A stretch of DNA of 64,000 nt. Origin: Streptomyces graminofaciens (GTDB lineage Bacteria > Actinomycetota > Actinomycetes > Streptomycetales > Streptomycetaceae). Of the stretch, positions 1 to 64,000 are shown one piece after another; within the stretch, counting starts at the first letter, position 1, and each line of letters starts with the position of its first letter. Location of the stretch: positions 3,534,001 through 3,598,000 of the forward strand of contig NZ_AP018448.1 of NCBI RefSeq assembly GCF_030294945.1, written 5' to 3'. Below the pieces are notes generated by a model. It did no database searches. It had not been told where the DNA came from and was given only the letters and a program-made list of their open reading frames with translations. The translations under genes and the position numbers were made by a program.

Positions 1-2
1 CC

Positions 3-494
3 ACCGCCTCGGCCCTCTCGCTGCTCCTCTTCCGCAAGCTCGTACGTCCGACACTGACCCAGCCCACCTTCGTGTTCGACTTCCCCACACGCGCCGCGCG
101 GTTCGCCCGCCCCCGGCCGGGTGATCCCACGCTGGTGGAGGCGTGGAGCCTGGTGCTGGCCGGCACCGACATCGGCCAAGGCTGTACAGAACTCACCGAC
201 CCCGTCGAACAGCGCCGTCGGATGACGGAACAGCGGCGCGAACCGGGTCTTGAACACCTGCCGCTGGACGAGGAGTTCCTGACCGCCGTGGAGCACGGAC
301 TGCCCCCGCTCGGCGGCTTCTCACTCGGCGTCGACCGGCTGCTCGGCGCCCTCCGCGACGACGGCCGCCGCCTCAGCGACCAGCAGTGCCTCGGCCTCGA
401 ACGGGCCGGCACCGCCACCAGCGAGCAGACTGGCAGGGACGCACCCCCCGAACAGACGGCGGACCAGGAGACCGACCGCGTAGAAGTGAGCTGA
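3..494 (+). CDS. lysyl-tRNA synthetase-like class II enzyme, 3' part
   Basis: This is the C-terminal 163 codons of a gene that begins before the window. The frame shows class II synthetase features of the LysRS group: the stretch around TQPTFVFDFP, then ELTDPVEQRRRM, then the motif-3-like GGFSLGVDRLL. Enzymes of this fold use ATP to activate an amino acid and pass it to tRNA or, in the EpmA/PoxA branch, to a protein side chain. The tail after motif 3 is low-complexity and unlike a housekeeping LysRS. It lies 2 bp before a small coupled gene in a run of biosynthetic-looking genes, so a specialised amino-acid-activating role is more likely than translation. The N-terminal half, which would show whether a tRNA anticodon domain exists, is not visible. 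Confidence 0.85.
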   Translation, partial: TASALSLLLFRKLVRPTLTQPTFVFDFPTRAARFARPRPGDPTLVEAWSLVLAGTDIGQGCTELTDPVEQRRRMTEQRREPGLEHLPLDEEFLTAVEHGLPPLGGFSLGVDRLLGALRDDGRRLSDQQCLGLERAGTATSEQTGRDAPPEQTADQETDRVEVS

Positions 495-496
495 CC

Positions 497-763
497 ATGC
501 GCATCTTCGATCACTTCAGCGCCTCCCTCCGGCAATCCGGCACCGCCCTCCAGCAGGCCGGCACCTCGCTACGGCGCTCCGGCACTGTTCTCCGCCGCTT
601 CGACTCCCCGCTCGGCCACTACAGCGGCTGCCTCGTCGACCGTGTCGCCCTGACGAACGGCTGGCCGTTCGCCGGCGGGTCGGCCCAGGCTCACCCCCTC
701 GACCGCGCCGGCACGGCCGACCGGTCACCCACCCCGCACCCGATGCGGACGGCCGCGCTGTGA
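497..763 (+). CDS. small 88-aa protein with heptad-like repeats
   Basis: I do not recognise this protein. It starts 2 bp after the synthetase-like gene and its TGA overlaps the GTG of the next gene by 4 bp, which argues that it is translated as part of the operon. Residues about 10-37 contain four successive seven-residue units built on the pattern L-R/Q-x-S/A-G-T-x, the last of them degenerate. The middle holds a single cysteine in HYSGCLVDR, and the C-terminal third is Pro/Ala/His-rich. No signal peptide or membrane segment is evident. Its position beside an amino-acid-activating enzyme suggests an acceptor, carrier or precursor peptide, but that is inference. A spurious ORF in GC-rich DNA cannot be excluded. 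Confidence 0.5.
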   Translation: MRIFDHFSASLRQSGTALQQAGTSLRRSGTVLRRFDSPLGHYSGCLVDRVALTNGWPFAGGSAQAHPLDRAGTADRSPTPHPMRTAAL

Positions 764-1719
764 CGCCCGTACCGAGATCCCCGGAATCCCCTGCCTCCGA
801 GGCACCCGGCCCGATCCCGCCGCCCGCCCTGGGCGTGTCCACCAGCGTGCTGTCCGACCGCACGGCGCTGGAATCCCTGCTGCCGTACGAACCCGATGTC
901 GTCGAGTTCTACAACTACCCCAGCACGATGGTCCCCCGCCTGGCCCGCTTCTGCGAGCGGCACGGGATACGGCCGGCACTGCACACCCCTGTGCCGTACG
1001 ACCTCGACGTGCCCCTGCGCCGGTTCGCCCCCACCGGGCCGGACGCCGCGGAGGCCGCGCTCGCGCTGCGGCTGGCCCAGCGGACCATCCGGCTCGCGGC
1101 GGACCTGGACGCCGTCCATGTCGTCGTCCACTTCCCCAGCCCGTATCCCCCGTTCTCGAGCGAGGGTTTCACCGAGCGCTGCACCGAGTTCCTGACGGCT
1201 TTGGCCGAGACCGCCCAGACGCATGGTGTTTCCGTGCTGGTGGAGAACCTGACCGCACACCCTCTCCTGCACACCCCCGAGCAGTACGCGCGAGCGCTGG
1301 ACGGCACCGGACTGGGCCTCTGTCTGGACCTGGGCCACGCGCACCTGCTCGGGGAGCGGGGCACACCGCTGCACTTCGGGCAGGTCCTCGGGCCCGCCGT
1401 GCGCAGCATGCACGTCTACAACACCACCCCTGACCGCTATCCCCGGCACGGCCACGAGGCGGCCGCCCCCGGTCAGTCGGGCCGGGACGGCTATCTGGAC
1501 CTCGGCGTCGTACTGCCCCGGCTGCTGGCACTGACCCGCCCACCGGTCGTGGTCATGGAGCACAATCCCCAGCCGACCGGGCGGCGCGAGAGGGACAGGC
1601 CGCGCCGGACCGCGGACTGGCTCCGGGAGCTGATTTCCCGGACTCCGGCCTCGGGCCTCGCCACGGATCAGAACCCGGACCAGCACCGGGCGCCGGGCCC
1701 GTCGCCGCGTCACCTGTGA
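760..1719 (+). CDS. sugar phosphate isomerase/epimerase-like TIM barrel
   Basis: This 319-aa protein resembles the xylose-isomerase-like / AP-endonuclease-2 TIM-barrel superfamily. Metal-binding positions typical of the fold are visible: HVVVHF, VLVENLTAHPL (Glu), LCLDLGHAHLLG (Asp and His) and VVVMEHNP near the C-terminus. Members isomerise or epimerise sugars and sugar acids or act as metal-dependent oxidases. The GTG start overlaps the stop of the 88-aa gene (GTGA). The last 25 residues are Pro/Arg-rich and probably disordered. With a PIG-L deacetylase and nucleotide-sugar dehydrogenase downstream it may act on a sugar-derived intermediate; the substrate cannot be read from sequence. Confidence 0.8.
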   Translation: MTPVPRSPESPASEAPGPIPPPALGVSTSVLSDRTALESLLPYEPDVVEFYNYPSTMVPRLARFCERHGIRPALHTPVPYDLDVPLRRFAPTGPDAAEAALALRLAQRTIRLAADLDAVHVVVHFPSPYPPFSSEGFTERCTEFLTALAETAQTHGVSVLVENLTAHPLLHTPEQYARALDGTGLGLCLDLGHAHLLGERGTPLHFGQVLGPAVRSMHVYNTTPDRYPRHGHEAAAPGQSGRDGYLDLGVVLPRLLALTRPPVVVMEHNPQPTGRRERDRPRRTADWLRELISRTPASGLATDQNPDQHRAPGPSPRHL

Positions 1720-1802
1720 CCCCTCGAGAGTCCAGCCCCCTCGAACATCCCCCCTGTGAAATCCACCCCCGCGAATCTTCACCCTGCGTCGAAAGAGATG
1801 TG

Positions 1803-3230
1803 ATGACTCAGTTTGACCATGTGGAACTCCTCCGCCGTATCTCTGTGGCGGACGGCAAGGAACGCACGGAGCGGCTCAAAGAACTCTCCGAGCTGACCCA
1901 GCGGCTGATCGACTCCACCGGCCGTGGTCTGTCCCTCTCCGAGGCGGATCTGTCCAACCTTCGGCTCGACGAGGCGGATCTACGCAGGGCCACCCTCAAC
2001 CGGGCCGTGCTGCACGGCACTCAGCTCCAGCGGGCGAACCTCGACGAGGTCACCATGGTCTGTCCCGGCATGGAGCGCACCAACCTCTCCGAGGCGAGCT
2101 TGCGCTCGGCCTACGTCCACGCGCTGGCCGCGCAGACCTGCAACTTCGACGGCGCCGACATGAGCGACCTGCGGGACGCGACCGGCACCCTCTTCCACGG
2201 GTGCAGCATGCGCGGTGTCCATCTCGACGGCGGCCACCTGGCCGGCAGCTCGTTCTACCAGTGCGACCTGTCCGGCGCGTCGATCCGCCACGCCAATCTC
2301 CAGGGCTCGCTGATCAACGAGTGCATGCTGGACGAGGCCGAGCTCTACGGCATCTGCGCGGACCAGCTCACGATCACCAAGTCCAGCCTGCGTGCCACCT
2401 CCTTCGTACGTGCCTCGGGACGCGGCCTGGTCCTGCAGCGGCTGACGGCCTCCGACGGCCTGATCCTCACCGACGCCGACCTGCCCGAGCTTCGGCTGTC
2501 CGACATCAGCGGCCAGGACTGGCAGGCGGCCGGGCTCAAGGCCGCGGGCGCCGACCTCACCGACGTCGCAGCCCCGGCGGCCGACCTCCGCGACGCCGAG
2601 CTGAGCGGGGCCCGGCTGCTGCGCTGCTCGATGCCCGACGCGTCGCTGGCCGGCGCCCTGCTCAACAACGGCAAGATCTCCGGCGGCAATCTGCGCCGCG
2701 CGGACCTGCGGGGCGCCCACGGCGAGAACCTGCACATCGTGGAGGCCGACCTCACCGACGCCGACCTCACCTCCTTCACCGGCCGATGTATGACGGTCCG
2801 GGACGGCAACATGGCCCGCGTGATCCTGCGGTTCGCCAATCTCTACCGGGCGATGATCACCGGCGATCCCCCGCGTGGCATGAGCCTGCGTGGTGCCGTC
2901 CTCGAAGGCGCGACCCTGGTGCAGGCCTACATCGCGGCGGACCTGCGGGAGGCCGACCTCAACGGAGCGAACTGCGCCTACAGCCGCTTCAGCCAGTCCG
3001 ACCTGTCGGGCGCCCGGCTCGACGGCACCAACATGTACCAGTCGACCTGGGTGAAAGTCACCCTGCACGGAGCCAGGATGAAGGACGTCCGCGCCCCCGT
3101 GTTCGCCGACCGCTGCCCCGGCCTGCGCAACGCGCTCGAACAGGCGGGCGGGACGGCTGCCGACGAGTTCCGTACCTTCCTCGACTCCTTCGACGCCGCC
3201 CTCGCCGCCGGCCGCAAGGGCTCGACGTGA
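1803..3230 (+). CDS. pentapeptide-repeat protein
   Basis: The 475-aa product is built almost entirely of A-(D/N)-L-x-x type pentapeptides (for example EADLSNLRLDEADLRRATL), which fold into a right-handed quadrilateral beta-helix. A GTG at 1716 overlaps the previous stop and would add 29 low-complexity residues. I prefer the ATG at 1803, which follows the purine-rich GAAAGAG. Some pentapeptide proteins mimic DNA and protect gyrase (Qnr, MfpA), others are scaffolds in biosynthetic clusters. This one is larger than the usual gyrase protectors of about 200 aa. Several interruptions with cysteines (QTCNF, HGCSM, YQCDL) break the regularity. A self-resistance or scaffolding role in the operon is possible but untested. 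Confidence 0.85.
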   Translation: MTQFDHVELLRRISVADGKERTERLKELSELTQRLIDSTGRGLSLSEADLSNLRLDEADLRRATLNRAVLHGTQLQRANLDEVTMVCPGMERTNLSEASLRSAYVHALAAQTCNFDGADMSDLRDATGTLFHGCSMRGVHLDGGHLAGSSFYQCDLSGASIRHANLQGSLINECMLDEAELYGICADQLTITKSSLRATSFVRASGRGLVLQRLTASDGLILTDADLPELRLSDISGQDWQAAGLKAAGADLTDVAAPAADLRDAELSGARLLRCSMPDASLAGALLNNGKISGGNLRRADLRGAHGENLHIVEADLTDADLTSFTGRCMTVRDGNMARVILRFANLYRAMITGDPPRGMSLRGAVLEGATLVQAYIAADLREADLNGANCAYSRFSQSDLSGARLDGTNMYQSTWVKVTLHGARMKDVRAPVFADRCPGLRNALEQAGGTAADEFRTFLDSFDAALAAGRKGST

Positions 3231-4000
3231 GCCTGTTCGGCGACCGGGTGCTGGTGATCGCCGCCCACCCGGACGACGCGGAACTCGCCGTGGGCGGCAC
3301 GATCGCCGCCCTCACCGAGCGGGACGCGAAGGTCACCGTCGCCGTGCTGACGGTCTCGGAAACGCCGTCCGACGACGATCCGGACCGACGCACCCGCCGG
3401 ATGGCGGCGGCCGAGGCCGCCGCCACGGTGCTCGGACACGATCTCGTCTGGGTCGCCGACGGTCGGTACGACCAGGTGGAGGACCTGCCCGCGTACCGCG
3501 TCGTGACCCTGCTGGACGAACTCCTGGACCGGATCCGCCCGGACACGGTGATCAGCCACTGGGACGGAGACTCGCACACCGACCATGTGCGGGTCGCCCA
3601 GGCGGTGGTCTCCGCCTCTCGCCGCTGGCCCGAGGTCACCTTCCTGCAGTTCGGGCCGAACGAGTACCGGACCGTCCGCCACGCCCAGTTCGTCCCGACC
3701 GTCTACGTACCGACGGGCGGCCACAGCGCCGCGAAGGCGCGCGCCCTCGCCTGCTACAGCTACCCCGGCCAGGGCTTCCGCGCCCTGGACCTGGAGACCG
3801 TCGAAGCCTTCGACCGGGCGCGCGGCGCAGCGGTCGGCACCCGGGCGGCGGAGGGACTCGTTCTCGTCCGCCACCGCCCGGATCCCGGCCGCCCCTCGCC
3901 GCGACCGCACACCCAGCAACCCACCGACCGCCCCCCGCAGCACGCGCATGCGGAGCAGGCCACCAGCCTGCGTTCACCCGAGAGTGAGCCTCTGCCTTGA
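3227..4000 (+). CDS. PIG-L (LmbE-like) family N-deacetylase
   Basis: This 257-aa protein has the PIG-L zinc site: AAHPDDAE near the N-terminus (residues about 12-19) and the distal SHTDHVR motif. The family removes acyl groups from amino sugars, as in GlcNAc-PI, mycothiol precursors and antibiotic aminoglycosides. The GTG overlaps the stop of the pentapeptide gene by 4 bp and the TGA overlaps the next TTG by 4 bp, so translation is coupled on both sides. The last 40 or so residues are Pro/His/Gln-rich and outside the fold. With a nucleotide-sugar dehydrogenase next door, an amino-sugar or acylated amino-acid intermediate is a reasonable guess at substrate. Confidence 0.88.
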   Translation: MSLFGDRVLVIAAHPDDAELAVGGTIAALTERDAKVTVAVLTVSETPSDDDPDRRTRRMAAAEAAATVLGHDLVWVADGRYDQVEDLPAYRVVTLLDELLDRIRPDTVISHWDGDSHTDHVRVAQAVVSASRRWPEVTFLQFGPNEYRTVRHAQFVPTVYVPTGGHSAAKARALACYSYPGQGFRALDLETVEAFDRARGAAVGTRAAEGLVLVRHRPDPGRPSPRPHTQQPTDRPPQHAHAEQATSLRSPESEPLP

Positions 4001-5445
4001 GCGATCTGATCGCGAAACAGACCCAGCACGAGGACGGAAACCGAGTGACCGACGGCACCGCACAGCCACCCGCTCGCCTTCCCGACGCCGTCGCCTCCCC
4101 CTCCTCCGAGCTGCTCGGCCGGACCAGGACGGCCTGCGTCTGGGGTCTCGGATACATCGGTTGGTCCACGGTGGAGGCGCTGCGCGCCGAGAAGATCAAC
4201 GTCGTGGGCTACGACGTCAGCGCCGACCGTGTGGCCTTCCTGAAGGACCAGGAGGAGCCGGGTCTCCTCCGGGTGACCGACGACCGGGACCTGGCGCTCG
4301 GCGACGACATCGCCGTGCATTTCATCTGTGTCCCCACGGAGCGGCAGGCCGAGCCCTACTCCGAGGCCCTCCTGGACGTCTTCGTCTCCATCGTCCGAGC
4401 GACCGCGTCCCGCCCGCGATCCGGCCCTCCCCCGCTGGTGATCATCGAGTCGACGCTCACCCCCGGCACCGTGGCACAACTGCTGCTTCCGCAGGCCATC
4501 GACGCCGGGCTCATTCCCGACCAGGATCTGCTGCTGGCGCTCGCACCGCGCCGGGACTGGTTCCTCTCGGAGGGGTACGGCCTGCGCGACCTGGACCGGG
4601 TGTACGGCGGTGTCGGCGAGACCTCCGCCGACGCGGCGTACGACGTGTTGTCGCTGGTGTGCGACACCCTGCACCGGGCTCAGGGTCACGTGGAGGCCGA
4701 GCTCGTCAAGTGCGTGGAGAACTCCTACCGCCATCTGGAGATCACTCTCGCCAACCAGCTCACCCTGGGCTACCCACACGTCGACATGGTGGAGGTGCTG
4801 CGGCTCGCGGGCACCAAGTGGAACATCGGCACCTACCACCCGAGCTTCGGCACCGGCGGCTACTGCATCCCACTGTCCAGCCGCTATCTGCTCAGTGGGG
4901 CCGCACGGCCCGAGGAGCTGTCGCTGCTCAGCCAGGCCGTCGACACGGACATGCGGATGCGGTCGCTGGTCGCCACAGCGGTCGGCGGCGGCCCGGTCCT
5001 GATCCTGGGAGTCGCCTACAAGGGAGGCATAAAGGTCGCCACCCTCAGCCCGACGATCCGTATCGCCGAGGAGCTCCACCGGCTGGGTGTGCCGTTCTCC
5101 GTGCACGACCCGATGTACACGGACGAGGAGATCGAGGCGCTGCTCGGCGCCGGCACGGTCACCAAGGACCTCGCCGCGGCCGTGCGCGGTGCCGACACCG
5201 TCCTGATAGTCCCGGACCACCCCGAGTTTCGCGGCGATCCGTATCTGGAGCTGCTCACGGAGCGGCGGGAGTCGCCGCTGCTGATCCTGGACAACCACGG
5301 GGTGCTGGAGGATCACCCGTCCTGGCCCGAGTGGGTGACGTACCGGCGGGCGGGCAACCCTCTGTGGCTCGACACCGATGCCGTGCGCGCGCCCGTGGGG
5401 AGGGGCCTGCCGAGCGGCGCACTTGTCGAGAAGGACCTGGTGTGA
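3997..5445 (+). CDS. UDP-glucose/UDP-ManNAc dehydrogenase-like enzyme
   Basis: The protein resembles the NAD-dependent four-electron nucleotide-sugar dehydrogenases. It has the Rossmann motif GLGYIG (about residue 50), a central helix with AELVKCVENSYRHLEITLAN, and the catalytic cysteine in GGYCIP (about residue 290), where family members usually read GGHCIP. A C-terminal nucleotide-binding domain follows (VLILGVAYKGG). The TTG at 3997 overlaps the previous stop. A GTG at 4045 has a better ribosome site (AGGACGG, 7 bp away) and may be the true start, removing 16 residues. Such enzymes make UDP-sugar uronic acids, but related proteins in secondary-metabolite clusters act on other hydroxylated substrates. 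Confidence 0.85.
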   Translation: MSDLIAKQTQHEDGNRVTDGTAQPPARLPDAVASPSSELLGRTRTACVWGLGYIGWSTVEALRAEKINVVGYDVSADRVAFLKDQEEPGLLRVTDDRDLALGDDIAVHFICVPTERQAEPYSEALLDVFVSIVRATASRPRSGPPPLVIIESTLTPGTVAQLLLPQAIDAGLIPDQDLLLALAPRRDWFLSEGYGLRDLDRVYGGVGETSADAAYDVLSLVCDTLHRAQGHVEAELVKCVENSYRHLEITLANQLTLGYPHVDMVEVLRLAGTKWNIGTYHPSFGTGGYCIPLSSRYLLSGAARPEELSLLSQAVDTDMRMRSLVATAVGGGPVLILGVAYKGGIKVATLSPTIRIAEELHRLGVPFSVHDPMYTDEEIEALLGAGTVTKDLAAAVRGADTVLIVPDHPEFRGDPYLELLTERRESPLLILDNHGVLEDHPSWPEWVTYRRAGNPLWLDTDAVRAPVGRGLPSGALVEKDLV

Positions 5446-5519
5446 CCGGGCTCGAACGGTCCTCGGCCGGTTTTCCGGCCGAGGACGCCGGACGCCGCGG
5501 CCCGGAGGTGGCGGAATGA
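5442..5519 (+). CDS. 25-codon mini-ORF coupled on both sides
   Basis: A 25-codon frame starts with GTG overlapping the dehydrogenase stop (GTGA at 5442-5445) and ends with a TGA overlapping the aminotransferase start (ATGA at 5516-5519). It exactly fills the gap between the two genes, and the aminotransferase ribosome site (GGAGG, about 5503-5507) lies inside it. It could be a coupling peptide that carries ribosomes from one gene to the next, or a chance frame. The peptide is acidic and has no recognisable motif. Confidence 0.3.
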   Translation: MTGLERSSAGFPAEDAGRRGPEVAE

Positions 5520-6712
5520 CCACGGCGGAACGTCCGCCGACGGCGGGCCGCCGCGCGAACCCTCGGGTACGGCTCGCCGGGGTGGGGAGCAACATCTTCA
5601 CCGAGATGTCCGCGCTCGCCGTCCGGTACCAGGCCGTCAACCTCGCGCAGGGCTTCCCCGATGCGCCCGGGCCGAGTTCCGTCACCGATTCCGCCGTCAG
5701 GGCTCTGCACGCCGGGCATCATCAGTATCCGCCGGTGCCCGGGCTGCCCTCGCTGCGTACCGCCATCGCCGACCACCAGCGCGACCGGTACGGCATCGTG
5801 CTCGCCCCGGAGACCGAGGTCGTGGTCACCACCGGCGCCTCGGAGGCGATCGCCGCGGCGCTGCTCGCCTTCGCGGGACCCGGTGACGAGATCCTCACGC
5901 TGGAGCCGTACTACGACTCGTACGCGGCCGGCGCCGAGTTGGCCGGTGCCCGGCTCGTCCCGGTCCCGCTGCCCGGCCCGGACTTCCGGCTCGCCCCCGA
6001 GCTGCTGCGTGCCGCCGTCACCGACCGCACGAGGGTCCTGCTCCTCAACAACCCGCACAATCCCACCGGAACAGTGCTGAACGAGCGGGAACTGACCGAA
6101 GTCGCGCGTGTCGCGATCGACCACGACCTGGTGGTGATCTCCGACGAGGTGTACGAGCACCTCGTGTACGACGGTCGGCATCGCCCGATCGCCATGCTGC
6201 CCGGGATGTTCGAGCGGACGGTCACCATCGGCTCGGCAGGCAAGACGTTCTCGTTCACCGGCTGGAAGGTCGGCTGGGCCACCGGTCCCGCCGATCTGGT
6301 TGCCGGCGTTCTCGCGGTCAAGCAGTATCTGTCCTTCGCCTCCGGTACGCCCTTCCAGCACGCGGTGGCCGACGCGCTGCGGCTGCCCGAGCGTCACTAC
6401 ACCGATCTACGCGACTCGCTCCGAGCCCGGCGTGATCTGCTGGTCGAGGGTTTGAGCGCGCTCGGTCTGCGGCCCCGTGCACCTGAGGGGACGTACTTCG
6501 TCCTCGCCGATGTGCGGGCCCTGGGCGCGGCGGACGGTCTGGAGTTCTGCCGGGAGCTGCCGCGCCGGTACGGTGTCGCAGCCATTCCCGCCCAGGTCTT
6601 CTACGCCGATCCCCAGGCGGGCCGCCATCTGGTGCGGTTCGTCTTCTGCAAGCAGGAGAACGTACTGCGGGAGGCGCTGCGCCGCCTCGCCCCGCTGCGA
6701 ACGGCCGGCTGA
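5516..6712 (+). CDS. class I/II PLP-dependent aminotransferase
   Basis: The 398-aa protein is a fold-type I aminotransferase of the methionine/kynurenine (YbdL/KAT) type. Visible features are NLAQGFPD near the N-terminus, the PLP-contact NNPHNPTG, ISDEVYEH, the Schiff-base lysine in SAGKTFSFTGWKVGW (Lys243), and an Arg in the C-terminal VRFVFCK segment that would bind the substrate carboxylate. The ATG at 5516 has a GGAGG site about 9 bp upstream. It is translationally linked to the dehydrogenase through the mini-ORF, suggesting transamination of a keto or aldehyde product made by its neighbours. Native substrate unknown. Confidence 0.9.
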   Translation: MTTAERPPTAGRRANPRVRLAGVGSNIFTEMSALAVRYQAVNLAQGFPDAPGPSSVTDSAVRALHAGHHQYPPVPGLPSLRTAIADHQRDRYGIVLAPETEVVVTTGASEAIAAALLAFAGPGDEILTLEPYYDSYAAGAELAGARLVPVPLPGPDFRLAPELLRAAVTDRTRVLLLNNPHNPTGTVLNERELTEVARVAIDHDLVVISDEVYEHLVYDGRHRPIAMLPGMFERTVTIGSAGKTFSFTGWKVGWATGPADLVAGVLAVKQYLSFASGTPFQHAVADALRLPERHYTDLRDSLRARRDLLVEGLSALGLRPRAPEGTYFVLADVRALGAADGLEFCRELPRRYGVAAIPAQVFYADPQAGRHLVRFVFCKQENVLREALRRLAPLRTAG

Positions 6713-6839
6713 GGCACCGTTCACCGCCGTCGGCGGCCGGGGCCGGCACGTATCGGAGCCGCCCCGCCGTGCCGCGGCCGCCGACGCCGAGCGGCGCCTC
6801 GCCACCATCACCCACCCCCCTTGCCTGGAGTGCTCTTCC

Positions 6840-7592
6840 GTGACCGACGCCATCACCGCCCCCTCCCCCGTCACCGACGCCGCCGCGCAGTCCCGCGCCG
6901 CCGAACTGGAGCGCAACCTCGCCGCCGCCCGGTCCCGTATCGCCCATGCGTGCCGGGCCGCGGGGCGGGCCCCCTCGGAGGTCACGCTGGTGGTCGTCAC
7001 CAAGACCTGGCCCGCCGAGGACGTACGGACCCTTCACGCGCTCGGCGTCACGGACGTCGGTGAGAACCAGGACCAGCAGGCCGCGGCCAAGGCCGCCGCG
7101 ACCGAGGACCTGCCACTGCGCTGGCACTTCATCGGCCAGTTGCAGCGCAACAAGGCCGCGTCCGTGGCCCAGTACGCAGACCTGGTGCACTCCGTCGACC
7201 GGCTCCCCCTGGTGGACGCGCTCGCCCGCGGCGCGGAGCGGGCCGGGCGGCGGCTGCGCTGTCTGGTCCAGGTCGGCCTGGACGACGCCCCCGGGCGGGG
7301 CGGTGTCGCGCCCGCCGGACTTGAGCGACTGGCCGACGCCATCGCCTCCCGCGCCCCCCGGCTGGAGCTGGCCGGCGTCATGACGGTGGCTCCGCTGCAC
7401 ATCTCGCCCGCCGAGGCGTTCGACCGTCTCGCGGTACTGCACGAGCGACTGAGGGCGAGCCATCCGGGCGCCGTGATCCGCTCCGCGGGGATGAGCGGCG
7501 ACCTGGAGATGGCGATCGCGTCGGGCGCCACGCATGTCCGCGTGGGCTCGGCCATCCTGGGCACCCGCGCGCCCCGCAACCCGGCTGCGTAG
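6840..7592 (+). CDS. YggS/PROSC-like PLP-binding protein
   Basis: This protein of about 250 aa has the alanine-racemase N-terminal barrel alone, as in YggS. The PLP lysine is in VVVTKTWPAED (Lys55), followed by VGENQDQ and the family signature HFIGQLQRNK, and ends with MSGDLEMAIASGATHVRVGSAILG. YggS proteins buffer PLP and usually lie in the cell-division cluster; this copy sits next to an aminotransferase instead, so it is probably a specialised paralogue serving the local pathway. The GTG start follows GGAG by about 10 bp. The gap from the aminotransferase is 127 bp, larger than elsewhere in the run, so it may have its own promoter. Confidence 0.87.
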   Translation: MTDAITAPSPVTDAAAQSRAAELERNLAAARSRIAHACRAAGRAPSEVTLVVVTKTWPAEDVRTLHALGVTDVGENQDQQAAAKAAATEDLPLRWHFIGQLQRNKAASVAQYADLVHSVDRLPLVDALARGAERAGRRLRCLVQVGLDDAPGRGGVAPAGLERLADAIASRAPRLELAGVMTVAPLHISPAEAFDRLAVLHERLRASHPGAVIRSAGMSGDLEMAIASGATHVRVGSAILGTRAPRNPAA

Positions 7593-7694
7593 AACGTGGG
7601 GAACTGCTCGACGAGGTGTTGCCCGATGAATTCCCGCTCAGCGTGCCGTACGTCGTCCAGGGTGGGCCGGTCGCCGTACGGCTACGGAGGGCGG

Positions 7695-8423
7695 TCACCT
7701 CTCACCGTGCAGCAGGCTGTACTGGAGGAATATGAGAGCCGCCTGGAGCCGGTCACGAGCCCCGAGTTTGGTGAGAATGCTGGAGACGTGGGACTTGACC
7801 GTCGCCACCGTGAGGCAGAACTCGTTGGCGATCTCCTGGTTGGACATGCCTCTCGCGACACCGGCCACCACGTCCCGCTCGCGAGGACTGAGATCGGCCA
7901 CCACCGTCTGCGAATCGCCACGTCCCTCCTCGACGCCGAAGGGCGCGAGGTTCCGCAGGCCGACGAAGAGCCTGCTCGTCAGCAGCGGCTGGAGGACGCT
8001 GTGGCCGTTCGAGACCTGCCGTACCGCGTAGATCAATTCGTCCTGGGTGAGACCCGGCAGCAGGATGCCGCTGACGCCCAGGCGGATGGCCCGGGTCAGA
8101 TTACGGTCGATGACGTGTTGGTCGGCGAGCATCAGCACGCGCGGCCGGGCGCGGAGCGAGGCTGCGGACAGCCGGCCCACCAAACGCAGAGTGTCGTTCT
8201 CGTCGTGGCTGCCGATATCGAGCACGACCACTTTCGGAGCCGTTCTGGCCACGAATTCAATGACGTCCTGATCGATCCGCTTCTCCGCGACGACATCGAA
8301 TCCGGTGGCCCGCAGAAGCATCTGTTTGAGACCACTGCGCACCAAATCGTCGTCACCGACGAGCATTATCCGTGTGGCTTTCCCCGGATTCCGCTCGGAT
8401 TCCTCGGCCATCAATGAAATCAT
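7695..8423 (-). CDS. LuxR-family response regulator with degenerate receiver
   Basis: The 242-aa protein pairs a receiver-like domain (residues about 18-140) with a C-terminal LuxR helix-turn-helix (LSPRERDVVAGVARGMSNQEIAN through TVKSHVSSILTKLG). The acidic pair and candidate phospho-Asp (VVVLDIG) are present, but the conserved Thr/Ser position reads VLMLADQ and the conserved Lys is replaced in GVSGILLPG. Canonical two-component phosphorylation is therefore doubtful. The ATG at 8423 is chosen because GGAAGGGG lies 8 bp upstream. No histidine kinase is nearby. It is convergent with the yggS-like gene and divergent from a second LuxR gene, so it probably controls the 1-7592 operon. Confidence 0.87.
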   Translation of the reverse strand: MISLMAEESERNPGKATRIMLVGDDDLVRSGLKQMLLRATGFDVVAEKRIDQDVIEFVARTAPKVVVLDIGSHDENDTLRLVGRLSAASLRARPRVLMLADQHVIDRNLTRAIRLGVSGILLPGLTQDELIYAVRQVSNGHSVLQPLLTSRLFVGLRNLAPFGVEEGRGDSQTVVADLSPRERDVVAGVARGMSNQEIANEFCLTVATVKSHVSSILTKLGARDRLQAALIFLQYSLLHGER

Positions 8424-8861
8424 GCGTCCGACCCCTTCCTGGACGACGGCACCGGCGAGCACATTCGCCTCTGCACCTGCGCCGATCAGCCGCCCAGAAC
8501 ACAACCATTAAACCACTGGAAGCTTCAAGCAACACAAGATAGCCCCAAGTTCGTAGGCCTCGGTTGCGAAGAGAGAAATTTTCCAGTCGAACGACTAGAC
8601 CCTGCCGACCGCTTAAGCAGATAACCAACCGAGTACGTATGCGCCGACGACAGCCGCCCTGTGCTCACTCACGCCGTATCACTGAGAGGTCTCGGGGCGA
8701 AAGGCGAACCAGACGGAATCCCGGGCCGAATGTCTTTATGGCGCGGTCGTGTCTTGACGCCGGAACCGAGGCCTCCCCTCTCCCCGGCCGGCCTGTGGCC
8801 GCAGCGAAGGCGACATGGTCGCCCGCCGGGGCTTCTCCACCTCCCCATGCACGGAGCAGCA
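8424..8861. other. divergent intergenic region between two LuxR genes
   Basis: About 440 bp without a convincing gene. The part from roughly 8505 to 8660 is clearly richer in A+T than its surroundings, as expected for divergent promoters. The rest reads as open frames only because of GC-rich bias. I see no perfect palindrome that stands out. Confidence 0.5.
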
Positions 8862-9581
8862 GTGATTCCACCCTCCACCGTCTACTCAGCACCCCTGCGG
8901 CCTTCACACACGACGACCCTGTCGGTCGCGCTGGTCCGCCACGGATGCGCCGGGCCCTTCGCCTGCGAGGGGTTCCACAGCCGCATCGTCCGCGAGCCCT
9001 GGGAGATCCGCCCGTCCGACGACGTCGTCCTCTTCCACGGGCCCCGCATGGGCGCGGAGTTGAGGCGTTTCTCGGACGAGGCGAACGGCGGGCTGCCGCC
9101 CCTCGCCGTCCTCGCGACCTGCTTCGACCGGGACGACGTGTGTCTCGCACTGGACAGCGGGGCCGTCGGCTATCTGCTGGAGACCGACGATCCGGACCTG
9201 CTGACGGCTGCGCTGCAGTGCGTCTCCCACGGGCACACCATTCTCGCCCCGCAGATCGCCGCGGAGCACCCGAAGGCCACGGCGCGCGCAAGGGGCTCGT
9301 GGCTTCCGACGCCGCGCGCGCAGAAGGCGGACACCATCAAGGGCGGGGATCGGACCGGTGGCCGCTCATCGCCCCTCGCGCTCTCACGGCAGGAGCGGGA
9401 GATCATGGCCCGGCTGGCCTCGGGCGTGTCGGTGCGTGAGACGGCCGTGGAGATGCGGCTGGCCGAGAAGACGGTCAGAAACTATCTGAGCAACGTCTAC
9501 GGAAAGCTCGGAGTGCACAGCCAGTCGCAGGCGCTCCTGCGCTGGCTCGGGCACGCTGACGGCACCTCACCGCCAAGTTGA
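8862..9581 (+). CDS. LuxR-family regulator with receiver-like N-terminus
   Basis: The 239-aa protein has a C-terminal LuxR HTH (LSRQEREIMARLASGVSVRE through KTVRNYLSNVYGKLGVHS). The N-terminal 130 residues keep the receiver-like tail (ALDSGAVGYLLETDDPDLLTAAL) but lack the conserved Lys and an obvious acidic pocket. The GTG at 8862 is chosen because GGAG lies 6 bp upstream; an ATG at 8847 lacks a ribosome site. It is divergent from the other LuxR gene, and both carry non-canonical receivers, which suggests ligand- or partner-driven control of the neighbouring cluster. Confidence 0.8.
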   Translation: MIPPSTVYSAPLRPSHTTTLSVALVRHGCAGPFACEGFHSRIVREPWEIRPSDDVVLFHGPRMGAELRRFSDEANGGLPPLAVLATCFDRDDVCLALDSGAVGYLLETDDPDLLTAALQCVSHGHTILAPQIAAEHPKATARARGSWLPTPRAQKADTIKGGDRTGGRSSPLALSRQEREIMARLASGVSVRETAVEMRLAEKTVRNYLSNVYGKLGVHSQSQALLRWLGHADGTSPPS

Positions 9582-9588
9582 CGGGCCC

Positions 9589-9620
9589 ATGGCCAGGCCA
9601 CGCCTCAGAGGCCCGGCCAT
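9589..9620. terminator. hairpin between convergent LuxR and NIS genes
   Basis: Two 11-bp arms (ATGGCCAGGCC and GGCCCGGCCAT, one mismatch) flank a 10-nt loop just after the LuxR stop. There is no T-tract, as is common for Streptomyces terminators. Confidence 0.5.
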
Positions 9621-9693
9621 CGCGACACGCGCACCGTTCGTCCGACCGCACACCGGCCACTGCAAAACAGCCGCTCACCGAACCCGCGGGCAT

Positions 9694-11181
9694 TCATGCG
9701 CCGCGGAGGGGGTTGGCCAGCGGCAGATAGCGGGCATCCGCACCGTCAGCGCCCGTCCACCGCAGCAGGAGATTCGTCTTGCCCGGCAGCGTGGGTGAGC
9801 TGAGGAGTTCATCGACCTCGGGGATCTCCCCGTGCCGCTTCAGCTCGCGCCGCGCCGTCGGCCAGAGGTCGGCGTCCGGGTGGCGTTCCGTGAGGGCCGC
9901 CGCGATCTCCAGGAGGTTGTTGACGACGAGGCAGTACACGAGACGTTCCCAGCCGGTCGCCCGCTCCACGTCCGGCAGGAGCTTCACGCCCTCGGCGTCG
10001 CGGTACACGGCCTGCACGGGTGTGCCGGCGGCGTCGACCACGACCACGGTGTTCTGGAGGTGGGCCTCCAGGACGACGCCGTGGCGGTGGAAGGCGCCGA
10101 GGGCCGGGGACACGACAGCGCGCAGATACGCCTCCCACCAGGCGGCGGGGTCGGTGATCCGGTCCAGGGGGTTGCCGGGGAAGCCCTCGGCGAGGGCGGC
10201 GGCGAGGACGGGGGTGGTACCGGGGGCCAGGTGCGGGCGCAGGCCGTCGCGTACCAGTACCGCCAGCTCCTCGAAGGCGAAGTCGGCGGTGCGGTAGCCG
10301 CGGTCGCTCAGCCACGCCCCCGGCAGTTCGGTGAACGCCCTGGTGACGGCTGTGTCCGTGCGGCGGAGTTTCAGCAGGTCATGGCGCCAGAGTCGGCGTA
10401 TGTCGTTGGTGATCCGCACATCCAGGCTGAACTTGAGGAACAGGTCGCCGTCCGCCGCGTACACCGTGCGGATCGCCGCCGTCGGCCATACCCCGGCCGC
10501 CGAGTGCCCCAGCCGTACGAGGCGGCCGTCCGCGAAGGCGGGTGTCAGTTCCCGGGCGGCCAGGTCGAGTTGCCAGGGGTGGGCGGGCAGGAGGCGGTAG
10601 CCGGGCGGGGCCTCGCCCAGGGTGTCCAGGGCGGTGGTGTCGCCCTCCTCGACCACCGTGTCCTCGCGTACGCCGAGCAGGGTCAGCGGGAAGCGGGCGT
10701 AGGCCTCGGGCGCGTACGGCAGCCAGGCGGTGGCCGGGCCGGTGCCGCGGGCCTTGGGGGCGGGGTGGTGGGGGTGCCCGGTGATCAGGGACTGCTCGGA
10801 GCGGAGGTAGAGGTCCTCGGGTGCCGTGGCGCCGGCGCGCGCGGTGAGAATGGCGGCGACGGCGTCGCGGCTGTCGAGCATCTCGGTGGGCAGCTCGGGG
10901 TTGGACAGGCCGGTGAGGAGGCGGAGTTCCTCGGTGGTGAGTTTGACCAGCTCCGCGTGGGAGAGGCGCTGCCAGGTGCCGTCCGTGCGGAGTTCGGGTG
11001 CCGTGGGGCGGCGGGTGCCGTGCACCCGTAGGAGGCGGCCGGTGGCGCGGAGGCGGTGCACACCGGGTTCGACGGGCTCGGCCGCCTCCCGCAGGAGACA
11101 GTTGAGCAGGGGCGCGGCGGCGAGGGAGTCGGCGGCCTTGCCGATGCCGTCACGGTCAGGGGTGGCGTCCACGGGGTCCAT
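9694..11181 (-). CDS. IucA/IucC-family NIS siderophore synthetase
   Basis: The 495-aa protein is an NRPS-independent siderophore synthetase, which adenylates a carboxylate such as citrate or succinyl-hydroxamate and condenses it with an amine or alcohol. Family marks seen: LLPAHPWQLD, the nucleotide-binding KFSLDVRITNDIRRL, HGVVLEAHLQN and VYRDAEGVKLLP. The ATG at 11181 has AAGGA about 5 bp upstream; the GTG at 11199 is an alternative. It is divergent from a second NIS gene (11344-12843). No lysine/ornithine decarboxylase, monooxygenase or siderophore exporter lies in the visible neighbourhood, so the amine substrate is unknown. Confidence 0.93.
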   Translation of the reverse strand: MDPVDATPDRDGIGKAADSLAAAPLLNCLLREAAEPVEPGVHRLRATGRLLRVHGTRRPTAPELRTDGTWQRLSHAELVKLTTEELRLLTGLSNPELPTEMLDSRDAVAAILTARAGATAPEDLYLRSEQSLITGHPHHPAPKARGTGPATAWLPYAPEAYARFPLTLLGVREDTVVEEGDTTALDTLGEAPPGYRLLPAHPWQLDLAARELTPAFADGRLVRLGHSAAGVWPTAAIRTVYAADGDLFLKFSLDVRITNDIRRLWRHDLLKLRRTDTAVTRAFTELPGAWLSDRGYRTADFAFEELAVLVRDGLRPHLAPGTTPVLAAALAEGFPGNPLDRITDPAAWWEAYLRAVVSPALGAFHRHGVVLEAHLQNTVVVVDAAGTPVQAVYRDAEGVKLLPDVERATGWERLVYCLVVNNLLEIAAALTERHPDADLWPTARRELKRHGEIPEVDELLSSPTLPGKTNLLLRWTGADGADARYLPLANPLRGA

Positions 11182-11216
11182 TCGTTCCTTACGGTGCACT
11201 CATGATCAGTATGGCT

Positions 11217-11234
11217 GCCGTGACGCGTCACGGC
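11217..11234. promoter_or_regulatory. 18-bp perfect palindrome between divergent NIS genes
   Basis: GCCGTGACGCGTCACGGC is a perfect inverted repeat in the 162-bp gap between two divergent siderophore synthetase genes. It does not look like the TTAGGTTAGGCTAACCTAA-type iron box of DmdR/IdeR. It may be an operator for another regulator or be part of an RNA hairpin. Confidence 0.5.
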
Positions 11235-11343
11235 GAAGCGGTGCGGGCAGTGGTCGTACGCCATGCCGTCCCGCGTGCCCGTACTCGTTCGACGCGGTCC
11301 GCACACCCGGTCGACACAGTCCCCGTACCCGAGGAGCCCGCCC

Positions 11344-12843
11344 GTGCCACATCGTCCGATGTCCGACGCCGAGGCGGCGCTCGGCGCCGAGCTGGCCGCC
11401 GTACGTCCCGATCTGACGCAGCCGTACACGGCGGCGCTCCCCGGTGCGCGGGCGGCCGTGCTGTCGCGGCTGTGGCGGGCGCTCGTCCATGAGCCACTGC
11501 CCTGGGTCGCGAGCCGTGAGCCGGGCGGCGACTCGGTCCTGCTCCGGCTCGCCGACGGGCGGCGGCTGCACGGCCCGGCCGTGGACCCGTACGCCACCGC
11601 CGCGCACACCTCGGAGGTCCGGCTCGACGAGCGGGCGTACGACCGTCCGGCGCGGCTGATGACCGCGCTGGCCGTGCCGCACAGCGCGGCCTTCGCCGCC
11701 GAACTCGACCACAGCGTGGCCTCCTTGGCCCTGTCCCGCGCCGACCAGGCCGGTGTCGAGGAGCCCGTGGCCGGCTGGGAGTGGGAGCAGCGGGTGGTCG
11801 ACGGGCACCCCTTCCACCCCAACTGCCGCTCCCGGCCCGGCTTCACGGCGGCCGACCAGCTGGCGTACGGGCCCGAGCATCGGCCGGTCGTCCGGCTGGG
11901 GCTCGCGCCCGTGGACGACGCGCTGGTCGTCGGGGAGTGGCCGGAGCGGTTCCGGGACGGGCGGCGGGTGCTGGTGCCGGTCCATCCGTGGCAGGCGGCG
12001 CATGTGCTCAAGAGCCCGCCGGGGCCCGACGGGCTCGACGCCCATCCGCTGATGTCGCTGCGCACCCTCGCGCTCGCCGACGGCGGGCCGCATGTCAAAA
12101 CCGCGCTGAGCGCCCGCCTGACCTCCTCCGTGCGCGACATCTCGGTCTACTCGATCGAGAACGCGGCGGCCGTCTCTGACTTCATGGCCGACCTCGCGAC
12201 CCGCACGGACGGTCTGCTGCACGTGACGCGCACGCTCGGCGCGGTGACCGCCGGTTCGCCCGACCTCGCGGCGGTCCTGCGCGAGTCACCGGAGGCGTAC
12301 GCGGACACGGCGGCCGGCGAGCGTGTCGTGCCGGTGGGCGCGCTGGCCACGACGGAACTGCCCCGGTCGCCCGCGTGGCTGGCCGGGTTCACGACGCTGG
12401 CGCTCACCGTCTGCCTCCGGCTGCTGGAGATGGGCGTGGCCCTGGAGGCGCACGGCCAGAACCTGATGGTGGTGCTGTCCCCGTCGGGTGCGCCGCTGCG
12501 GCTGGTCTACCGCGATCTGGCGGACATCCGCGTCAGCCCCGCCCGGCTGGCCCGGCACGGAATCCCGGTCCCGGACCTCGCCGGACGCATCGTCACCGAC
12601 GACGAGTCGACGTTGCGCCGCAAGCTGTTCGGCGCACTGGTGACGGGCGCGCTGGGGGCCACGGCAGGTTCGGCGCCCGCCCTGCGCGAGGCGCTCACCG
12701 CCGCCGTACCGGAGTTGCCGCGCACGCCGGACCTCGTGCCGCTGCTGGACGGGCCGGTGCCGACGAAGGCGTTGACGCTGATGCGGCTGTCGCCCGAGCG
12801 GTCGGGGGACAGCTGGGCGGAGGTGCCGAGTCCGCTGCGGTGA
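11344..12843 (+). CDS. IucA/IucC-family NIS siderophore synthetase
   Basis: This 499-aa protein is a second NIS synthetase, clearly divergent from its neighbour. It carries VPVHPWQAAHV, the nucleotide-binding VKTALSARLTSSVRDIS, MGVALEAHGQN and VYRDLADIRVS, all expected positions of the fold. The GTG at 11344 has AGGAG about 8 bp upstream; ATG 11359 is possible. Two NIS enzymes usually work in sequence, one on each carboxylate of a citrate or dicarboxylate core (as IucA and IucC do for aerobactin). Here they are divergent rather than in one operon. Confidence 0.93.
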   Translation: MPHRPMSDAEAALGAELAAVRPDLTQPYTAALPGARAAVLSRLWRALVHEPLPWVASREPGGDSVLLRLADGRRLHGPAVDPYATAAHTSEVRLDERAYDRPARLMTALAVPHSAAFAAELDHSVASLALSRADQAGVEEPVAGWEWEQRVVDGHPFHPNCRSRPGFTAADQLAYGPEHRPVVRLGLAPVDDALVVGEWPERFRDGRRVLVPVHPWQAAHVLKSPPGPDGLDAHPLMSLRTLALADGGPHVKTALSARLTSSVRDISVYSIENAAAVSDFMADLATRTDGLLHVTRTLGAVTAGSPDLAAVLRESPEAYADTAAGERVVPVGALATTELPRSPAWLAGFTTLALTVCLRLLEMGVALEAHGQNLMVVLSPSGAPLRLVYRDLADIRVSPARLARHGIPVPDLAGRIVTDDESTLRRKLFGALVTGALGATAGSAPALREALTAAVPELPRTPDLVPLLDGPVPTKALTLMRLSPERSGDSWAEVPSPLR

Positions 12844-12971
12844 GCGGCTTTCGACGGCACCCGGTGAACGGCGGGTCCTGCGGGGGCCGTTGGCGGTATC
12901 CGTCGGAGTCGTGCGGGTGAACGGCCGGTCTCGTTTTGAAGCCCGGCCCCTTGGATCAATAGGATCCGCCG

Positions 12972-14240
12972 ATGATCACAAGACAACGGCTGGCGGCAGG
13001 GGTCATCGCCCTGCTCGCCGCCCTGACGGCCGGGATCGCCGTCCCGACCACGGCCGTCGCCGACGAGACCACGGCGCTGGCGCCCAAGGTCAACCTCGTG
13101 CTGGACGTCAGCGGTTCGATGCGGGCCAAGGACATCGACGGGCAGTCCCGGATGGCCGCGGCGAAGCAGGCGTTCAACGAGGTACTGGACGCCACGCCCG
13201 AGGAGGTCCAGCTCGGCATCCGCACGCTGGGCGCCAACTACCCGGGGGACGACCGCAAGACGGGCTGCAAGGACACCGCGCAGCTCTACCCGGTCGGCCC
13301 GCTGGACCGCACCGAGGCGAAGACGGCCGTGGCGACGCTCACGCCGACCGGCTGGACCCCGATCGGTCCGGCGCTGCTGAAGGCGGCCGACGACCTGGAG
13401 GGCGGCGAGGGCACCAAGCGCATCGTGCTGATCAGCGACGGCGAGGACACCTGCGCCCCGCTGGACCCGTGCGAGGTGGCCCGGGAGATCGCGGCGAAGG
13501 GCATCGGCCTGACCATCGACACGCTCGGCCTGGTGCCGAACACCAAGCTGCGGCAGCAGCTCAGCTGTATCGCCGAGGCGACCGGCGGGACGTTCACCTC
13601 GGTGGAGCACACCGACGAACTCACCGACCGGGTCAACCAGTTGGTGGACCGGGCCGCCGATCCGGTGGTCGTACCCAAGGCCGTCGAGGGCGGTGACACC
13701 TGTGCGAACGCCAAGGCGGTGGAGTCGGGTCTGTTCACCGACCGCGAGGAGTTCGGGCAGCAGCGCTGGTACCGCGTGGACGTGAAGCCGGGTCAGGAGC
13801 TGCGGGCCTCGGTGAGCGTCGCGGCGGACCGTGACGTCAACCCCCACTACGGGGTGCTGCTGCGGGCGGTGACCGTGAAGGGCCGCGAGATCGTGCGCGG
13901 CGAGGCCGGGGGCACCGGCCGCACCGACGTCATCTCGACGGGTTTGCGTTATGCCAAGGCCGAGGCGGACGACGAGGAGGATGAGGACGTCGCCGAGGCG
14001 GTGTGTCTGCAGGTGACCCACTCCTACTCGCCGGGCAGCAGGGTCAAGACGACGCCCGGTCTGCCGCTGGAGCTGACCGTCGACGTCGTCGAGGGCCCGG
14101 ACACGTCGAGCGACGTGGCGTCGTTCGGCCTCGGCCGCGGCTGGTGGCTGCTCGGCGTGCTGGTGCTCGTCGGCTTCCTGGCCGGTGTGCTGTGGGGCTG
14201 GCTGTCGCGCTGGCGTGTCGCGGTCTGGAGGACCAACTGA
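12972..14240 (+). CDS. membrane-anchored von Willebrand factor A protein
   Basis: The 422-aa protein has a signal peptide (residues 1-30), a vWA domain with a MIDAS motif DVSGSM (residues 45-50) and a later GWTPIGPAL plus LISDGEDTC, a beta-rich segment with an acidic patch (residues about 315-325), and one C-terminal membrane helix (about 383-408) followed by a short basic tail. vWA domains bind metal and protein partners, so it probably displays a binding surface outside the membrane. Its stop shares one base with the ATG of the next gene, and the two proteins have the same design (signal, extracellular part, C-terminal anchor), so they likely form a pair. Confidence 0.85.
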   Translation: MITRQRLAAGVIALLAALTAGIAVPTTAVADETTALAPKVNLVLDVSGSMRAKDIDGQSRMAAAKQAFNEVLDATPEEVQLGIRTLGANYPGDDRKTGCKDTAQLYPVGPLDRTEAKTAVATLTPTGWTPIGPALLKAADDLEGGEGTKRIVLISDGEDTCAPLDPCEVAREIAAKGIGLTIDTLGLVPNTKLRQQLSCIAEATGGTFTSVEHTDELTDRVNQLVDRAADPVVVPKAVEGGDTCANAKAVESGLFTDREEFGQQRWYRVDVKPGQELRASVSVAADRDVNPHYGVLLRAVTVKGREIVRGEAGGTGRTDVISTGLRYAKAEADDEEDEDVAEAVCLQVTHSYSPGSRVKTTPGLPLELTVDVVEGPDTSSDVASFGLGRGWWLLGVLVLVGFLAGVLWGWLSRWRVAVWRTN

Positions 14241-15055
14241 TGCGGATCACACGTGTACTGGGCGCAGCCCTGCTGATGCTCGGCCTGGCCGTGTCCCCGG
14301 CCTTCGCCGACTCCACTCCCTCCGCGAGCCCCGCCGAGGACGGTGACGCGCCCACCGAGGCGGGCACCTCCTTCCGTACGGCCGCCGAGTTCGAGCAGGG
14401 GCAGACCGCGACGGCGAGCGCCTCGACCGGCGACTACCTGTACTGGTCGTTCCCGGCGGACGCGCTGCAGCGGCCCACCGTGCGGGCGACGGTCAAGCTG
14501 CCCGAGGCCGCGAAGTCGTCGTCCACCTGGCAGCTCGACGTGTACGACGGACTGCGGCGCCGCCAGGCCTGCCAGTACGGGTCGCAGACCCGGACCGCCG
14601 AGGCGGGCGCGGCCTCCGTGGAGCTGTCCTGCACGCTGCGCACGGTCCGTGCCTGGTCGGAGCAGTGGGCCGACGACCCGCTGCCGGGCACGTACTACGT
14701 GCGGCTGACCACCACGACGCTGGGCACCGCCGACCTGGGTCTGACGTTCAGCACCGAGGTGAAGGCCGAGTCCGAGGACATGGGCGGTTCGGCGGCGGTC
14801 GACGGCGCGCTGTCCAAGCCGCTCGTGCCGGGCATCGCGGTGACCTCGCAGTCGGAGGGGGCCGAGGACGACGAGTCGTCCTCGGAGGCCGTGCTGTCCT
14901 CCCTCGAACCGGACGACGGCTGGGCCTCCGGCTGGTGGAGCGACCGCTGGGTGTGGACGGCGCTCGGGGGCGTGCTGGCCGCGCTCGCGGGCATCGGCGG
15001 TTACGCCCTGACCCGGGGATCCGGACGGCCGCGCCACGTGCCGCCGGGTGCCTGA
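14240..15055 (+). CDS. exported protein with C-terminal anchor, vWA partner
   Basis: The 271-aa protein has a signal peptide ending near AFADS, an extracellular domain with two central cysteines (RQACQYGS and ELSCTL) that could form a disulphide, an acidic Ser/Glu stretch (residues about 205-225) and one C-terminal membrane helix (VWTALGGVLAALAGIGGYAL). I do not recognise a family with certainty. It begins at the last base of the vWA gene stop, implying coupled translation and a shared complex at the cell surface. Confidence 0.75.
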   Translation: MRITRVLGAALLMLGLAVSPAFADSTPSASPAEDGDAPTEAGTSFRTAAEFEQGQTATASASTGDYLYWSFPADALQRPTVRATVKLPEAAKSSSTWQLDVYDGLRRRQACQYGSQTRTAEAGAASVELSCTLRTVRAWSEQWADDPLPGTYYVRLTTTTLGTADLGLTFSTEVKAESEDMGGSAAVDGALSKPLVPGIAVTSQSEGAEDDESSSEAVLSSLEPDDGWASGWWSDRWVWTALGGVLAALAGIGGYALTRGSGRPRHVPPGA

Positions 15056-15067
15056 CCCCACGTCATG

Positions 15068-15097
15068 AGGGCCCACCGCAGCGCTGCGGTGGGCCCT
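15068..15097. terminator. perfect 30-bp palindrome, bidirectional terminator
   Basis: Two perfectly complementary 15-bp arms with no spacer (first arm begins AGGGCCCACC) lie between the convergent 14240-15055 gene and the HxlR regulator gene, only 4 bp from the latter's stop codon. Confidence 0.75.
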
Positions 15098-15100
15098 CCG

Positions 15101-15727
15101 TCATGCCTCCCGCAGTGCTTTGGCCAGGGGGCCGTCTCCCCCGACCTCGATCCGCCCGGCGCGCACCGCGTCCGCCAGGCTCAACAGTCCCCGGGACACG
15201 GCCACACAGGTGCCGGAGTCGAGCGCGAGCCGCGCGTCGGGCTCCCGGGGGGCGGGCCCGTCGCCGTAGACCGGCCCGTCCTCCACACCGACGTACAGAT
15301 GGAAGTCCCCCTCCTCCAGCCGGACTTCGACGAGACCCTCGCCCTCCAGCGAGCGCAGCAGCGGCAGCGCGAACCAGTGGGCGCGGACGGCGTCGGTGGG
15401 GCTGCGCTCGCCGAGTTCGCCCTCGCCCCACTTTCCCAGCGCCTGGATCACCGGCAGCAACTCCCGGCCCCGCCCGGTGAGTTCGTAGACGTACGCCGCT
15501 CCCGGCGGAGGCAGCCTTCGCCGGGTGGCGAGACCGTCGCGCTCCATGTCCTTCAGCCGCCCGGCGAGTACGTCCGTACTGACGCCCGGCAGGTCGGCGT
15601 GCAGGTCGGTGTAGCGGCGCGGACCGGCGAGCAGCTCCCGGACGATCAGCAGGGTCCAGCGGTCACCGACGGCGTCGAGCGCGCGGGCGGCGGAACAGTA
15701 CTGGTCGTAGCTTCGGCGACGTGACAT
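15101..15727 (-). CDS. HxlR-family transcriptional regulator
   Basis: The 208-aa protein has an N-terminal HxlR winged helix (residues about 8-100: CSAARALDAVGDRWTLLIVRELLAGPRRYTDLH and so on, cysteine at about residue 10) and a C-terminal extension of about 100 residues that could bind a ligand. HxlR proteins respond to redox or electrophiles through this N-terminal cysteine. ATG 15727 is used; 15745 is also in frame. It is divergent from an aminotransferase gene, with nested inverted repeats between them, so it probably controls both itself and that gene. Confidence 0.87.
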   Translation of the reverse strand: MSRRRSYDQYCSAARALDAVGDRWTLLIVRELLAGPRRYTDLHADLPGVSTDVLAGRLKDMERDGLATRRRLPPPGAAYVYELTGRGRELLPVIQALGKWGEGELGERSPTDAVRAHWFALPLLRSLEGEGLVEVRLEEGDFHLYVGVEDGPVYGDGPAPREPDARLALDSGTCVAVSRGLLSLADAVRAGRIEVGGDGPLAKALREA

Positions 15728-15749
15728 GGCACGCAGTCTAGACATGTCG

Positions 15750-15784
15750 TTGGACTTTCCAAGCTGGAACTTGGTAAAACCAAG
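15750..15784. promoter_or_regulatory. nested inverted repeats, candidate HxlR operator
   Basis: Three overlapping inverted repeats sit in the 86-bp divergent gap: TTGGA-CTT-TCCAA (15750-15762), TTCCA-AGC-TGGAA (15757-15769) and CTTGGT-AAA-ACCAAG (15770-15784). The recurring TTGG/CCAA half-site suggests two or more regulator dimers. Confidence 0.6.
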
Positions 15785-15813
15785 CAACACAACGAACCGG
15801 AGGGCGAGCGCGC

Positions 15814-17022
15814 ATGGAGTTCCGGCAGTCGAACAAGCTCAGCGAGGTCTGTTACGAGATCCGCGGCCCGGTGGTCGAGCACGCCAACGCGCTCGAGAAG
15901 GCGGGCCACAGCGTGCTGCGCCTCAACACCGGCAACCCGGCACTCTTCGGCTTCGAGGCCCCGGAGGAGATCCTCCAGGACATGATCCGGATGCTGCCGC
16001 AGGCGCACGGGTACACCGACTCACGCGGCATCCTGTCCGCCCGCCGTGCCGTGGCCCAGCGCTACCAGACCCTGGGCCTGGAGGTCGGCGTCGACGACGT
16101 CTTCCTCGGCAACGGCATCTCCGAGCTGATCTCGATGGCCGTACAGGCCCTGGTCGAGGACGGCGACGAGATCCTGATCCCCGCCCCCGACTTCCCTCTC
16201 TGGACGGCGGTGACCACCCTCGCGGGCGGCAAGGCGGTCCACTACCTCTGCGACGAGCAGGCCGACTGGTACCCGGACCTCGACGACATGGCGTCGAAGA
16301 TCACGGACCGCACGAAGGCCGTCCTGATCATCAACCCGAACAACCCCACGGGCGCGGTCTATCCCAAGGAGATCATCGAGGGCATCCTCGACCTCGCCCG
16401 CCGGCACGGTCTGATGGTCTTCGCCGACGAGATCTACGACCAGATCCTGTACGACGACGCCGTGCACCACTCGGCCGCCGCGCTCGCTCCCGACCTGGTG
16501 GTCCTGACCTTCTGCGGCCTGTCGAAGACGTACCGGGTGGCGGGGTTCCGCTCGGGCTGGCTGGTCGTGACGGGCCCGAAGCAGCACGCGAAGGACTACC
16601 TGGAGGGCCTGACCATGCTGGCCTCCATGCGGCTGTGCGCCAACGCGCCCGCGCAGTACGCCATCCAGGCCGCGCTCGGCGGCCGCCAGTCGATCCACGA
16701 CCTCACCGCGCCGGGCGGCAGGCTGCACGAACAGCGCGATGTGGCCTGGGAGAAACTCAACGAGATCCCGGGGGTGTCGTGTGTGAAGCCGAAGGGGGCG
16801 CTGTACGCGTTCCCGCGCCTCGACCCCAAGGTCCACAAGATCCATGACGACGAGAAGTTCGTCCTTGACCTGCTGCTGCGGGAGAAGATCCAGGTGGTGC
16901 AGGGCACGGGCTTCAACTGGCCGACCCCCGACCACTTCCGCATCCTCACCCTCCCCCACGCGGACGACCTCGACGCGGCGATCAGCCGGATCGGGCGGTT
17001 CCTGAGCGGGTACCGGCAATAG
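15814..17022 (+). CDS. AlaA-like class I aminotransferase
   Basis: The 402-aa protein closely follows the AlaA/AlaC group of alanine aminotransferases: NTGNPALFGFEAPEEI at the start, GNGISELISMAVQAL, INPNNPTGAVYP for PLP binding, FADEIYDQILYDD, and the Schiff-base region FCGLSKTYRVAGFRSGW. The reaction is pyruvate plus glutamate to alanine plus 2-oxoglutarate. The ATG follows GGAGG. Length and motifs match the family throughout. It is divergent from the HxlR regulator. Confidence 0.92.
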   Translation: MEFRQSNKLSEVCYEIRGPVVEHANALEKAGHSVLRLNTGNPALFGFEAPEEILQDMIRMLPQAHGYTDSRGILSARRAVAQRYQTLGLEVGVDDVFLGNGISELISMAVQALVEDGDEILIPAPDFPLWTAVTTLAGGKAVHYLCDEQADWYPDLDDMASKITDRTKAVLIINPNNPTGAVYPKEIIEGILDLARRHGLMVFADEIYDQILYDDAVHHSAAALAPDLVVLTFCGLSKTYRVAGFRSGWLVVTGPKQHAKDYLEGLTMLASMRLCANAPAQYAIQAALGGRQSIHDLTAPGGRLHEQRDVAWEKLNEIPGVSCVKPKGALYAFPRLDPKVHKIHDDEKFVLDLLLREKIQVVQGTGFNWPTPDHFRILTLPHADDLDAAISRIGRFLSGYRQ

Positions 17023-17157
17023 ACGCGGCAATGGACTCCTCCATTCGCGGCGTACGCGGCCGGGAATTTTCCAAAAGATAATTCCCCGTGCTCGCCGCCC
17101 CCGGCATATCCCCCTATAGTCCGCAGACACAGGGAGAACGCGAGTTCGGGGGTACTT

Positions 17158-17862
17158 GTGAATTCTGGTTCGGAAGAGGCCACTGGGGAAGAAGTCATAG
17201 GCGCCGCGCTGCGACTGCTCGCCGCCCGGGGGGAATACGGCCTTCCCGACGTCGAACAGGTCGAAAGTGAACTGCCGAGATATCTGGAGCAGTTCCGTAC
17301 CGATCCGGTGACGGTCGATCAGCTCGCCGCCCGGCGGGGCGGCCTGATGACCACGGGCCTGGTCACCACGATCCTCACCTCGTCCCTCGTGTCGGCCGTC
17401 GTGGCGCACATCATCGCCGAGCAGGTCCAGGTGGGAGCCCGTGCGGCCACCGGGAAGCTGTCCCGCTGGTGGAACCGGCGGCGCGGCCACCGGCTGGCCT
17501 CGGCCCTGCGCCAGCCGGCCCAGCCGTTCGGCGCCCAGGACGCGGAGTGGCTGCGCGGTTATGTGACGGCCCAGTGCGAGGGGGTCGGCTGCCCGCCGGA
17601 GCAGGCCGCGGCGGTGGCGGACGCCGTGGCCACGGCGTGGGTGACACGGGGGCGGGCCGTGCGTCCCGACCGTGACGGCGAGGGGGGCGCGGGGCGCGAA
17701 CCGGGGGGTGACAGCGGCGAACCCGGGGGCGGCACCAGCGGTCAGGGACGCGGCAGCGGCGAACCGGGCGGCGGCACCGGCGTACCGGGCGGCGGCACCG
17801 GCGATCCGGGCGGCGGCACCGGCGATCCGGACGCGCCGACCCAGGAGGGCGGCCGGGGGTGA
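17158..17862 (+). CDS. hypothetical protein with Gly-rich repeat tail
   Basis: I do not recognise this 234-aa protein. Residues 1-55 are acidic and helical, residues 64-84 form one likely membrane helix (MTTGLVTTILTSSLVSAVVAHII), a basic loop follows, then a helical part with two cysteines, and the last 60 residues are low-complexity with three PGGGTG(x) units encoded by a 21-bp tandem repeat (17764-17826). It overlaps the following peptidase gene by 4 bp (GTGA), so the two are co-translated. Confidence 0.75.
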   Translation: MNSGSEEATGEEVIGAALRLLAARGEYGLPDVEQVESELPRYLEQFRTDPVTVDQLAARRGGLMTTGLVTTILTSSLVSAVVAHIIAEQVQVGARAATGKLSRWWNRRRGHRLASALRQPAQPFGAQDAEWLRGYVTAQCEGVGCPPEQAAAVADAVATAWVTRGRAVRPDRDGEGGAGREPGGDSGEPGGGTSGQGRGSGEPGGGTGVPGGGTGDPGGGTGDPDAPTQEGGRG

Positions 17863-20051
17863 GGGGCCGCCGCCCTCGCACCGGGGCCTCGCCCCACGGG
17901 TCCTTACGCACCCACTCCTCGCACGACCGCTTCTCCCGCGACGGGTCCTCGTACGACAGTCCCCCGGCCACACCGTCCACTTCCACGCTCCCCCATCCGA
18001 CATCCACCCAGTTCCTGCTCCTGCTGCTCATGCTGGGCGCCGCGTCGCTGTTCGCCGGCACCTGGTGGGGCGTACTGACCCGGGACGGCTGGGCATCGCG
18101 GCGGGACGGCTGTCTGCGCCGCGCGGCCGAGAACGCGGGACCGGCACCGGGCGACACCGCGCACTGCGTGCACGAACTGCTGCTCCGGGAGTCGGCCGTG
18201 ACGCTGATCGGCCCGGCGGTGGTGCTCGCCCTCGCCGGTCTCGCCGTCCTGCTGACCACGTTCTGGCGCCTGCGCCGCTGGCGACGCCACCCGCTGCCGG
18301 TTCCCGGCCGGACCACGGCGGCACTGAAGGCCTGCCTCACCGAGACGGGGTACGCCCCCGCCGGGCCACCACGGCTGGTCGTCGAGAGACGCGGCGGCTT
18401 CGGCGGCGTACGCGAGGAGGCGCGGGCGTACGGGCTGTTCGGCCGGCGGTACGTCGTCGTCGCCAACTACACGACTCTCTCGACGGACACGCCGTGGAGC
18501 GAGTCCGACGGGCGGATCGCGCTCGCGGGTCTGCGGCACGAGATCGCCCATCTGCGCGCCGGGGACGTGGGCCGCGGCCGGTTCGCGTTCCACGCCCTGT
18601 GGGTCTTCCCGTGCGTGGTCGTCCTCCCGCTGGCGGTCGCGGCCGTCGGGCGCCCGGCGGACCTAGCGACGGCCCTGGGCTGGCGGCTCGCCGCGGTGAC
18701 CGTCGTGGTCCTGCTGGCCTTCGCCGCGTTCGTCCGCACCCGCGAGTACGAGGCCGACGCGGCCTCCGACACCGCCGCGTCGGATCCCGGCGGGATGGCG
18801 TTCGCCGTGGAGACGTCGATGGCCCGGGGCCGTACCCGGCTGCCGGAGTTCCTGCGGCTGCATCCGCACGACCGCAGTCGGCTGCGCATGCTGAAGACCC
18901 CGGGGAAGCCGGGCCGGGCACTGCTCGCCTCCTGTCTGATCGCGGGTGTGGCGGTCGGGTCCGCGTTCCAGGAGATCGCCCTGCTGTCGGAGGCGGCGAC
19001 GGGCGGGAACTCCCTCGTCCCGTACTGGCTCACGGGGCTGCTCGCGGGCACGGGCGTCACCGCCGTGGTGTCGGTCTCGGTGTGGCGGCGCGACCTCGCG
19101 CCGGACGCCGGGCCGGACGCCCACGGCACGCCGTACGCCTACGCCCCGCTCCGGGACACCGTGCTTCCCGGGGCTCTGCTGGGGCTCGCGCTCGTCGTGG
19201 GTTCGCAGTTGTCCCCGCGCGCGGCCGCCGCCTGGGAACGGCTGTTCCCGTCGGCTCTCGTCACCGGCGACAACTACTCCCTCCTCGGCACCCGGCCGCT
19301 CGCCGCGCTGCCGCTCGTGGCCGCCCCGGTCGTCGGCGGGGTCGTCTTCCTGGCCTGGTCGAGGGCGCTCGCACGCGTGCGGTCCCGGGCGGCCGGAACC
19401 ACCGTCCTGACCGGAACCACCGTGCTGATCGTCCTCGGCGGGCTGGTGCTCTCGGTGCCGCTGGCCCTGTGGTTCCAGCTGCAGCGACTGGTCGCCACCT
19501 CGTATGTGCCGCCGAGGGCCGTCGCGCGCGTGCTGCTGGATCCGGTCGCGCTCGGGGCCCTGGGCACCACCGGGCTCGTCGCGCTCGCGCTGCTGTGCCC
19601 GCAGCGGTGGCGCCCGGCTCTGGCCCTCGCCTGTGTCTGCGCGGCCCTGCTGCCGCTCACCGCGATGGCCGTCGGCACGGTCGTCGAACACCGCGCCGGT
19701 CCGGCACCCCCGCTGACGAGGCCGTCCGAGGAGACCGGCAGTGCCCATGAGATTCCGGAACGATCCCTGCCCATCGCGCCGAGCGCCACGACTCCCGGCC
19801 GCGATCCGGCCGTCGAACCGAAACTCGCCTGCTACATCTTCTCCAGCACCCCCACCGAGCGCCTCCACTCTCCCGACGGCCTCGAAGAAGTGGCGGAACG
19901 TATGAAAGTGACGCGCGATACGGGATTGCGCTCGGTCGTTCTGAGAGTTCTCAAGGGTCTCGAAAGCGCTCGGACGGACGCCGACACATTCGACGTCGAA
20001 GCAGCCGTACTTGATCTCCATGCGGCGTGCAAAGTCGTTCAGGATCGATAA
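17859..20051 (+). CDS. M48-type membrane metallopeptidase
   Basis: The 730-aa protein has several membrane helices and an M48 zinc site: HEIAH (His227, His231) and a downstream REYEAD segment that supplies the third ligand near Glu298. The arrangement is like HtpX/Ste24 peptidases, which cleave membrane or exported proteins. More than half of the protein beyond the catalytic part is extra membrane helices and a soluble C-terminus containing a cysteine pair, longer than the usual 290-aa HtpX. The GTG overlaps the preceding stop. The first 48 residues are Ser/Arg-rich and the true start may lie further in. Confidence 0.8.
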   Translation: MRGRRPRTGASPHGSLRTHSSHDRFSRDGSSYDSPPATPSTSTLPHPTSTQFLLLLLMLGAASLFAGTWWGVLTRDGWASRRDGCLRRAAENAGPAPGDTAHCVHELLLRESAVTLIGPAVVLALAGLAVLLTTFWRLRRWRRHPLPVPGRTTAALKACLTETGYAPAGPPRLVVERRGGFGGVREEARAYGLFGRRYVVVANYTTLSTDTPWSESDGRIALAGLRHEIAHLRAGDVGRGRFAFHALWVFPCVVVLPLAVAAVGRPADLATALGWRLAAVTVVVLLAFAAFVRTREYEADAASDTAASDPGGMAFAVETSMARGRTRLPEFLRLHPHDRSRLRMLKTPGKPGRALLASCLIAGVAVGSAFQEIALLSEAATGGNSLVPYWLTGLLAGTGVTAVVSVSVWRRDLAPDAGPDAHGTPYAYAPLRDTVLPGALLGLALVVGSQLSPRAAAAWERLFPSALVTGDNYSLLGTRPLAALPLVAAPVVGGVVFLAWSRALARVRSRAAGTTVLTGTTVLIVLGGLVLSVPLALWFQLQRLVATSYVPPRAVARVLLDPVALGALGTTGLVALALLCPQRWRPALALACVCAALLPLTAMAVGTVVEHRAGPAPPLTRPSEETGSAHEIPERSLPIAPSATTPGRDPAVEPKLACYIFSSTPTERLHSPDGLEEVAERMKVTRDTGLRSVVLRVLKGLESARTDADTFDVEAAVLDLHAACKVVQDR

Positions 20052-20094
20052 CGCCCAGCCAGTGAATGAGCAATTCAAGACGCCGGGGGAATCC

Positions 20095-20778
20095 ATGAAT
20101 CGCATCGGCATCACCACGATCCTGTTCACCGCCGCCGTCACCCTGCTGACCGGCGGCTGCGGTGGCGGCGGCTCCGCGCCGGACGAGGGCGAGGACGAGC
20201 GGCTGCCCGCACCCCCCGAGGTCTCCGCCGCGCTGCTGAGCACGGACGACCTCACGGGGTACGACCGGATCGAGCCGGACCGGGACGCCACACCGCCGGA
20301 CGGCTCGGACCGGCCCCGCTGTCTGCGCGCCCTCAACGACCTCGACTACGGAACTCCCGCCTCCGGCAGTGCGGTTCAGGCCCGGCGGGAGTTCGGGCAC
20401 AGCAAGCTGGGCCCATGGCTCCGCGAGACGCTCCGGGTCTACCCCGACGACTCCGCCGCCGAGAAGGCGTACGAGAAGGCCGTGTCCGGCCTCTCGGACT
20501 GCGAGCTGTTCACCGTCACCTGGTCCGACCTCGCGGCCACCGGGACCGAGCGGGTGCGGGAGACGACGAACCCGGGTCTGGACGACCGCAGTTGGGCGGC
20601 GAACATCCGCGTGGACCTGGACGGTTACCCCTCCGGCGAGACCAAGACCCTGGTCCAGAAGGGCAGGGTGCTCGTCGTGCTCAGCCATGCCGCGGCCCCG
20701 GACGCCCCGGCACAGGACGAGACCCGGAACATCACCGGCCTGGCGACGGAACGCGCCTTCCGTGTCCTGGACACATGA
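20095..20778 (+). CDS. putative lipoprotein
   Basis: The 227-aa protein has a signal peptide with a lipobox-like LLTGGC (Cys at about residue 22) followed by a Gly/Ser linker and a soluble alpha/beta domain with two cysteines (RPRCLRAL and LSDCELF) that may pair. It resembles the sensor-domain-like lipoproteins common in Streptomyces, but I cannot name a family. ATG 20095 follows a GGGGGA ribosome site. Confidence 0.75.
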   Translation: MNRIGITTILFTAAVTLLTGGCGGGGSAPDEGEDERLPAPPEVSAALLSTDDLTGYDRIEPDRDATPPDGSDRPRCLRALNDLDYGTPASGSAVQARREFGHSKLGPWLRETLRVYPDDSAAEKAYEKAVSGLSDCELFTVTWSDLAATGTERVRETTNPGLDDRSWAANIRVDLDGYPSGETKTLVQKGRVLVVLSHAAAPDAPAQDETRNITGLATERAFRVLDT

Positions 20779-20834
20779 CGCAGCCCGCGCCGGACACGCA
20801 TCGCCGCCGCGCAGCACGACCGTGCCGACCCGTC

Positions 20835-20876
20835 TCGGTCTCGGTCTCGGTCACGGTCACGGTCACGGTCACGGTC
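20835..20876. repeat. hexamer tandem repeat, 7 units
   Basis: Three TCGGTC units are followed by four ACGGTC units in the 128-bp gap between the lipoprotein and HAD-like genes. A short microsatellite with no visible coding role. Confidence 0.8.
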
Positions 20877-20906
20877 ACGACGTATACGTATGGGTAGACC
20901 CTCTCC

Positions 20907-21440
20907 ATGACCGACAGACCGTTGCTCCTCCTCGACGTCGACGGCCCCCTCAACCCGTTCGGCGCCCGATTGTGGCGTCCGCGCGGCTACGTCACACGCC
21001 GGGTACATCCCGCCAACTGGTCATCCCGGCAGGAACCGGGCTCCCGGCGGCTCCGCCGGGGGCTGCGGATCCGGCTCAACCCGGCACACGGGGCACGGCT
21101 GCTCGCCCTGCCGTACGAGCTGGCGTGGGCGACCACGTGGATGCATGAGGCCAACGAGATGATCGGGCCGGTGATCGGACTGCCGGGCGATCTGCCGGTC
21201 ATCGAGTTCACGAACCTGTTCGCCGCGGACCCGGAAGGCCTCTACTGGAAGACCCGGCGGGTGGTGGAGTGGGCGGCGGGGCGCCCCTTCGTCTGGGTCG
21301 ACGACATGATCACCGACCTCGACGTACGGCATGTGGCCGAACACCACGACGCTGCGGCGCTGCTGATGCGGATCGATCCGCGCAGGGGGCTGCGGGAACC
21401 GGAGTTCGCGCGGCTGGAGCGCTGGGCGCGCGCCCTGTGA
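20907..21440 (+). CDS. HAD-like hydrolase family protein
   Basis: The 177-aa protein begins LLLLDVDGPLNP, which carries the DxDG-type nucleophile motif of HAD phosphatases, and has FVWVDDMITDLD late in the chain, matching the acidic motif IV. The middle is basic. The substrate is unknown. ATG 20907 is used. It is followed 43 bp later by a histidine phosphatase gene on the same strand. Confidence 0.75.
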   Translation: MTDRPLLLLDVDGPLNPFGARLWRPRGYVTRRVHPANWSSRQEPGSRRLRRGLRIRLNPAHGARLLALPYELAWATTWMHEANEMIGPVIGLPGDLPVIEFTNLFAADPEGLYWKTRRVVEWAAGRPFVWVDDMITDLDVRHVAEHHDAAALLMRIDPRRGLREPEFARLERWARAL

Positions 21441-21483
21441 GGTGCGTTCGTGGCGGGTGCGGCGGCCTCGTAGCCTGGGAGGC

Positions 21484-22083
21484 ATGGGTGATCTTCTTCT
21501 TGTGCGGCACGGTGAGACCGAGTGGTCGATGTCCGGGCAGCACACCAGCTGGACCGACATCCCTCTCACCGACAACGGGCGGGCGCAGGCCCGCACCCTC
21601 GCCCCGCTGCTGAACTCGCACCGGATCGGCGCCGTCTTCGTCAGCCCCATGAAGCGCGCCCAGGAGACCGCCGAACTGGCCGGGCTCACCGGGGCGCGCG
21701 TCGACGCGGACCTCCGCGAGTGGGACTACGGCGGGTACGAGGGGGTCACGACCGTCGAGATCCATCGCACCCGGCCCGACTGGTTCCTGTTCACGGACGG
21801 GGTCGCGCCCGGGACGCCCGAGCACCCCGGGGAGAGCCCGGAGGAGGTCGGGGCGCGCGCCGACCGGACGCTGGCGAAGGTGCACGCGGCCCTCGGGAAC
21901 ACGGAGGGCTGTGTGGTGCTGGTGGCCCATGGGCACTTCCTGCGAGTGCTCACCGCGCGCTGGCTCGGGCTGCCGCCGGCGGGCGGGGCACTGTTCCAGC
22001 TGGCGACGGGGACCGTGTGCAGGCTCGGTACGGAACACGGGCGTCCGGTCGTCTCGGGGTGGAATGTCAGACCCTCCTCGTAG
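21484..22083 (+). CDS. histidine phosphatase (phosphoglycerate mutase-like)
   Basis: The 199-aa protein carries the branch-1 phosphatase site: LVRHGETEWS with catalytic His, SPMKRAQETAEL, LREWDYGGYEG (acid), and the second His in LVAHGHFLRVL. It removes phosphate from small molecules through a phospho-histidine. Length and motifs are typical. The ATG at 21484 gives the natural start directly before the beta strand. Confidence 0.9.
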   Translation: MGDLLLVRHGETEWSMSGQHTSWTDIPLTDNGRAQARTLAPLLNSHRIGAVFVSPMKRAQETAELAGLTGARVDADLREWDYGGYEGVTTVEIHRTRPDWFLFTDGVAPGTPEHPGESPEEVGARADRTLAKVHAALGNTEGCVVLVAHGHFLRVLTARWLGLPPAGGALFQLATGTVCRLGTEHGRPVVSGWNVRPSS

Positions 22084-22164
22084 TCTTCGAGAGTGTCGAC
22101 CGACGCCTTCGCGTGGGCCGGTCGGCGCCCTGGAGACAACGCTCCTCGGGGGAAGGAGGGTGCC

Positions 22165-22803
22165 GTGACACGACCGCCGACCGCCGCCCAGCGGCGGATC
22201 ATCGACGCCGCCGAGCCGGTGACCGGACGGCTGACGGGCACGGAGACGCAGCTCGCCGCGCTGGTGAAGCGGGGCCTGGCGTTCCGCCATCCGCGCCCGC
22301 CGCACGCCCACTTCCTGACTCCGGCGGGGCACCGCATACGTGAGGCGCCCCCGATGCCGGAGACGGCCCCGGCGCCGGATCCTCCCGCGCCCGCCGACTC
22401 GGGGGTGTTCGCGGCCCGCGTGGGCGGTGAGGGCGTCGCCGATGACGGGCCCGCGCGGGTACGTGAGGTGCACAGCGCCTGGCAGGGGCTCCTGGAGCTG
22501 CGGCGGATGACCAATCCGGGCGGTGCCGTGGACCGCCCGTGCGGTTGGGAGCGTACGCATCTGGTGCGGGCCGCCGCGCTCGCGCTGGAGGCTGCGGGGC
22601 ACCGCCCGGCGGGAGCGGAGGGCGGTGGTGGCTACCGGGTGCGGGCCACGCCCCAGCCGGAGGCCGTCGCCGTGTACGAGCCGGACGCCGAGGCGTTGCG
22701 GGCCTGCGCGGTCACACTGGAGAAGGCAGGCTGGCAGACGGGGGAGCACACGGATCCGCGTACGCGGGAGCGGTATCTGTTGGCTTCACCACGGCGGGCG
22801 TGA
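22165..22803 (+). CDS. hypothetical protein
   Basis: I do not recognise this 212-aa protein. The GTG is preceded by an excellent AAGGAGGG site (5-6 bp away), so expression is likely. It is Pro/Ala/Arg-rich with a predicted helical N-terminus (AAQRRIIDAAEPVTGRLTGTETQLAALVKRGL) reminiscent of a helix-turn-helix, and a C-terminal alpha/beta part. It lies 81 bp after the phosphatase gene. Confidence 0.7.
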   Translation: MTRPPTAAQRRIIDAAEPVTGRLTGTETQLAALVKRGLAFRHPRPPHAHFLTPAGHRIREAPPMPETAPAPDPPAPADSGVFAARVGGEGVADDGPARVREVHSAWQGLLELRRMTNPGGAVDRPCGWERTHLVRAAALALEAAGHRPAGAEGGGGYRVRATPQPEAVAVYEPDAEALRACAVTLEKAGWQTGEHTDPRTRERYLLASPRRA

Positions 22804-22806
22804 TGG

Positions 22807-22824
22807 ACTGAGCAAGCGCTCAGT
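22807..22824. promoter_or_regulatory. TetR-type palindrome upstream of thioesterase
   Basis: ACTGAGC-AAGC-GCTCAGT is a perfect 7-bp inverted repeat of the kind bound by actinobacterial TetR regulators of fatty-acid genes. It lies 71 bp before the thioesterase start. The assignment rests on form and context only. Confidence 0.5.
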
Positions 22825-22895
22825 AACCGTCCGGCCGCCGCAGCACGGCTGCCGAGGACCGACCGCCGAGGCAGCCGACCGCAGGAAGGAAAGTC

Positions 22896-23318
22896 ATGGC
22901 CGAGCCGTTTTCCGTCCCCGTCACCGTCCGGGGCTATGAGACCGATGTGCAGGGGCATCTGAACCAAAGCGTGTACCTCCAGTACGGGGAGCACGCCCGC
23001 TGGTCGCTGCTCCAGGCCGCCGGGATCCGCCAGGCCGACCTGATGGCGAACGGCGTCGGCCCGGTGGCCCTGGAGACGACCGTGAGCTATCGGCGGGAAC
23101 TGCTCGCCGGTGACGAGGTCGAGGTGACCTGTGTCTTCGTGTGGGGCGAGGGCAAGACGTTCCGCATCGAGCAGACGATTCGCAAGGCCGACGGCACGGT
23201 GGCGGCCGAGATCACCGGCGTGGGCGGCCTGATGGACCTCAAGATCCGCAAGCTGGTGACGAACCCCCGCGAGTACTTCCGCAAGCTGGCCGCGGACCCG
23301 ACGGCGTTCGGACTCTGA
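22896..23318 (+). CDS. hotdog-fold acyl-CoA thioesterase
   Basis: The 140-aa protein is a single 4HBT hotdog domain: VRGYETDVQGHLNQSVYLQYGEHARW matches the family's D-x-x-G-H-(V/L)-N-x-x-x-Y motif with the catalytic Asp, and ETTVSYRRELLAGDEV follows. It hydrolyses acyl-CoA thioesters. The ATG has GGAAGGAAA upstream. A TetR-type palindrome lies in its leader. Confidence 0.9.
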   Translation: MAEPFSVPVTVRGYETDVQGHLNQSVYLQYGEHARWSLLQAAGIRQADLMANGVGPVALETTVSYRRELLAGDEVEVTCVFVWGEGKTFRIEQTIRKADGTVAAEITGVGGLMDLKIRKLVTNPREYFRKLAADPTAFGL

Positions 23319-23428
23319 GGGGATGTGAGCGGGTGTGAGTACGAGCCCACGGCCCGAACGACCTGTGCGATGAGCGTGCCGCCGACGCCGATGAGGCGCG
23401 CCCGTGTTCGCGTTCACCTCCAGCCCCC

Positions 23429-23560
23429 CTTCTGATCGGCGCCATCGGCGCCGCCTGCGCGTTCATCGGACCGTTGTGGAACGTCGTGATCATCAGTTGC
23501 ACGACCGTCCTGGTCCCCAACGAGCTGCTGGGGCGCGTCACCAGCACGGCCATATTCCGG
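23429..23560 (+). pseudogene. MFS transporter fragment
   Basis: The frame reads LIGAIGAACAFIGPLWNVV, then IISCTTVLVPNELLGRVTS, which matches the last-third region of EntS-like major facilitator exporters, where it normally continues for another 100 residues. No start or the other helices are present, and the match stops abruptly. It is a remnant of a lost transporter gene. Confidence 0.6.
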
Positions 23561-23596
23561 TGGCGGGCGGGGCGCCGCTCGGACATGATCGCGCGC

Positions 23597-23980
23597 ATGG
23601 GATCAACGGTGACGAACATAGCGATCGACTGTGCGAACGCCTACCTACTGGCGCGGTTCTGGAGCGATGTGACCGGACACCAGCTGGATCCCGAGGACGA
23701 GCCGGGTGACGCCGAGACCGAGATCATGCTGCCCGGCGGCCCGGCCTTGCACTTCAACGAGGTTCCGGAGCCGAAGTCGGCCAAGAACAGGCTCCATCTG
23801 TGCCTGCGCCCCGATACCTCGCGGGACGCGGAGGTTGAGCGGCTGCTGAGCCTGGGCGCCTCCCTGGTCGCCGATCGCCGCGAACCCGACGGCTGGGGCT
23901 GGGTCGTTCTCGCCGACCCGGAGGGCAACGAGTTCTGCATATTGCTGGCCGAATCCGAGCGGGCCGCATTGTCCTCGTGA
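23597..23980 (+). CDS. VOC (glyoxalase-like) family protein
   Basis: The 127-aa protein has the vicinal-oxygen-chelate pattern: NAYLLARFWSDVTG at the start, LHLCLRP in the middle and WVVLADPEGNEFCIL at the end with the conserved metal-site Glu. Such small proteins are dioxygenase/glyoxalase relatives or antibiotic-binding proteins. The same frame is open back into the MFS fragment, but the ATG at 23597 starts the domain. Confidence 0.8.
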   Translation: MGSTVTNIAIDCANAYLLARFWSDVTGHQLDPEDEPGDAETEIMLPGGPALHFNEVPEPKSAKNRLHLCLRPDTSRDAEVERLLSLGASLVADRREPDGWGWVVLADPEGNEFCILLAESERAALSS

Positions 23981-23999
23981 TCTCAGCGCTTGCTCGACC

Positions 24000-24486
24000 C
24001 CAGCGTCAGCCCCGCGATAAGTGCCGCTGCGGACGGAGAGGCGTATGAACTGGTGGAGCAGGGCGAAGGTCTGCTCCACGACGTAGCGGAGTTTGCCCAT
24101 GCCCTTGATGTTCGGGGCGCCCTTGCGGGAGATGACCGGCAGGATCCGGCGCTTCCGGAGCTCGTCGCGGTGGGGGTTGGAGTCGTAGCCCTTGTCCCCG
24201 AGCAGTGCCTCGGGTCGGCGGCGTGGCCGGCCGGGGCGGCCTGCGACGGGCGGGATGCCGTCGACCAGGGCAAGGGTCTGGGCGACGTCGGTGCGGAGCC
24301 GAACCCCAGCTCCGGGGGCAGAAGTTGCCCGGCTATGTCGTTGTGGGAGACGTACAGGTGCCCCGCAGACATAGCCGGTCCGCCACCGGCTGCGGCCCCC
24401 GCGCCTTCTCGGGCCAGGGCGGCAGCAGCGGCTCGATCAGCGCCCACAACTCGTCGTCTTTTCAGCAAGATCGTGTTACGAGCTCT
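24000..24486 (-). pseudogene. decayed IS5-type transposase
   Basis: Pieces in shifted frames match one IS5-family transposase: KDDELWALIEPLLPPWPEKA, then LYVSHNDIAGQLLPPELGFG in another frame, then after a deletion LALVDGIPPVAGRPG, LLGDKGYDSNPHRDEL, and MGKLRYVVEQTFALLHQFIRL. The catalytic central part containing the second Asp is gone and the C-terminus is cut off. The 5' end near 24469-24485 (GAGCTCGTAACACGATC on the minus strand) could be the old terminal repeat. It is a different subgroup from the intact element at 52165. Confidence 0.8.
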
Positions 24487-24500
24487 TACCCTTGGCGGCC

Positions 24501-25721
24501 ATGAAGGTACTCGTGGACGCCTTGGTGCTCGTGTCGGTCGCATCGACCCTCGCGTTCGCCCCCCGCGTACTCGTCCGTTGCCCCGGCTCTGCCCGGGCAA
24601 CGGGCCGTGCCCTTTCGCCGCTCGTTTTCTTGGCGCTGGTGACCGGGGTTGTCTACGTCAACCAGGTCTTGTTCACGGTGTACGTAATGCGTGTCCATGG
24701 CGGGGACCCGTCCTTCATCGCGCAGTACCTGCCTGCCGGGTGGTTCGACCTCGCTTCCGCCGATCACATGGTGCAGCGGCTTGCGGAAGGCTTTCCCGTG
24801 CCCACGCTGCTCGCCCCGTCCGTGCTGCGGGTTCAGGCGTTCCTTGAACTTCCCTTTGTGTTACTGGCATTCGCGACCGTGGTGCGGTGGTTCGACTCGG
24901 ACCTGTATCGGCGGATCACCCGCTCCTTTCTGCTGCCGCTGGCGTCGGTGTCGTACACGGCCGTGTTCTGCCTGGTCGAATGGGACCTGCGCAACCCGTA
25001 CACGGTCGACGACCTCGTGGTGCGGGCCGTCTCCGCCGTGTTCACACCGCTGTTCATCCGCCGCCTGGCTGCCCGAGACACGGGGACGTGCCGGACGCCC
25101 GCTTCCGTACCCGGGCTGCTGGTGTTCATCGGTTCGCTGGGCGCCCTGGGGGTGCTCGTCCTGGTCGTCTACGACACGGCCCTGCTCTACAACCTGGGCC
25201 GACTGGACCGGCGCCTGCCGCTGGCTCTGGCGGCTGCGGGTGCGCTTCTCGTGCTCCGCCGGGTCGCGGCCCGTCTCTCAGAGCCGTCCACTCCCGGCCT
25301 GACGCTGTCGTTCGTGCGGCACGCTCTGCAGTATTGGCTTGCGCTGTTCTTCGTACCGGCGTTGGCGGTGCGGTATGGCGTGGTGTTCGGCACGCCGCAG
25401 CTTGCGGCGGGTGCGGGTCTGCTGACGGCGGCGACTGCGTGCGTGTTGGCCGCGCGGGACTCGTCGGCCGAGGATCGGGGTGGGAGAGGCGCCTTGGGCG
25501 CAGGGCGGCGTCGGCCGTTTGTGCTTCTGCTGGCCGGAAGACTGGGATGTACCGTCCTGGCGGGAGCATGTGCTGCGGCCGCGGCCGCTTGGTTGACGCC
25601 CAAGGCGTACTACGAGGTGACGCTGCTCTCGGGGGCGGCCGCGTTCCTGGTGACGGCCGTGGTGGTGTGCGGGCTCGTCGATGCCTGGGCCGACGCCCGT
25701 GCGCAGGGCGCGTCCGGTTGA
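24501..25721 (+). CDS. polytopic membrane protein of unknown function
   Basis: About 406 aa with roughly ten hydrophobic segments spread over the whole length, separated by basic loops. No family motif is recognised. ATG 24501 is chosen (a TTG at 24492 is also in frame). It begins only about 15 bp from the edge of the IS5 remnant, so its original promoter, and perhaps its N-terminus, may have been lost or replaced. Confidence 0.7.
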   Translation: MKVLVDALVLVSVASTLAFAPRVLVRCPGSARATGRALSPLVFLALVTGVVYVNQVLFTVYVMRVHGGDPSFIAQYLPAGWFDLASADHMVQRLAEGFPVPTLLAPSVLRVQAFLELPFVLLAFATVVRWFDSDLYRRITRSFLLPLASVSYTAVFCLVEWDLRNPYTVDDLVVRAVSAVFTPLFIRRLAARDTGTCRTPASVPGLLVFIGSLGALGVLVLVVYDTALLYNLGRLDRRLPLALAAAGALLVLRRVAARLSEPSTPGLTLSFVRHALQYWLALFFVPALAVRYGVVFGTPQLAAGAGLLTAATACVLAARDSSAEDRGGRGALGAGRRRPFVLLLAGRLGCTVLAGACAAAAAAWLTPKAYYEVTLLSGAAAFLVTAVVVCGLVDAWADARAQGASG

Positions 25722-25930
25722 GTGGATTGATCGGCAGTACCTTCGTGGCCTACAACTGCACCGAGCCCGAGCCCTCTGGGCGGCGGTATCGCCGGCGTTC
25801 CGAAGGCCCCAGCCAGACCCGGCCCGCCCGTGAGCTGTTCCCCGACGGCTTCCATGACCTTTCGACCAAACCCGACTTCCTGTTCTTCGTCGTCGAGGTA
25901 CTGCCGTCGGCTGCGGGCTCGGACGACTAG
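25718..25930 (+). CDS. small hypothetical ORF
   Basis: A TTG start overlaps the membrane protein stop by 4 bp, giving about 70 residues; GTG 25745 is a second choice. The C-terminal half (PDGFHDLSTKPDFLFFVVEV) looks protein-like, but no family is evident. It may be a fragment. Confidence 0.35.
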   Translation: MSGLIGSTFVAYNCTEPEPSGRRYRRRSEGPSQTRPARELFPDGFHDLSTKPDFLFFVVEVLPSAAGSDD

Positions 25931-25978
25931 GCCTTCTCTTTCGGAGTCCTCGTACGGGCATGCGATAGGTTGCCCGCC

Positions 25979-26527
25979 ATGACTGGACTCGGACCCGTCG
26001 CCTGGCCACCTGCCCCGATAACGACCGAACGGCTCGTGCTCCGCGAGTCCGAGGCCCGAGACCGTGCGACGTTCATCGAACTGTTCGCCTCGCCAGAGGT
26101 GCACACCTACCTCGGTGGCACTCGACCACGTGATGAGCTCGAACACGCGATGCCCGAGGTACCCGGGCGGCGCCCTGGCCTTTTCGTGATCGATCTCGAC
26201 GGAACGATGATCGGCACGATCACGCTCGATCGGCGCGACGCGGAGCGTCCGGGGCACGTCCGTCCGGATGCCGGGGAGGCCGAGCTCGGTTACATGTTCC
26301 TGCCGGAGGCATGGGGATGCGGGTACGCCGCCGAGGCGTGCGCAGCGGCACTCGACTGGTTCGCCGACGCACTTCCCGGCGAGCCGGTGGTGCTCTGCAC
26401 CCAGACCGCCAACGACCGTTCGATGCGCCTCGCGGCGAAGCTGGGGTTCACCGAAGTGGAGCGGTTCGAGGAGTGGGGCGCCGAGCAGTGGTTCGGCGTG
26501 TGGTCCTCGGTCACGCCGTCCGGTTGA
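25979..26527 (+). CDS. GNAT-family N-acetyltransferase
   Basis: The 182-aa protein is of the RimJ/RimL type: TTERLVLRESEARD at the start, LGYMFLPEAWGCGYAAEA for acetyl-CoA binding and TANDRSMRLAAKLGFTEVERFEEWG near the end. It transfers an acetyl group to an amine of unknown identity. The ATG at 25979 is used. Confidence 0.9.
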   Translation: MTGLGPVAWPPAPITTERLVLRESEARDRATFIELFASPEVHTYLGGTRPRDELEHAMPEVPGRRPGLFVIDLDGTMIGTITLDRRDAERPGHVRPDAGEAELGYMFLPEAWGCGYAAEACAAALDWFADALPGEPVVLCTQTANDRSMRLAAKLGFTEVERFEEWGAEQWFGVWSSVTPSG

Positions 26528-26551
26528 ACCAGGTCGTTTCTTTCGGATCAT

Positions 26552-26767
26552 GTGGCTGACCAAGTCCAGACACTCAGCGGCGAGGCGGTCCGGCGCGTCC
26601 TGACGACGCTCGCGGCGAGCCGTACGGACGCCCTGCTCGACGGCGGTTCGGCGCTCGTCCCGGCCACGGGGGACGGCTACCGGCCGGCGTTCGCGGTGGC
26701 CACGGGCAGCACGGCCGCGGCGCCGGCGCCCGCCACGGCCGTGCTCCGGCCGGGCGGCCGGACCTGA
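26552..26767 (+). CDS. small hypothetical ORF
   Basis: A GTG-initiated frame of 71 codons between the acetyltransferase and the convergent oxidoreductase gene. It is Ala/Thr-rich with no recognisable motif, and no strong ribosome site is visible. It may be a remnant or chance frame. Confidence 0.3.
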   Translation: MADQVQTLSGEAVRRVLTTLAASRTDALLDGGSALVPATGDGYRPAFAVATGSTAAAPAPATAVLRPGGRT

Positions 26768-26770
26768 AGC

Positions 26771-27628
26771 TCAGTCGGCCGCCCCGAACGCCTCCGTGTG
26801 ATCCCGCGCCCACTCGGCGTACGTCCGCGCCGCGCGCCCGAGCACCCGGTGGACGTCGTCCGTCACCACCGCGTTGCCGCCCGCGCGGACGTACGCCGTA
26901 CCTCCCAGGACGCCCTCGACGTAGGTGTCGGACAGGCCCGACCGGGCCATGAGGTCGCGGGCCTCCTCCGGTGTGAGATCGACGGTGCCGACCGGGCGGC
27001 CGAGGGCCGCGGCGAGGGCGGCGGCCTGGTCGGCGGCCGTGAGCAGTTCGGGGCCGGTGAGGGTGTAGATGCGGCCCGCGTGACCGTCGGAGAGCAGCGC
27101 CTCGACGGCGACCGCCGAGACGTCGCGCGGGTCTACCACGCCCTGCACGCCGGAGCCGGTCATGTCGGGCACGGGCTCGCCCGCGCGAATCGGTTCCGCC
27201 CAGCTCAGCGTGTTGGAGTCGAAGGAGGAGGGCCGCAGGATCGTCCACTCCAGCCCGCTGTCCCGCACTGCCTGTTCGCCACCCCGGTGCCAGAGCCCGG
27301 CGGGGCCCACGGCCGGGTCGTCGACGGCGATGGCGGAGAGCTTCACGACGCGCCGGACGCCCGCCGCGCGGGCCAGTTCGACGAGCCGCCGGTCCGCGTC
27401 GGCGTCCCCGGGGCCCAGGACGGCCACCGCGAACAGGGCCGAGACCCCGGCCAGCGCGGCCTCCACGGTCGGGGGCTCGTGGTAGTCGCCGCGCACCGCC
27501 TCCACCCCGGCGGGCACCCCGGCCCGGTCCGGATCACGGGTCAGGGCGCGGACCTTCTCGCCGCGCGCCGCGAGCTGTCGTACGACTTCACTGCCGATGG
27601 TGCCGGTGGCACCCGTCACGAGGATCAT
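26771..27628 (-). CDS. NmrA-like NAD(P)-binding oxidoreductase
   Basis: The 285-aa protein starts MILVTGATGTIGSEVVRQLAARG, the GxxGxxG Rossmann motif, and has VVKLSAIAVDD and ILRPSSFDSNTLSW in the order seen in NmrA / YtfG (NAD(P)H:quinone) atypical short-chain dehydrogenases. It lacks the YxxxK catalytic pair, as usual for NmrA-like proteins that sense or use NADP(H). It is divergent from an AraC-type regulator, which probably controls it. Confidence 0.88.
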   Translation of the reverse strand: MILVTGATGTIGSEVVRQLAARGEKVRALTRDPDRAGVPAGVEAVRGDYHEPPTVEAALAGVSALFAVAVLGPGDADADRRLVELARAAGVRRVVKLSAIAVDDPAVGPAGLWHRGGEQAVRDSGLEWTILRPSSFDSNTLSWAEPIRAGEPVPDMTGSGVQGVVDPRDVSAVAVEALLSDGHAGRIYTLTGPELLTAADQAAALAAALGRPVGTVDLTPEEARDLMARSGLSDTYVEGVLGGTAYVRAGGNAVVTDDVHRVLGRAARTYAEWARDHTEAFGAAD

Positions 27629-27724
27629 GCCCACCACGGTGGCGAGCCGCGGCCCTCGGTCGCTAGGAAATTCCGGCACGGTCGGCGGCCCCGTCCGGGT
27701 GTGCGGCGCGTCTACCGTGGACGG

Positions 27725-28582
27725 GTGACCAGCGCGACGACGTACGAGACGCATCCCGGTCTGCCGGAGACGATCGCGGCGGTGCCCGAGGCCCTGCGGC
27801 CGTGGTTCGCGGGGGTCGAGAGCCCGGCCGCCTCCGAAGGCCCCCTGAGCCCGCCCGACGACAGCGCTCAGCACGAGCCGTACACGTACGTCCCGGACGC
27901 GGCGACCAAGCTGGTCGTGCGGACCGACGCCGACGGCCGCCGTGACGTGGTGGTGGTCGGCCCGCGCACCCGGGCCTCGTACTACGCGAGCCGGCGCCCG
28001 GCCTCCTGCGTCCAGTTGCGCCTCGAACCGGGCACCGCACGGCCGCTGTTGGGTGTCCCGGCGACCGACCTGTTGGACCGAGTCGTGCGCCTGGCGGACC
28101 TCCCCGCCCTCGCGGCACGCCAGCTGGCCGCCGAACTGCGGACGACGAGCGCGGAGTCGATCGTCCCGCATCTCGCACGGGCCCTGCCCGATCAGCTCCC
28201 TCCGCCCGGCGATTCCCGCACCGGACTGCTGCGGGCCGCCGTCGAGGCGATGTCACCGAGTGCGGACCATCGCCCGGACGGGGTAAGGGAGTTGGCGCGC
28301 CGTCTCGCCGTCAGCGAGCGTCAGTTGCGGAACCTCTTCGCGGACGGTGTGGGTGTCTCGCCGAAGCTCTACGCCCGCATCGCCCGGGTACGCCATCTGC
28401 TGGCCCACCGCTCCCCCGCCGTGCCGTGGGCGCAGCTCGCGACGGCCACCGGGTACTACGACCAGTCGCACATGACCGCCGACTTCCGCACGCTGATGGG
28501 AGTGCCCCCGACCTCGTACTTCACCGGGCGCCTTCCGGCCGCGCAGCCCTGTCGGCCGCTGGACCGGGCTCAGAGCCGGTAG
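27725..28582 (+). CDS. AraC-family transcriptional regulator
   Basis: The 285-aa protein has a C-terminal double helix-turn-helix (residues about 183-275; VRELARRLAVSERQLRNLF and ATGYYDQSHMTADFRTLMGVPPTSYF). The N-terminal half is a variable ligand domain containing YVPDAATKLVVRTDADG. The GTG at 27725 is the best start. It is separated by 96 bp from the divergent NmrA-like gene, its likely target. Confidence 0.88.
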   Translation: MTSATTYETHPGLPETIAAVPEALRPWFAGVESPAASEGPLSPPDDSAQHEPYTYVPDAATKLVVRTDADGRRDVVVVGPRTRASYYASRRPASCVQLRLEPGTARPLLGVPATDLLDRVVRLADLPALAARQLAAELRTTSAESIVPHLARALPDQLPPPGDSRTGLLRAAVEAMSPSADHRPDGVRELARRLAVSERQLRNLFADGVGVSPKLYARIARVRHLLAHRSPAVPWAQLATATGYYDQSHMTADFRTLMGVPPTSYFTGRLPAAQPCRPLDRAQSR

Positions 28583-28715
28583 CCGGTGCGGGCGAGCACT
28601 CGGGTTCGGCCATTCACGTCCGGTTCTCCCCCTTGTGGCCGTACATCTGCACAGAAGTGATGTTTCTGCGGGTATGGGTTTCGTCGCGTACCCCCACCCG
28701 CACCCCGGAGACACC

Positions 28716-30926
28716 ATGCCGCTCGCCCGCCGTGCCCTGCTCACCGCCTTCGCCGCCGGTTCGGCGGGCGCCGCGGTCGCCTGCGCCTCGGCCGTCGCGA
28801 TCCCCTCGGACGACGCGCCCGGCGCCCCGGACTCGACGTCCGCGGCCACGGCGGCGGCCCGGCGGCTGCTCCCGCGACACTGGCGGCAGATCACGTTCCT
28901 CACCGAGGGACAGCGGGACACCTTCCGGGTCTCCGGCCGCACCGGGGACCTCACCGTCTCCGGCGACACCCCGGGCATCCAACTCACCGGACTCAACTGG
29001 TACTTGCGGCACATCGCCCGTGCCGAGATCAACTGGGCGGGCGAGCAGACCGGCCTCCTCCCCCGCGAGCTGCCCGGTCTCGACGGCACGGTCACCCGCC
29101 GCGCGAACGTCCCGCACCGCTTCGCCCTCAACGACACCAACGACGGCTACACGGGCGCGTACCTCGACTGGGCGTACTGGGAACACGAGCTCGACGTACT
29201 GGCGCTGCACGGCTACAACGAGGTCCTCGTCCACACGGGCGCGGACGCGCTGTACCACCGGGTGTTCCAGGAGTTCGGGTACGGGGAGAAGGAGCTGCGG
29301 GCGTGGATCCCGGGCCCGGCCCATCAGCCGTGGTGGCTGCTGCAGAATCTGTCCGGCTTCCCCGAACCGGTATCGCGGCAGCTGCTCGACGCCCGCGCCG
29401 CACTCGGTCGGCGGATCGCGCGCCGGGTGCGCGAGCTGGGGATGACCCCGGTGCTCCCTGGATATTTCGGGACGGTTCCGCCCGGTTTCGCCGAGCGCAA
29501 TCCGGGGGCGCGCACGGTTCCGCAGGGCGACTGGATGGGCTTCGCACGCCCCGACTGGCTGGATCCGCGCTCGGACCACTTCGCCCGGGTGGCGGCGGCC
29601 TTCTACCGCCTCCAGGACGAGCTGTTCGACGGCCCCTCGACCCTGTACAAGATGGATCTGCTGCACGAGGGCGGCGACCCCGGTGACGTGCCGGTCGGCG
29701 AGGCCGCACGGGGCGTCGAGAGAGCCTTGCAAGCCGCGCGCCCCGGGGCCATCTGGGTGATTCTCGGCTGGCAGCACAACCCGCCGCGCGCGATCCTCGA
29801 CGCCGTCGACAAGGCGCGCATGCTCGTCGTCGACGGCCTCTCCGACCGCTTCCCGACGGTCACCGACCGCGAGGCCGACTGGGGCGACACCCCGTACGCC
29901 TTCGGCTCGATCTGGAACTTCGGCGGCCACACCGCGCTCGGCGCCAACACCCGCGACTGGCCGGAGCTGTACGAGAAGTGGCGCACCAGGAGTGGCAGCA
30001 AGCTGCGCGGGATCGCCCTGCTGCCGGAGGCCGCCGACAACAACCCCGCCGCCTTCGCCCTTTTCTCCGAACTCGCCTGGCAGGACGAGGAGTTGGACTT
30101 GAAGGCGTGGTTCGCCCAGTGGGCGCACGCGCGCTACGGCGCCCCTGATCCGCACGCCGAGGCCGCCTGGGACGTCCTGCGGCGCACCGCGTACGGCACG
30201 AACCGCGCCGACAGTTGGAGCGAGGGCGCCGACGGCCTGTTCGGCGCCCGCCCCGCACTGAACTCCGTCCGAGCGGCCCGCTGGTCCCCCAGACGACTCC
30301 GCTACGAGGCAGCGGACTTCGAGCCCGCGCTGAGCGAACTCCTGCAAGTCCGACGGAGCTTGCGCGACTCGTCCGCGTACCGCCGCGATCTGCTCGACGT
30401 GGCCCGCCAGACCGTCTCGAACCGCAGCCGCGTCCTGCTGCCGAGGATCAAGAAGGCGTACGACGACGGGGACCTCGCCCGCTTCGACGAGCTGACCGGC
30501 GGCTGGCTCTCGCTCATGGACCTGCTGGACCGGCTGCTGGCCACCGACTCCCGTCATCTGCTGGGCCGTTGGGTCGCCGACGCCCGGGCGTGGGGCGCGG
30601 ACGACGCCGAGCGGGAGCGGCTGGCGTACGACACCCTGTCGCTGCTGACCGTGTGGGGGACGCGGAAGGGCGCGGACGCGGGGCTGCGCGACTACGCCAA
30701 CCGGGAGTGGGCGGGGCTGGTGGGCGGGCTGTACCGGCTGCGCTGGTCGACGTACTTCGACGAACTGCGCGACGCGCTCGCCGAGGCGCGGGCGCCGGCG
30801 AAGATCGACTGGTTCGCGCTGGAGGAGCGCTGGACGCGCGATCCGGGGCCGCTCGCGACCGTGCCGACCGGTGACACCCACGCGGTCGCCACCCAGATCC
30901 GGGACCGGCTCACAGCCCTCTCCTGA
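28716..30926 (+). CDS. secreted alpha-N-acetylglucosaminidase, GH89
   Basis: The 736-aa protein matches NAGLU-type GH89 enzymes: a small N-terminal domain, then the catalytic barrel (FALNDTNDGYTGAYLDWAYWEHELDVLALHGYNE, FPEP, GPSTLYKMDLLHEGG, WVILGWQHNP and SIWNFGGHTALG), then an all-alpha C-terminal domain. They remove terminal alpha-GlcNAc from mucin-like or heparan-like glycans. Residues 1-25 form an export signal with ARRALLTAF. A chitosanase gene follows 95 bp downstream, so the pair may serve amino-sugar scavenging. Confidence 0.92.
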   Translation: MPLARRALLTAFAAGSAGAAVACASAVAIPSDDAPGAPDSTSAATAAARRLLPRHWRQITFLTEGQRDTFRVSGRTGDLTVSGDTPGIQLTGLNWYLRHIARAEINWAGEQTGLLPRELPGLDGTVTRRANVPHRFALNDTNDGYTGAYLDWAYWEHELDVLALHGYNEVLVHTGADALYHRVFQEFGYGEKELRAWIPGPAHQPWWLLQNLSGFPEPVSRQLLDARAALGRRIARRVRELGMTPVLPGYFGTVPPGFAERNPGARTVPQGDWMGFARPDWLDPRSDHFARVAAAFYRLQDELFDGPSTLYKMDLLHEGGDPGDVPVGEAARGVERALQAARPGAIWVILGWQHNPPRAILDAVDKARMLVVDGLSDRFPTVTDREADWGDTPYAFGSIWNFGGHTALGANTRDWPELYEKWRTRSGSKLRGIALLPEAADNNPAAFALFSELAWQDEELDLKAWFAQWAHARYGAPDPHAEAAWDVLRRTAYGTNRADSWSEGADGLFGARPALNSVRAARWSPRRLRYEAADFEPALSELLQVRRSLRDSSAYRRDLLDVARQTVSNRSRVLLPRIKKAYDDGDLARFDELTGGWLSLMDLLDRLLATDSRHLLGRWVADARAWGADDAERERLAYDTLSLLTVWGTRKGADAGLRDYANREWAGLVGGLYRLRWSTYFDELRDALAEARAPAKIDWFALEERWTRDPGPLATVPTGDTHAVATQIRDRLTALS

Positions 30927-31021
30927 GGGTCACAGCCCGCTGCCACCGCACTCCCACACGTTTCCAAGTCGCCCGCGCGACTCTCAACTGCCCTTTCGGA
31001 GCGCTCACTTGGAGACCACAC

Positions 31022-31849
31022 GTGCCGCTGCTGCCCGCCAAAGCCGCATCCCGCAGACTGCTGCTGACCACCCTCGGAGCCTCTCTGCTCGCCGCCCCGG
31101 TCCTGCTGAACAGGACAGCGGACGCGGCGACCACCGCGAGCACCGGGCTCGACGACCCGGAGAAGAAGGACATCGCCATGCGGCTGGTGTCCAGCGCGGA
31201 GAACTCGTCACTGGACTGGGAGGCGCAGTACGCGTACATCGAGGACATCGGCGACGGCCGCGGCTACACGGCGGGGATCATCGGGTTCTGCTCCGGCACG
31301 AGCGACATACTGGCGCTGGTCGAGCTGTACACCGAGCGGGTCGCGGACAATCCGCTGGCCGGCTATCTGACCGCCCTGCGCGCGGTGGACGGCACCGACT
31401 CGCACGAGGGTCTGGACCCCGGTTTCCCGGCCGCCTGGCGCGAGGCCGCCGCGACCGCCGCGTTCCGCACGGCCCAGCGCGACGAGCGGGACCGCGTCTA
31501 CTTCGACCCTGCGGTGGCACGGGCCGAGCAGGACGGCCTCGGCACGCTCGGCCAGTTCGTCTACTACGACGCGATGGTCATGCACGGCCCCGGCACCGAC
31601 GCCCTCAGCTTCGGTGGCGTCCGCGAGCGGGCCCTCGGCGACGCGGACACCCCGGCCGACGGCGGCGACGAGACGGCGTATCTGCATGCCTTCCTCGATG
31701 CGCGGGTGTGGGCGATGGAGCAGGAGGAGGCCCATACCGATGTCTCCCGGGTCGAGACGGCACAGCGAGTCTTCCTGGAGGCGGGCAACCTCGACCTGGA
31801 ACTGCCGCTCAACTGGCGCGTCTACGGGGACAGTTACACGCTCGACTGA
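31022..31849 (+). CDS. secreted chitosanase, GH46
   Basis: The 275-aa protein is a classical Streptomyces chitosanase. After a signal peptide of about 36 residues with SRRLLLTTLG, the mature part begins near TGLDDPEKKDIAMRLVSSAE. The catalytic acid Glu60 and base Asp78 are in the expected SSAENSSLDW and EDIGDGRGYT contexts. It hydrolyses beta-1,4 bonds in chitosan. The GTG start is preceded by GGAG. A strong hairpin follows at 31896. Confidence 0.95.
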   Translation: MPLLPAKAASRRLLLTTLGASLLAAPVLLNRTADAATTASTGLDDPEKKDIAMRLVSSAENSSLDWEAQYAYIEDIGDGRGYTAGIIGFCSGTSDILALVELYTERVADNPLAGYLTALRAVDGTDSHEGLDPGFPAAWREAAATAAFRTAQRDERDRVYFDPAVARAEQDGLGTLGQFVYYDAMVMHGPGTDALSFGGVRERALGDADTPADGGDETAYLHAFLDARVWAMEQEEAHTDVSRVETAQRVFLEAGNLDLELPLNWRVYGDSYTLD

Positions 31850-31895
31850 CCCCGCCGGCAGGACGCCGCCGCGAGGACCCCGCCGAGGAACCGTT

Positions 31896-31927
31896 CCGGG
31901 GCGCGCACGCTTCGGCGCGCCCCGGAG
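31896..31927. terminator. hairpin after chitosanase gene
   Basis: Perfect 12-bp arms TCCGGGGCGCGC and GCGCGCCCCGGA with an 8-nt loop, 47 bp after the chitosanase stop and before a convergent gene. Confidence 0.7.
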
Positions 31928-32033
31928 ACGGGGACGGCAGCCATGGTCCCCGCTCGGGCCCCGTGGCTTCCGGCCGAAGGCCGTCCCTCTCGACCGGAGT
32001 TCAACTGCCGTACACCGCAAATGACTTGGGCGC

Positions 32034-33407
32034 TCACTCCCCGGCGGCGATCTCGGCCAGCCGCCGGGCCTCCTCACGGGTGGAGCGGGCGATGGCGTCC
32101 TCGTCGACGTGCAGGAGGCGGCCGTTCTCCACGATCGGCTCGCCATTGACGAGCGAGAGCGTCACGGGGGCCGCCGCGCCGAAGACCAGGGCGGTCACCG
32201 GGTCGGCGATCGACGCGTGGGCGAGGGTGTCGAGCTTCCAGAGCACCAGGTCGGCGAGCTTGCCGGCCTCCAGGGAGCCGATCTCGCTCGCCCGGCCCAG
32301 GACCTGGGCGCCGCCGAAAGTGCCGAGGCGCAGGGCCTGGCGGGCGTTCAGCGCGGCCTCGCGGTGGGCGCCGAGGCGGTTGATGAGGAGCGCGTTGCGC
32401 AGCTCGGTGTGGAGTTCGCCGGACTCGTTGGACGCGGTGCCGTCGACGCCGAGGCCGACCGGGACGCCGGCCGCGAGCATGTCCGGGACGCGGGCGATGC
32501 CTGCGGCCAGCCGGGCGTTGGACGACGGACAGTGGGCCACACCCGTCTTCGTACGGGCGAAGGCTTCGATGTCGGAGTCGTTCATATGGACGCAGTGCGC
32601 CATCCACACGTCCTCGCCGAGCCAGCCCGTCGACTCGAAGTAGTCGGTCGGGCCCATGCCGAACAGTTCGTGGCAGAACTTCTCCTCCTCGACCGTCTCC
32701 GAGCCGTGCGTGTGCAGCCGTACGCCGAGGCGGCGGGCCAACTCGGCGCCCTGACGCAGGAGTTCGGTGGAGACCGAGAAGGGTGAGCAGGGGGCGACTG
32801 CGATCTGGGTCATCGCGCCGAAGGAGGCGTCGTGGTGCTTCTTGACCGTCTCCTCGGTGGCGGCGAGCGCGCCTTCGAGGGTCTCGACGGCGAAGTCCGG
32901 GGGCAGTCCGCCGTCCTTCTCGCTGCGGTCCATGGAGCCACGGGCGAGCGTGAAGCGGACGCCCATCTCGCGCGCCGCCCGGATGATCGAGCCCGACAGG
33001 TCGCCGGAGCCCTTCGGGAACACGTAGTGGTGGTCCATCGCCGTGGTCACACCGCCGCGGGCCATCATGCCGAGCGAGCCCTGGGCCGCCGCGTACGTCA
33101 TGCGCTCGTCGATGCGCGCCCAGGTCGGATAGAGCGCGACGAGCCAGTCGAAGAGGTTGTGGTCCGTGGCGAGGCCCCGGGTGATCCACTGGTAGTAGTG
33201 GTGGTGCGTGTTGACCAGGCCGGGGGTCACGAGGTGGCCGGTCGCGTCGATCCGGCGTACGACGTCGGCCAGGCCCTCCGGGGCCTTGCCCGCGCCCACC
33301 GACTCGATGAGGTTGTCCGCCACGACCACATGACCCGAGGTGTACTCGGTGTCCGTCGCGTCCACGGTCGCGATCGCCGCGTTCTCGATGACGATGCGCT
33401 GTGCCAT
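32034..33407 (-). CDS. 8-oxoguanine deaminase-like amidohydrolase
   Basis: The 457-aa protein is an amidohydrolase of the 8-oxoguanine/cytosine deaminase type: the metal motif NTHHHYYQW, LHTHGSETVEEE, MAHCVHMND, GVAHCPSSNARLAAG and the metal Asp in VGLGVDGTASNE. It deaminates 8-oxoguanine to urate. Its position next to urate oxidase on the same strand fits, since the product feeds the urate pathway. Upstream spacing to urate oxidase is 64 bp, so it is likely the last gene of the purine-degradation operon. Confidence 0.9.
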   Translation of the reverse strand: MAQRIVIENAAIATVDATDTEYTSGHVVVADNLIESVGAGKAPEGLADVVRRIDATGHLVTPGLVNTHHHYYQWITRGLATDHNLFDWLVALYPTWARIDERMTYAAAQGSLGMMARGGVTTAMDHHYVFPKGSGDLSGSIIRAAREMGVRFTLARGSMDRSEKDGGLPPDFAVETLEGALAATEETVKKHHDASFGAMTQIAVAPCSPFSVSTELLRQGAELARRLGVRLHTHGSETVEEEKFCHELFGMGPTDYFESTGWLGEDVWMAHCVHMNDSDIEAFARTKTGVAHCPSSNARLAAGIARVPDMLAAGVPVGLGVDGTASNESGELHTELRNALLINRLGAHREAALNARQALRLGTFGGAQVLGRASEIGSLEAGKLADLVLWKLDTLAHASIADPVTALVFGAAAPVTLSLVNGEPIVENGRLLHVDEDAIARSTREEARRLAEIAAGE

Positions 33408-33471
33408 CGTTCGTCCTTTGTTTGTCGTGGGGGCTTTGCGTGGGGGCTTTCCGTGGGCTTCCCTGTCCGCG

Positions 33472-34398
33472 TCAGAGGTTGGTGAGGTCGACCGGGATCC
33501 TCGCCTCGGCGCCGTCCCGCAGGATCGTGGCCTCGATCAGGCCGTAGGGGCGGTCGGCGGCGAAGTACACACCCCCGTCGACGGTGTCGTTCTTCAGCCC
33601 GAACGGAGCGAGGTCCACGAGGAAGTGGTGCTTGTTCGGGAGGGAGAAGCGGACCTCGTCTATCTCGCCGCGGTTGTCGATGATCCGGGCGCCCATGGCG
33701 TACAGGGTCTGCTGGAGCGAGAGCGAGTACGTCTCTGCGAACGCGGCGAGCATGTGCTTCTTGACCTGCGCGTAGGACTCGTCCCAGTCGGGCGCCGTCT
33801 GCTCGCCGTCCGTCCAGTTGAAGCGCCAGCGGCCGGAGACCTCGGTGGCGAGGATGCGGTCGTGCGCCTCGGGGAGGGTCGTGTACTTGTCCTTGACGTA
33901 GCCCCAGAACTCGGAGTCGGTCGAGTTCATGACCGTCAGGTCCTTGAGCCCGGAGACGACCTCCCAGTTCTCCCCGTCGTGGGTGATCTGGGCGAGGCGG
34001 GTCTCCTGTCCCTTGCGGACGAAGGAGTGCGCGCCCTCACCGCCGTGCTCGATCCGCTCCCAGGAGTACTCCTCTATTCGGATACGGGCCCGGTGGATCG
34101 CCGGCTGCGAGGTCACGAAGTGGCGGGCGAGATGGATGCCGAACTGCTCGGCGGACTCGATGCCGTGCTCCTTGGCGAAGGCGTACACCGTGTTCTTGGT
34201 GGTGTCCGTCGGCAGGACGTTCGCGTTCGAACCGGAGAGGTGGACGTCGTCCATGTCGCCGGAGAGCGACACGGACACGTTCAGGTCCTTGATGTGGTGG
34301 GTGGCCCCGTCCCGCGTGATCTTGACGACTCGGTTCTCGGCCTTGCCGTACTGGTTCTGTCCCAGCACGGCGTGGGTCGGGCGGGAAATCTCTGCCAT
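33472..34398 (-). CDS. urate oxidase (uricase)
   Basis: The 308-aa protein is full-length uricase: VLGQNQYGKAENRVVKI near the start with the active-site Lys, TDTTKNTVYAFAKEHGI with the active-site Thr, FVTSQPAIHRARIRIEEYSW, and SLPNKHHFLVDL with the catalytic His. It converts urate to 5-hydroxyisourate without a cofactor. It lies 5 bp after the bifunctional enzyme that handles its product, so the order in the operon follows the pathway. Confidence 0.96.
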   Translation of the reverse strand: MAEISRPTHAVLGQNQYGKAENRVVKITRDGATHHIKDLNVSVSLSGDMDDVHLSGSNANVLPTDTTKNTVYAFAKEHGIESAEQFGIHLARHFVTSQPAIHRARIRIEEYSWERIEHGGEGAHSFVRKGQETRLAQITHDGENWEVVSGLKDLTVMNSTDSEFWGYVKDKYTTLPEAHDRILATEVSGRWRFNWTDGEQTAPDWDESYAQVKKHMLAAFAETYSLSLQQTLYAMGARIIDNRGEIDEVRFSLPNKHHFLVDLAPFGLKNDTVDGGVYFAADRPYGLIEATILRDGAEARIPVDLTNL

Positions 34399-34403
34399 CT
34401 CTG

Positions 34404-35327
34404 CTAGCTCCCTCGGTATACGGAGTAGCCGAACGGGTTGAGCAGCAGCGGTACGTGGTAGTGCTCGCCCGGCACGACGGCGAACGTGATCGCCACCTCC
34501 GGGAAGAACACACCGGGACCGCTGTCCCGATTCGCGGGGGCGTCCTGCTGCGCATCGGCTTGCTTCTTCTGGAAGTAGGGCTCGACCTCGAAGTCGAGCC
34601 GTACGTGAGTGGTCCCCGCCGGCAGCGCCGGGAGGTCCTTGCACCGGCCGTCGGCGTCGGTCGCGGAGCCGCCGAGCGCCCGCCAGTCTCCTCCTTGCCC
34701 GTAATGGGCGGAGCGGGCGGACAACCGGACGGCGACGCCCTGGGCGGGGCGGCCGACGCTGGTGTCCAGGATGTGCGTGGACACCGAGGCGGTGGTGCTG
34801 GTGCTCATGCTGGTCTCAGCCTCTTCGACGACGCGGGTGAGGCGGATGCGGTTGATCTTGCCCAGTTCGGTGCGGACGATCTCGCGTTCCGTCTCCGGCG
34901 CGTTGCCGATCCGTTCCCTCACCGCGTCGCGCATCTGCTCGCCCGTACGGCCGGTGGCGCAGATCAGGAAGACATGGCCGAACTTCTCCTGGTAGGCCAG
35001 GTTCAGTTCGAGCATCTCCGCCTTCAGCGCGTCGGAGGCGCCGGCCATACCGCGCTGCTCGCGGGCGGAGGTCGGATCGCCCGGCTTGGGGCGGCCGATC
35101 GGCGGATGCCCGGCCATCGCCTCGGCGAGGTCCTCGGCGGTCAGCTCGGCCATGGCGGCGTCACTGGCGGTGAGGAGGTCCTCGACGGTGGCGTACGGCC
35201 GTCCGGCGAGGAGAAGGCGCCCCCAGCGCGCCGAGGCGCACGCCTCGTGGAGCGCCGCGGCGGCCGCGTGCTCCTCCAGGGCGTTGAACTGGGCGAGGCC
35301 GGGGGGCGTCGAAGAACTCGAAGTCAC
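34404..35327 (-). CDS. OHCU decarboxylase fused to 5-hydroxyisourate hydrolase
   Basis: One uninterrupted 307-codon frame joins two enzymes. Residues 1-170 are 2-oxo-4-hydroxy-4-carboxy-5-ureidoimidazoline decarboxylase (catalytic His74 in GHPPIG, then SAREQRGMAGA). Residues 174-307 are hydroxyisourate hydrolase (STHILDTSVGRPAQGVAVRL, terminal YRGS signature). Together they turn 5-hydroxyisourate into S-allantoin. In other streptomycetes I know these as two separate genes, and the junction (EEAETS then Met174, codon at 34808) still has a good internal ATG, so two proteins could also be made. Confidence 0.85.
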   Translation of the reverse strand: MTSSSSTPPGLAQFNALEEHAAAAALHEACASARWGRLLLAGRPYATVEDLLTASDAAMAELTAEDLAEAMAGHPPIGRPKPGDPTSAREQRGMAGASDALKAEMLELNLAYQEKFGHVFLICATGRTGEQMRDAVRERIGNAPETEREIVRTELGKINRIRLTRVVEEAETSMSTSTTASVSTHILDTSVGRPAQGVAVRLSARSAHYGQGGDWRALGGSATDADGRCKDLPALPAGTTHVRLDFEVEPYFQKKQADAQQDAPANRDSGPGVFFPEVAITFAVVPGEHYHVPLLLNPFGYSVYRGS

Positions 35328-35393
35328 GGGAGGCCTCCGTGGCCGTATCGCTGGACTGGCTACGGCAAGCTAACGCCCTGCCCCGACATCGCG

Positions 35394-35408
35394 TCAACAG
35401 TTTGTTGA
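35394..35408. promoter_or_regulatory. inverted repeat upstream of the urate operon
   Basis: TCAACA-GTT-TGTTGA is a perfect 6-bp inverted repeat 67 bp before the start of the decarboxylase/hydrolase gene, in a locally A+T-rich stretch. It may be the operator of the operon. It differs from the hyi/gcl box. Confidence 0.5.
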
Positions 35409-35444
35409 AAAATCGCGGTTACGGACCGCTCTCCGCCCCGCCGC

Positions 35445-35831
35445 TCAGTTGCCCTTGGCCGCGTTTTCCCTGTTCAGGTAGTTGTAGACGGTGAAACGGC
35501 TGACGCCGAGCGCGCTCGCGACGGTCTCCACACCGTGCCGCACGGAGAAGGCGCCGCGCGCTTCGAGGATCCGTACGACCTCCTGCTTGGCCTTGCGGTC
35601 GAGGTCGGACAGGGGCTTGCCCTGCTTGCGCTCCATCGCGGCCAGGATGTGGTCCAGCGACTCGGCGAGCTGCGGCAGACGTACGGCGACGACGTCGGCG
35701 CCCTGCCAGGAGAGCACGACATCGTCGGGGCCGGCCTCGCCCGGCGGCAGCATGAGCCCGCCCATGGCGTCGACGAGCGGCTTCACGGCCGCGACGAAGG
35801 GGTCACCCCCGAGGTCCCCGAGGTCGGTCAC
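35445..35831 (-). CDS. HTH domain regulator, urate operon
   Basis: The 128-aa protein ends with a helix-turn-helix of the DauR/YheO type (LSDLDRKAKQEVVRILEARGAFSVRHGVETVASALGVSRFTVYNYLNRE). The first 60 residues are a small alpha/beta part, far shorter than the full YheO sensor. GTG 35831 overlaps the stop of the gene before it by 4 bp. It is on the same strand as the urate genes, about 120 bp before them, and probably controls them. Confidence 0.8.
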   Translation of the reverse strand: MTDLGDLGGDPFVAAVKPLVDAMGGLMLPPGEAGPDDVVLSWQGADVVAVRLPQLAESLDHILAAMERKQGKPLSDLDRKAKQEVVRILEARGAFSVRHGVETVASALGVSRFTVYNYLNRENAAKGN

Positions 35832-36076
35832 TCGCCCTCCTCGACGACGTTGACCTGGAGCGAGATCCGCGTGGCGCCGGCCTCCAGAGTCTTGCGCAGC
35901 AGGGCCTCCACGGTGGTGAGAACCGCGTCGGCACGCCCTTCCGCGGTATTGCCGAACGGGCCGACATCCACGGCGTCCAACTCCGCCGCCTCGACGACCT
36001 CGCGCGCCACCAACGCGTGCGCGGGCGCCTCGTCGAGGTCGAAGGGCTCGGTCGTGAACTCCACTCTCAATCGCAT
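35828..36076 (-). CDS. conserved small hypothetical protein
   Basis: The 82-aa protein looks like a small ferredoxin-fold domain (MRLRVEFTTEPFDLDE, then an alpha helix, then ISLQVNVVEEGE). It is co-translated with the HTH regulator through a 4-bp overlap, so the two may act together as a split sensor-regulator. I cannot name a ligand. Confidence 0.7.
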   Translation of the reverse strand: MRLRVEFTTEPFDLDEAPAHALVAREVVEAAELDAVDVGPFGNTAEGRADAVLTTVEALLRKTLEAGATRISLQVNVVEEGE

Positions 36077-36390
36077 TGCGCCCCCAGAACACGCATCCGA
36101 CCTGCGCTTTTACCCAGATCCCTCACCGCGAGGGCGCATCAGGGCACAACGGGGACGCGCCGGTCGACCGCTTCACAGCCGCCACGCACCCCAGGCCGAT
36201 CAATTTCACCAGGACGGAGCCGCTCGGTCCGCCACGAGGCGACCCTAACCGACCGGGGCGACCCTTCGCCCTGCACGTGGTCAAGCCGCCGACGTCCCGA
36301 GGAGCCGCCCACCCCCGCGCCACGCAGGGCGTCGCCCCCAATCGCACGCACCCAACCGAACTCGCGACACCCGGTTCCACCGCCCCCCTC

Positions 36391-36420
36391 TTGACAAGGC
36401 CGGACCCCCGGCGGCAATCT
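36391..36420 (+). promoter_or_regulatory. candidate hyi promoter
   Basis: TTGACA (36391-36396) lies 18 bp before CAATCT (36415-36420). Transcription would start inside the operator box that follows. The region 36077-36500 has no gene; apart from this promoter and the box I see nothing else in it. Confidence 0.45.
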
Positions 36421-36455
36421 TCCATTAAGCAGAAATAAACTTCCGTAATACGGAA
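36420..36455 (+). promoter_or_regulatory. two-part operator upstream of hyi
   Basis: The box has two parts separated by 5 bp: TTCCATTAAGCAGAAA and the perfect palindrome TTCCGTA-A-TACGGAA (36441-36455). It is 28/36 identical, with identical spacing, to a box upstream of gcl. It overlaps the expected transcription start, so a repressor fits best. IclR-family AllR is the known type of regulator for these pathways in Streptomyces. Confidence 0.7.
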
Positions 36456-36500
36456 TTATAAAGCGCGAGCTGACGAGCGGAAGGGAGCGTCTGAGGGCCC

Positions 36501-37358
36501 ATGCCAGGTTTTGAATCGAGCACAGCCGCAGAGCAACGCTTCAACGTCAACCTGTCGATCCTCTTCACGGAACTCCCGCTCCTGGAGCGCCCCGCGGCCG
36601 CCGCCGCGGCCGGCTTCACCGCGGTCGAGCTGTGGTGGCCCTGGGTCGGCTCCCCCACCCCCGAGCCCGCCGAACTCGCCGCGCTCAAGGGCGCGATCGA
36701 GGACGCGGGCGTCCGGTTGACGGGGTTGAACTTCTACTCCGGGCAGCTCCCGGGCCCGGACCGCGGCGCGCTGTCGGTGCCGGGCGTGGAGTCGGAGAGG
36801 TTCCGCGCCAACATCGACGTGGTCGCGGAGTTCGCCGAGTCCCTGGGCTGCAAGGCGCTCAACGCCCTCTACGGCAACCGGGTCGAGGGCGTGGACCCGG
36901 CCGAGCAGGACGCGCTGGCACTGGAGAACCTGGTGCTCGCGGCGCGGGCCGCCGACCGGATCGGCGCGATCCTGCTGATCGAGGCGCTCAACAAGCCGGA
37001 GTCACCGTTGTATCCGCTGGTGAGCGCCCCGGCCGCGATCGAGGTCGTCGACAAGGTCAACGAGGCCGCGGGACTCGGCAACGCGAAGTTCCTGATGGAC
37101 CTCTACCACCTGTCCATGAACGGCGAGGACCTGCCGCAGGTGATCGAGCGGTACGTGCCGAAGACCGGCCACGTACAGATCGCCGACAACCCGGGCCGCG
37201 GCGCCCCCGGCACGGGCTCACTCCCGCTGGCGGACCTCCTCGACCGCCTCCGGAAGGCCGGTTACGAGGGCTGGGTCGGCCTGGAGTACAAGCCGGGCGA
37301 CCGCCCGAGCGCCGAGGCCTTCGAGTGGCTGCCGCGCGCGGCCCGCGCCGCCCGCTGA
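36501..37358 (+). CDS. hyi: hydroxypyruvate isomerase
   Basis: The 285-aa TIM-barrel protein matches Hyi: FNVNLSILFTELPLLERPAAAAAAGFTAVELWWPW, LIEALNKPESPLYPL with metal Glu, FLMDLYHLSMNGEDL, HVQIADNPGRGAPGTG and WVGLEYKPGD with the second Glu. It interconverts hydroxypyruvate and tartronate semialdehyde. The next gene, 28 bp later, reduces tartronate semialdehyde, and gcl, which makes it, is regulated by the same box. Confidence 0.93.
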   Translation: MPGFESSTAAEQRFNVNLSILFTELPLLERPAAAAAAGFTAVELWWPWVGSPTPEPAELAALKGAIEDAGVRLTGLNFYSGQLPGPDRGALSVPGVESERFRANIDVVAEFAESLGCKALNALYGNRVEGVDPAEQDALALENLVLAARAADRIGAILLIEALNKPESPLYPLVSAPAAIEVVDKVNEAAGLGNAKFLMDLYHLSMNGEDLPQVIERYVPKTGHVQIADNPGRGAPGTGSLPLADLLDRLRKAGYEGWVGLEYKPGDRPSAEAFEWLPRAARAAR

Positions 37359-37386
37359 ACACACCCGTACGGAGAGGCACCCCATC

Positions 37387-38280
37387 ATGAGCGACCAGCT
37401 CCCCAAGATCGCCTGGATAGGTCTCGGCATCATGGGCTCCCCCATGTCCGAGAACCTGATCAAGGCGGGTTACGACGTCACCGGCTACACGCTGGAGCAG
37501 GACAAGCTGGACCGGCTGGCCGCCGCGGGCGGCTCCGCGGCCGGTTCGATCGCCGAGGCCGTGCGTGCCGCGGATGTGGTGATCACGATGGTGCCGGCCT
37601 CCCCGCAGGTCGAGGCCATCGCGTACGGCCCCGAGGGCATCCTGGAGAACGCGCGGCCCGGCGCCCTGCTGATCGACATGTCGTCCATCACGCCGCAGAC
37701 GTCGGTCGACCTGGCGAGGGCGGCGGCGGAGAAGGGCGTCCGGGTCCTCGACGCGCCCGTGTCCGGCGGTGAGGCCGGGGCCATCGAGGCCGTGCTGTCC
37801 ATCATGGTCGGCGGCGAGCAGGCCGACTTCGAGACGGCGAAGCCGATCTTCGAGGCGCTCGGCAGGACGATCGTGCTGTGCGGTCCGCACGGCTCCGGCC
37901 AGACCGTGAAGGCCGCGAACCAGCTGATCGTCGCCGTGAACATCCAGGCGTGCGCGGAGGCCGTGGTCTTCCTGGAGAAGTCGGGCGTGGACCTGACGGC
38001 CGCGCTGGACGTCCTCAACGGTGGTCTGGCCGGCTCGACGGTCCTGACCCGCAAGAAGGACAACTTCCTGAACCGGGACTTCAAGCCGGGCTTCCGCATC
38101 GATCTGCACCACAAGGACATGGGCATCGTGACGGACGCCGCGCGCAACGTCGGCGCCGCCCTGCCCGTCGGCGCGGTCGTGGCCCAGCTGGTGGCGTCCC
38201 TGCGCGCCCAGGGCGACGGAGGCCTGGACCACTCGGCGCTGCTGCGGGCGGTGGACCGCCTGTCCGGCGCCGACATCTGA
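37387..38280 (+). CDS. glxR: tartronate semialdehyde reductase
   Basis: The 297-aa protein is a 6-phosphogluconate-dehydrogenase-like beta-hydroxyacid reductase: the Rossmann motif WIGLGIMGSPMSENL at the N-terminus, APVSGGEAGA for substrate binding, the catalytic Lys in GQTVKAANQLIVA, and KDNFLNRDFKPGFRIDLHHKD at the C-terminus. It reduces tartronate semialdehyde to D-glycerate with NAD(P)H. It is the second gene of the glyoxylate operon. Confidence 0.93.
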   Translation: MSDQLPKIAWIGLGIMGSPMSENLIKAGYDVTGYTLEQDKLDRLAAAGGSAAGSIAEAVRAADVVITMVPASPQVEAIAYGPEGILENARPGALLIDMSSITPQTSVDLARAAAEKGVRVLDAPVSGGEAGAIEAVLSIMVGGEQADFETAKPIFEALGRTIVLCGPHGSGQTVKAANQLIVAVNIQACAEAVVFLEKSGVDLTAALDVLNGGLAGSTVLTRKKDNFLNRDFKPGFRIDLHHKDMGIVTDAARNVGAALPVGAVVAQLVASLRAQGDGGLDHSALLRAVDRLSGADI

Positions 38281-38391
38281 CCGGCCCGCACGAGACACCC
38301 CCCTGAACCCCGGGCGGCGCCGCCGCTGACATCTGTCCTGTCGCGCCCAAGCGGCCGCGCCGCCCGGCACCAACACCCGGACTTCAAGGCC

Positions 38392-38434
38392 GCGTCCGAA
38401 TGTCCCCGACGAACCCTCGGGGGCATTCGGACGC
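38392..38434 (+). terminator. strong hairpin after glxR
   Basis: An 18-bp stem with a single T-G wobble (arms start GCGTCCGAATG and end CATTCGGACGC) encloses a 7-nt loop, about 110 bp after the glxR stop. It is the likely terminator of the hyi-glxR operon. Confidence 0.7.
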
Positions 38435-38625
38435 ATCGCCCGTGGCAGCCCGCCGAGCGACCCGGATGAGGGGTGACCGCCCGGCGGCACGCGCGGGCAG
38501 GGCGAGGACCGCGGCGGAACGCGAGCCAGTGCGGTGGTGAAGGTCCCGGCCTCCTTCTCGACGTGAGGGAAGCAGCGCCGAGTACCGTCGCGCCCCGCCG
38601 CGGTCCCAGCCGCCCGACGCCGGGC

Positions 38626-38681
38626 GGCTTTCGGCGCTGGTGGGTTGCTGGGCCGCGAGCAACCCACCAACGCCAAAAGCC
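38626..38681. repeat. 24-bp imperfect inverted repeat
   Basis: Arms 38626-38649 and 38658-38681 match at 22 of 24 positions around an 8-nt loop (left arm begins GGCTTTCGGCGCTGG). It lies between the convergent glxR and gcl genes and could be a second, bidirectional terminator. The stretch 38281-38995 has no gene. Confidence 0.6.
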
Positions 38682-38704
38682 GCACCCGCACCCGCACCCG
38701 CACC
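38681..38704. repeat. hexamer tandem repeat, 4 units
   Basis: Four CGCACC units directly follow the large inverted repeat. A microsatellite with no evident function. Confidence 0.7.
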
Positions 38705-38802
38705 CGCCAACCGATCCCACCCCCCGAGCTCTCTCGCAGTGCCGAACACGCCTACGCCAGCATGCGTAGCCCACCTACGAAACCCTCAAATCAAGCTCTG
38801 AA

Positions 38803-38887
38803 CCCGCCCCCGGAGGCTTCAACCACCCCCGGGGGCGGGCACATTCTCCACACGCGAGGCCCGCCGACACGGGGGCGGCGGGCCTCG
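38803..38887 (-). terminator. two hairpins downstream of gcl
   Basis: Reading the minus strand after gcl there are two perfect 11-bp stems: CGAGGCCCGCC/GGCGGGCCTCG (38855-38887) and CCCGCCCCCGG/CCGGGGGCGGG (38803-38839). They probably end gcl transcription. Confidence 0.6.
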
Positions 38888-38995
38888 ACGGGGGAACGGG
38901 GGAACGGGGGAGGCCAGAGGCGGCGGTGCGACAAAGCGGCTCGCTCTTGCGAGATCGCGCCGCCGCCAGGCCGACCCTCGGACGGACGCCGCGCG

Positions 38996-40780
<1,785 letters not shown>

Positions 40781-40843
40781 TGCGTACTCCTGCTTCAGCT
40801 GCCGGACTCGCGCTCGCCTCGCGCCCCGCGGTGAGCACTCAGT

Positions 40844-40879
40844 TTCCGTATTATGGAAAGTGTTTTCTGCTATCTGGAA
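40844..40879 (-). promoter_or_regulatory. two-part operator upstream of gcl
   Basis: On the minus strand it reads TTCCAGATAGCAGAAA, 5 bp, then TTCCATAATACGGAA. It has the same 16-5-15 layout as the hyi box and matches it at 28 of 36 positions. It lies 2 bp downstream of the gcl -10 element. Confidence 0.7.
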
Positions 40880-40881
40880 GC

Positions 40882-40910
40882 AATGTAGGGGGCGACGCAA
40901 TGAGCGTCAA
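40882..40910 (-). promoter_or_regulatory. gcl promoter
   Basis: On the minus strand TTGACG (40910-40905) is followed by a 17-bp spacer and TACATT (40887-40882), a good housekeeping-sigma promoter. Transcription would start within the operator. Confidence 0.6.
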
Positions 40911-41023
40911 GGGCGGGCGAAGCGGATTCGACCTGGGCGTCTCGGGGTGTTTCCCTGCCGGAACGGCCCTGGTTGGAGGACGATGAGGGGGCTGTTCGTA
41001 GTGATTCGGCGGTAGGGGGGAGC

Positions 41024-41719
41024 ATGAGCGAGAGCATGCCGGTGAGGTGCCCGGACTGCGGGCGGGAGCATGTGTACGCGGCCCCGGCCTATCCGTGCGC
41101 CTGCGGCACCCCCGTCGCCCCGTCGCTGAACCGCCGTGCCGACCCCAGCGCCGTCACCCACCGCACCTGGGACGAGGACTGGGTCACCGTCCGCTGCGGG
41201 ACCTGTGGCCGCGAGGGCCAGTGGCCCCACCCCGAGCTGGGCTGCGCCTGCGGGACCGTGCTGCGCGTTCCCGTCGCGGGCGCGCTACGGCCACTGCGGT
41301 CCCGGGACCCGAACGGGATCGATCGCCCCGCACGTCCCCGTACCGCCTTCACGCCCGTCACGATCCGCACCGCCCGTGACGCGGTCACCGCGGTCGCCCT
41401 CTATCTGCGCTGGCTGGGCTACCGGGGCGTGCGCCGGGCCGACCAGCGGCAGCCCAACGGGATCGGGCTGGCCGCGCGGGGCGTCCTGGCGCAGGTGGAC
41501 CCGTCCATCCATCCGGCCTCGCTGCGCGACGTCGAGTGCCTGTGGCTGACCGCGATGACCGAGTCCGCGGACTGCGTCTACTTCTCCCTGGCCGGGTACG
41601 CGAACGACGCCCGCGACCGTGCCGACGGCCTGGGCGTCTCCCTGTTCGTCCTGGACCTCACGGGCACCCCGCAGCCGGTCAACGGCGCGGCGGCCGACCT
41701 GGTCGCGACCGGCGCCTGA
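41024..41719 (+). CDS. zinc-ribbon protein with Mrr-like C-terminal domain
   Basis: The 231-aa protein begins with two zinc-ribbon-like segments (CPDCGREH with CACG, and CGTCGREG with CACG, residues about 9-85). The C-terminal 110 residues (VTAVALYLRWLGYRGVRRADQ, IGLAARGVLAQVDPSI, CVYFSLAGYANDARDRADGLGVSLFVLDL) resemble the fold of Mrr-type restriction nucleases, although the catalytic D-xn-ExK is not obvious (AQVD stands where QxK would be). I do not know its role. The ATG follows GGGGGGAG. A hairpin directly follows the stop. Confidence 0.65.
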   Translation: MSESMPVRCPDCGREHVYAAPAYPCACGTPVAPSLNRRADPSAVTHRTWDEDWVTVRCGTCGREGQWPHPELGCACGTVLRVPVAGALRPLRSRDPNGIDRPARPRTAFTPVTIRTARDAVTAVALYLRWLGYRGVRRADQRQPNGIGLAARGVLAQVDPSIHPASLRDVECLWLTAMTESADCVYFSLAGYANDARDRADGLGVSLFVLDLTGTPQPVNGAAADLVATGA

Positions 41720-41737
41720 ACGCTCCGCCGGGAGCGT
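41720..41737 (+). terminator. short hairpin at the stop of 41024-41719
   Basis: ACGCTCC-GCCG-GGAGCGT starts at the first base after the TGA. Confidence 0.5.
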
Positions 41738-41830
41738 GGGAGTGGAACCGCGGGCCGTCCGCGGCTGGTCGCGCCCGCGCGGCGCAGACGCATGCGCGAC
41801 GGCCCGGCGCCCCTCACGGCGGCGCTGCTT

Positions 41831-43453
41831 CTACTCGGTTCCGTACCGCTGCCGCAGCTCGATCTTGCGTACCTTCCCCGACACCGTCATGGGGAAGGCG
41901 TCCAGGATCCGCAGCGCGCTCGGGATCTTGTAGTGCGCCAACTGCCCGTCGCAGAAGGCCCGCAGCTCCTCCAGCGTGAGCGGGTCGGTGGCCTCGCGCG
42001 GGATGACACAGGCGAGTACCTCCTCGCCGTACCGCTCATGCGGTACGCCGACCACCTGGACGTCGGCGATCTTCGGGTGGGCGTACAGGAACTCCTCGAT
42101 CTCGCGCGGGTAGATGTTCTCGCCACCCCGGATGATCATGTCCTTGATGCGGCCGACGATCTCGACGTACCCGTCCTCGCGCATCACCGCGAGGTCCCCG
42201 GTGTGCATCCACCGCCCCGCGTCGACGGCCTCGGCGGTCTTCTCGGGCTCCTCCCAGTAGCCGAGCATCACGCTGTAGCCCCGGGTGCACAACTCACCTG
42301 CCGTGCCGCGCGGTTGGGTCACCCCGCTCACCGGGTCGACGATCTTCACCTCGATGTGCGGCAGGACGCGGCCGACGGTGCCGGTGCGGTGTGCGAGGTC
42401 GTCGTCGCGGCGGGTCTGGGTGGAGACGGGCGAGGTCTCCGTCATGCCGTAGCAGATCGACACCTCCGCCATGTTCATCTCCGCGACGACCCGCTTCATC
42501 ACCTCCACCGGACAGGGCGAGCCCGCCATGATGCCGGTGCGGAGGGAGGACAGGTCGTACGACGCGAAGTCGGGGAGGTTCAGCTCCGCGATGAACATGG
42601 TGGGGACGCCGTACAGGGAGGTGCAGCGCTCCTGCTGGACGGCCTCCAGGGTGGCCTTCGGGTCGAAGGAGGGGGCCGGGACGACGATGCAGGCGCCGTG
42701 CGAGGTCGCGGCCAGATTGCCCATCACCATGCCGAAGCAGTGGTAGAAGGGCACGGGGACGCAGATCCGGTCCTGCTCGGTGTAGGCGATCAACTCCCCT
42801 ACGGAATAACCGTTGTTGAGGATGTTGTGATGGGAGAGGGTCGCCCCCTTGGGGAAGCCCGTCGTGCCCGAGGTGTACTGGATGTTGATCGGGTCGTCGC
42901 AGGACAGTTCCTCGAACGGCACCGGGGTCCCGCGACCCAGCAGCGCGTCCCAGCTCGGGTCGCCGAAGTAGACGGTCTCCCGCAACTTCGGGCAGTTGCC
43001 GCGTACTTGCTCGACCATCGCCCGGTAGTCGCTGCTCTTGTGGGCGAGCGAGGCGAAGAGGAGCGAGATCCCGGCCTGGCCCAGGACGTACTCGACCTCG
43101 TGGGTGCGGTAGGCCGGGTTGATGTTCACCATGATCGCGCCGATGCGGGCGGTGGCGTACTGGACGAGCACCCACTCCGGACAGTTGACCGCCCAGATGC
43201 CCACCCGGTCGCCCTTGGCCACCCCGCTCGCGAGCAGCGCGTACGCCAGCTCGTCGACGTCGGCGGCGAACCGGGCGTAGGTCCAGCGGCGCCCGGAGGG
43301 GACGTCGACGAGGGCCTCACGGTCCGGCCAGGCGGCGACCGCGCGGTCCAGGTTGGCGCCGATCGTGTCGCCGAGGAGGGCCGTCGGGCTCGTCCCGTGC
43401 GTGTACGAGGACTTGGTCGAGGACTTGGTCGAGGACTTGGTCGACGAGGTCAC
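41831..43453 (-). CDS. long/medium-chain fatty acyl-CoA synthetase
   Basis: The 540-aa protein is an ANL-family adenylate-forming enzyme: YTSGTTGFPKGATLSHHNI (P-loop-like), YGMTETSP, GRWMHTGDLAVMREDGYVEIVGRIKDMIIRGGENIYPREIE and the catalytic C-terminal Lys in MTVSGKVRKIEL. It activates a fatty acid to acyl-CoA. The first 16 residues are a Ser/Thr/Lys repeat encoded by a 12-bp tandem repeat. It overlaps the previous acyl-CoA ligase by 4 bp, so the two are translated together. Confidence 0.92.
   Translation of the reverse strand: MTSSTKSSTKSSTKSSYTHGTSPTALLGDTIGANLDRAVAAWPDREALVDVPSGRRWTYARFAADVDELAYALLASGVAKGDRVGIWAVNCPEWVLVQYATARIGAIMVNINPAYRTHEVEYVLGQAGISLLFASLAHKSSDYRAMVEQVRGNCPKLRETVYFGDPSWDALLGRGTPVPFEELSCDDPINIQYTSGTTGFPKGATLSHHNILNNGYSVGELIAYTEQDRICVPVPFYHCFGMVMGNLAATSHGACIVVPAPSFDPKATLEAVQQERCTSLYGVPTMFIAELNLPDFASYDLSSLRTGIMAGSPCPVEVMKRVVAEMNMAEVSICYGMTETSPVSTQTRRDDDLAHRTGTVGRVLPHIEVKIVDPVSGVTQPRGTAGELCTRGYSVMLGYWEEPEKTAEAVDAGRWMHTGDLAVMREDGYVEIVGRIKDMIIRGGENIYPREIEEFLYAHPKIADVQVVGVPHERYGEEVLACVIPREATDPLTLEELRAFCDGQLAHYKIPSALRILDAFPMTVSGKVRKIELRQRYGTE
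43407..43442. repeat. 12-bp tandem repeat inside the acyl-CoA synthetase N-terminus
   Basis: Three perfect copies of GAGGACTTGGTC. On the minus strand they encode T-K-S-S-type units at residues 4-16. The unit length keeps the frame, so copy number could vary without loss of function. Confidence 0.85.
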
Positions 43454-45129
43454 CGGAAGTCCTCCTCGCGGTACTCGGCGTCCGAACCCGCCGCCGTGGC
43501 CTCGCGCAGCTCGATCCTGCGGATCTTGCCGGAGACGGTCTTGGGCAGCGGGGCGAACTCGATGCGGCGCAGCCGCTTGTAGGGGGCGAGGACCTCCCGC
43601 GAGTGCTTGAAGAGCACCTTGGCGGTGTCCGCGTCCGGCTCCCAGCCCGCCGCCAGCACGATGTAGGCCTTCGGCACCGCGAGCCGTACTTCGTCCGGGG
43701 CGGGCACGACGGCCGCCTCGGCCACCGCCTCGTGCTCCAGGAGGGCGCTCTCCAGCTCGAACGGGCTGATCTTGTAGTCGCTCGCCTTGAACACGTCGTC
43801 GGCCCGGCCGACGTACGTGATGTACCCGTCGGCGTCGCGCGAGCCGATGTCACCGGTGCGGTAGTAGCCGCCGGCCATGGACTGCGCCGTACGGTCGGGG
43901 TCACCGTGGTAGCCGGTCATCACGCCCACGGGGCGGTTGGACAGGTCGATCGCGATCTCGCCCTCGTCGGCGTCCGGGGCGCCCGTGATCGGGTCGAGGA
44001 GGACGATCTTGAAGCCGGGTCCTGGCCTGCCCATCGAGCCGGTCTTGAGCTCCTGACCGGGGCTGTTGGAGACCTGCACGGCCGTCTCCGTCTGGCCGAA
44101 GCCGTCACGGATGGTGACGTCCCAGGCCCGGCGCACCTGCTCGATGACCTCGGGGTTGAGGGGCTCACCGGCGGCGACGGCCTCGCGGGGCGGGGTACGC
44201 AGCTGGGTGAGGTCGGCCTGGATGAGCATGCGCCACACGGTCGGCGGGGCACAGAAGCTGGTCACGCCCACACGGTCCATCTCGGCCAGCAGCCGGGCCG
44301 GATCGAAACGCGTGTAGTTGTGGATGAAGACCGTCGCCTCGGCGTTCCACGGGCCGAAGAGGTTGGACCAGGCGTGCTTGGCCCAGCCGGGCGAGGAGAT
44401 GTTGAGGTGGACGTCACCGGGTTTCAGGCCGATCCAGTACATCGTCGCCAAGTGGCCGATGGGGTACGACACATGGGTGTGCTCGACCAGCTTGGGCCGG
44501 GCGGTCGTGCCCGAGGTGAAGTACAGCATCAGCGGGTCGGAGGCGTTGGTGTCGCCGTCCGGCTCGAAGTCGGCGGAGGCGTCGTAGGCGTCCGCGTACG
44601 ACCGCCAGTCGGCGACCTCGTCACCCACCGCGATCCGGGTGTAGCGGCCGGGCACCTCGTCGAACTTGGGCGCGTCCTCGGACCGCACGATCACATGGCG
44701 CACCCGGCCGCGCTCCACGCGGTCGCGCAGGTCGGCGGGGCCGAGCAGCGGGGTGGCGGGGATGACGACGGCACGCAGCTTCATCGCGGCGAGGGCGACC
44801 TCCCACAGCTCGGCCTGGTTGCCGAGCATGACGAGGACGCGGTCGTCGGCCCGGACGCGCTGTGCCCGCAGCCAGCTCGCGACGCGGGCCGAGCGCTCGG
44901 ACATCTCGGCGAAGGTGATCCGGGTCTCGGTGCCGTCCTCCTCGACGATGTGCAGCGCCGTGCGGTCGTTCCCACGTGCGATCACGTCGAACCAGTCGAG
45001 CGCCCAGTTGAAGTAATCCGGGCGCGGCCACTCGAAACCCTTGCAGGCCGCCTCGTAGTCCTCGCGGTGGGCCAGTAGGAAATCCCTGGCCGCCCGGAAC
45101 TCCTCCGTGGCGCTCGTCCTCGCCGACAT
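43450..45129 (-). CDS. acyl-CoA synthetase, medium-chain/acetyl-like
   Basis: The 559-aa protein is an ANL-family ligase of the ACSM (medium-chain acyl-CoA) type: YFTSGTTARPKLVEHTH, DGFGQTETA, GGYYRTGDIGSRDADGYITYVGRADDVFKASDYKISPFELE and KTVSGKIRRIEL with the catalytic Lys. It differs from the next gene, so the pair should have different chain-length ranges. It lies divergent from a GAF-LuxR regulator, with a palindrome between them. Confidence 0.92.
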   Translation of the reverse strand: MSARTSATEEFRAARDFLLAHREDYEAACKGFEWPRPDYFNWALDWFDVIARGNDRTALHIVEEDGTETRITFAEMSERSARVASWLRAQRVRADDRVLVMLGNQAELWEVALAAMKLRAVVIPATPLLGPADLRDRVERGRVRHVIVRSEDAPKFDEVPGRYTRIAVGDEVADWRSYADAYDASADFEPDGDTNASDPLMLYFTSGTTARPKLVEHTHVSYPIGHLATMYWIGLKPGDVHLNISSPGWAKHAWSNLFGPWNAEATVFIHNYTRFDPARLLAEMDRVGVTSFCAPPTVWRMLIQADLTQLRTPPREAVAAGEPLNPEVIEQVRRAWDVTIRDGFGQTETAVQVSNSPGQELKTGSMGRPGPGFKIVLLDPITGAPDADEGEIAIDLSNRPVGVMTGYHGDPDRTAQSMAGGYYRTGDIGSRDADGYITYVGRADDVFKASDYKISPFELESALLEHEAVAEAAVVPAPDEVRLAVPKAYIVLAAGWEPDADTAKVLFKHSREVLAPYKRLRRIEFAPLPKTVSGKIRRIELREATAAGSDAEYREEDFR

Positions 45130-45190
45130 GTGTCCTCCTCATTGCCGGACCGTTGCCTGACATCGTGTAATGCGTGATACAGCTCTCACT

Positions 45191-45206
45191 ACCCCCGAAC
45201 GGGGGT
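45191..45206. promoter_or_regulatory. palindrome in acyl-CoA ligase / LuxR gap
   Basis: ACCCCCG-AA-CGGGGGT is a perfect 7-bp inverted repeat in the divergent gap, 26 bp before the regulator start. It is a candidate operator. Confidence 0.5.
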
Positions 45207-45231
45207 GCGCCGCGCGGAAAGGGACGAGTTC

Positions 45232-46083
45232 GTGGCATTCGACCCGTTAGGAGTCGTCGGAACGGCCGACATGCGCGCCGCGCTGCACCGGATGCGCCAG
45301 GCCACGGGGCTGCCGCTGGCCTTCGGCGGACTGGTGGAAACAGACCTCGGGCATATGCGCATCAGCGAACTCCAGGGCAACAGGACCACCGCCCTCAGCA
45401 GCCTCGCCGTGATCTCCGGCAACGGCCTCGGCGGCAAGACGGTCGCCCTGGCGCGGCCCTGCGCCGTGACGGACTACTCGGTCTCGCGCCAGATCAGCCA
45501 TGAGTACGACGCGGCGGTCGCCGCCGAGGGCATCCGCTCGGTCCTCGCCGTGCCGATCGTCGTACGCCGCCGGGTGCGCGGTGTGCTGTACGGGGCGCTG
45601 CGCACGGCCCAGCCGCTGGGCGACCGCACGCTCGGCATGGCCATGGAGGCGGCGCGGGACGTGGAGCAGGCCCTGGTGGTGCGGGACGAGGCGCGGAGCC
45701 TGCTGACCGCGGCCCGGGCCCCCGAGGAGGGGTCGGCCGGTGCCTGGGAGGAGGTCCGCGAGGCCCACGGGGCGCTGCGCGCGCTGGCCCCGAGGATCGA
45801 CGACCCGGCGCTGCGGGAGGAGCTGCTGCAGGTGTGCGGGCGGCTGGCGGGAGCGGCCTCCGGGCCCGGCGCCGAAAGCACGGGCCCGGCCGTCCTGGCG
45901 CCGCGCGAGGTGGACGTCCTGTCGTGCGTCGCCGGGGGCGCGACCAACGCGGTCGCGGCGGAGCGGCTGGGGCTCCGCCCTGAGACGGTCAAGGGATATC
46001 TGCGCTCGGCCATGCGCAAGCTGGGGGCCCACACCCGGCTGGAAGCGGTGGTGGAGGCCCGGCGGGCGGGGCTGCTGCCGTAG
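45232..46083 (+). CDS. GAF-domain LuxR-type regulator
   Basis: The 283-aa protein has an N-terminal GAF-like sensor (MRAALHRMRQATGLPLAFGGLV through EGIRSVLAVPIVVRRRVRGVLYGALR) and a C-terminal LuxR HTH (LAPREVDVLSCVAGGATNAVAAERLG, ETVKGYLRSAMRKLG). GTG 45232 is chosen because GGAAAGGGA lies 7 bp upstream; GTG 45205 would add nine residues. It probably regulates the divergent acyl-CoA ligase pair in response to a small molecule. Confidence 0.85.
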   Translation: MAFDPLGVVGTADMRAALHRMRQATGLPLAFGGLVETDLGHMRISELQGNRTTALSSLAVISGNGLGGKTVALARPCAVTDYSVSRQISHEYDAAVAAEGIRSVLAVPIVVRRRVRGVLYGALRTAQPLGDRTLGMAMEAARDVEQALVVRDEARSLLTAARAPEEGSAGAWEEVREAHGALRALAPRIDDPALREELLQVCGRLAGAASGPGAESTGPAVLAPREVDVLSCVAGGATNAVAAERLGLRPETVKGYLRSAMRKLGAHTRLEAVVEARRAGLLP

Positions 46084-46135
46084 CGCTCCGGCGGCAGCGC
46101 GGTCCCTCGAAGCCGCAGGCCGGTGGGGGCTTGTC

Positions 46136-46151
46136 GCGCGGTTCCCCGCGC
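46136..46151 (+). terminator. short hairpin after the GAF-LuxR gene
   Basis: GCGCGG-TTCC-CCGCGC, in a context (GGGGGCTTGTCGCGCGG) that recurs downstream of many Streptomyces genes. Confidence 0.45.
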
Positions 46152-46313
46152 CCTCAGGGGGCGGCCCAGCCGCTCCCATTCATGTGACATCCCTGTGAAT
46201 TTCCCAATGCCGTACCCTTCCTGTTATTTCCCTCACCAAGGCAGCGTTCCGAAATTCAAAGACTGGTTGCCTAATATTGGCCCGGACACGACACACGAGG
46301 GGAGCGGTGGCCC

Positions 46314-49139
46314 GTGCGACGGGACTTCAAGGAGCCTGGCAGACCCCGCCCCGACCAGGTCATCGGCAGGGAGGAGCTGTTCGCGGCAGCGCGTGAGCAG
46401 CTCTCGCGCGGCGGCAGCGTGCTCGTGCACGGCTCCGCGGGAATCGGCAAGTCGACCATCCTGCGCGCTTTGGCCACGGAATACGACGAAACGGCACGGA
46501 CGGTGCTGCGCTGCTCGGCGACCGAGTCCGAGTCGCACCTGCCGTTCCTCGCCCTGACCGACCTCCTCGGTCTGGTCATGGACGAGGTGTCCGACCAGTT
46601 GCCCGCTCCGCAGCGCACGGCCCTGGAGTCGGCGCTCACCGGGCGCGGTGAGTCCACCCTTCAGCGCGACGGGCTCGCGCTGCGGCTCGCGGTGCTGTCG
46701 GCGCTGCGCGTGCTCGCCGCCAAGGGGCCGGTGCTGATCGTCGCGGACGACCTCCAGTGGCTGGATCCGGCCAGTGTCGAGCTGCTCGGATTCGCCGCGC
46801 GGCGGCTCGGCGAGATGCCGGTGCGGATGCTGTGCGCCGTGCGTACGTCGACGGACCCGCAGGGCCATGAGCAGGACAGATATCTACGCGCGTCCCCTCC
46901 CGACACCCTCGCCCTGAGGATCAGTCCGCTGTCCAGGGCACATGTCGCCGAACTACTCGGCAACCGGGGGTACACCGGTCTGCCGCGCTCCACCGTGCGG
47001 GACATCCACCAGACCAGCGGCGGCAACCCGCTGTTCGCGCTGGAGCTGGGCCGCGCCCTCGCCGACAGCCCGACCCCGCCGCGCCCCGGTGAGCCGCTGC
47101 CCGTGCCGACCTCGCTGCGCACGCTGGTGCTGAACCGGCTGGACATGCTGTCGGCCGAGGCCCGCCGGACCCTGCTCGTGGCGAGCGCCGGCGCCCGGCC
47201 CACGACGGCGCTGCTGCACGCCGCCGGGCGCGAGAACGCCGAGGCGGAGACCGCTCAGGCCGTCGAGCTGGGCCTGCTGGCGCCGGAGCGGGAGGGGCCG
47301 GGCGTACGGTTCGCGCACCCCCTCGTGTCGGCCGCGCTGTACGCGGAGGCAACCGCCCAGGAGCGGCGGGCCGCCCATGCCGCGCTGTCCACCGCCGCCG
47401 TCGACCCGATCGAGCGGGCCCGGCATCTGGCGCTGGCCACCATCGGCACCGATCCACAGGTCGCCGACCGGCTCAGCGAGGCCGCGGCCGTGGCCCGCGA
47501 CCGGGGCGCGCCCACCGTCGCCGCCGAGCTGGGGCTGCTCGCGGCCCGGCACACCCCGGCCGACGCCGTGCCCGGCCCGGACGAGCGGCGGCTGCAGGCG
47601 GCCGAGGACGCGGTGACCGCCGGGGAGAACGACCTCGCCCGGGACATCGGCCGCGAGGTACTGAGCCGGGCCACCGAACCGGCGGAGCGGGTGCGGGCGT
47701 GGATGGTGGTGATCGACGCGGCCGGGCAGTCCATCACCGAGGTCGACGCCGTCTACCCGCAGGCCCTCGCCGACGCGGGCGACGACCCCCGGCTGCTCGC
47801 CCTCGTCCGCTACCAGCTGGCCTGGCGCGCGCTGGTCATCGACGGTGACTTCGCCGAGGGCCGTGAGGAGGCCGCGCGCGCGGCGGAACTGGCCGAGAAG
47901 GCCGAGGACCGGCGCACCGAACTGCTCGCGCTGGCCCTCCAGGCGCAGATCGAGACCCTGATGGGGCACCCGGACGCGCCGACGACGATCAAGCGGGCGT
48001 TGAAGGAGCCGCAGGACCCGCAGCTGGCGTGCCATCACAACGGGGCGGGCGCGACCCGTTTCCGCTGGCTGATGATGAGCGACCAGTTCGCCGAGGCCCG
48101 GGCCACGGTCACTGCGCTGCTGCGTGAGGTGCGCCGGCGCGGGATGGTCGAGAGCGAGGTGCACTACGTGCGCTTCCTCGCCGAGATCGAATTGCGCAGC
48201 GGGCACTGCGGCCGGGCCCTGGACCTCGCCCGCGAGGGCTATGTCCTCGCCCGGGACTCCGGTATCGCCGAAGGTGCCTCCGCCATGCTCGCCTCGTTCT
48301 GCGAGGCCGCGGGCGGTGATGTGGAGCGGGCCCAGGCGCTCGCCCGGGAGGCCGCCGAGCACGCGGAGCAGGACGGCGACCTGATGTACCTCTCGCGCGC
48401 CCTGTGCGCCCTCGGGCATGCCCAGCTGGTGGCGGGCGACGTGTCCGGCACGGCGCAGTCGCTGCGCCGGGTACGGGAGCTGGAGGAGGGGCTCGGGGTC
48501 ACCGACCCGGCGCGCGGGCGCTGGCAGGGCGATCTCGCCGAGGCTCTGGTGCGGATCGGTGAACTGGCCGAGGCCCAGGACGTCATCGACGTCACCCGGC
48601 AGCGCGCGCTGCGGCTCGGCCGGGAGAGCGTGCTCGCCGTCCTCGACCGCGCCGAGGCGCTGGTGCGTGCCGCACGGGGTGAACGGGACGCCGCCGTACG
48701 GCAGTTGACATCGGCCCAGGATCGGCTGGCCAAGCTGGGGTACGGCCTGGAGGAGGCCCGGGCGGCGTACGCCCTGGCGTCCTTGCGCACGACCCGGCCC
48801 GGGCCGACGGCGTACGACGAGGCGTCCCGGCTCTTCCGGCGCTGCCGTGCGCTGCCCTGGCTGCGGCAGGTGGAGCAGGCGGCCACGGCTCCCGCGCCTC
48901 AGCAGCAGCCGGTGGCGGCGCCCTCGGCACCGGCGCTGGACGCGCTCGCCGTGCTCGCGGCGACGGAGCGTCAGGTCGCCGAACTCGTCATGGAGGGCGC
49001 GACCAACCGGGAGATCGCCGGCCGGCTGTACATCAGCGTGAAGACGGTCGAGGCGACCCTCACCCGGGTCTACCGGAAGCTGGGAATCCGGTCGCGGGTG
49101 GACATCGTGCGTCTGGCGGCGGGACACCGTACGAACTGA
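46314..49139 (+). CDS. LAL-family LuxR regulator (large ATP-binding)
   Basis: The 941-aa protein has an AAA/STAND ATPase with Walker A GSAGIGKST (residues about 42-50) and Walker B VLIVADDLQWLD, a long TPR-like helical middle, and a C-terminal LuxR HTH (LAATERQVAELVMEGATNREIAGRLYISVKTVEATLTRVYRKLG). LAL proteins of this size activate secondary-metabolite or catabolic operons when a ligand binds the middle domain. GTG 46314 is used. No cluster lies directly next to it, and its target is unknown. Confidence 0.9.
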   Translation: MRRDFKEPGRPRPDQVIGREELFAAAREQLSRGGSVLVHGSAGIGKSTILRALATEYDETARTVLRCSATESESHLPFLALTDLLGLVMDEVSDQLPAPQRTALESALTGRGESTLQRDGLALRLAVLSALRVLAAKGPVLIVADDLQWLDPASVELLGFAARRLGEMPVRMLCAVRTSTDPQGHEQDRYLRASPPDTLALRISPLSRAHVAELLGNRGYTGLPRSTVRDIHQTSGGNPLFALELGRALADSPTPPRPGEPLPVPTSLRTLVLNRLDMLSAEARRTLLVASAGARPTTALLHAAGRENAEAETAQAVELGLLAPEREGPGVRFAHPLVSAALYAEATAQERRAAHAALSTAAVDPIERARHLALATIGTDPQVADRLSEAAAVARDRGAPTVAAELGLLAARHTPADAVPGPDERRLQAAEDAVTAGENDLARDIGREVLSRATEPAERVRAWMVVIDAAGQSITEVDAVYPQALADAGDDPRLLALVRYQLAWRALVIDGDFAEGREEAARAAELAEKAEDRRTELLALALQAQIETLMGHPDAPTTIKRALKEPQDPQLACHHNGAGATRFRWLMMSDQFAEARATVTALLREVRRRGMVESEVHYVRFLAEIELRSGHCGRALDLAREGYVLARDSGIAEGASAMLASFCEAAGGDVERAQALAREAAEHAEQDGDLMYLSRALCALGHAQLVAGDVSGTAQSLRRVRELEEGLGVTDPARGRWQGDLAEALVRIGELAEAQDVIDVTRQRALRLGRESVLAVLDRAEALVRAARGERDAAVRQLTSAQDRLAKLGYGLEEARAAYALASLRTTRPGPTAYDEASRLFRRCRALPWLRQVEQAATAPAPQQQPVAAPSAPALDALAVLAATERQVAELVMEGATNREIAGRLYISVKTVEATLTRVYRKLGIRSRVDIVRLAAGHRTN

Positions 49140-49561
49140 CCTCCCCGGGAGCGGCTGACGAGCCCCTCCCGGGGACCGGCGCGCGAAGCGACCTGACGGC
49201 CGGGGGACCTTGGGGTGCCCCCACGACCGTGCCATTGAGCGGCCTGACGACCATGCCTTGAGCGGCCTGACGACCATGCCCCGAGTCGGTCTCGCGACCT
49301 TCGGCGGCCTGGTGGCACCAGCCTAGGCTCAAACCCCGGCCGAGGTCATCGAGGGTTTTCCCTCCCCAACTCCCCTAGGGGGATCCCCCATTGGGAGGTG
49401 ATCCCGCCGACTCTTAGCGTTACGCCGTGCCGCAACGCCAGGGCACACAGACCGGCCCGCCGCCCCGCTCGGCTCCCCCGAGCGGGGCGGCACCGTGAAG
49501 CTGTGCACCACCCCCCACACCCGCGCGTCCCCCACCGGCAACCCCCACTAGAGGAGATCCC
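49140..49561. other. intergenic region with terminator and tandem repeat
   Basis: A strong terminator hairpin (TCCCCGGGAG and CTCCCGGGGA, 49142-49175) ends the LAL gene. Two perfect tandem 23-bp copies lie at 49235-49257 and 49258-49280. Overlapping palindromes CCCCTAGGGG (49372-49381) and GGGGGATCCCCC (49378-49389) lie upstream of the protease gene and could be an operator. Confidence 0.6.
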
Positions 49562-50359
49562 ATGTTCGGGTTCCTTCGCGCCAGGAAGACCGTCGTAGGT
49601 GCTGCGGCGACCGCTGCCGCCGCCGCGGCGGCTCTGCTCACCGCTCCCGGCGCCGTCGCCGCTCCCCAGCCCATAGTCGGCGGCTCGACGACCACCGCGA
49701 GCGCGTACCCGTACGTCATGCAGATCACGAACGCCTCGCAGAGCCAGTTCTGTGGTGGCACCCTGGTCTCGGCCACCAAGGTCGTCACCGCCGCGCACTG
49801 TGTGGACGGCAGAACGACCAGCAACACGCGTGTCGTGGGCGGCCGTACGTACCGCAACGGCACCAACGGCACGGTCAGCCAGGTCACCGACATCTGGATC
49901 CACCCGAGCTACACCTCCGCCGAGAGCGGCAAGGACGTGGCCGTGCTGACGCTGGCCACCTCGATGCCGTACTCCCCGATCGGGTACGTCTCGTCGAGCC
50001 AGACCTCCGTGTACGCGGCCGGCACCACCGCCCGCATCCTCGGCTGGGGCACCACCTCCTCGGGTGGCAGCTCCTCCAACCAGCTCCGCACCGCGACCGT
50101 GCCGATCGTCGCCAACTCGGTCTGCGGCAGCTCCAGCTCCTACGGCTCCGAGTTCATCGCGAGCGACATGGTGTGCGCCGGATACACGTCCGGCGGCGTG
50201 GACACCTGCCAGGGCGACAGCGGCGGTCCCCTGATCATCGGGGGCGTCCTGGCAGGTATTACTTCCTGGGGTTACGGCTGCGCGGACGCGCAGTACCCCG
50301 GTATCTACACCCGGTTGACGACCTTCTCGAACCTGGTCACCGCTGAGGTCAACTCCTAG
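49562..50359 (+). CDS. secreted trypsin-like serine protease
   Basis: The 265-aa preproprotein has an Ala-rich signal peptide, a very short propeptide and the mature start IVGGSTTT. The catalytic triad is visible: His in VVTAAHCVD, Asp in KDVAVLTL, Ser in CQGDSGGPL. An Asp before the DTCQGDSGG segment fits trypsin (Lys/Arg) specificity. Six cysteines can form three disulphides, as in Streptomyces griseus trypsin. The ATG follows AGGAG. Confidence 0.95.
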   Translation: MFGFLRARKTVVGAAATAAAAAAALLTAPGAVAAPQPIVGGSTTTASAYPYVMQITNASQSQFCGGTLVSATKVVTAAHCVDGRTTSNTRVVGGRTYRNGTNGTVSQVTDIWIHPSYTSAESGKDVAVLTLATSMPYSPIGYVSSSQTSVYAAGTTARILGWGTTSSGGSSSNQLRTATVPIVANSVCGSSSSYGSEFIASDMVCAGYTSGGVDTCQGDSGGPLIIGGVLAGITSWGYGCADAQYPGIYTRLTTFSNLVTAEVNS

Positions 50360-50424
50360 CGGAGCCACGGCCTTCGAGGCCCGGCACCCGGAAGACTCCT
50401 GAGGCATCCCCTCAGGTGACTGCC

Positions 50425-50468
50425 AGGGGGCGCCGCGAACCTGCCACGAGCGGTTCGCAGCGCCCCCT
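50425..50468 (+). terminator. hairpin after trypsin gene
   Basis: Stem of AGGGGGCGC/GCGCCCCCT, one mismatch, then GCGAACC/GGTTCGC with a 10-nt loop. Confidence 0.75.
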
Positions 50469-50498
50469 ATCCATTGGGCGCACGGGGTCGGTCGACGT

Positions 50499-50589
50499 CG
50501 GCTCGGTACAACGTCGGCTCGGTCAACGTCGGTTCGGTCGGCGTCGGTTGAGTGGGCATCGGTTGAGTGGGCATCGGTTGAGTGGGCGT
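50499..50589. repeat. 15-bp tandem repeat abutting a stop codon
   Basis: Six degenerate units of about 15 bp, ending with CGGTTGAGTGGGCAT twice and CGGTTGAGTGGGCGT. The array ends at the first base of the stop codon of the minus-strand gene that follows. Confidence 0.8.
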
Positions 50590-51728
50590 CAGTTCGCCAC
50601 GGTTCCGAAGCGGATGTCGTACGACTCGTGGCCGTGGAGGACCGCGAGCATGCGTCCTGCCTCCTCGACGAGTTCGTGCCGCTGTTCCTTCGTGAGCCGG
50701 CCGAACGGCTCGAGGGTGAGGACGTCCTCTTCGATTTTCCAGATCCCGGCCAGGAACCCGTCGACGAGGAACGTCCGGTACGCCTGGTTGCCCTGCCAGC
50801 TGCGGCCCTTGAGGGCGGGCGGTACGACACGGGAGCGGTCGGCGTGGGAGAGGAGCAGGTTGTCGAACTCGGGCAGCAGGCGCGGCGGGGCCGGGGTGTC
50901 CGGGTCGGGGCGGGGAGCGTCGGGAAGGTCGAAGAGCTCGACCCCGTTGTCGTCCCGGAAGGTGAGCAGCTCCGGGCGCAGCCGCTCGAAGGCGTCGCGC
51001 AGCCGGGTCAGCCCGGCCCAGGTCTGCATGTCCTTGACCGAGGCGGGCCCGAAGGCGGCGAGGTAGCGACGGACGACAGCTTCCAGTGCCGGGGCGGGTT
51101 CGGCGGGGCGGCCGAGCCAGTGTTCGGCGGTGGTCAGCGCGACTTGCCCGCTCCTCCCCCACAGTCCGCGCGGGGTGACCTGGACGAGCGGCAGCCGGCA
51201 GCGCGCGGCGAGGCCGAGGGCGAACGGGTCGGCGTCGGGCCACTCGACGATCAGGGCTTCGCGGAGCTGTTTGAGGGTGCGCGGCTCAGCCTCGACGAGT
51301 TCCCGCGCGATGGCCGCGAGCCGGTCGAGATCGACTCCGACGAGCCCCTTGCGGAACTGGTTCAGTTCCCGCTCGCGCGCCGGCTGCACCAGGGGACGCA
51401 GGGTGAGGCAGTCCTCGGCGGTGTGGGTGTGGATCGTGGAGCGCAGGGTGACGATCCGGACGACGGCACGGTCGGCCATGAGCGCCGACAACTGCTCCGG
51501 CTCGAAGCCGTCCAGGCGGGCGGCGAGCGCGTGGTACGGCGGTTTGACGTTCTGCGCCTGGAGACCGAGGAGATGCCCTACGGCGTCGTACGCGGGCATG
51601 GCGGACACGGGTTCCCGGCGCAGGAGGAGTTGGCGGGCGAGGGTGGCGCGGTTGAGGGCGCGAGGGTCGAGGCGGGACCCTTCCGTTGCTGCGGTCCCGG
51701 GCGTGTTCCGTGCGGCCTTGTTCGTCAT
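50589..51728 (-). CDS. winged-helix DNA-binding protein (AlkZ-like)
   Basis: The 379-aa protein fits the HTH_42 / AlkZ family of winged-helix DNA glycosylase-like proteins: RALNRATLARQLLLRRE near the start, LLGLQAQNVKPPYHALAARL, the QxQ-type patch and RIVTLRSTIHTHTAEDCL, and the C-terminal LLPEFDNLLLSHADRSRVV. AlkZ itself excises adducts and gives self-resistance to azinomycin; most homologues are uncharacterised. The ATG at 51728 is used. A 15-bp repeat array sits directly after its stop. Confidence 0.85.
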   Translation of the reverse strand: MTNKAARNTPGTAATEGSRLDPRALNRATLARQLLLRREPVSAMPAYDAVGHLLGLQAQNVKPPYHALAARLDGFEPEQLSALMADRAVVRIVTLRSTIHTHTAEDCLTLRPLVQPARERELNQFRKGLVGVDLDRLAAIARELVEAEPRTLKQLREALIVEWPDADPFALGLAARCRLPLVQVTPRGLWGRSGQVALTTAEHWLGRPAEPAPALEAVVRRYLAAFGPASVKDMQTWAGLTRLRDAFERLRPELLTFRDDNGVELFDLPDAPRPDPDTPAPPRLLPEFDNLLLSHADRSRVVPPALKGRSWQGNQAYRTFLVDGFLAGIWKIEEDVLTLEPFGRLTKEQRHELVEEAGRMLAVLHGHESYDIRFGTVAN

Positions 51729-52164
51729 GGGGCGCACGTTAGCGAGGGTTGAGGACAGTTTCGGTCCGCAAGTGTCGGTGGCGGTGCCCGTCGATGCCCG
51801 TCGCTCGTCGTGCGTTGATCGACGTCGCAGTCTGGAAGCAGCGGCAGACACCAGTCGGGGGGGGAGGGGCGCGGAGGAAACGCGTCGCAAGGACCGGAGC
51901 AGTGCGCGGTGGAGCAGGGGGGACGGGCTGATCACGACGTGGCACTGTCCCCGACCTCGCTCGACGTGAAGACATCGGTCCTGGAGATGAGCGGAGATCT
52001 GGACGCAGTCGAAGTCTCCGGCGACACGAACAGCGCCTCGATCCGGCTCACGCTCCGACGCGAAGAACCGCTGCTGGGCGGTCATGCGGGGAATCCTTAC
52101 GTCCTTTGGCGTCGTCGGAGGATGTCGTCGTCGGAGGGCGTCGTTCTCAGGGGCGTCGTCCTTA
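51729..52164. other. left flank of the IS element, no convincing gene
   Basis: Open frames exist here only on GC bias. The last 70 bp contain four degenerate GGCGTCGTC-type copies, which continue on the other side of the IS element (53019-53031). The sequence before that does not match anything I recognise. Confidence 0.5.
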
Positions 52165-53015
52165 GACGTCGTCTCATTTGGAGTGCTGGGTAGTCTGCAC
52201 GATGTGGTGATGGTCGAGCGCATGGTGCCGGACGAGTTGTGGGAACTGTTCCAGTGGGTGGTCCCGCCTGCTCCATCGCGGCCGCAGGGCGGCGGTCGGC
52301 GGCGGTACGGGGATCGTGAGGTGCTGGCCGCGATCATCTTCGTGGCCACGACGGGTTGCACCTGGCGGCAGTTGCCGCCGGTCTTCGGCCCCTCGGGGCC
52401 GACCGCGCACCGGCGCTTCACCGAGTGGACCGCCGCCCGGGTCTGGGCGAAGCTGCACCGCGTCATCCTCGACGAACTGGGCTCGCGCGGAGAGTTGGAC
52501 TGGTCACGTTGCGCGATCGACTCGGTGAACATGCGGGCCCTGAAAGGGGGGACCTGACAGGTCCGAATCCTGTAGACCGGGGCAAGAAGGGCTCGAAGGT
52601 CCACTTGATCACCGAGCGGACCGGTTTACCCCTCTCGGTCGGGATCTCCGGCGCGAACCTGCATGACAGCCAGGCACTCGAGCCGCTGGTGCGCGGCATC
52701 CCGCCGATCCGCTCCCGCCGCGGCCCGCGCAGACGCCGGCCGGCCAAGCTGCACGCGGACAAAGGCTACGACTACGACCACCTGCGCCGATGGCTACGCA
52801 AGCGAGGTATCCGGCACCGCATCGCCCGCAAGGGCATCGAGTCCTCCACGCGACTCGGCCGACACCGTTGGACTATCGAGCGCACGATGTCATGGCTGGG
52901 CGGCTGCCGCCGTCTGCACCGCCGCTACGAACGCAAGGCCGAACACTTCCTGGCCTTCACCGCCATTGCCTGCAGCCTCATCTGCTACCGCAGACTCGCC
53001 AAATGAGACGACGTC
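52165..53015 (+). mobile_element. intact IS5-family insertion sequence
   Basis: An 851-bp element with perfect terminal inverted repeats (17 bp: GACGTCGTCTCATTTGG at 52165-52181 and its complement at 52999-53015) and a 3-bp TTA direct repeat on each side (52162-52164 and 53016-53018). The size, the TNA target and the two-frame transposase fit the IS5 family. It inserted into a run of GGCGTCGTC repeats behind a now-truncated TIM-barrel gene. Confidence 0.9.
52210..53006 (+). CDS. IS5-family transposase, programmed -1 frameshift
   Basis: The first frame (52210-52557) gives DELWELFQWVVPPAP, TTGCTWRQLPPVFGPS and RCAIDSVNMRALKGG, then meets TGA. A -1 shift at the six-G run 52546-52551 (AAAGGGGGGAC) restores the second frame, continuing GGDLTGPNPVDRGKKGSK, KLHADKGYDYDHLRRWL, GRHRWTIERTMSWLGG and ending at 53006. 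The DDE residues are Asp in AIDSV, Asp in ADKGYD and Glu in IERTMSW. Upstream GTGs at 52204 and 52207 are possible starts. Such frameshifts are a normal control device in this family. Confidence 0.88.
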
Positions 53016-53031
53016 TTAGAAGGCGTCGTCC

Positions 53032-53262
53032 TCAGAGAGTGAAGGCGGAGCGGAAGCGTTGCAGAGCGAGTTCGCTGTCGCCGGAGGCCCATGCCTCCAG
53101 TGCGACCGTGCCCTCGTAGCCGAGGTCCGCGAGGGCGCGGGCGACGGCGGCGTAGTTGATCTCGCCGGTGCCGGGTTCGCGGCGGCCGGGGACGTCGGCG
53201 ACCTGGATCTCGCCGATCAGGCCCGCGCCATGCGCCCTGCGGACCAGTTCGATCAGTCCGAG
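53032..53262 (-). pseudogene. C-terminal fragment of a TIM-barrel isomerase
   Basis: The minus strand reads LIELVRRAHGAGLIGEIQVA, then DVPGRREPGTGEINYAAVAR, ALADLGYEGTVALEAWASGD and stops at 53032. This is the last third of a hydroxypyruvate-isomerase-like protein. The 5' part is missing: homology ends where the resolvase gene begins, about 53255-53262. Confidence 0.75.
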
Positions 53263-53900
53263 GCGTCCTCGCGGCCGGCGGGGGTGTGCTCGGGCATGAG
53301 GTCGGCGATGGCCGTGCGGATGGCGCCGCGGCTGACGCCGTGTTCGTGGGCCAGGGCGGCAATGGACCGGCCCTCCAGGTACGCCGTGCGGACGGTGCCG
53401 GTCTTCCCGGCCGCCACGGCCGGGCGACGGCCGCCCTTGCTGCCCTTGGCCTCGGCGGCGCGCAGTCCGTCGTAGGTCAGCTCCCGCTGGAGGGCGCGCT
53501 GGAGTTCGCCGGCGGCAGCGAGGGTCTGCACCATGAACGTCACCGTGGACAGCAGCTCTCCGGTGCGCGGGTGGCGGGCGGTGAGGTCCGTCGCGGAGAA
53601 CGCGCCGTCGTGGATGCGCAGGGCCAGCCGGTCGTGGTGCAGGACGTCGAGCACGTCGAGGATGTGCTGGGTGCCGCGCACGAGGCGGAACATCTCGGAG
53701 ATGTGCACGGTGTCGCCCGGCCGCGCGTAGGTGAGCAGTTCGGCGAACTTCGGTCGCCGGAGGGGATGGAGGCGGCTGGAGGTGCCTGGGTCCTCCTCGA
53801 AGACGACCGGGTCATCGATCCCGGCCTCATCCAGGACGAGGTTCTGCCGGGCGGTCGACTGCTGGTCGGTCGAGACCCGCTTGTAGACCAGGTTCGCCAC
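53253..53900 (-). CDS. serine recombinase / resolvase
   Basis: The 215-aa protein is a small serine recombinase: the catalytic Ser is in VYKRVSTDQQSTARQ at the N-terminus, SEMFRLVRGTQHILDVLDVL supplies the arginine region, and a C-terminal helix-turn-helix (GRSIAALAHEHGVSRGAIRTAIADLM) binds DNA. The GTG at 53900 has AAGGGG upstream. It looks like a Tn3-type TnpR or an invertase. A truncated Tn3-type transposase lies 2 kb away, so the two may come from one element. Confidence 0.88.
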   Translation of the reverse strand: MANLVYKRVSTDQQSTARQNLVLDEAGIDDPVVFEEDPGTSSRLHPLRRPKFAELLTYARPGDTVHISEMFRLVRGTQHILDVLDVLHHDRLALRIHDGAFSATDLTARHPRTGELLSTVTFMVQTLAAAGELQRALQRELTYDGLRAAEAKGSKGGRRPAVAAGKTGTVRTAYLEGRSIAALAHEHGVSRGAIRTAIADLMPEHTPAGREDASD

Positions 53901-53935
53901 CGAGGGCCCCTTCCATGCGGAGGATCGGACCCCAT

Positions 53936-54062
53936 CTGTCGTCAAACCCTGTCAGCAATCACCATCGGATCTGATTGGATTGGCGCCGTCCCGGAGTCCC
54001 GGAATGTCCGGGTTCATTGGATGACCATCGCGCCTGTCGTCAAACGTTCGTTTGCGAACAGC
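53936..54062. promoter_or_regulatory. candidate res site upstream of the resolvase
   Basis: CTGTCGTCAAAC occurs twice, 98 bp apart (53936-53947 and 54034-54045). The second copy runs into the inverted repeat GTTCG-TTTG-CGAAC (54047-54060). Such paired sites beside a resolvase gene often form a recombination (res) site. Confidence 0.45.
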
Positions 54063-54112
54063 ATGCAGCTGGGCGAGGAGACCGGCGGCACACGGTTGGG
54101 GCGCGAAAGTTC

Positions 54113-54238
54113 GTGAGCGCCGACCAATTCCCCGGCGCAGCAGCCGAAGCGGGCGGCACGCTGGTGGACAAGGCGACACCGGCCGACGGCCTCGCGACGG
54201 TGGAGGACCTGACCGGTGTGACGGGGAACGGGCCGTGA
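54113..54238 (+). pseudogene. possible oxidoreductase C-terminal fragment
   Basis: A 41-residue frame (AEAGGTLVDKATPADGLATV and so on) has the look of the tail of a short-chain dehydrogenase. It has no start domain. The identification is weak. Confidence 0.25.
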
Positions 54239-54252
54239 TCCGGTAAGTGCTG

Positions 54253-54276
54253 CCTACTCAAGCTGAGTTGAGTAGG
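54253..54276. promoter_or_regulatory. 9-bp inverted repeat
   Basis: CCTACTCAA-6 nt-TTGAGTAGG lies 103 bp before the secreted-protein gene at 54379. It may be an operator or a terminator without a T-tract. Confidence 0.4.
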
Positions 54277-54378
54277 TGCGCTCATGCCCGGCACACCCGC
54301 GCGCGGCGAGTATCGGTGCAGCGGCGCAGGCAGTGGCGCCGACCCGATCCAGTGCTCAAGACAGTTACGGAGAATGTC

Positions 54379-54831
54379 ATGTCCCGACGTATCGCTCTGT
54401 CCGTTGCCGCCGGTGTCGTCGCCCTCGGTGGTGCCGGTGCCTTCACCCTCGCCTACGCCGGGGAGGAGTCTTTGGCGCTGGCGCACAGCACCGCCCGCTA
54501 CACCGCTCCGGACGGTGACCGCGACGGCTCGCTGGCCTTCGCCACCGACGTCACGGCGTCCTCAGGCGTCGAGAGCGTGAAGGTGCTGGCCTGGCCGGAG
54601 GACTCGTCCCTGGCTGAGGAGGAGCTGACCAGCAAGGATATGGCCGCCGCGGAGCCGGCCGTCTGCGAGCCCGCCGGACGGGACACCGTGCGCTGCACCT
54701 ACACCGTCAAGGTCACCGGCTCCGACGCTGCCTCGTCCCCGCGCGGGGTCTGGCACATCGCCGTCCTGGCCACCGCGCAGGACGGCACCACGACCCTGGA
54801 CACCAAGGCGGCCGGCTTCACCGTCCGGTAG
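54379..54831 (+). CDS. small secreted protein, DUF5707-like
   Basis: The 150-aa protein has a signal peptide (residues 1-27, ending LAYAG) and a beta-rich domain with two cysteines (PAVCEPAGRDTVRCTY) that probably pair, and ends TLDTKAAGFTVR. It resembles the small secreted DUF5707 proteins of streptomycetes, as I recall them. The function is unknown. The ATG is at 54379. Confidence 0.7.
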   Translation: MSRRIALSVAAGVVALGGAGAFTLAYAGEESLALAHSTARYTAPDGDRDGSLAFATDVTASSGVESVKVLAWPEDSSLAEEELTSKDMAAAEPAVCEPAGRDTVRCTYTVKVTGSDAASSPRGVWHIAVLATAQDGTTTLDTKAAGFTVR

Positions 54832-54923
54832 AGAAGTACCGGCAGATGAGCAGCCGCACGTCATGCCGAGGGCTCGGGAGCCACCCGAGGAAGACGTCCG
54901 CCCCGAAACACAGGGAGCCAGCC

Positions 54924-55628
54924 ATGTCCCCCCTCCCCCCAGCCGCAACCCCGACGGCACCGGCACCGCGCGTCGGCAAGCCGGGTGCCCTTCCCGGCGG
55001 ACTCCGCCTGCCCGGCGTGCTGGCGGTCCTCGTCACCGTCGCGCTCGCGGTGTCGGCATGGCACGCGAAGGACCCCACCACCTGGGTCCTGGAAACGGTG
55101 TGGGTGATGGTCGGCCTGCCGCTGCTGGTCCTGCTGCGCAAGCGATTCCCGCTCAGCGATCTGCTGTACTGCCTGCTGGCCGCGCACGCCCTCGTCCTCA
55201 TGGCGGGCGGGCACTACACCTACGCGGAGGTGCCCGCGGGCGACTGGATACGGGACTGGTTCGGCCTGGAGCGCAACCCCTACGACCGCTTCGGCCACCT
55301 CATGCAGGGCTTCGTTCCGGCGATCCTGGTCCGCGAACTCCTCGTCCGCACCTCGCCGTTGCGCGGCAGCCGCTGGCTGGCCCCGCTGACGGTCTGCGCC
55401 TGCCTCGCCTTCAGCGCCGTCTTCGAGATGCTGGAGTGGCTGTCCGCGGTGGTCGGCGGAGACGCCGCGGACGACTTCCTGGGCTCCCAGGGCGATGTGT
55501 GGGACGCCCAGTGGGACATGTTCTGCTGCCTGATCGGCGCCACCGTGTCCCTGCTGCTCCTCAGCCGCGTACACGACCGCTTCCTCGCCCGCCTTGAGCG
55601 GACGACGGTTGCCCCGGCCAGTTCCTGA
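54924..55628 (+). CDS. DUF2238 (YjdF-like) membrane protein
   Basis: The 234-aa protein has six hydrophobic segments and the family pattern HALVLMAGGHYTYAEVPAG, ERNPYDRFGHLMQGFVPAIL, FEMLEWLSAVVGGDAADDFLGSQGDVWDAQWDM. DUF2238 proteins are membrane proteins of unknown activity. The ATG follows AGGGAG. Position 93 bp after the DUF5707-like gene suggests they share a transcript. Confidence 0.88.
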   Translation: MSPLPPAATPTAPAPRVGKPGALPGGLRLPGVLAVLVTVALAVSAWHAKDPTTWVLETVWVMVGLPLLVLLRKRFPLSDLLYCLLAAHALVLMAGGHYTYAEVPAGDWIRDWFGLERNPYDRFGHLMQGFVPAILVRELLVRTSPLRGSRWLAPLTVCACLAFSAVFEMLEWLSAVVGGDAADDFLGSQGDVWDAQWDMFCCLIGATVSLLLLSRVHDRFLARLERTTVAPASS

Positions 55629-55659
55629 CCCAGATTGAGGCAGCATATGCCGCCATCCC

Positions 55660-55968
55660 CTGCCGCGGGCCTGAACTGCCTGGCAGGGGCAGCCGGTTCA
55701 GGGGGCGGTGTCGGGGCCGTGACCCACGCGAACCCCTCGCGGGCCATGGCCTCCTTCTGCCAGGCGAACATCAGCCGGGCGCCCTCGGCCTGTCCCGGCC
55801 GCCGCCCTCTGCGAAGAACCGCAGCAGCAGCCCGCCCGCGGCGGTGTCGGCGTCGCAGTGCCGGCACAGCTGGACGAGAACGTCCACCGACTGCCCGAAC
55901 GCGTTCGTCACCGGCGGCTTCCCGCTGACGATCACGTCGGTGGCGCCGCAGCGGGCGCACGATGGCAG
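55660..55968 (-). pseudogene. frameshifted zinc-ribbon gene (DUF6300-like)
   Basis: The first frame gives LPSCARCGATDVIVSG, NAFGQSVDVLVQLCRHCDAD and LLLRFFAEGGGRD, then reads to a TGA at 55771. Another frame continues naturally with QAEGARLMFAWQKEAMAREG. One base change near 55795-55800 would rejoin them. No start codon is visible and the frame begins directly after the TAG of the transposase fragment. The 3' end is approximate. Confidence 0.5.
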
Positions 55969-56934
55969 CTAGATCGGGCCCCTGCGGTAGTGGTTGGTGT
56001 ACGACGCCTTCAGCGTGGTCTGCACCGTCCGCCGGTACACCGGCCCCTTCGTCTTGTACTCGTGGACCAGTTCCTTCAGCGTCTGCTCGCCCCCGCGCAC
56101 AGCCGGGAACGCCACCTCCCGCACCTCCTGGTCGGGGGCGCCCAGCGACGCCTCGGCGATCGCGAACAGGATGTTCTCCTTGCCCGAGACCCGTATGAAG
56201 GCGTTGATCAGCTCCTTGGTCACCTTCTGCTCCGCGCGGGCGCCGATCCGGTGCACCGTGGCGATCAGCAGGTCCACCAGCGCGTCAGTCACCTCCCGCC
56301 CCCGCTCCACCAGCAGCGCGGACAGCAGCGTCACCGCCGCCTCCGGCGCCCTGCGGCGCAGATGAGACGGCGACTCCACCGCGGCCCGCTGCCGCCAGGA
56401 CGCCAGCACCTTCGGCGCCACATCCGCGAACAAGCCCGGCGGCGGCCCGATCGCCCGGACCGCGATCAGCTTGCGGATCTCCCGCAGCATCGACTCCAGG
56501 CTCACATTCCCCTGCATCGCCTTCAGCAGCGCCAGCACCGACTCACCCTCGCCGTCGTCCTGGCCCTCGTCCTCCGCCTCATCGGCTACCAGCGCCAAGA
56601 CCCGGGCCCGCGCCTGATCGGTCAGCCGGGCCGCGAGGGTCGCGAACCAAGTCTCCTCCGCAGTGTGCAGGGCGGAGCGGACCATGCGCGTGATCCGGTC
56701 CGGCGCCGGCGGCTCGATGCACTCCTGGCGGCAGTGCTTCAGCAGTTCGTCGCGCACCCGGTCCGGATTCCGTTCCGCGTGCGCGACGCTGACGGCCAGC
56801 CAGGCCGTCAGCTTCTCCGCGTCCTGAACCGAGCACACCCGGAACCCCAGGTGCTCGCGTATCTGGGACCGGTGGTACTCGATCGTCCGCCCGGACCCCT
56901 CGGACAGACCGAAGTCCACCGCCGGTACCTTCAT
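55969..56934 (-). pseudogene. Tn3-type transposase, truncated at both ends
   Basis: 321 codons match the N-terminal half of a DUF4158-type Tn3 transposase: GRTIEYHRSQIREHLGFRVC, AEKLTAWLAVSVAHAERNPD, ALLKAMQGNVSLESMLREIRKL and TLKASYTNHYRRG. The first 80 or so residues are missing: the frame begins KVPAVDFGL, which is normally internal. It stops with TAG (55969-55971) just where the DDE catalytic domain should continue. The gene is not functional by itself. With the resolvase at 53253 it marks an old Tn3-family element. Confidence 0.85.
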
Positions 56935-57180
56935 CTGAGATCCACACCGTTTGCGGCTCGTGACACGTTCGTTAATGGCACCCGCACAAGCAGAAAACGC
57001 GGCCGCCGTGACCGCCCATATGCCGGTGAGCCCACCCGCAGGGGAGTTGGCCGGCTGCGTCCCCTGCTCGGCATCCGACCGACGCGGGTCGCCTGTGACC
57101 CGAGCCGGGCGCGGTGGCGAACTGCGCGGCCGTGACGGCGGACGCGGGAGCGCGGGAGAGTCACGCCGTCGCCGCCGCCG

Positions 57181-57234
57181 TCACGTCCTGTGCGGGTCAA
57201 AGTGCCCTCACGTCCTGTGCGGGTCAGAGTGCCG
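57181..57234. repeat. 27-bp tandem duplication across a stop codon
   Basis: Two copies (57181-57207 and 57208-57234), 25 of 27 identical. The second copy contains the stop codon of the fucosidase gene (57224-57226). It is a recent tandem duplication of the 3' end. Confidence 0.8.
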
Positions 57235-59455
57235 TCAAGGTCCACAGCAGGTTGGTGCTGCTGTCGTACGTCCACTGCTTGGCCACGGATCCCGAGGCCA
57301 CGTTGCCGCCGCCGTCGAGGGCCAGGCCGGTGGCACGGTTGGTGATCGAGTAGCGGCCGTTACCCCGGTGGGTGATCGTCCACTGTTGGTTGTTGTTGCC
57401 GTCCCAGGCGGCCTCCCTGGCCGGGGAGCCGTTGCTGGTGGCGCCCCAGCCGTCGGCGACCATGCCGTTGGTGCGGTTGACCAGCTTGTAGTAACCGCCT
57501 CCGACTTCCACCACCTGCCACTGCAGGTTGGCGTGGCCGTCCCAGGTCCACTGCTTGAGGTTGGACCCGGAGGCGACGTTGCCGCCGCTGTCCAGGGCGA
57601 GGCCGTTGGTGACGTTGGTGATCCGGAAGTAGGTCGACGGCTTGAACTGCACCTTCAGTGAGGTGATCTTGTCGTTGTTGCCGGTGACCCGGAGGTCGGG
57701 GTTGTCGGCGGTGAAGGTCCAGGAGGTGCCGGTGAAGTTGTCCCCGGCGTAGCCGATGACCTGGTGGCCGGGGGCGAGCCGGAGGGAGGAGAGGGTGAGC
57801 GCCCCCAGTCCTGCCGCGGTCAGCTGGGCCGCGGTGTGGTCACCGGTGGAGAGCACGGCGCCGGTACCGGCGTAGTCGACGTCCTTGAAGGCGACTGCAC
57901 CGGTGAGCGGCCGCACGCTGGGAATCGTGCCGGAGAAGGTGAGCTTGAGGACGTAGGCGTTCGCGCTGTACGGCGCCGAGGACGGCAGGGTGACCGTCAG
58001 GCCGGAGGAGTTCTGGGCGGGCGTCGGCAGGTCGATGTAGGTGCCGGCGGTGGAGCCGAGGAGCTTCACCGAGGTCAGCGACCCCAGGTCGATCCGGTCC
58101 GAGCCGAGGGTCTTGATCGTCAGGGAGCTCCCGGGCCAGCCCAGGACGGTGGCGTACAGGACGTTGTTCGCCTTGTTCCGGGTGAAGCGGATGTCCTGCG
58201 CGGTGCCGGCGTGCGGTGTGGTGAAGGCGCCGCCGCCCATCATCGTGGGGCCCTCGCCGAACACGGTCCACGCGCGGGTCGCGTAGACGGACTCACCGAA
58301 GCGCTTCAGGTGGTCGCCGATGCCGAGCAGGATGTCCTTCTGCGCCTGGGGGATGGTGCCGTCGGCCATCGGCGCGATGTTCAGCAGCACGTTGCCGTTC
58401 TTGCTGACCCGGTCGAGGAACGAGTGCAGCATCTGCTGGGTGCTGTAGTAGCCGATGCCCTGGGTGTAGCACCAGCTGGAGCTGGAGATGCTGTCGTCGG
58501 TGAGCCAGTACGGGGCGGTGAGGTCGGCCGGGCCGCCGCGCTCGTAGTCGAAGACCTCGCCCTTGCCGTGCATGCCGTCCTTGTAGGTGGCGACGACCTC
58601 ACGGCCCCAACTGCCCGCCTGGTTGTAGTAGTACGAGAGAAACTTCAGACGCTGCGTCTCGTCGACGGCGTCCAGTTTGAAGTCCTGCCAGAGGATGTCG
58701 GGCTTGGCCCGGTCGATGACCTCCTTGAGCTTGTCGTACCAGAGCTGGTCCTCCTCCGCCCTGCTCAGCTGCCCGTAGAGCTTCTTCAGGCCGGGGTCCG
58801 TCTGGGCGGGCGCGTACTGGTAGAAACCGTTGTAGTTGTACGCGTGGTGCATGGCGACCAGGAGCTTCAGGTTCTTGGCGCGGATGGCTGTGGTGAACAG
58901 GGCCAGCAGGTCCAGCTTCGGCCCCTTGGTCACCGAGTTCCACTCGTTGACCTGGCTGTCCCACATGGAGAAGCCGTCGTGGTGCTCGGCGACGGGGCCG
59001 GCGAACTTCGCGCCGGCGTCGACGAAGAGCTGGACCCACTCGTCGGGGTCGAAGTTCCCGCCCGCCGACTTCAGCTTCGGGGCGAACTTGACGGTGTTGC
59101 CCGCCAGGTCCTCTGCGCCGTTGATGAAGTTGTGGTACGGCCAGGCCGACGGGTTGCCGAAGGTCGCTATGTGGTGCTTGTTGGCGTTACTGCCGCCCTG
59201 GTACATGCTGCGCGGGTACCACTCGTTGTCGTAGGCGGGAACGCTGAAGGCGCCCCAGTGGAAGTAGATGCCGAACTTGGCGTCCTGGAACCACTCCGGG
59301 GCCGGCGGGTGCTGGTCGACCGAGTTCCAGTCGGGCGTGTACGTGCTGGGCGCCGCCTGCGCGTGGCCTGCGCCGAACATGCCACCGGCGACCGTTGTCG
59401 CGGCCACGAAGGTGGCGCCCGCCAGGAGCTGGCGTCTGTTGATCGAACTCGACAT
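57224..59455 (-). CDS. secreted GH29 alpha-L-fucosidase with ricin-type lectin domain
   Basis: The 743-aa protein has a Tat-type signal (INRRQLLAGATFVAATTVAGG), a GH29 catalytic barrel with WFQDAKFGIYFHWGAFSVPAYDNEWY and VAEHHDGFSMWDS, a probable nucleophile Asp258 in DILWQDF (the usual context is LLWFDG), a beta-sandwich domain, and a C-terminal ricin B lectin with two QxW-type repeats (GLALDSGGNVASGSNLKQW, then NGNNNQQW-like). It releases fucose from glycans outside the cell. ATG 59455 is chosen over the longer frame. It is divergent from the sugar importer. Confidence 0.92.
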   Translation of the reverse strand: MSSSINRRQLLAGATFVAATTVAGGMFGAGHAQAAPSTYTPDWNSVDQHPPAPEWFQDAKFGIYFHWGAFSVPAYDNEWYPRSMYQGGSNANKHHIATFGNPSAWPYHNFINGAEDLAGNTVKFAPKLKSAGGNFDPDEWVQLFVDAGAKFAGPVAEHHDGFSMWDSQVNEWNSVTKGPKLDLLALFTTAIRAKNLKLLVAMHHAYNYNGFYQYAPAQTDPGLKKLYGQLSRAEEDQLWYDKLKEVIDRAKPDILWQDFKLDAVDETQRLKFLSYYYNQAGSWGREVVATYKDGMHGKGEVFDYERGGPADLTAPYWLTDDSISSSSWCYTQGIGYYSTQQMLHSFLDRVSKNGNVLLNIAPMADGTIPQAQKDILLGIGDHLKRFGESVYATRAWTVFGEGPTMMGGGAFTTPHAGTAQDIRFTRNKANNVLYATVLGWPGSSLTIKTLGSDRIDLGSLTSVKLLGSTAGTYIDLPTPAQNSSGLTVTLPSSAPYSANAYVLKLTFSGTIPSVRPLTGAVAFKDVDYAGTGAVLSTGDHTAAQLTAAGLGALTLSSLRLAPGHQVIGYAGDNFTGTSWTFTADNPDLRVTGNNDKITSLKVQFKPSTYFRITNVTNGLALDSGGNVASGSNLKQWTWDGHANLQWQVVEVGGGYYKLVNRTNGMVADGWGATSNGSPAREAAWDGNNNQQWTITHRGNGRYSITNRATGLALDGGGNVASGSVAKQWTYDSSTNLLWTLTAL

Positions 59456-59914
59456 GGGACATCCCTGATGCGGAAGGGAAGACGGGGGAGGGCGCGACCG
59501 GCGCGGCTCTCGTTGCCCGGGGCGCCGGTTGTTACGCACGAAGGTCACTCATGCGTCCCTGGGATGTCAACGGGCGTGCAGGGATGAAAAGCACTGCGCA
59601 ACCGGTCGCTTTGCTGATTATTTTCCGTTTCATCACTCTTTGCCACCAGTAAGACATGGAATGTCTCGCGCATCACGCGTGGCTGAGTCACATCACAGGC
59701 CGGCCACGATTGATGGGATGGATTTGATCTTCGAGCACTCATTCACGATGCCGAAGTGCGCCACAAACGGGATCTAGAGGGCGAAATGCTCGAGGCTCTA
59801 GACAGACCTCCGATCACCCGTCTATACATACATCCCATCTCTCCCCGGCGATGACACACAGTTGTCGCCCCTGTGAACCATCTCCCGCTACGGGACCAGC
59901 GTGAGGAAGTACCG
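59456..59914. other. fucose locus divergent control region
   Basis: About 460 bp between the fucosidase and importer genes, noticeably A+T-rich around 59590-59770. It contains the TCTAGAG sites given separately and no convincing ORF. Confidence 0.5.
59773..59802. promoter_or_regulatory. paired TCTAGAG inverted repeat, candidate operator
   Basis: TCTAGAG (59773-59779) and CTCTAGA (59796-59802) face each other across 16 bp, about 115 bp before the substrate-binding protein gene. They are candidates for a fucose-responsive regulator. Confidence 0.5.
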
Positions 59915-60979
59915 ATGAGAGTCCGAACCGCCCTCTGTTCCGCCGCCTCCGCCCTCTCCGCACTGGCTCTGCTCACCGCCTGCGGCGGTTCCGGCAGCAC
60001 CACCGCGTCGAGCAACGACGAGCCGCTGGTCGGCGTCGACTACCCGCGCTCCGACACCGACTTCTGGAACTCGTACATCAAGTACACGCCGGAGTACGCC
60101 AAGGAGCTCGGCCTCTCCCTCAAGACCACCAACTCGCAGAACGACGTCGCCAAGCTGACCGCCAACGCGCAGACGTTCATCAGCCAGGGCGTCAAGGGCC
60201 TCGCGATGGCACCGCAGGACACCGCCGCCATCGCGCCGACTCTGGCGCAGCTGGAGGCGAAGAAGATCCCGGTCGTCACGGTCGACACCCGCCCCGACAG
60301 CGGCAAGGTCTACATGGTCGTGCGCGCCGACAACCGCGCGTACGGCGAGAAGGCGTGCCAGTACCTCGGGACCAAGCTCGGCGGCAAGGGCAAGGTCGTC
60401 ATGCTGCAAGGCGGCCTCGACTCCATCAACGGCCGTGACCGCACCGAGGCGTTCAACGAGTGCATGAAGAAGGACTTCCCGGACATCAAGGTGTTCGGTG
60501 AGGCCACCAACTGGGACGGCGCCGTCGCCGCGCAGAAGCTCCAGACGGACCTGACCGCCAACCCGGACATCAAGGGCATCTACATGCAGTCGAGCTTCGC
60601 CCTGTCCGGCACCCTCCAGGTCCTCAAGCAGAAGGGCCTGCTGGTCGGCCCCGAGAACAAGAAGCACGTCTTCGTCGTCTCCAACGACGGCATTCCGGAG
60701 GAGCTCAAGTCCATCGCCGCGGGGAAGATCGACGCCACCGTCTCCCAGCCGGCGGACCTCTACGCCGAGTACGCCCTGTACTACCTGAAGGCCGCGATCG
60801 ACGGGAAGACGTTCAAGCCCGGCAGGACCGACCACGACAGCACCATCGTCCAGGTCCGCGACGGCTTGCTGGAGGACCAGCTCTCCGCCCCGCTCGTCAC
60901 CGCCGACGGCGGCACATACGGCGGCGTGGCCAGCCTGAAGAGCGACGACAAGTCCCTGTGGGGCAACAACCTCGGCTGA
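59915..60979 (+). CDS. sugar ABC transporter substrate-binding lipoprotein
   Basis: The 354-aa lipoprotein (lipobox LLTAC, Cys at about residue 24) is a type I periplasmic binding protein of the ribose/CUT2 kind: VGVDYPRSDTDFWNSYIKY, FISQGVKGLAMAPQDTAAI, PVVTVDTRPDSGKVYMVVRADN and LQGGLDSINGRDRTEAFNEC. It delivers a monosaccharide to the importer. Context says L-fucose or a fucoside. The ATG follows GAGGAAG. Confidence 0.93.
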   Translation: MRVRTALCSAASALSALALLTACGGSGSTTASSNDEPLVGVDYPRSDTDFWNSYIKYTPEYAKELGLSLKTTNSQNDVAKLTANAQTFISQGVKGLAMAPQDTAAIAPTLAQLEAKKIPVVTVDTRPDSGKVYMVVRADNRAYGEKACQYLGTKLGGKGKVVMLQGGLDSINGRDRTEAFNECMKKDFPDIKVFGEATNWDGAVAAQKLQTDLTANPDIKGIYMQSSFALSGTLQVLKQKGLLVGPENKKHVFVVSNDGIPEELKSIAAGKIDATVSQPADLYAEYALYYLKAAIDGKTFKPGRTDHDSTIVQVRDGLLEDQLSAPLVTADGGTYGGVASLKSDDKSLWGNNLG

Positions 60980-61025
60980 CGGCTCGCCGGGAAACGCAAC
61001 GGCTCACGATTTCAAGGCGGTTGAG

Positions 61026-62588
61026 ATGAGCGACGGGGAGCGAACAGTCACCCCCGCGCCCGCCCCGGCGGACGACGGACGGGCCCCGGCGGGCCCGCCC
61101 GTCGTCGAGGCGACGGGCATAGTCAAGCGATTCGGTCCGACGGTGGCCCTGAACGGCGCCCGGATCACCATCAGGCCCGGCGAGACCCACGCGCTCGTCG
61201 GCCGCAACGGCGCCGGCAAGTCGACCCTTGTCTCCGTCCTCACCGGGCTTCAGTCGCCGGACGAGGGAACGGTCACCTTCGGCGGTGCCCCGGCGCCCCG
61301 GCTCTCGGACCGGGACGCCTGGCGGCAGCGGGTGGCCTGCGTCTACCAGAAGTCGACGATCATCCCCACCCTGACCGTGGCCGAGAACCTCTTCCTGAAC
61401 CGGCACGATCACGGCCGGCACCGGCTGATCAGCTGGCAGGGTGTGCGCAGCAGGGCGCGGGAACTGCTGTCGACGTGGTCGGTGGACGTGGATCCGCAGA
61501 CCCCGGCCGCCGATCTCAGCGTGGAGCAGCGGCAGTTCGTCGAGATCGCCCGCGCGCTGTCCTTCGGCGCCCGGTTCATCATCCTCGACGAGCCGACCGC
61601 CCAGCTCGACGGCGCGGCGATCAACCGGCTCTTCGACCGCATCCGCGATCTGCAACGCCAGGGCGTGACCTTCCTGTTCATCAGTCACCACCTCCAGGAG
61701 ATCTACGAGATCTGCGACATGGTGACGGTGTTCCGAGACGCCCGGCACATCCTGACCGCGCCGGTCACCGAGCTCCCCCGCACCGAACTCGTCGCCGCCA
61801 TGACCGGCGAGGCGGCCGCCGACCGGAGCCGGGAACGGGTGAGTTCCCTGGACACCGGCGCGACGGCGGCCCTGAGCGTCAGTGACCTGAGCGGCGACAC
61901 CTACGACGGCGTCAGCTTCCAGGTGGGCGCCGGGGAGATCGTCGGGCTGGCGGGGGCGGCCGGCAGCGGTCGTACCGAGGTCGCCGAGACCGTCGTGGGG
62001 CTGCGGTCCGCCGACGGCGGCCAGGTCGAGATCGCCGGGAAACGGCCGCGGCCGGGAAGCGTGCCCGCCGCGCTCGCCGCGGGCGCCGGGTTCGTGCCCC
62101 AGGACCGGCACCACCAGGGCTTCGTCCCGGACCTGTCGATCGCGGACAACGCCACGCTGTCCGTGCCCCACCGGCTCGGCCGGAACGGGTTCCTCAGCAG
62201 CCGCAGCCGGGACCGGCTCGCCGAGGACATGATCGAGAACCTGGCGATCAAGACACCCGGCCCCGAGCTGCCCGTCTCCTCCCTGTCCGGGGGCAACCAG
62301 CAGAAGGTCGTCATGGCCCGTGCCCTCGCCGACGACCCCCGGCTGCTGGTCCTGATCAACCCGACCGCGGGGGTGGACGTGCGCTCCAAGGAGTTCCTCC
62401 TCGGCAAGGTCGAGGAGACCGCGGACACCGGAACCGGAGTGCTCATCGCCTCCGACGAACTCGACGACCTGCGGATGTGCGACCGGGTCCTGGTGATGTT
62501 CCAGGGCCGGGTGACCTCGGAGATCGCCCGCGGCTGGCACGACCACGACCTCGTGGCCGCGATGGAAGGAGTGGACCTCAATGCCTGA
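61026..62588 (+). CDS. sugar ABC transporter ATPase, CUT2 type
   Basis: The 520-aa protein has two ABC domains in one chain, as in RbsA/MglA. Domain 1 is complete: Walker A GRNGAGKST (residues 59-67), Walker B FIILDEPTAQL. Domain 2 has SLSGGNQQKVVMARAL, but its Walker A-like GAAGSGRTE and Walker B-like LVLINPTAGVD are changed (no catalytic Glu), a common asymmetry in this family. The last 8 bp overlap the permease gene. Confidence 0.93.
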   Translation: MSDGERTVTPAPAPADDGRAPAGPPVVEATGIVKRFGPTVALNGARITIRPGETHALVGRNGAGKSTLVSVLTGLQSPDEGTVTFGGAPAPRLSDRDAWRQRVACVYQKSTIIPTLTVAENLFLNRHDHGRHRLISWQGVRSRARELLSTWSVDVDPQTPAADLSVEQRQFVEIARALSFGARFIILDEPTAQLDGAAINRLFDRIRDLQRQGVTFLFISHHLQEIYEICDMVTVFRDARHILTAPVTELPRTELVAAMTGEAAADRSRERVSSLDTGATAALSVSDLSGDTYDGVSFQVGAGEIVGLAGAAGSGRTEVAETVVGLRSADGGQVEIAGKRPRPGSVPAALAAGAGFVPQDRHHQGFVPDLSIADNATLSVPHRLGRNGFLSSRSRDRLAEDMIENLAIKTPGPELPVSSLSGGNQQKVVMARALADDPRLLVLINPTAGVDVRSKEFLLGKVEETADTGTGVLIASDELDDLRMCDRVLVMFQGRVTSEIARGWHDHDLVAAMEGVDLNA

Positions 62589-63624
62589 AACCGTCCTCGC
62601 GGACACCCCCGCGCCCAAGGCCGCCGAGCCGGGGGCCAGGCGGACCGCGCTGTTCGGCGGCCGCATACCCCTGGCCCGGCTGCGCGACCTCGCGCTGGTC
62701 CCCGCGATCGTGGTCATCGCGATCGTCGGTCAGATCGTCAACCCGGTCTTCCTGCAGGCCGACAACCTCATCAACGTCCTGCAGACCATGTCCGAGATCG
62801 CCCTGCTGGTCCTCGCCCAGACGATGATCCTGATCGTCAAGAAGATGGACCTGTCGCTGGAGTCCACCATGGGCCTCGCGCCCGGCGTCGCGGCCTGGCT
62901 GGTCGTACCGACCGGCGCCGGACACGGACTCGGGCTCCTCCCCGGCGCCTGGGCGATCCCCGTCACGCTCGCCGTGGGCGCGCTCATCGGCGTGATCAAC
63001 GCCCTGCTGATCATCCGCTTCGGCCTCAACGGCTTCATCGTCACCCTCGGCATGCTGATCGTGCTGCGCGGTGTCCTGACGGGCATCTCCGGCGGCCAGA
63101 CCTTCTTCCAACTGCCGCAGTCGATGCTCTACCTGGGCACGGCCCAGTGGTTCGGAATGCCGGCCTCCATCTGGCTCTGCCTCACCCTGTTCGCCGTCGC
63201 CGTCGTCGTCCTCGGCTGGACCAGCTTCGGCCGCTCGCTGTACGCCATCGGCGGCAACGTCGACGCGGCGAAGGCGGCCGGCATCCGCACCGATCGGGTG
63301 CTGTGGATCGTCATCGTCACCGGCAGCCTGCTCGCCGCCCTCGCCGGGCTGCTGCTGTCCGGGCGACTCGCGTCCGTGGCGTCCGCGCAGGGCAACGGCT
63401 ACATCTTCACCGTCTTCGCCGCCGCCGTGATCGGCGGGATCAGCCTGAACGGCGGCAAGGGCACCATGTTCGGCGCCTTCAGCGGCATCCTGCTGCTCTT
63501 CATGATCCAGAACGTGCTCACCCTGGCAGGCGTCCCCGCCCAGTGGATCGGCGCCCTCAACGGCCTGATCATCCTGGTCGCGCTGATGATCTCGCGCATC
63601 ACGGGCGGCAAGGTCCAGGAGTGA
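62581..63624 (+). CDS. sugar ABC transporter permease, CUT2 type
   Basis: The 347-aa protein has about ten hydrophobic segments with the RbsC/MglC patterns [40 protein letters not shown] and [20 protein letters not shown]. It forms the channel of the importer. Its ATG lies 8 bp inside the ATPase gene. Confidence 0.93.
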
Positions 63625-63733
63625 CTCCGGACGGCCGTCGCCGGACACACCGTGCCGGCACGGCCGCCGGACCCCCGTTCTTCCCCCGTCTCGTCGCAGG
63701 GCCTGTTCGCCCCCTGCTCGCACAGGAGTTGCC

Positions 63734-64000
63734 ATGTCGTCCTCTGAATCCGCCTCCGCCCGCATCACCGCCCTGGACGTCCTCGACGTACGTTTCCCCA
63801 CGTCCGAGCATCTGGACGGGTCGGACGCGATGAACCCCGAACCCGACTACTCGGCCGCCTATGTCGTCCTGCGCACCGACGCGGCCGACGGGCTGGAGGG
63901 CCACGCCCTGGCCTTCACCACCGGCCGCGGCAACGACGTGCAGGCAGCCGCCATCGCGGCCCTGGCCCCGCACGTGGTGGGTCTGTCCGTCGAGGAAGTC
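63734..64000 (+). CDS. L-fuconate dehydratase, 5' part
   Basis: The first 89 codons are visible. They match the N-terminus of FucD-type enolase-superfamily enzymes: [40 protein letters not shown] and [15 protein letters not shown]. The enzyme converts L-fuconate to 2-keto-3-deoxy-L-fuconate in the oxidative L-fucose pathway. It is 109 bp behind the permease, with AGGAG upstream, so fucose release, import and use are in one locus. Confidence 0.88.

Follow-up and report, generated by a model that had tools for sequence, protein, structure and literature searches.

What could be assembled by an operon that joins a lysyl-tRNA synthetase (LysRS)-like enzyme to a pentapeptide-repeat protein and to enzymes of sugar and pyridoxal phosphate (PLP) chemistry? 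The question is raised by the start of a 64,000-nucleotide stretch of the Streptomyces graminofaciens genome (contig NZ_AP018448.1, positions 3,534,001 to 3,598,000), referred to here as the window. The answer that we favor, with about even confidence, is a rare, probably laterally spread specialized-metabolite operon in which a LysRS-derived ligase joins a basic amino acid to an aminosugar-derived unit. The features of the locus, in window coordinates, are as follows.

1..494, plus strand: 3' part of the LysRS-like gene, derived from class II aminoacyl-tRNA synthetases (aaRSs) and truncated by the window edge
497..763, plus strand: 88-aa ORF, with 7-residue repeats seen by eye near its N-terminus
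760..1719, plus strand: TIM-barrel enzyme (TIM), AP_endonuc_2/xylose-isomerase-like, the most diagnostic marker of the cluster
1803..3230, plus strand: pentapeptide-repeat protein of 475 aa, a predicted quadrilateral β-helix of ~19 coils with one side conserved
3227..4000, plus strand: PIG-L/LmbE-type de-N-acetylase with the motifs AHPDDAE and HTDH
3997..5445, plus strand: dehydrogenase of the UDP-GlcDH superfamily (UGDH-like), nearest to UDP-N-acetylhexosamine dehydrogenases
5516..6712, plus strand: class I/II PLP aminotransferase, PRK07777-like, with a 55% paralogue elsewhere in the genome
6840..7592, plus strand: YggS-family PLP-binding protein, with a 58% paralogue elsewhere in the genome
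7695..8504, minus strand: NarL/LuxR-type regulator, a possible cluster regulator
8661..9581, plus strand: LuxR-type regulator with a GerE domain only, probably outside the module

Layout and distribution of the operon

A sequence-only reading had described an eight-gene plus-strand run in which most junctions are 4-bp overlaps. All eight ORFs were found on the plus strand, and the genome beyond the window completes the first of them as a 598-aa ORF (G000:C1:3532698-3534494), while the overlaps are certain at three of the seven junctions (760-763, 3227-3230, and 3997-4000) and not at the others. An overlap of the TIM and pentapeptide genes (1716-1719) requires a GTG start of the latter; the ATG at 1803 is favored because relatives agree on it, which leaves an 83-bp gap after the TIM gene. 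The LysRS-like gene and the 88-aa ORF are separated by 2 bp, the UGDH-like and aminotransferase genes by 70 bp, and the aminotransferase and YggS genes by 127 bp.

The gene set, which had been called unfamiliar, proved to be conserved and rare, and no paper on it was found in the open-licence literature. Gene order is identical in three Streptomyces strains (S. graminofaciens, Streptomyces sp. MA5143a, and yr375), with protein identities of 65–88%, and the latter two carry the same operon without the 88-aa ORF. Related clusters occur in Streptomyces HSG2 (G990), in a member of another genus (G261), and on seven Streptomyces plasmid records, of which three were examined in full context. The TIM, pentapeptide, PIG-L, and UGDH-like genes form a constant core, with the aminotransferase and YggS genes mostly present too, and the aaRS-like partner varies, being LysRS-like in some clusters and HisRS/HisZ-like in others. 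Pentapeptide and UGDH-like genes accompany the TIM gene in all seven plasmid records. Among the 392 genomes of a Streptomyces scan, three carry the TIM gene, S. graminofaciens included, and each has the pentapeptide gene adjoining it. TIM also shares a contig with the LysRS-like gene in at least seven of the 17 other members of the LysRS-like clade described below (yr375, MA5143a, S. heilongjiangensis, NPDC051907, Kitasatospora xanthocidica, Streptosporangium DT93, and HSG2, the first six paired through contigs of equal length and the last counted from its locus). For the other 10, there was no TIM on an equally long contig among the matches listed, which also omitted the real TIM of HSG2; the TIM and LysRS-like searches scored only the 8000 and 7999 candidates, respectively, that share most words.

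The window operon is smaller than its relatives. Within 20 kb on each side of the window start, no relative of the AMP ligase, acyltransferase, methyltransferase, or exporter of other clusters was detected, and an NDK-like protein was not found in the genome. In MA5143a, an AMP-ligase relative (45%) lies ~1.5 kb past the YggS gene, and in G990 the aminotransferase is reduced to a remnant. By eye, the HisZ-like proteins of the sister clusters appear catalytically degenerate. Two further genomes considered as carriers through their UGDH relatives were rejected, the core being absent from the 20 kb read: G436 has PIG-L and UGDH genes only, plus a weak acyltransferase match, and G490 a UGDH gene only. 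Lateral spread of the operon is probable.

The two LuxR-type genes had been read as fitting a specialized-metabolite cluster. Fixed membership of both is not supported, and only the first (minus strand) recurs, in one of the two nearest relatives (yr375, same place, 68%); it had no match in the MA5143a stretch. Its product has a GerE domain, and its receiver domain scores below the Pfam cut-off (28.5 vs. 30.2 bits). The gene at 8661-9581, without a match in the loci of the six relatives compared, probably lies outside the module, and the pair is at most partly linked to the operon. The more consistent cluster regulator is a response regulator of the OmpR type, encoded divergently to the LysRS-like gene in all three copies of this operon type. 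It was tried as a member of the conserved backbone and rejected, as 12 of 40 relatives match at E 1e-60 and with at most 60% identity; it is probably part of the same island.

The LysRS-like enzyme and its possible roles

The conserved start of the LysRS-like protein is probably M22; the yr375 ORF begins at the equivalent position. The protein combines an OB fold, found in all five proteins scanned, with a class II catalytic domain. The clade to which it belongs (support 100/100, stem 0.95) has 18 rows, the protein itself and 17 of the best 120 matches listed, with P0100, a shorter form of the same protein, excluded. Fourteen LysRS chosen from the same list and E. coli LysS served for comparison. 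The catalytic residues E241, R263, E279, E429, and R481 are kept in all 18 clade members. It had been proposed that an amino acid is activated and then attached to a carrier or sugar-derived acid; the retained adenylation residues uphold the first part, and for the second no carrier protein was recognized in domain searches of the operon proteins or in a frame search of the clusters. A candidate carrier starting inside the C-terminus of the LysRS-like gene of two relatives (an apparent GxDS-like string in another frame, noted by eye) was dropped because the frame search was unconvincing and, in G990, the AMP ligase begins at that spot.

The pocket is altered throughout the clade, F/Y427 being replaced by Cys and A239 by Thr, Ser, or Asn in 18 of 18 members, Gly476 is absent in 17 of 18, and a one-residue loop deletion is present in 17 of 18. 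In the anticodon-binding domain, E135 is replaced by Ala or Thr in all 18. None of the 15 comparison LysRS has any of these changes; position 427 is aromatic, 239 is Ala, and 135 is Glu in every one. Positions F85 and Q96 are kept in all 18 clade members, and with these and the OB fold retained the enzyme may still bind tRNA. It scores 273.1 bits on the class II lysyl-tRNA synthetase model TIGR00499, below the cut-off of 427.6, and shares with canonical LysRS of that type the catalytic residues and OB fold but neither the lysine pocket nor E135.

The LysRS-like enzyme is distinct from the housekeeping LysRS, which belongs to class I (PF01921 in five of five genomes, 378–398 bits). Because the PF01921 model also matches 13 of 14 control genomes, including E. 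coli, with nine above its low 27-bit cut-off, the class I match of S. graminofaciens was verified with the NCBIfam class I lysine--tRNA ligase model (293.8 vs. a cut-off of 147.55). The other two PF00152 genes of this genome are aspartate-type, so the operon gene is its sole class II Lys-type synthetase. Evolutionary rate was dropped as an argument against a housekeeping role: identity with yr375 is 69% for the LysRS-like protein, 73% for the class I LysRS, which diverges nearly as much, and 84% for AspRS (of six housekeeping comparisons, AspRS with G990, which matched over 32 residues only, was omitted).

A resistant second synthetase would be one explanation for such an enzyme. By analogy with SerRS2 for albomycin, the LysRS-like protein would be a resistant lysyl-tRNA synthetase that takes over from the housekeeping enzyme during production of a LysRS inhibitor, and the HisS of the plasmid clusters would be its counterpart for a HisRS inhibitor; we regard this as rather unlikely. 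Organisms that make synthetase inhibitors do have second synthetases that are divergent (~30% identity), according to an aaRS review (PMC9437257), the OB fold is retained, and the HisRS of the Mg1 plasmid cluster exceeds its NCBIfam cut-off (339.7 vs. 286.75 bits). However, positions 427, 239, and 135, which are aromatic, Ala, and Glu in the comparison LysRS, are changed in the whole clade, and these alterations of pocket and anticodon domain argue against a resistant synthetase of the SerRS2, IleRS2, or TrpRS1 type. The housekeeping LysRS is moreover an unrelated class I enzyme, and in G261 a HisZ-like protein is the sole synthetase-type gene product within the 20 kb read.

Less probable still is tRNA-dependent assembly, in which, as in natural product pathways that depend on tRNA, a non-standard basic amino acid would be charged on a tRNA and donated to the product or to a precursor peptide, for which the 88-aa ORF would be the candidate. 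The OB fold and the kept F85 and Q96 positions would suit such a role, as would the short ORF found after the synthetase gene in all three of the nearest operons and the M16 peptidase and ABC exporter genes that flank the G990 and Mg1 clusters. Against it, E135 is lost in all 18 clade members, no aminoacyl-tRNA transferase family was recognized among the operon proteins, and of seven stretches searched for tRNA genes six had none, while the window had a single tRNA-Arg, 34 kb away. An Rfam scan of three loci found nothing. At 0.90, the GC3 of the 88-aa ORF is coding-like, but a homolog search returned only itself, the same slot in the two nearest operons holds dissimilar ORFs of 84 and 113 aa, and the 88-aa ORF shows no conserved leader or core of a RiPP precursor. 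The 113-aa ORF is not coding-like in GC by codon position. The 88-aa ORF may encode a small peptide that evolves fast, or it may yield no product at all.

The pentapeptide-repeat protein and the sugar- and PLP-type enzymes

The 475-aa protein is a pentapeptide-repeat protein by its Pfam score (133.7 vs. a cut-off of 20.2 bits) and its tandem A(D/N)LXX coils, and its model (pLDDT 91.4) predicts a quadrilateral β-helix of ~19 coils. The four faces of the model have 19/60, 31/60, 11/57, and 0/57 invariant outward residues, a spread reached in none of 20,000 permutations. The conserved side is a mixed-charge ladder of R, K, H, Q, and Y as well as E and D, and in the predicted structure its invariant polar residues span roughly 17 coils. 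The invariant side is shared with a full-length homolog from Bradyrhizobium, which adjoins a pantoate-ligase-like gene; the other core genes were absent from the 29 kb read there. In a search of 246 genomes, 21 passed the E-value threshold, and near-full-length matches were confined to S. graminofaciens and G062, the remaining 19 being generic pentapeptide repeats (best 63.6 bits) that were excluded from the counts. No match to PADLOC models of anti-phage defence was obtained for any of the eight operon proteins at E 0.001.

A resistance factor of the topoisomerase-protecting type is a less likely role for this protein. If it acted like MfpA, Qnr, and AlbG, the product would be a gyrase poison, which we consider very improbable. 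The fold class is the same, and Foldseek finds HetL, QnrB1, AlbG, and MfpA, at low TM-scores of about 0.13–0.22 by query length. Yet the protein falls far under the MfpA and Qnr cut-offs (59.0 vs. 360 and 57.9 vs. 240 bits), the pentapeptide chains matched are about 180–260 residues long, the conserved side is not acidic alone, and the full-length Bradyrhizobium homolog has a pantoate-ligase-like neighbor.

The PIG-L protein scores above the PF02585 cut-off (72.7 vs. 28.2 bits) and has the zinc motif, with AHPDDAE and HTDH presumably the functional motifs, and it lies under the BshB and MshB cut-offs. The UGDH-like protein has three Pfam domains over cut-off and scores 166.5 vs. 189.8 bits on TIGR03026; its nearest structures in the PDB are Cap5O and UDP-ManNAcA dehydrogenase, with CalS8 a close third. 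Its active-site Lys, Asn, and Cys are kept, while the aspartate of CxPxD, which we take to be catalytic, and the DxRxSP motif, which we take to bind UDP or nucleotide, are replaced. With both lost, the enzyme may act on something other than a nucleotide sugar. The last protein of the operon belongs to the YggS family (TIGR00044, 148.2 vs. 106.25 bits); its 58% paralogue sits, by eye, at an apparent division-gene locus.

A proposed pathway and known systems

A chance neighborhood of unrelated paralogues, which the close paralogues of the aminotransferase and YggS protein might suggest, is hardly credible, given an order kept in three strains and a core kept in three further lineages. The co-occurrence across genomes likewise answers the objections that the families might meet in this strain only or belong to separate, known pathways.

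In the aminoacyl-aminosugar pathway that we favor, the LysRS-derived class II enzyme would adenylate a basic amino acid other than the ordinary lysine of translation, and the activated acyl group would pass to an amine or hydroxyl of the aminosugar-derived unit. The N-acetylhexosamine-nucleotide-type dehydrogenase would oxidize C6 of this unit, the PIG-L de-N-acetylase would expose its amine, and the TIM-barrel protein, as isomerase or epimerase, may contribute to it together with the aminotransferase. The YggS paralogue would fit PLP-amino-acid chemistry, and the conserved side of the pentapeptide β-helix might be a face that binds another protein, a nucleic acid, or the product as it grows, which raises the question of what such a side does in metabolism. 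Since the LysRS-like protein is exchanged for HisRS/HisZ-like proteins in sister clusters, it may be the aaRS-derived part that determines which amino acid is used. A bolder version, which we put forward tentatively, has an interchangeable synthetase-derived selector acting on a constant aminosugar-type core, with the pentapeptide helix as a dedicated assembly platform or enzyme rather than a mimic or a filler of structure. If true, aminoacyl natural products would here be assembled by a new logic, and the platform would be, to our knowledge, the first biosynthetic role of a pentapeptide-repeat protein. The operon appears to represent an undescribed, rare family of actinomycete clusters. Because hallmarks of NRPS, PKS, or known RiPP clusters were not recognized in it, we expect that rule-based genome miners may overlook it.

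The plasmid clusters Mg1, ADI95-16, and goshikiensis, for which literature searches found no described product, resemble the window operon in their TIM, pentapeptide, PIG-L, UGDH-like, aminotransferase, and YggS genes, but have HisRS and HisZ-like genes in place of the LysRS-like gene and, in addition, an AMP ligase, DegT aminotransferase, epimerase, acyltransferase, methyltransferase, and exporter. Prumycin-type sugars are 2,4-diamino-2,4-dideoxy sugars, and one of these would suit the UGDH, epimerase, ArnB/PseC-like aminotransferase, and PIG-L proteins of the plasmid clusters, whereas the window operon is without epimerase and DegT genes; papers listed by a literature search name the compound, with no prumycin gene cluster shown among them. 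With the UDP-N-acetylhexosamine dehydrogenases Cap5O and 4r16, the UGDH-like protein shares the fold family and active-site Lys, Asn, and Cys, and differs in the replaced, presumably functional, Asp and DxRxSP. HetL, MfpA, Qnr, and AlbG have the same quadrilateral β-helix as the window protein, which is about twice as long and has an invariant side in common with an alphaproteobacterial homolog.

The LysRS paralogues tabulated in an aaRS review are LysU, PoxA, and LysX (PMC9437257), beside which the LysRS-like enzyme, with its pocket changes, would stand as a further kind of repurposed LysRS. It is not a LysX, a fusion of LysRS and MprF domains, since it scores 402.9 vs. 742 bits on that model and matches its LysRS part alone. 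Literature searches on EpmA/LysRS and class I LysRS gave nothing useful, and none of the papers listed by one on the EpmA/LysRS residue switch contained the mutant name. EpmA/PoxA, a catalytic core without OB fold, ligates β-lysine to EF-P. The LysRS-like enzyme resembles it as a LysRS-derived adenylating type with the catalytic residues kept and small residues at positions 239 and 476, where E. coli EpmA has Ser and Ala, respectively. Unlike EpmA, it keeps the OB fold, scores 162 vs. 286.9 bits on the EpmA model, has Cys rather than Phe at position 427, and is encoded in a biosynthetic-type operon.

Distribution and layout of the operon

The operon joins plus-strand genes for a LysRS-like enzyme, an 88-aa protein, a TIM-barrel enzyme (TIM), a pentapeptide-repeat protein, a PIG-L protein, a UGDH-like dehydrogenase, an aminotransferase and a YggS-like protein, a set of which no relevant description was found in the open-licence literature. 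Co-occurrence elsewhere had been proposed as a check on the sequence-only reading, and the operon is not confined to its own strain: it is present in Streptomyces sp. MA5143a and yr375, found through the pentapeptide gene in one scan of named genomes. Identities to these relatives are 65-69% (LysRS-like), 77-82% (TIM), 87-88% (pentapeptide), 82-83% (PIG-L), 77-79% (UGDH-like), 83-87% (aminotransferase) and 79-81% (YggS); in MA5143a, an AMP-ligase relative (45%) follows ~1.5 kb past YggS. The module is rare and conserved. TIM occurs in 3/392 genomes searched in the genus, 1/393 in the class and 1/396 in the phylum, own genome included each time, the samples overlapping in part. The 88-aa ORF is coding-like (GC3 0.90), was its own sole match among 5.8 billion database proteins, and has ORFs unlike it in the same slot of the two nearest operons; it is not treated as a conserved carrier.

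Gene content varies among relatives. Streptomyces sp. HSG2, as which genome G990 is taken, has the LysRS-like, TIM, pentapeptide, PIG-L, UGDH-like and YggS genes, with relatives of an AMP ligase, NDK-like protein, acyltransferase, methyltransferase, M16 peptidase and ABC exporter; only a C-terminal remnant, in two frames, is left of the aminotransferase, and an unrelated ORF takes up that slot (locus L049, 7912-10981). Genome G261, from another genus, combines TIM, pentapeptide, PIG-L, UGDH-like and aminotransferase genes with those for a HisZ-like protein, AMP ligase, acyltransferase, methyltransferase, epimerase and amino acid racemase (170.2 bits vs. a 93.1 cut-off); YggS was not found within the 20 kb examined. 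On Streptomyces plasmids, pentapeptide and UGDH-like genes accompany TIM in 7/7 records with that gene; full reading of three of these, each a linear plasmid, added YggS, aminotransferase, PIG-L, HisRS and HisZ-like genes. A larger sister cluster on Streptomyces sp. Mg1 plasmid pSMg1-1 (L044, 2380-25075) contains HisRS, HisZ-like, epimerase, ArnB/PseC-like aminotransferase and PIG-L genes.

The genome forms one contig of 11.6 Mb, of which the window covers 3534001-3598000; the start of the window falls within the LysRS-like gene, which was completed by adding the upstream stretch (L009). The remaining seven ORFs are on the plus strand, at the positions first reported. The 4-bp overlaps said to link most of the genes hold at three of seven junctions; one between the TIM and pentapeptide genes would require a GTG start, which comparison with relatives does not support.

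Features of the operon and its surroundings:
L009 112-7734: three big successive proteins that carry LuxR-type domains at the C-terminus, encoded farther upstream than the conjugation-type genes
L009 10919-17451 (genome 3524919-3531451): conjugation-type genes, SCO6880-family and VirB4-like, directly upstream of the operon
Genome 3532698-3534494, plus strand: LysRS-like gene, whole ORF, 598 aa
Window 9697-11199, minus strand, and 11263-12840, plus strand: two IucA/IucC-type siderophore synthetase genes adjoining the operon
Window 15961-16914, plus strand: weak aminotransferase match (28-30%), farther downstream
Window 41726-41820, minus strand: tRNA-Arg, anticodon gcg, of unusual 95-base length (ARAGORN)

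Upstream lie a divergent response regulator, kept in MA5143a and yr375 (75-82% identity), and then the conjugation-type genes. By eye, similar conjugation-type genes occupy this position in both relatives, and their sharing may mark a mobile island. Downstream come two regulators, NarL-type on the minus strand and LuxR-type on the plus strand, and the IucA/IucC pair, probably a separate NRPS-independent siderophore locus. Both LuxR genes described as following the operon are present, the first being the NarL-type gene, kept in yr375 only and not in MA5143a.

Synthetase-like and sugar-type enzymes

Housekeeping LysRS is an unrelated class I enzyme in all five genomes checked (PF01921 at 378-398 bits), and the own copy scores 293.8 against a cut-off of 147.55 in the NCBIfam model for class I lysine--tRNA ligase; PF00152 genes number three in the genome, the operon gene and two of aspartate type. 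Profile search and tree placed the operon enzyme in an 18-member clade (support 100/100; stem 0.95 changes per column), drawn from the best 120 matches and separate from 14 other LysRS chosen from the match list and E. coli LysS; the branches of EpmA, E. coli LysS and DT93 are flagged as long. TIM was taken as sharing a contig with the LysRS-like gene in 7/17 other clade members: in six because both proteins are reported on contigs of equal length, S. heilongjiangensis, Streptomyces sp. NPDC051907, Kitasatospora xanthocidica and Streptosporangium sp. DT93 among them, and in HSG2 by locus; for the other 10, no same-contig TIM was among the matches listed, from which the real HSG2 TIM is also missing.

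In E. coli LysS numbering, E241, R263, E279, E429 and R481, as well as positions F85 and Q96, are retained in 18/18 clade members, and the OB fold in all five scanned. All 18 replace F/Y427 with Cys, A239 with Thr/Ser/Asn and E135 with Ala/Thr, while 17 replace Gly476 and 17 have a GGAAARPF loop one residue shorter; these changes occur in 0/15 comparison LysRS. Positions 239 and 476 presumably steer beta-lysine selection in EpmA, and we take E135 to be an anticodon contact and the lysine-pocket residues to have their usual roles. With catalytic residues and OB fold kept and pocket and E135 changed, the enzyme should still form the aminoacyl-adenylate of a basic amino acid, probably with altered choice and perhaps without normal tRNA-Lys charging.

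The UGDH-like protein is closest to Cap5O and UDP-ManNAcA dehydrogenase (4r16), with CalS8 third; its best NCBIfam equivalog, a UDP-ManNAc dehydrogenase model, scores far under its cut-off. Across six clusters the active-site Cys, Lys and Asn are retained, Ser replaces the Asp of CxPxD, and the DxRxSP motif is absent; on the roles we assume for these motifs and residues, the losses indicate that the substrate may be unusual. PIG-L scores above the Pfam cut-off and below those of BshB and MshB. The pairing of a de-N-acetylase with a dehydrogenase of N-acetylhexosamine type would point to an aminosugar acid. On the Mg1 plasmid the epimerase and ArnB/PseC-like aminotransferase extend this theme, and the gene set there would be consistent with a 2,4-diamino sugar. 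In TIM, an AP_endonuc_2 enzyme, Glu, Asp, His and Glu are invariant and could form the metal site typical of such enzymes. Aminotransferase and YggS each have a paralogue elsewhere in the genome (55% and 58%), the second YggS lying in a locus that reads by eye as ftsZ-YggS-YggT.

Pentapeptide-repeat protein

This 475-aa protein shares 53-88% identity with relatives in the clusters first aligned. A homologue on Bradyrhizobium sp. 187 plasmid p187_1 (41% over full length) adjoins a gene resembling pantoate-beta-alanine ligase (L098, 13932-16501). IS21 and group II intron genes lie upstream of it, and other core genes were not found in the 29 kb of plasmid examined. AlphaFold2, run on five aligned sequences, predicted N-terminal helices, a ~19-coil beta-helix and C-terminal helices (mean pLDDT 91.4), and Foldseek matched HetL, synthetic solenoids, QnrB1, AlbG and MfpA at low TM-scores (by query length, at most 0.29 among the matches shown).

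With coil register set by a simple score, invariant residues over seven sequences occupy 19/60, 31/60, 11/57 and 0/57 outward positions by face, and 18/40, 9/40, 12/38 and 14/38 inward positions. The outward spread was reached by 0/20000 permutations (this family alone); the six actinomycete sequences (29/60, 36/60, 17/57 and 11/57) gave the same outcome. Between H71 and Q413 the ladder contains a mixture of R, K, H, Q, Y, T, E and D. On the predicted fold, such a one-sided ladder is as expected for a side dedicated to binding or catalysis, and it does not resemble the surface of MfpA/Qnr, which is an acidic DNA mimic.

Proposed product and known synthetase paralogues

We give about an even chance to the operon product being an amino-acid/aminosugar conjugate. 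An aminosugar acid would be made and then de-acetylated, the LysRS-like enzyme would join it to a basic amino acid, and partners or product might be held by the pentapeptide protein. HisRS/HisZ-like genes replace the LysRS-like gene in sister clusters, so the synthetase-derived part may change from product to product. The swap can also be read as resistance copies, LysRS-like or HisRS, matched to each cluster's product; this is unlikely, though resistant second synthetases of ~30% identity are known (PMC9437257). tRNA-dependent assembly is more doubtful still.

The LysRS-like enzyme would join other reused synthetases. A review's table of duplicated synthetases gives LysU, PoxA and LysX as the entries for LysRS and HisZ as that for HisRS (PMC9437257), and class I LysRS is found in archaea and some bacteria (PMC7373986 and PMC2916919). 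PoxA consists of the LysRS core, lacks the anticodon domain and has conserved lysine-binding residues (PMC2821294), and beta-lysine is the substrate preferred by the EpmA family for EF-P (PMC9437257). E. coli EpmA has Ser at 239 and Ala at 476 but keeps Phe427, whereas the LysRS-like clade has Cys at 427.
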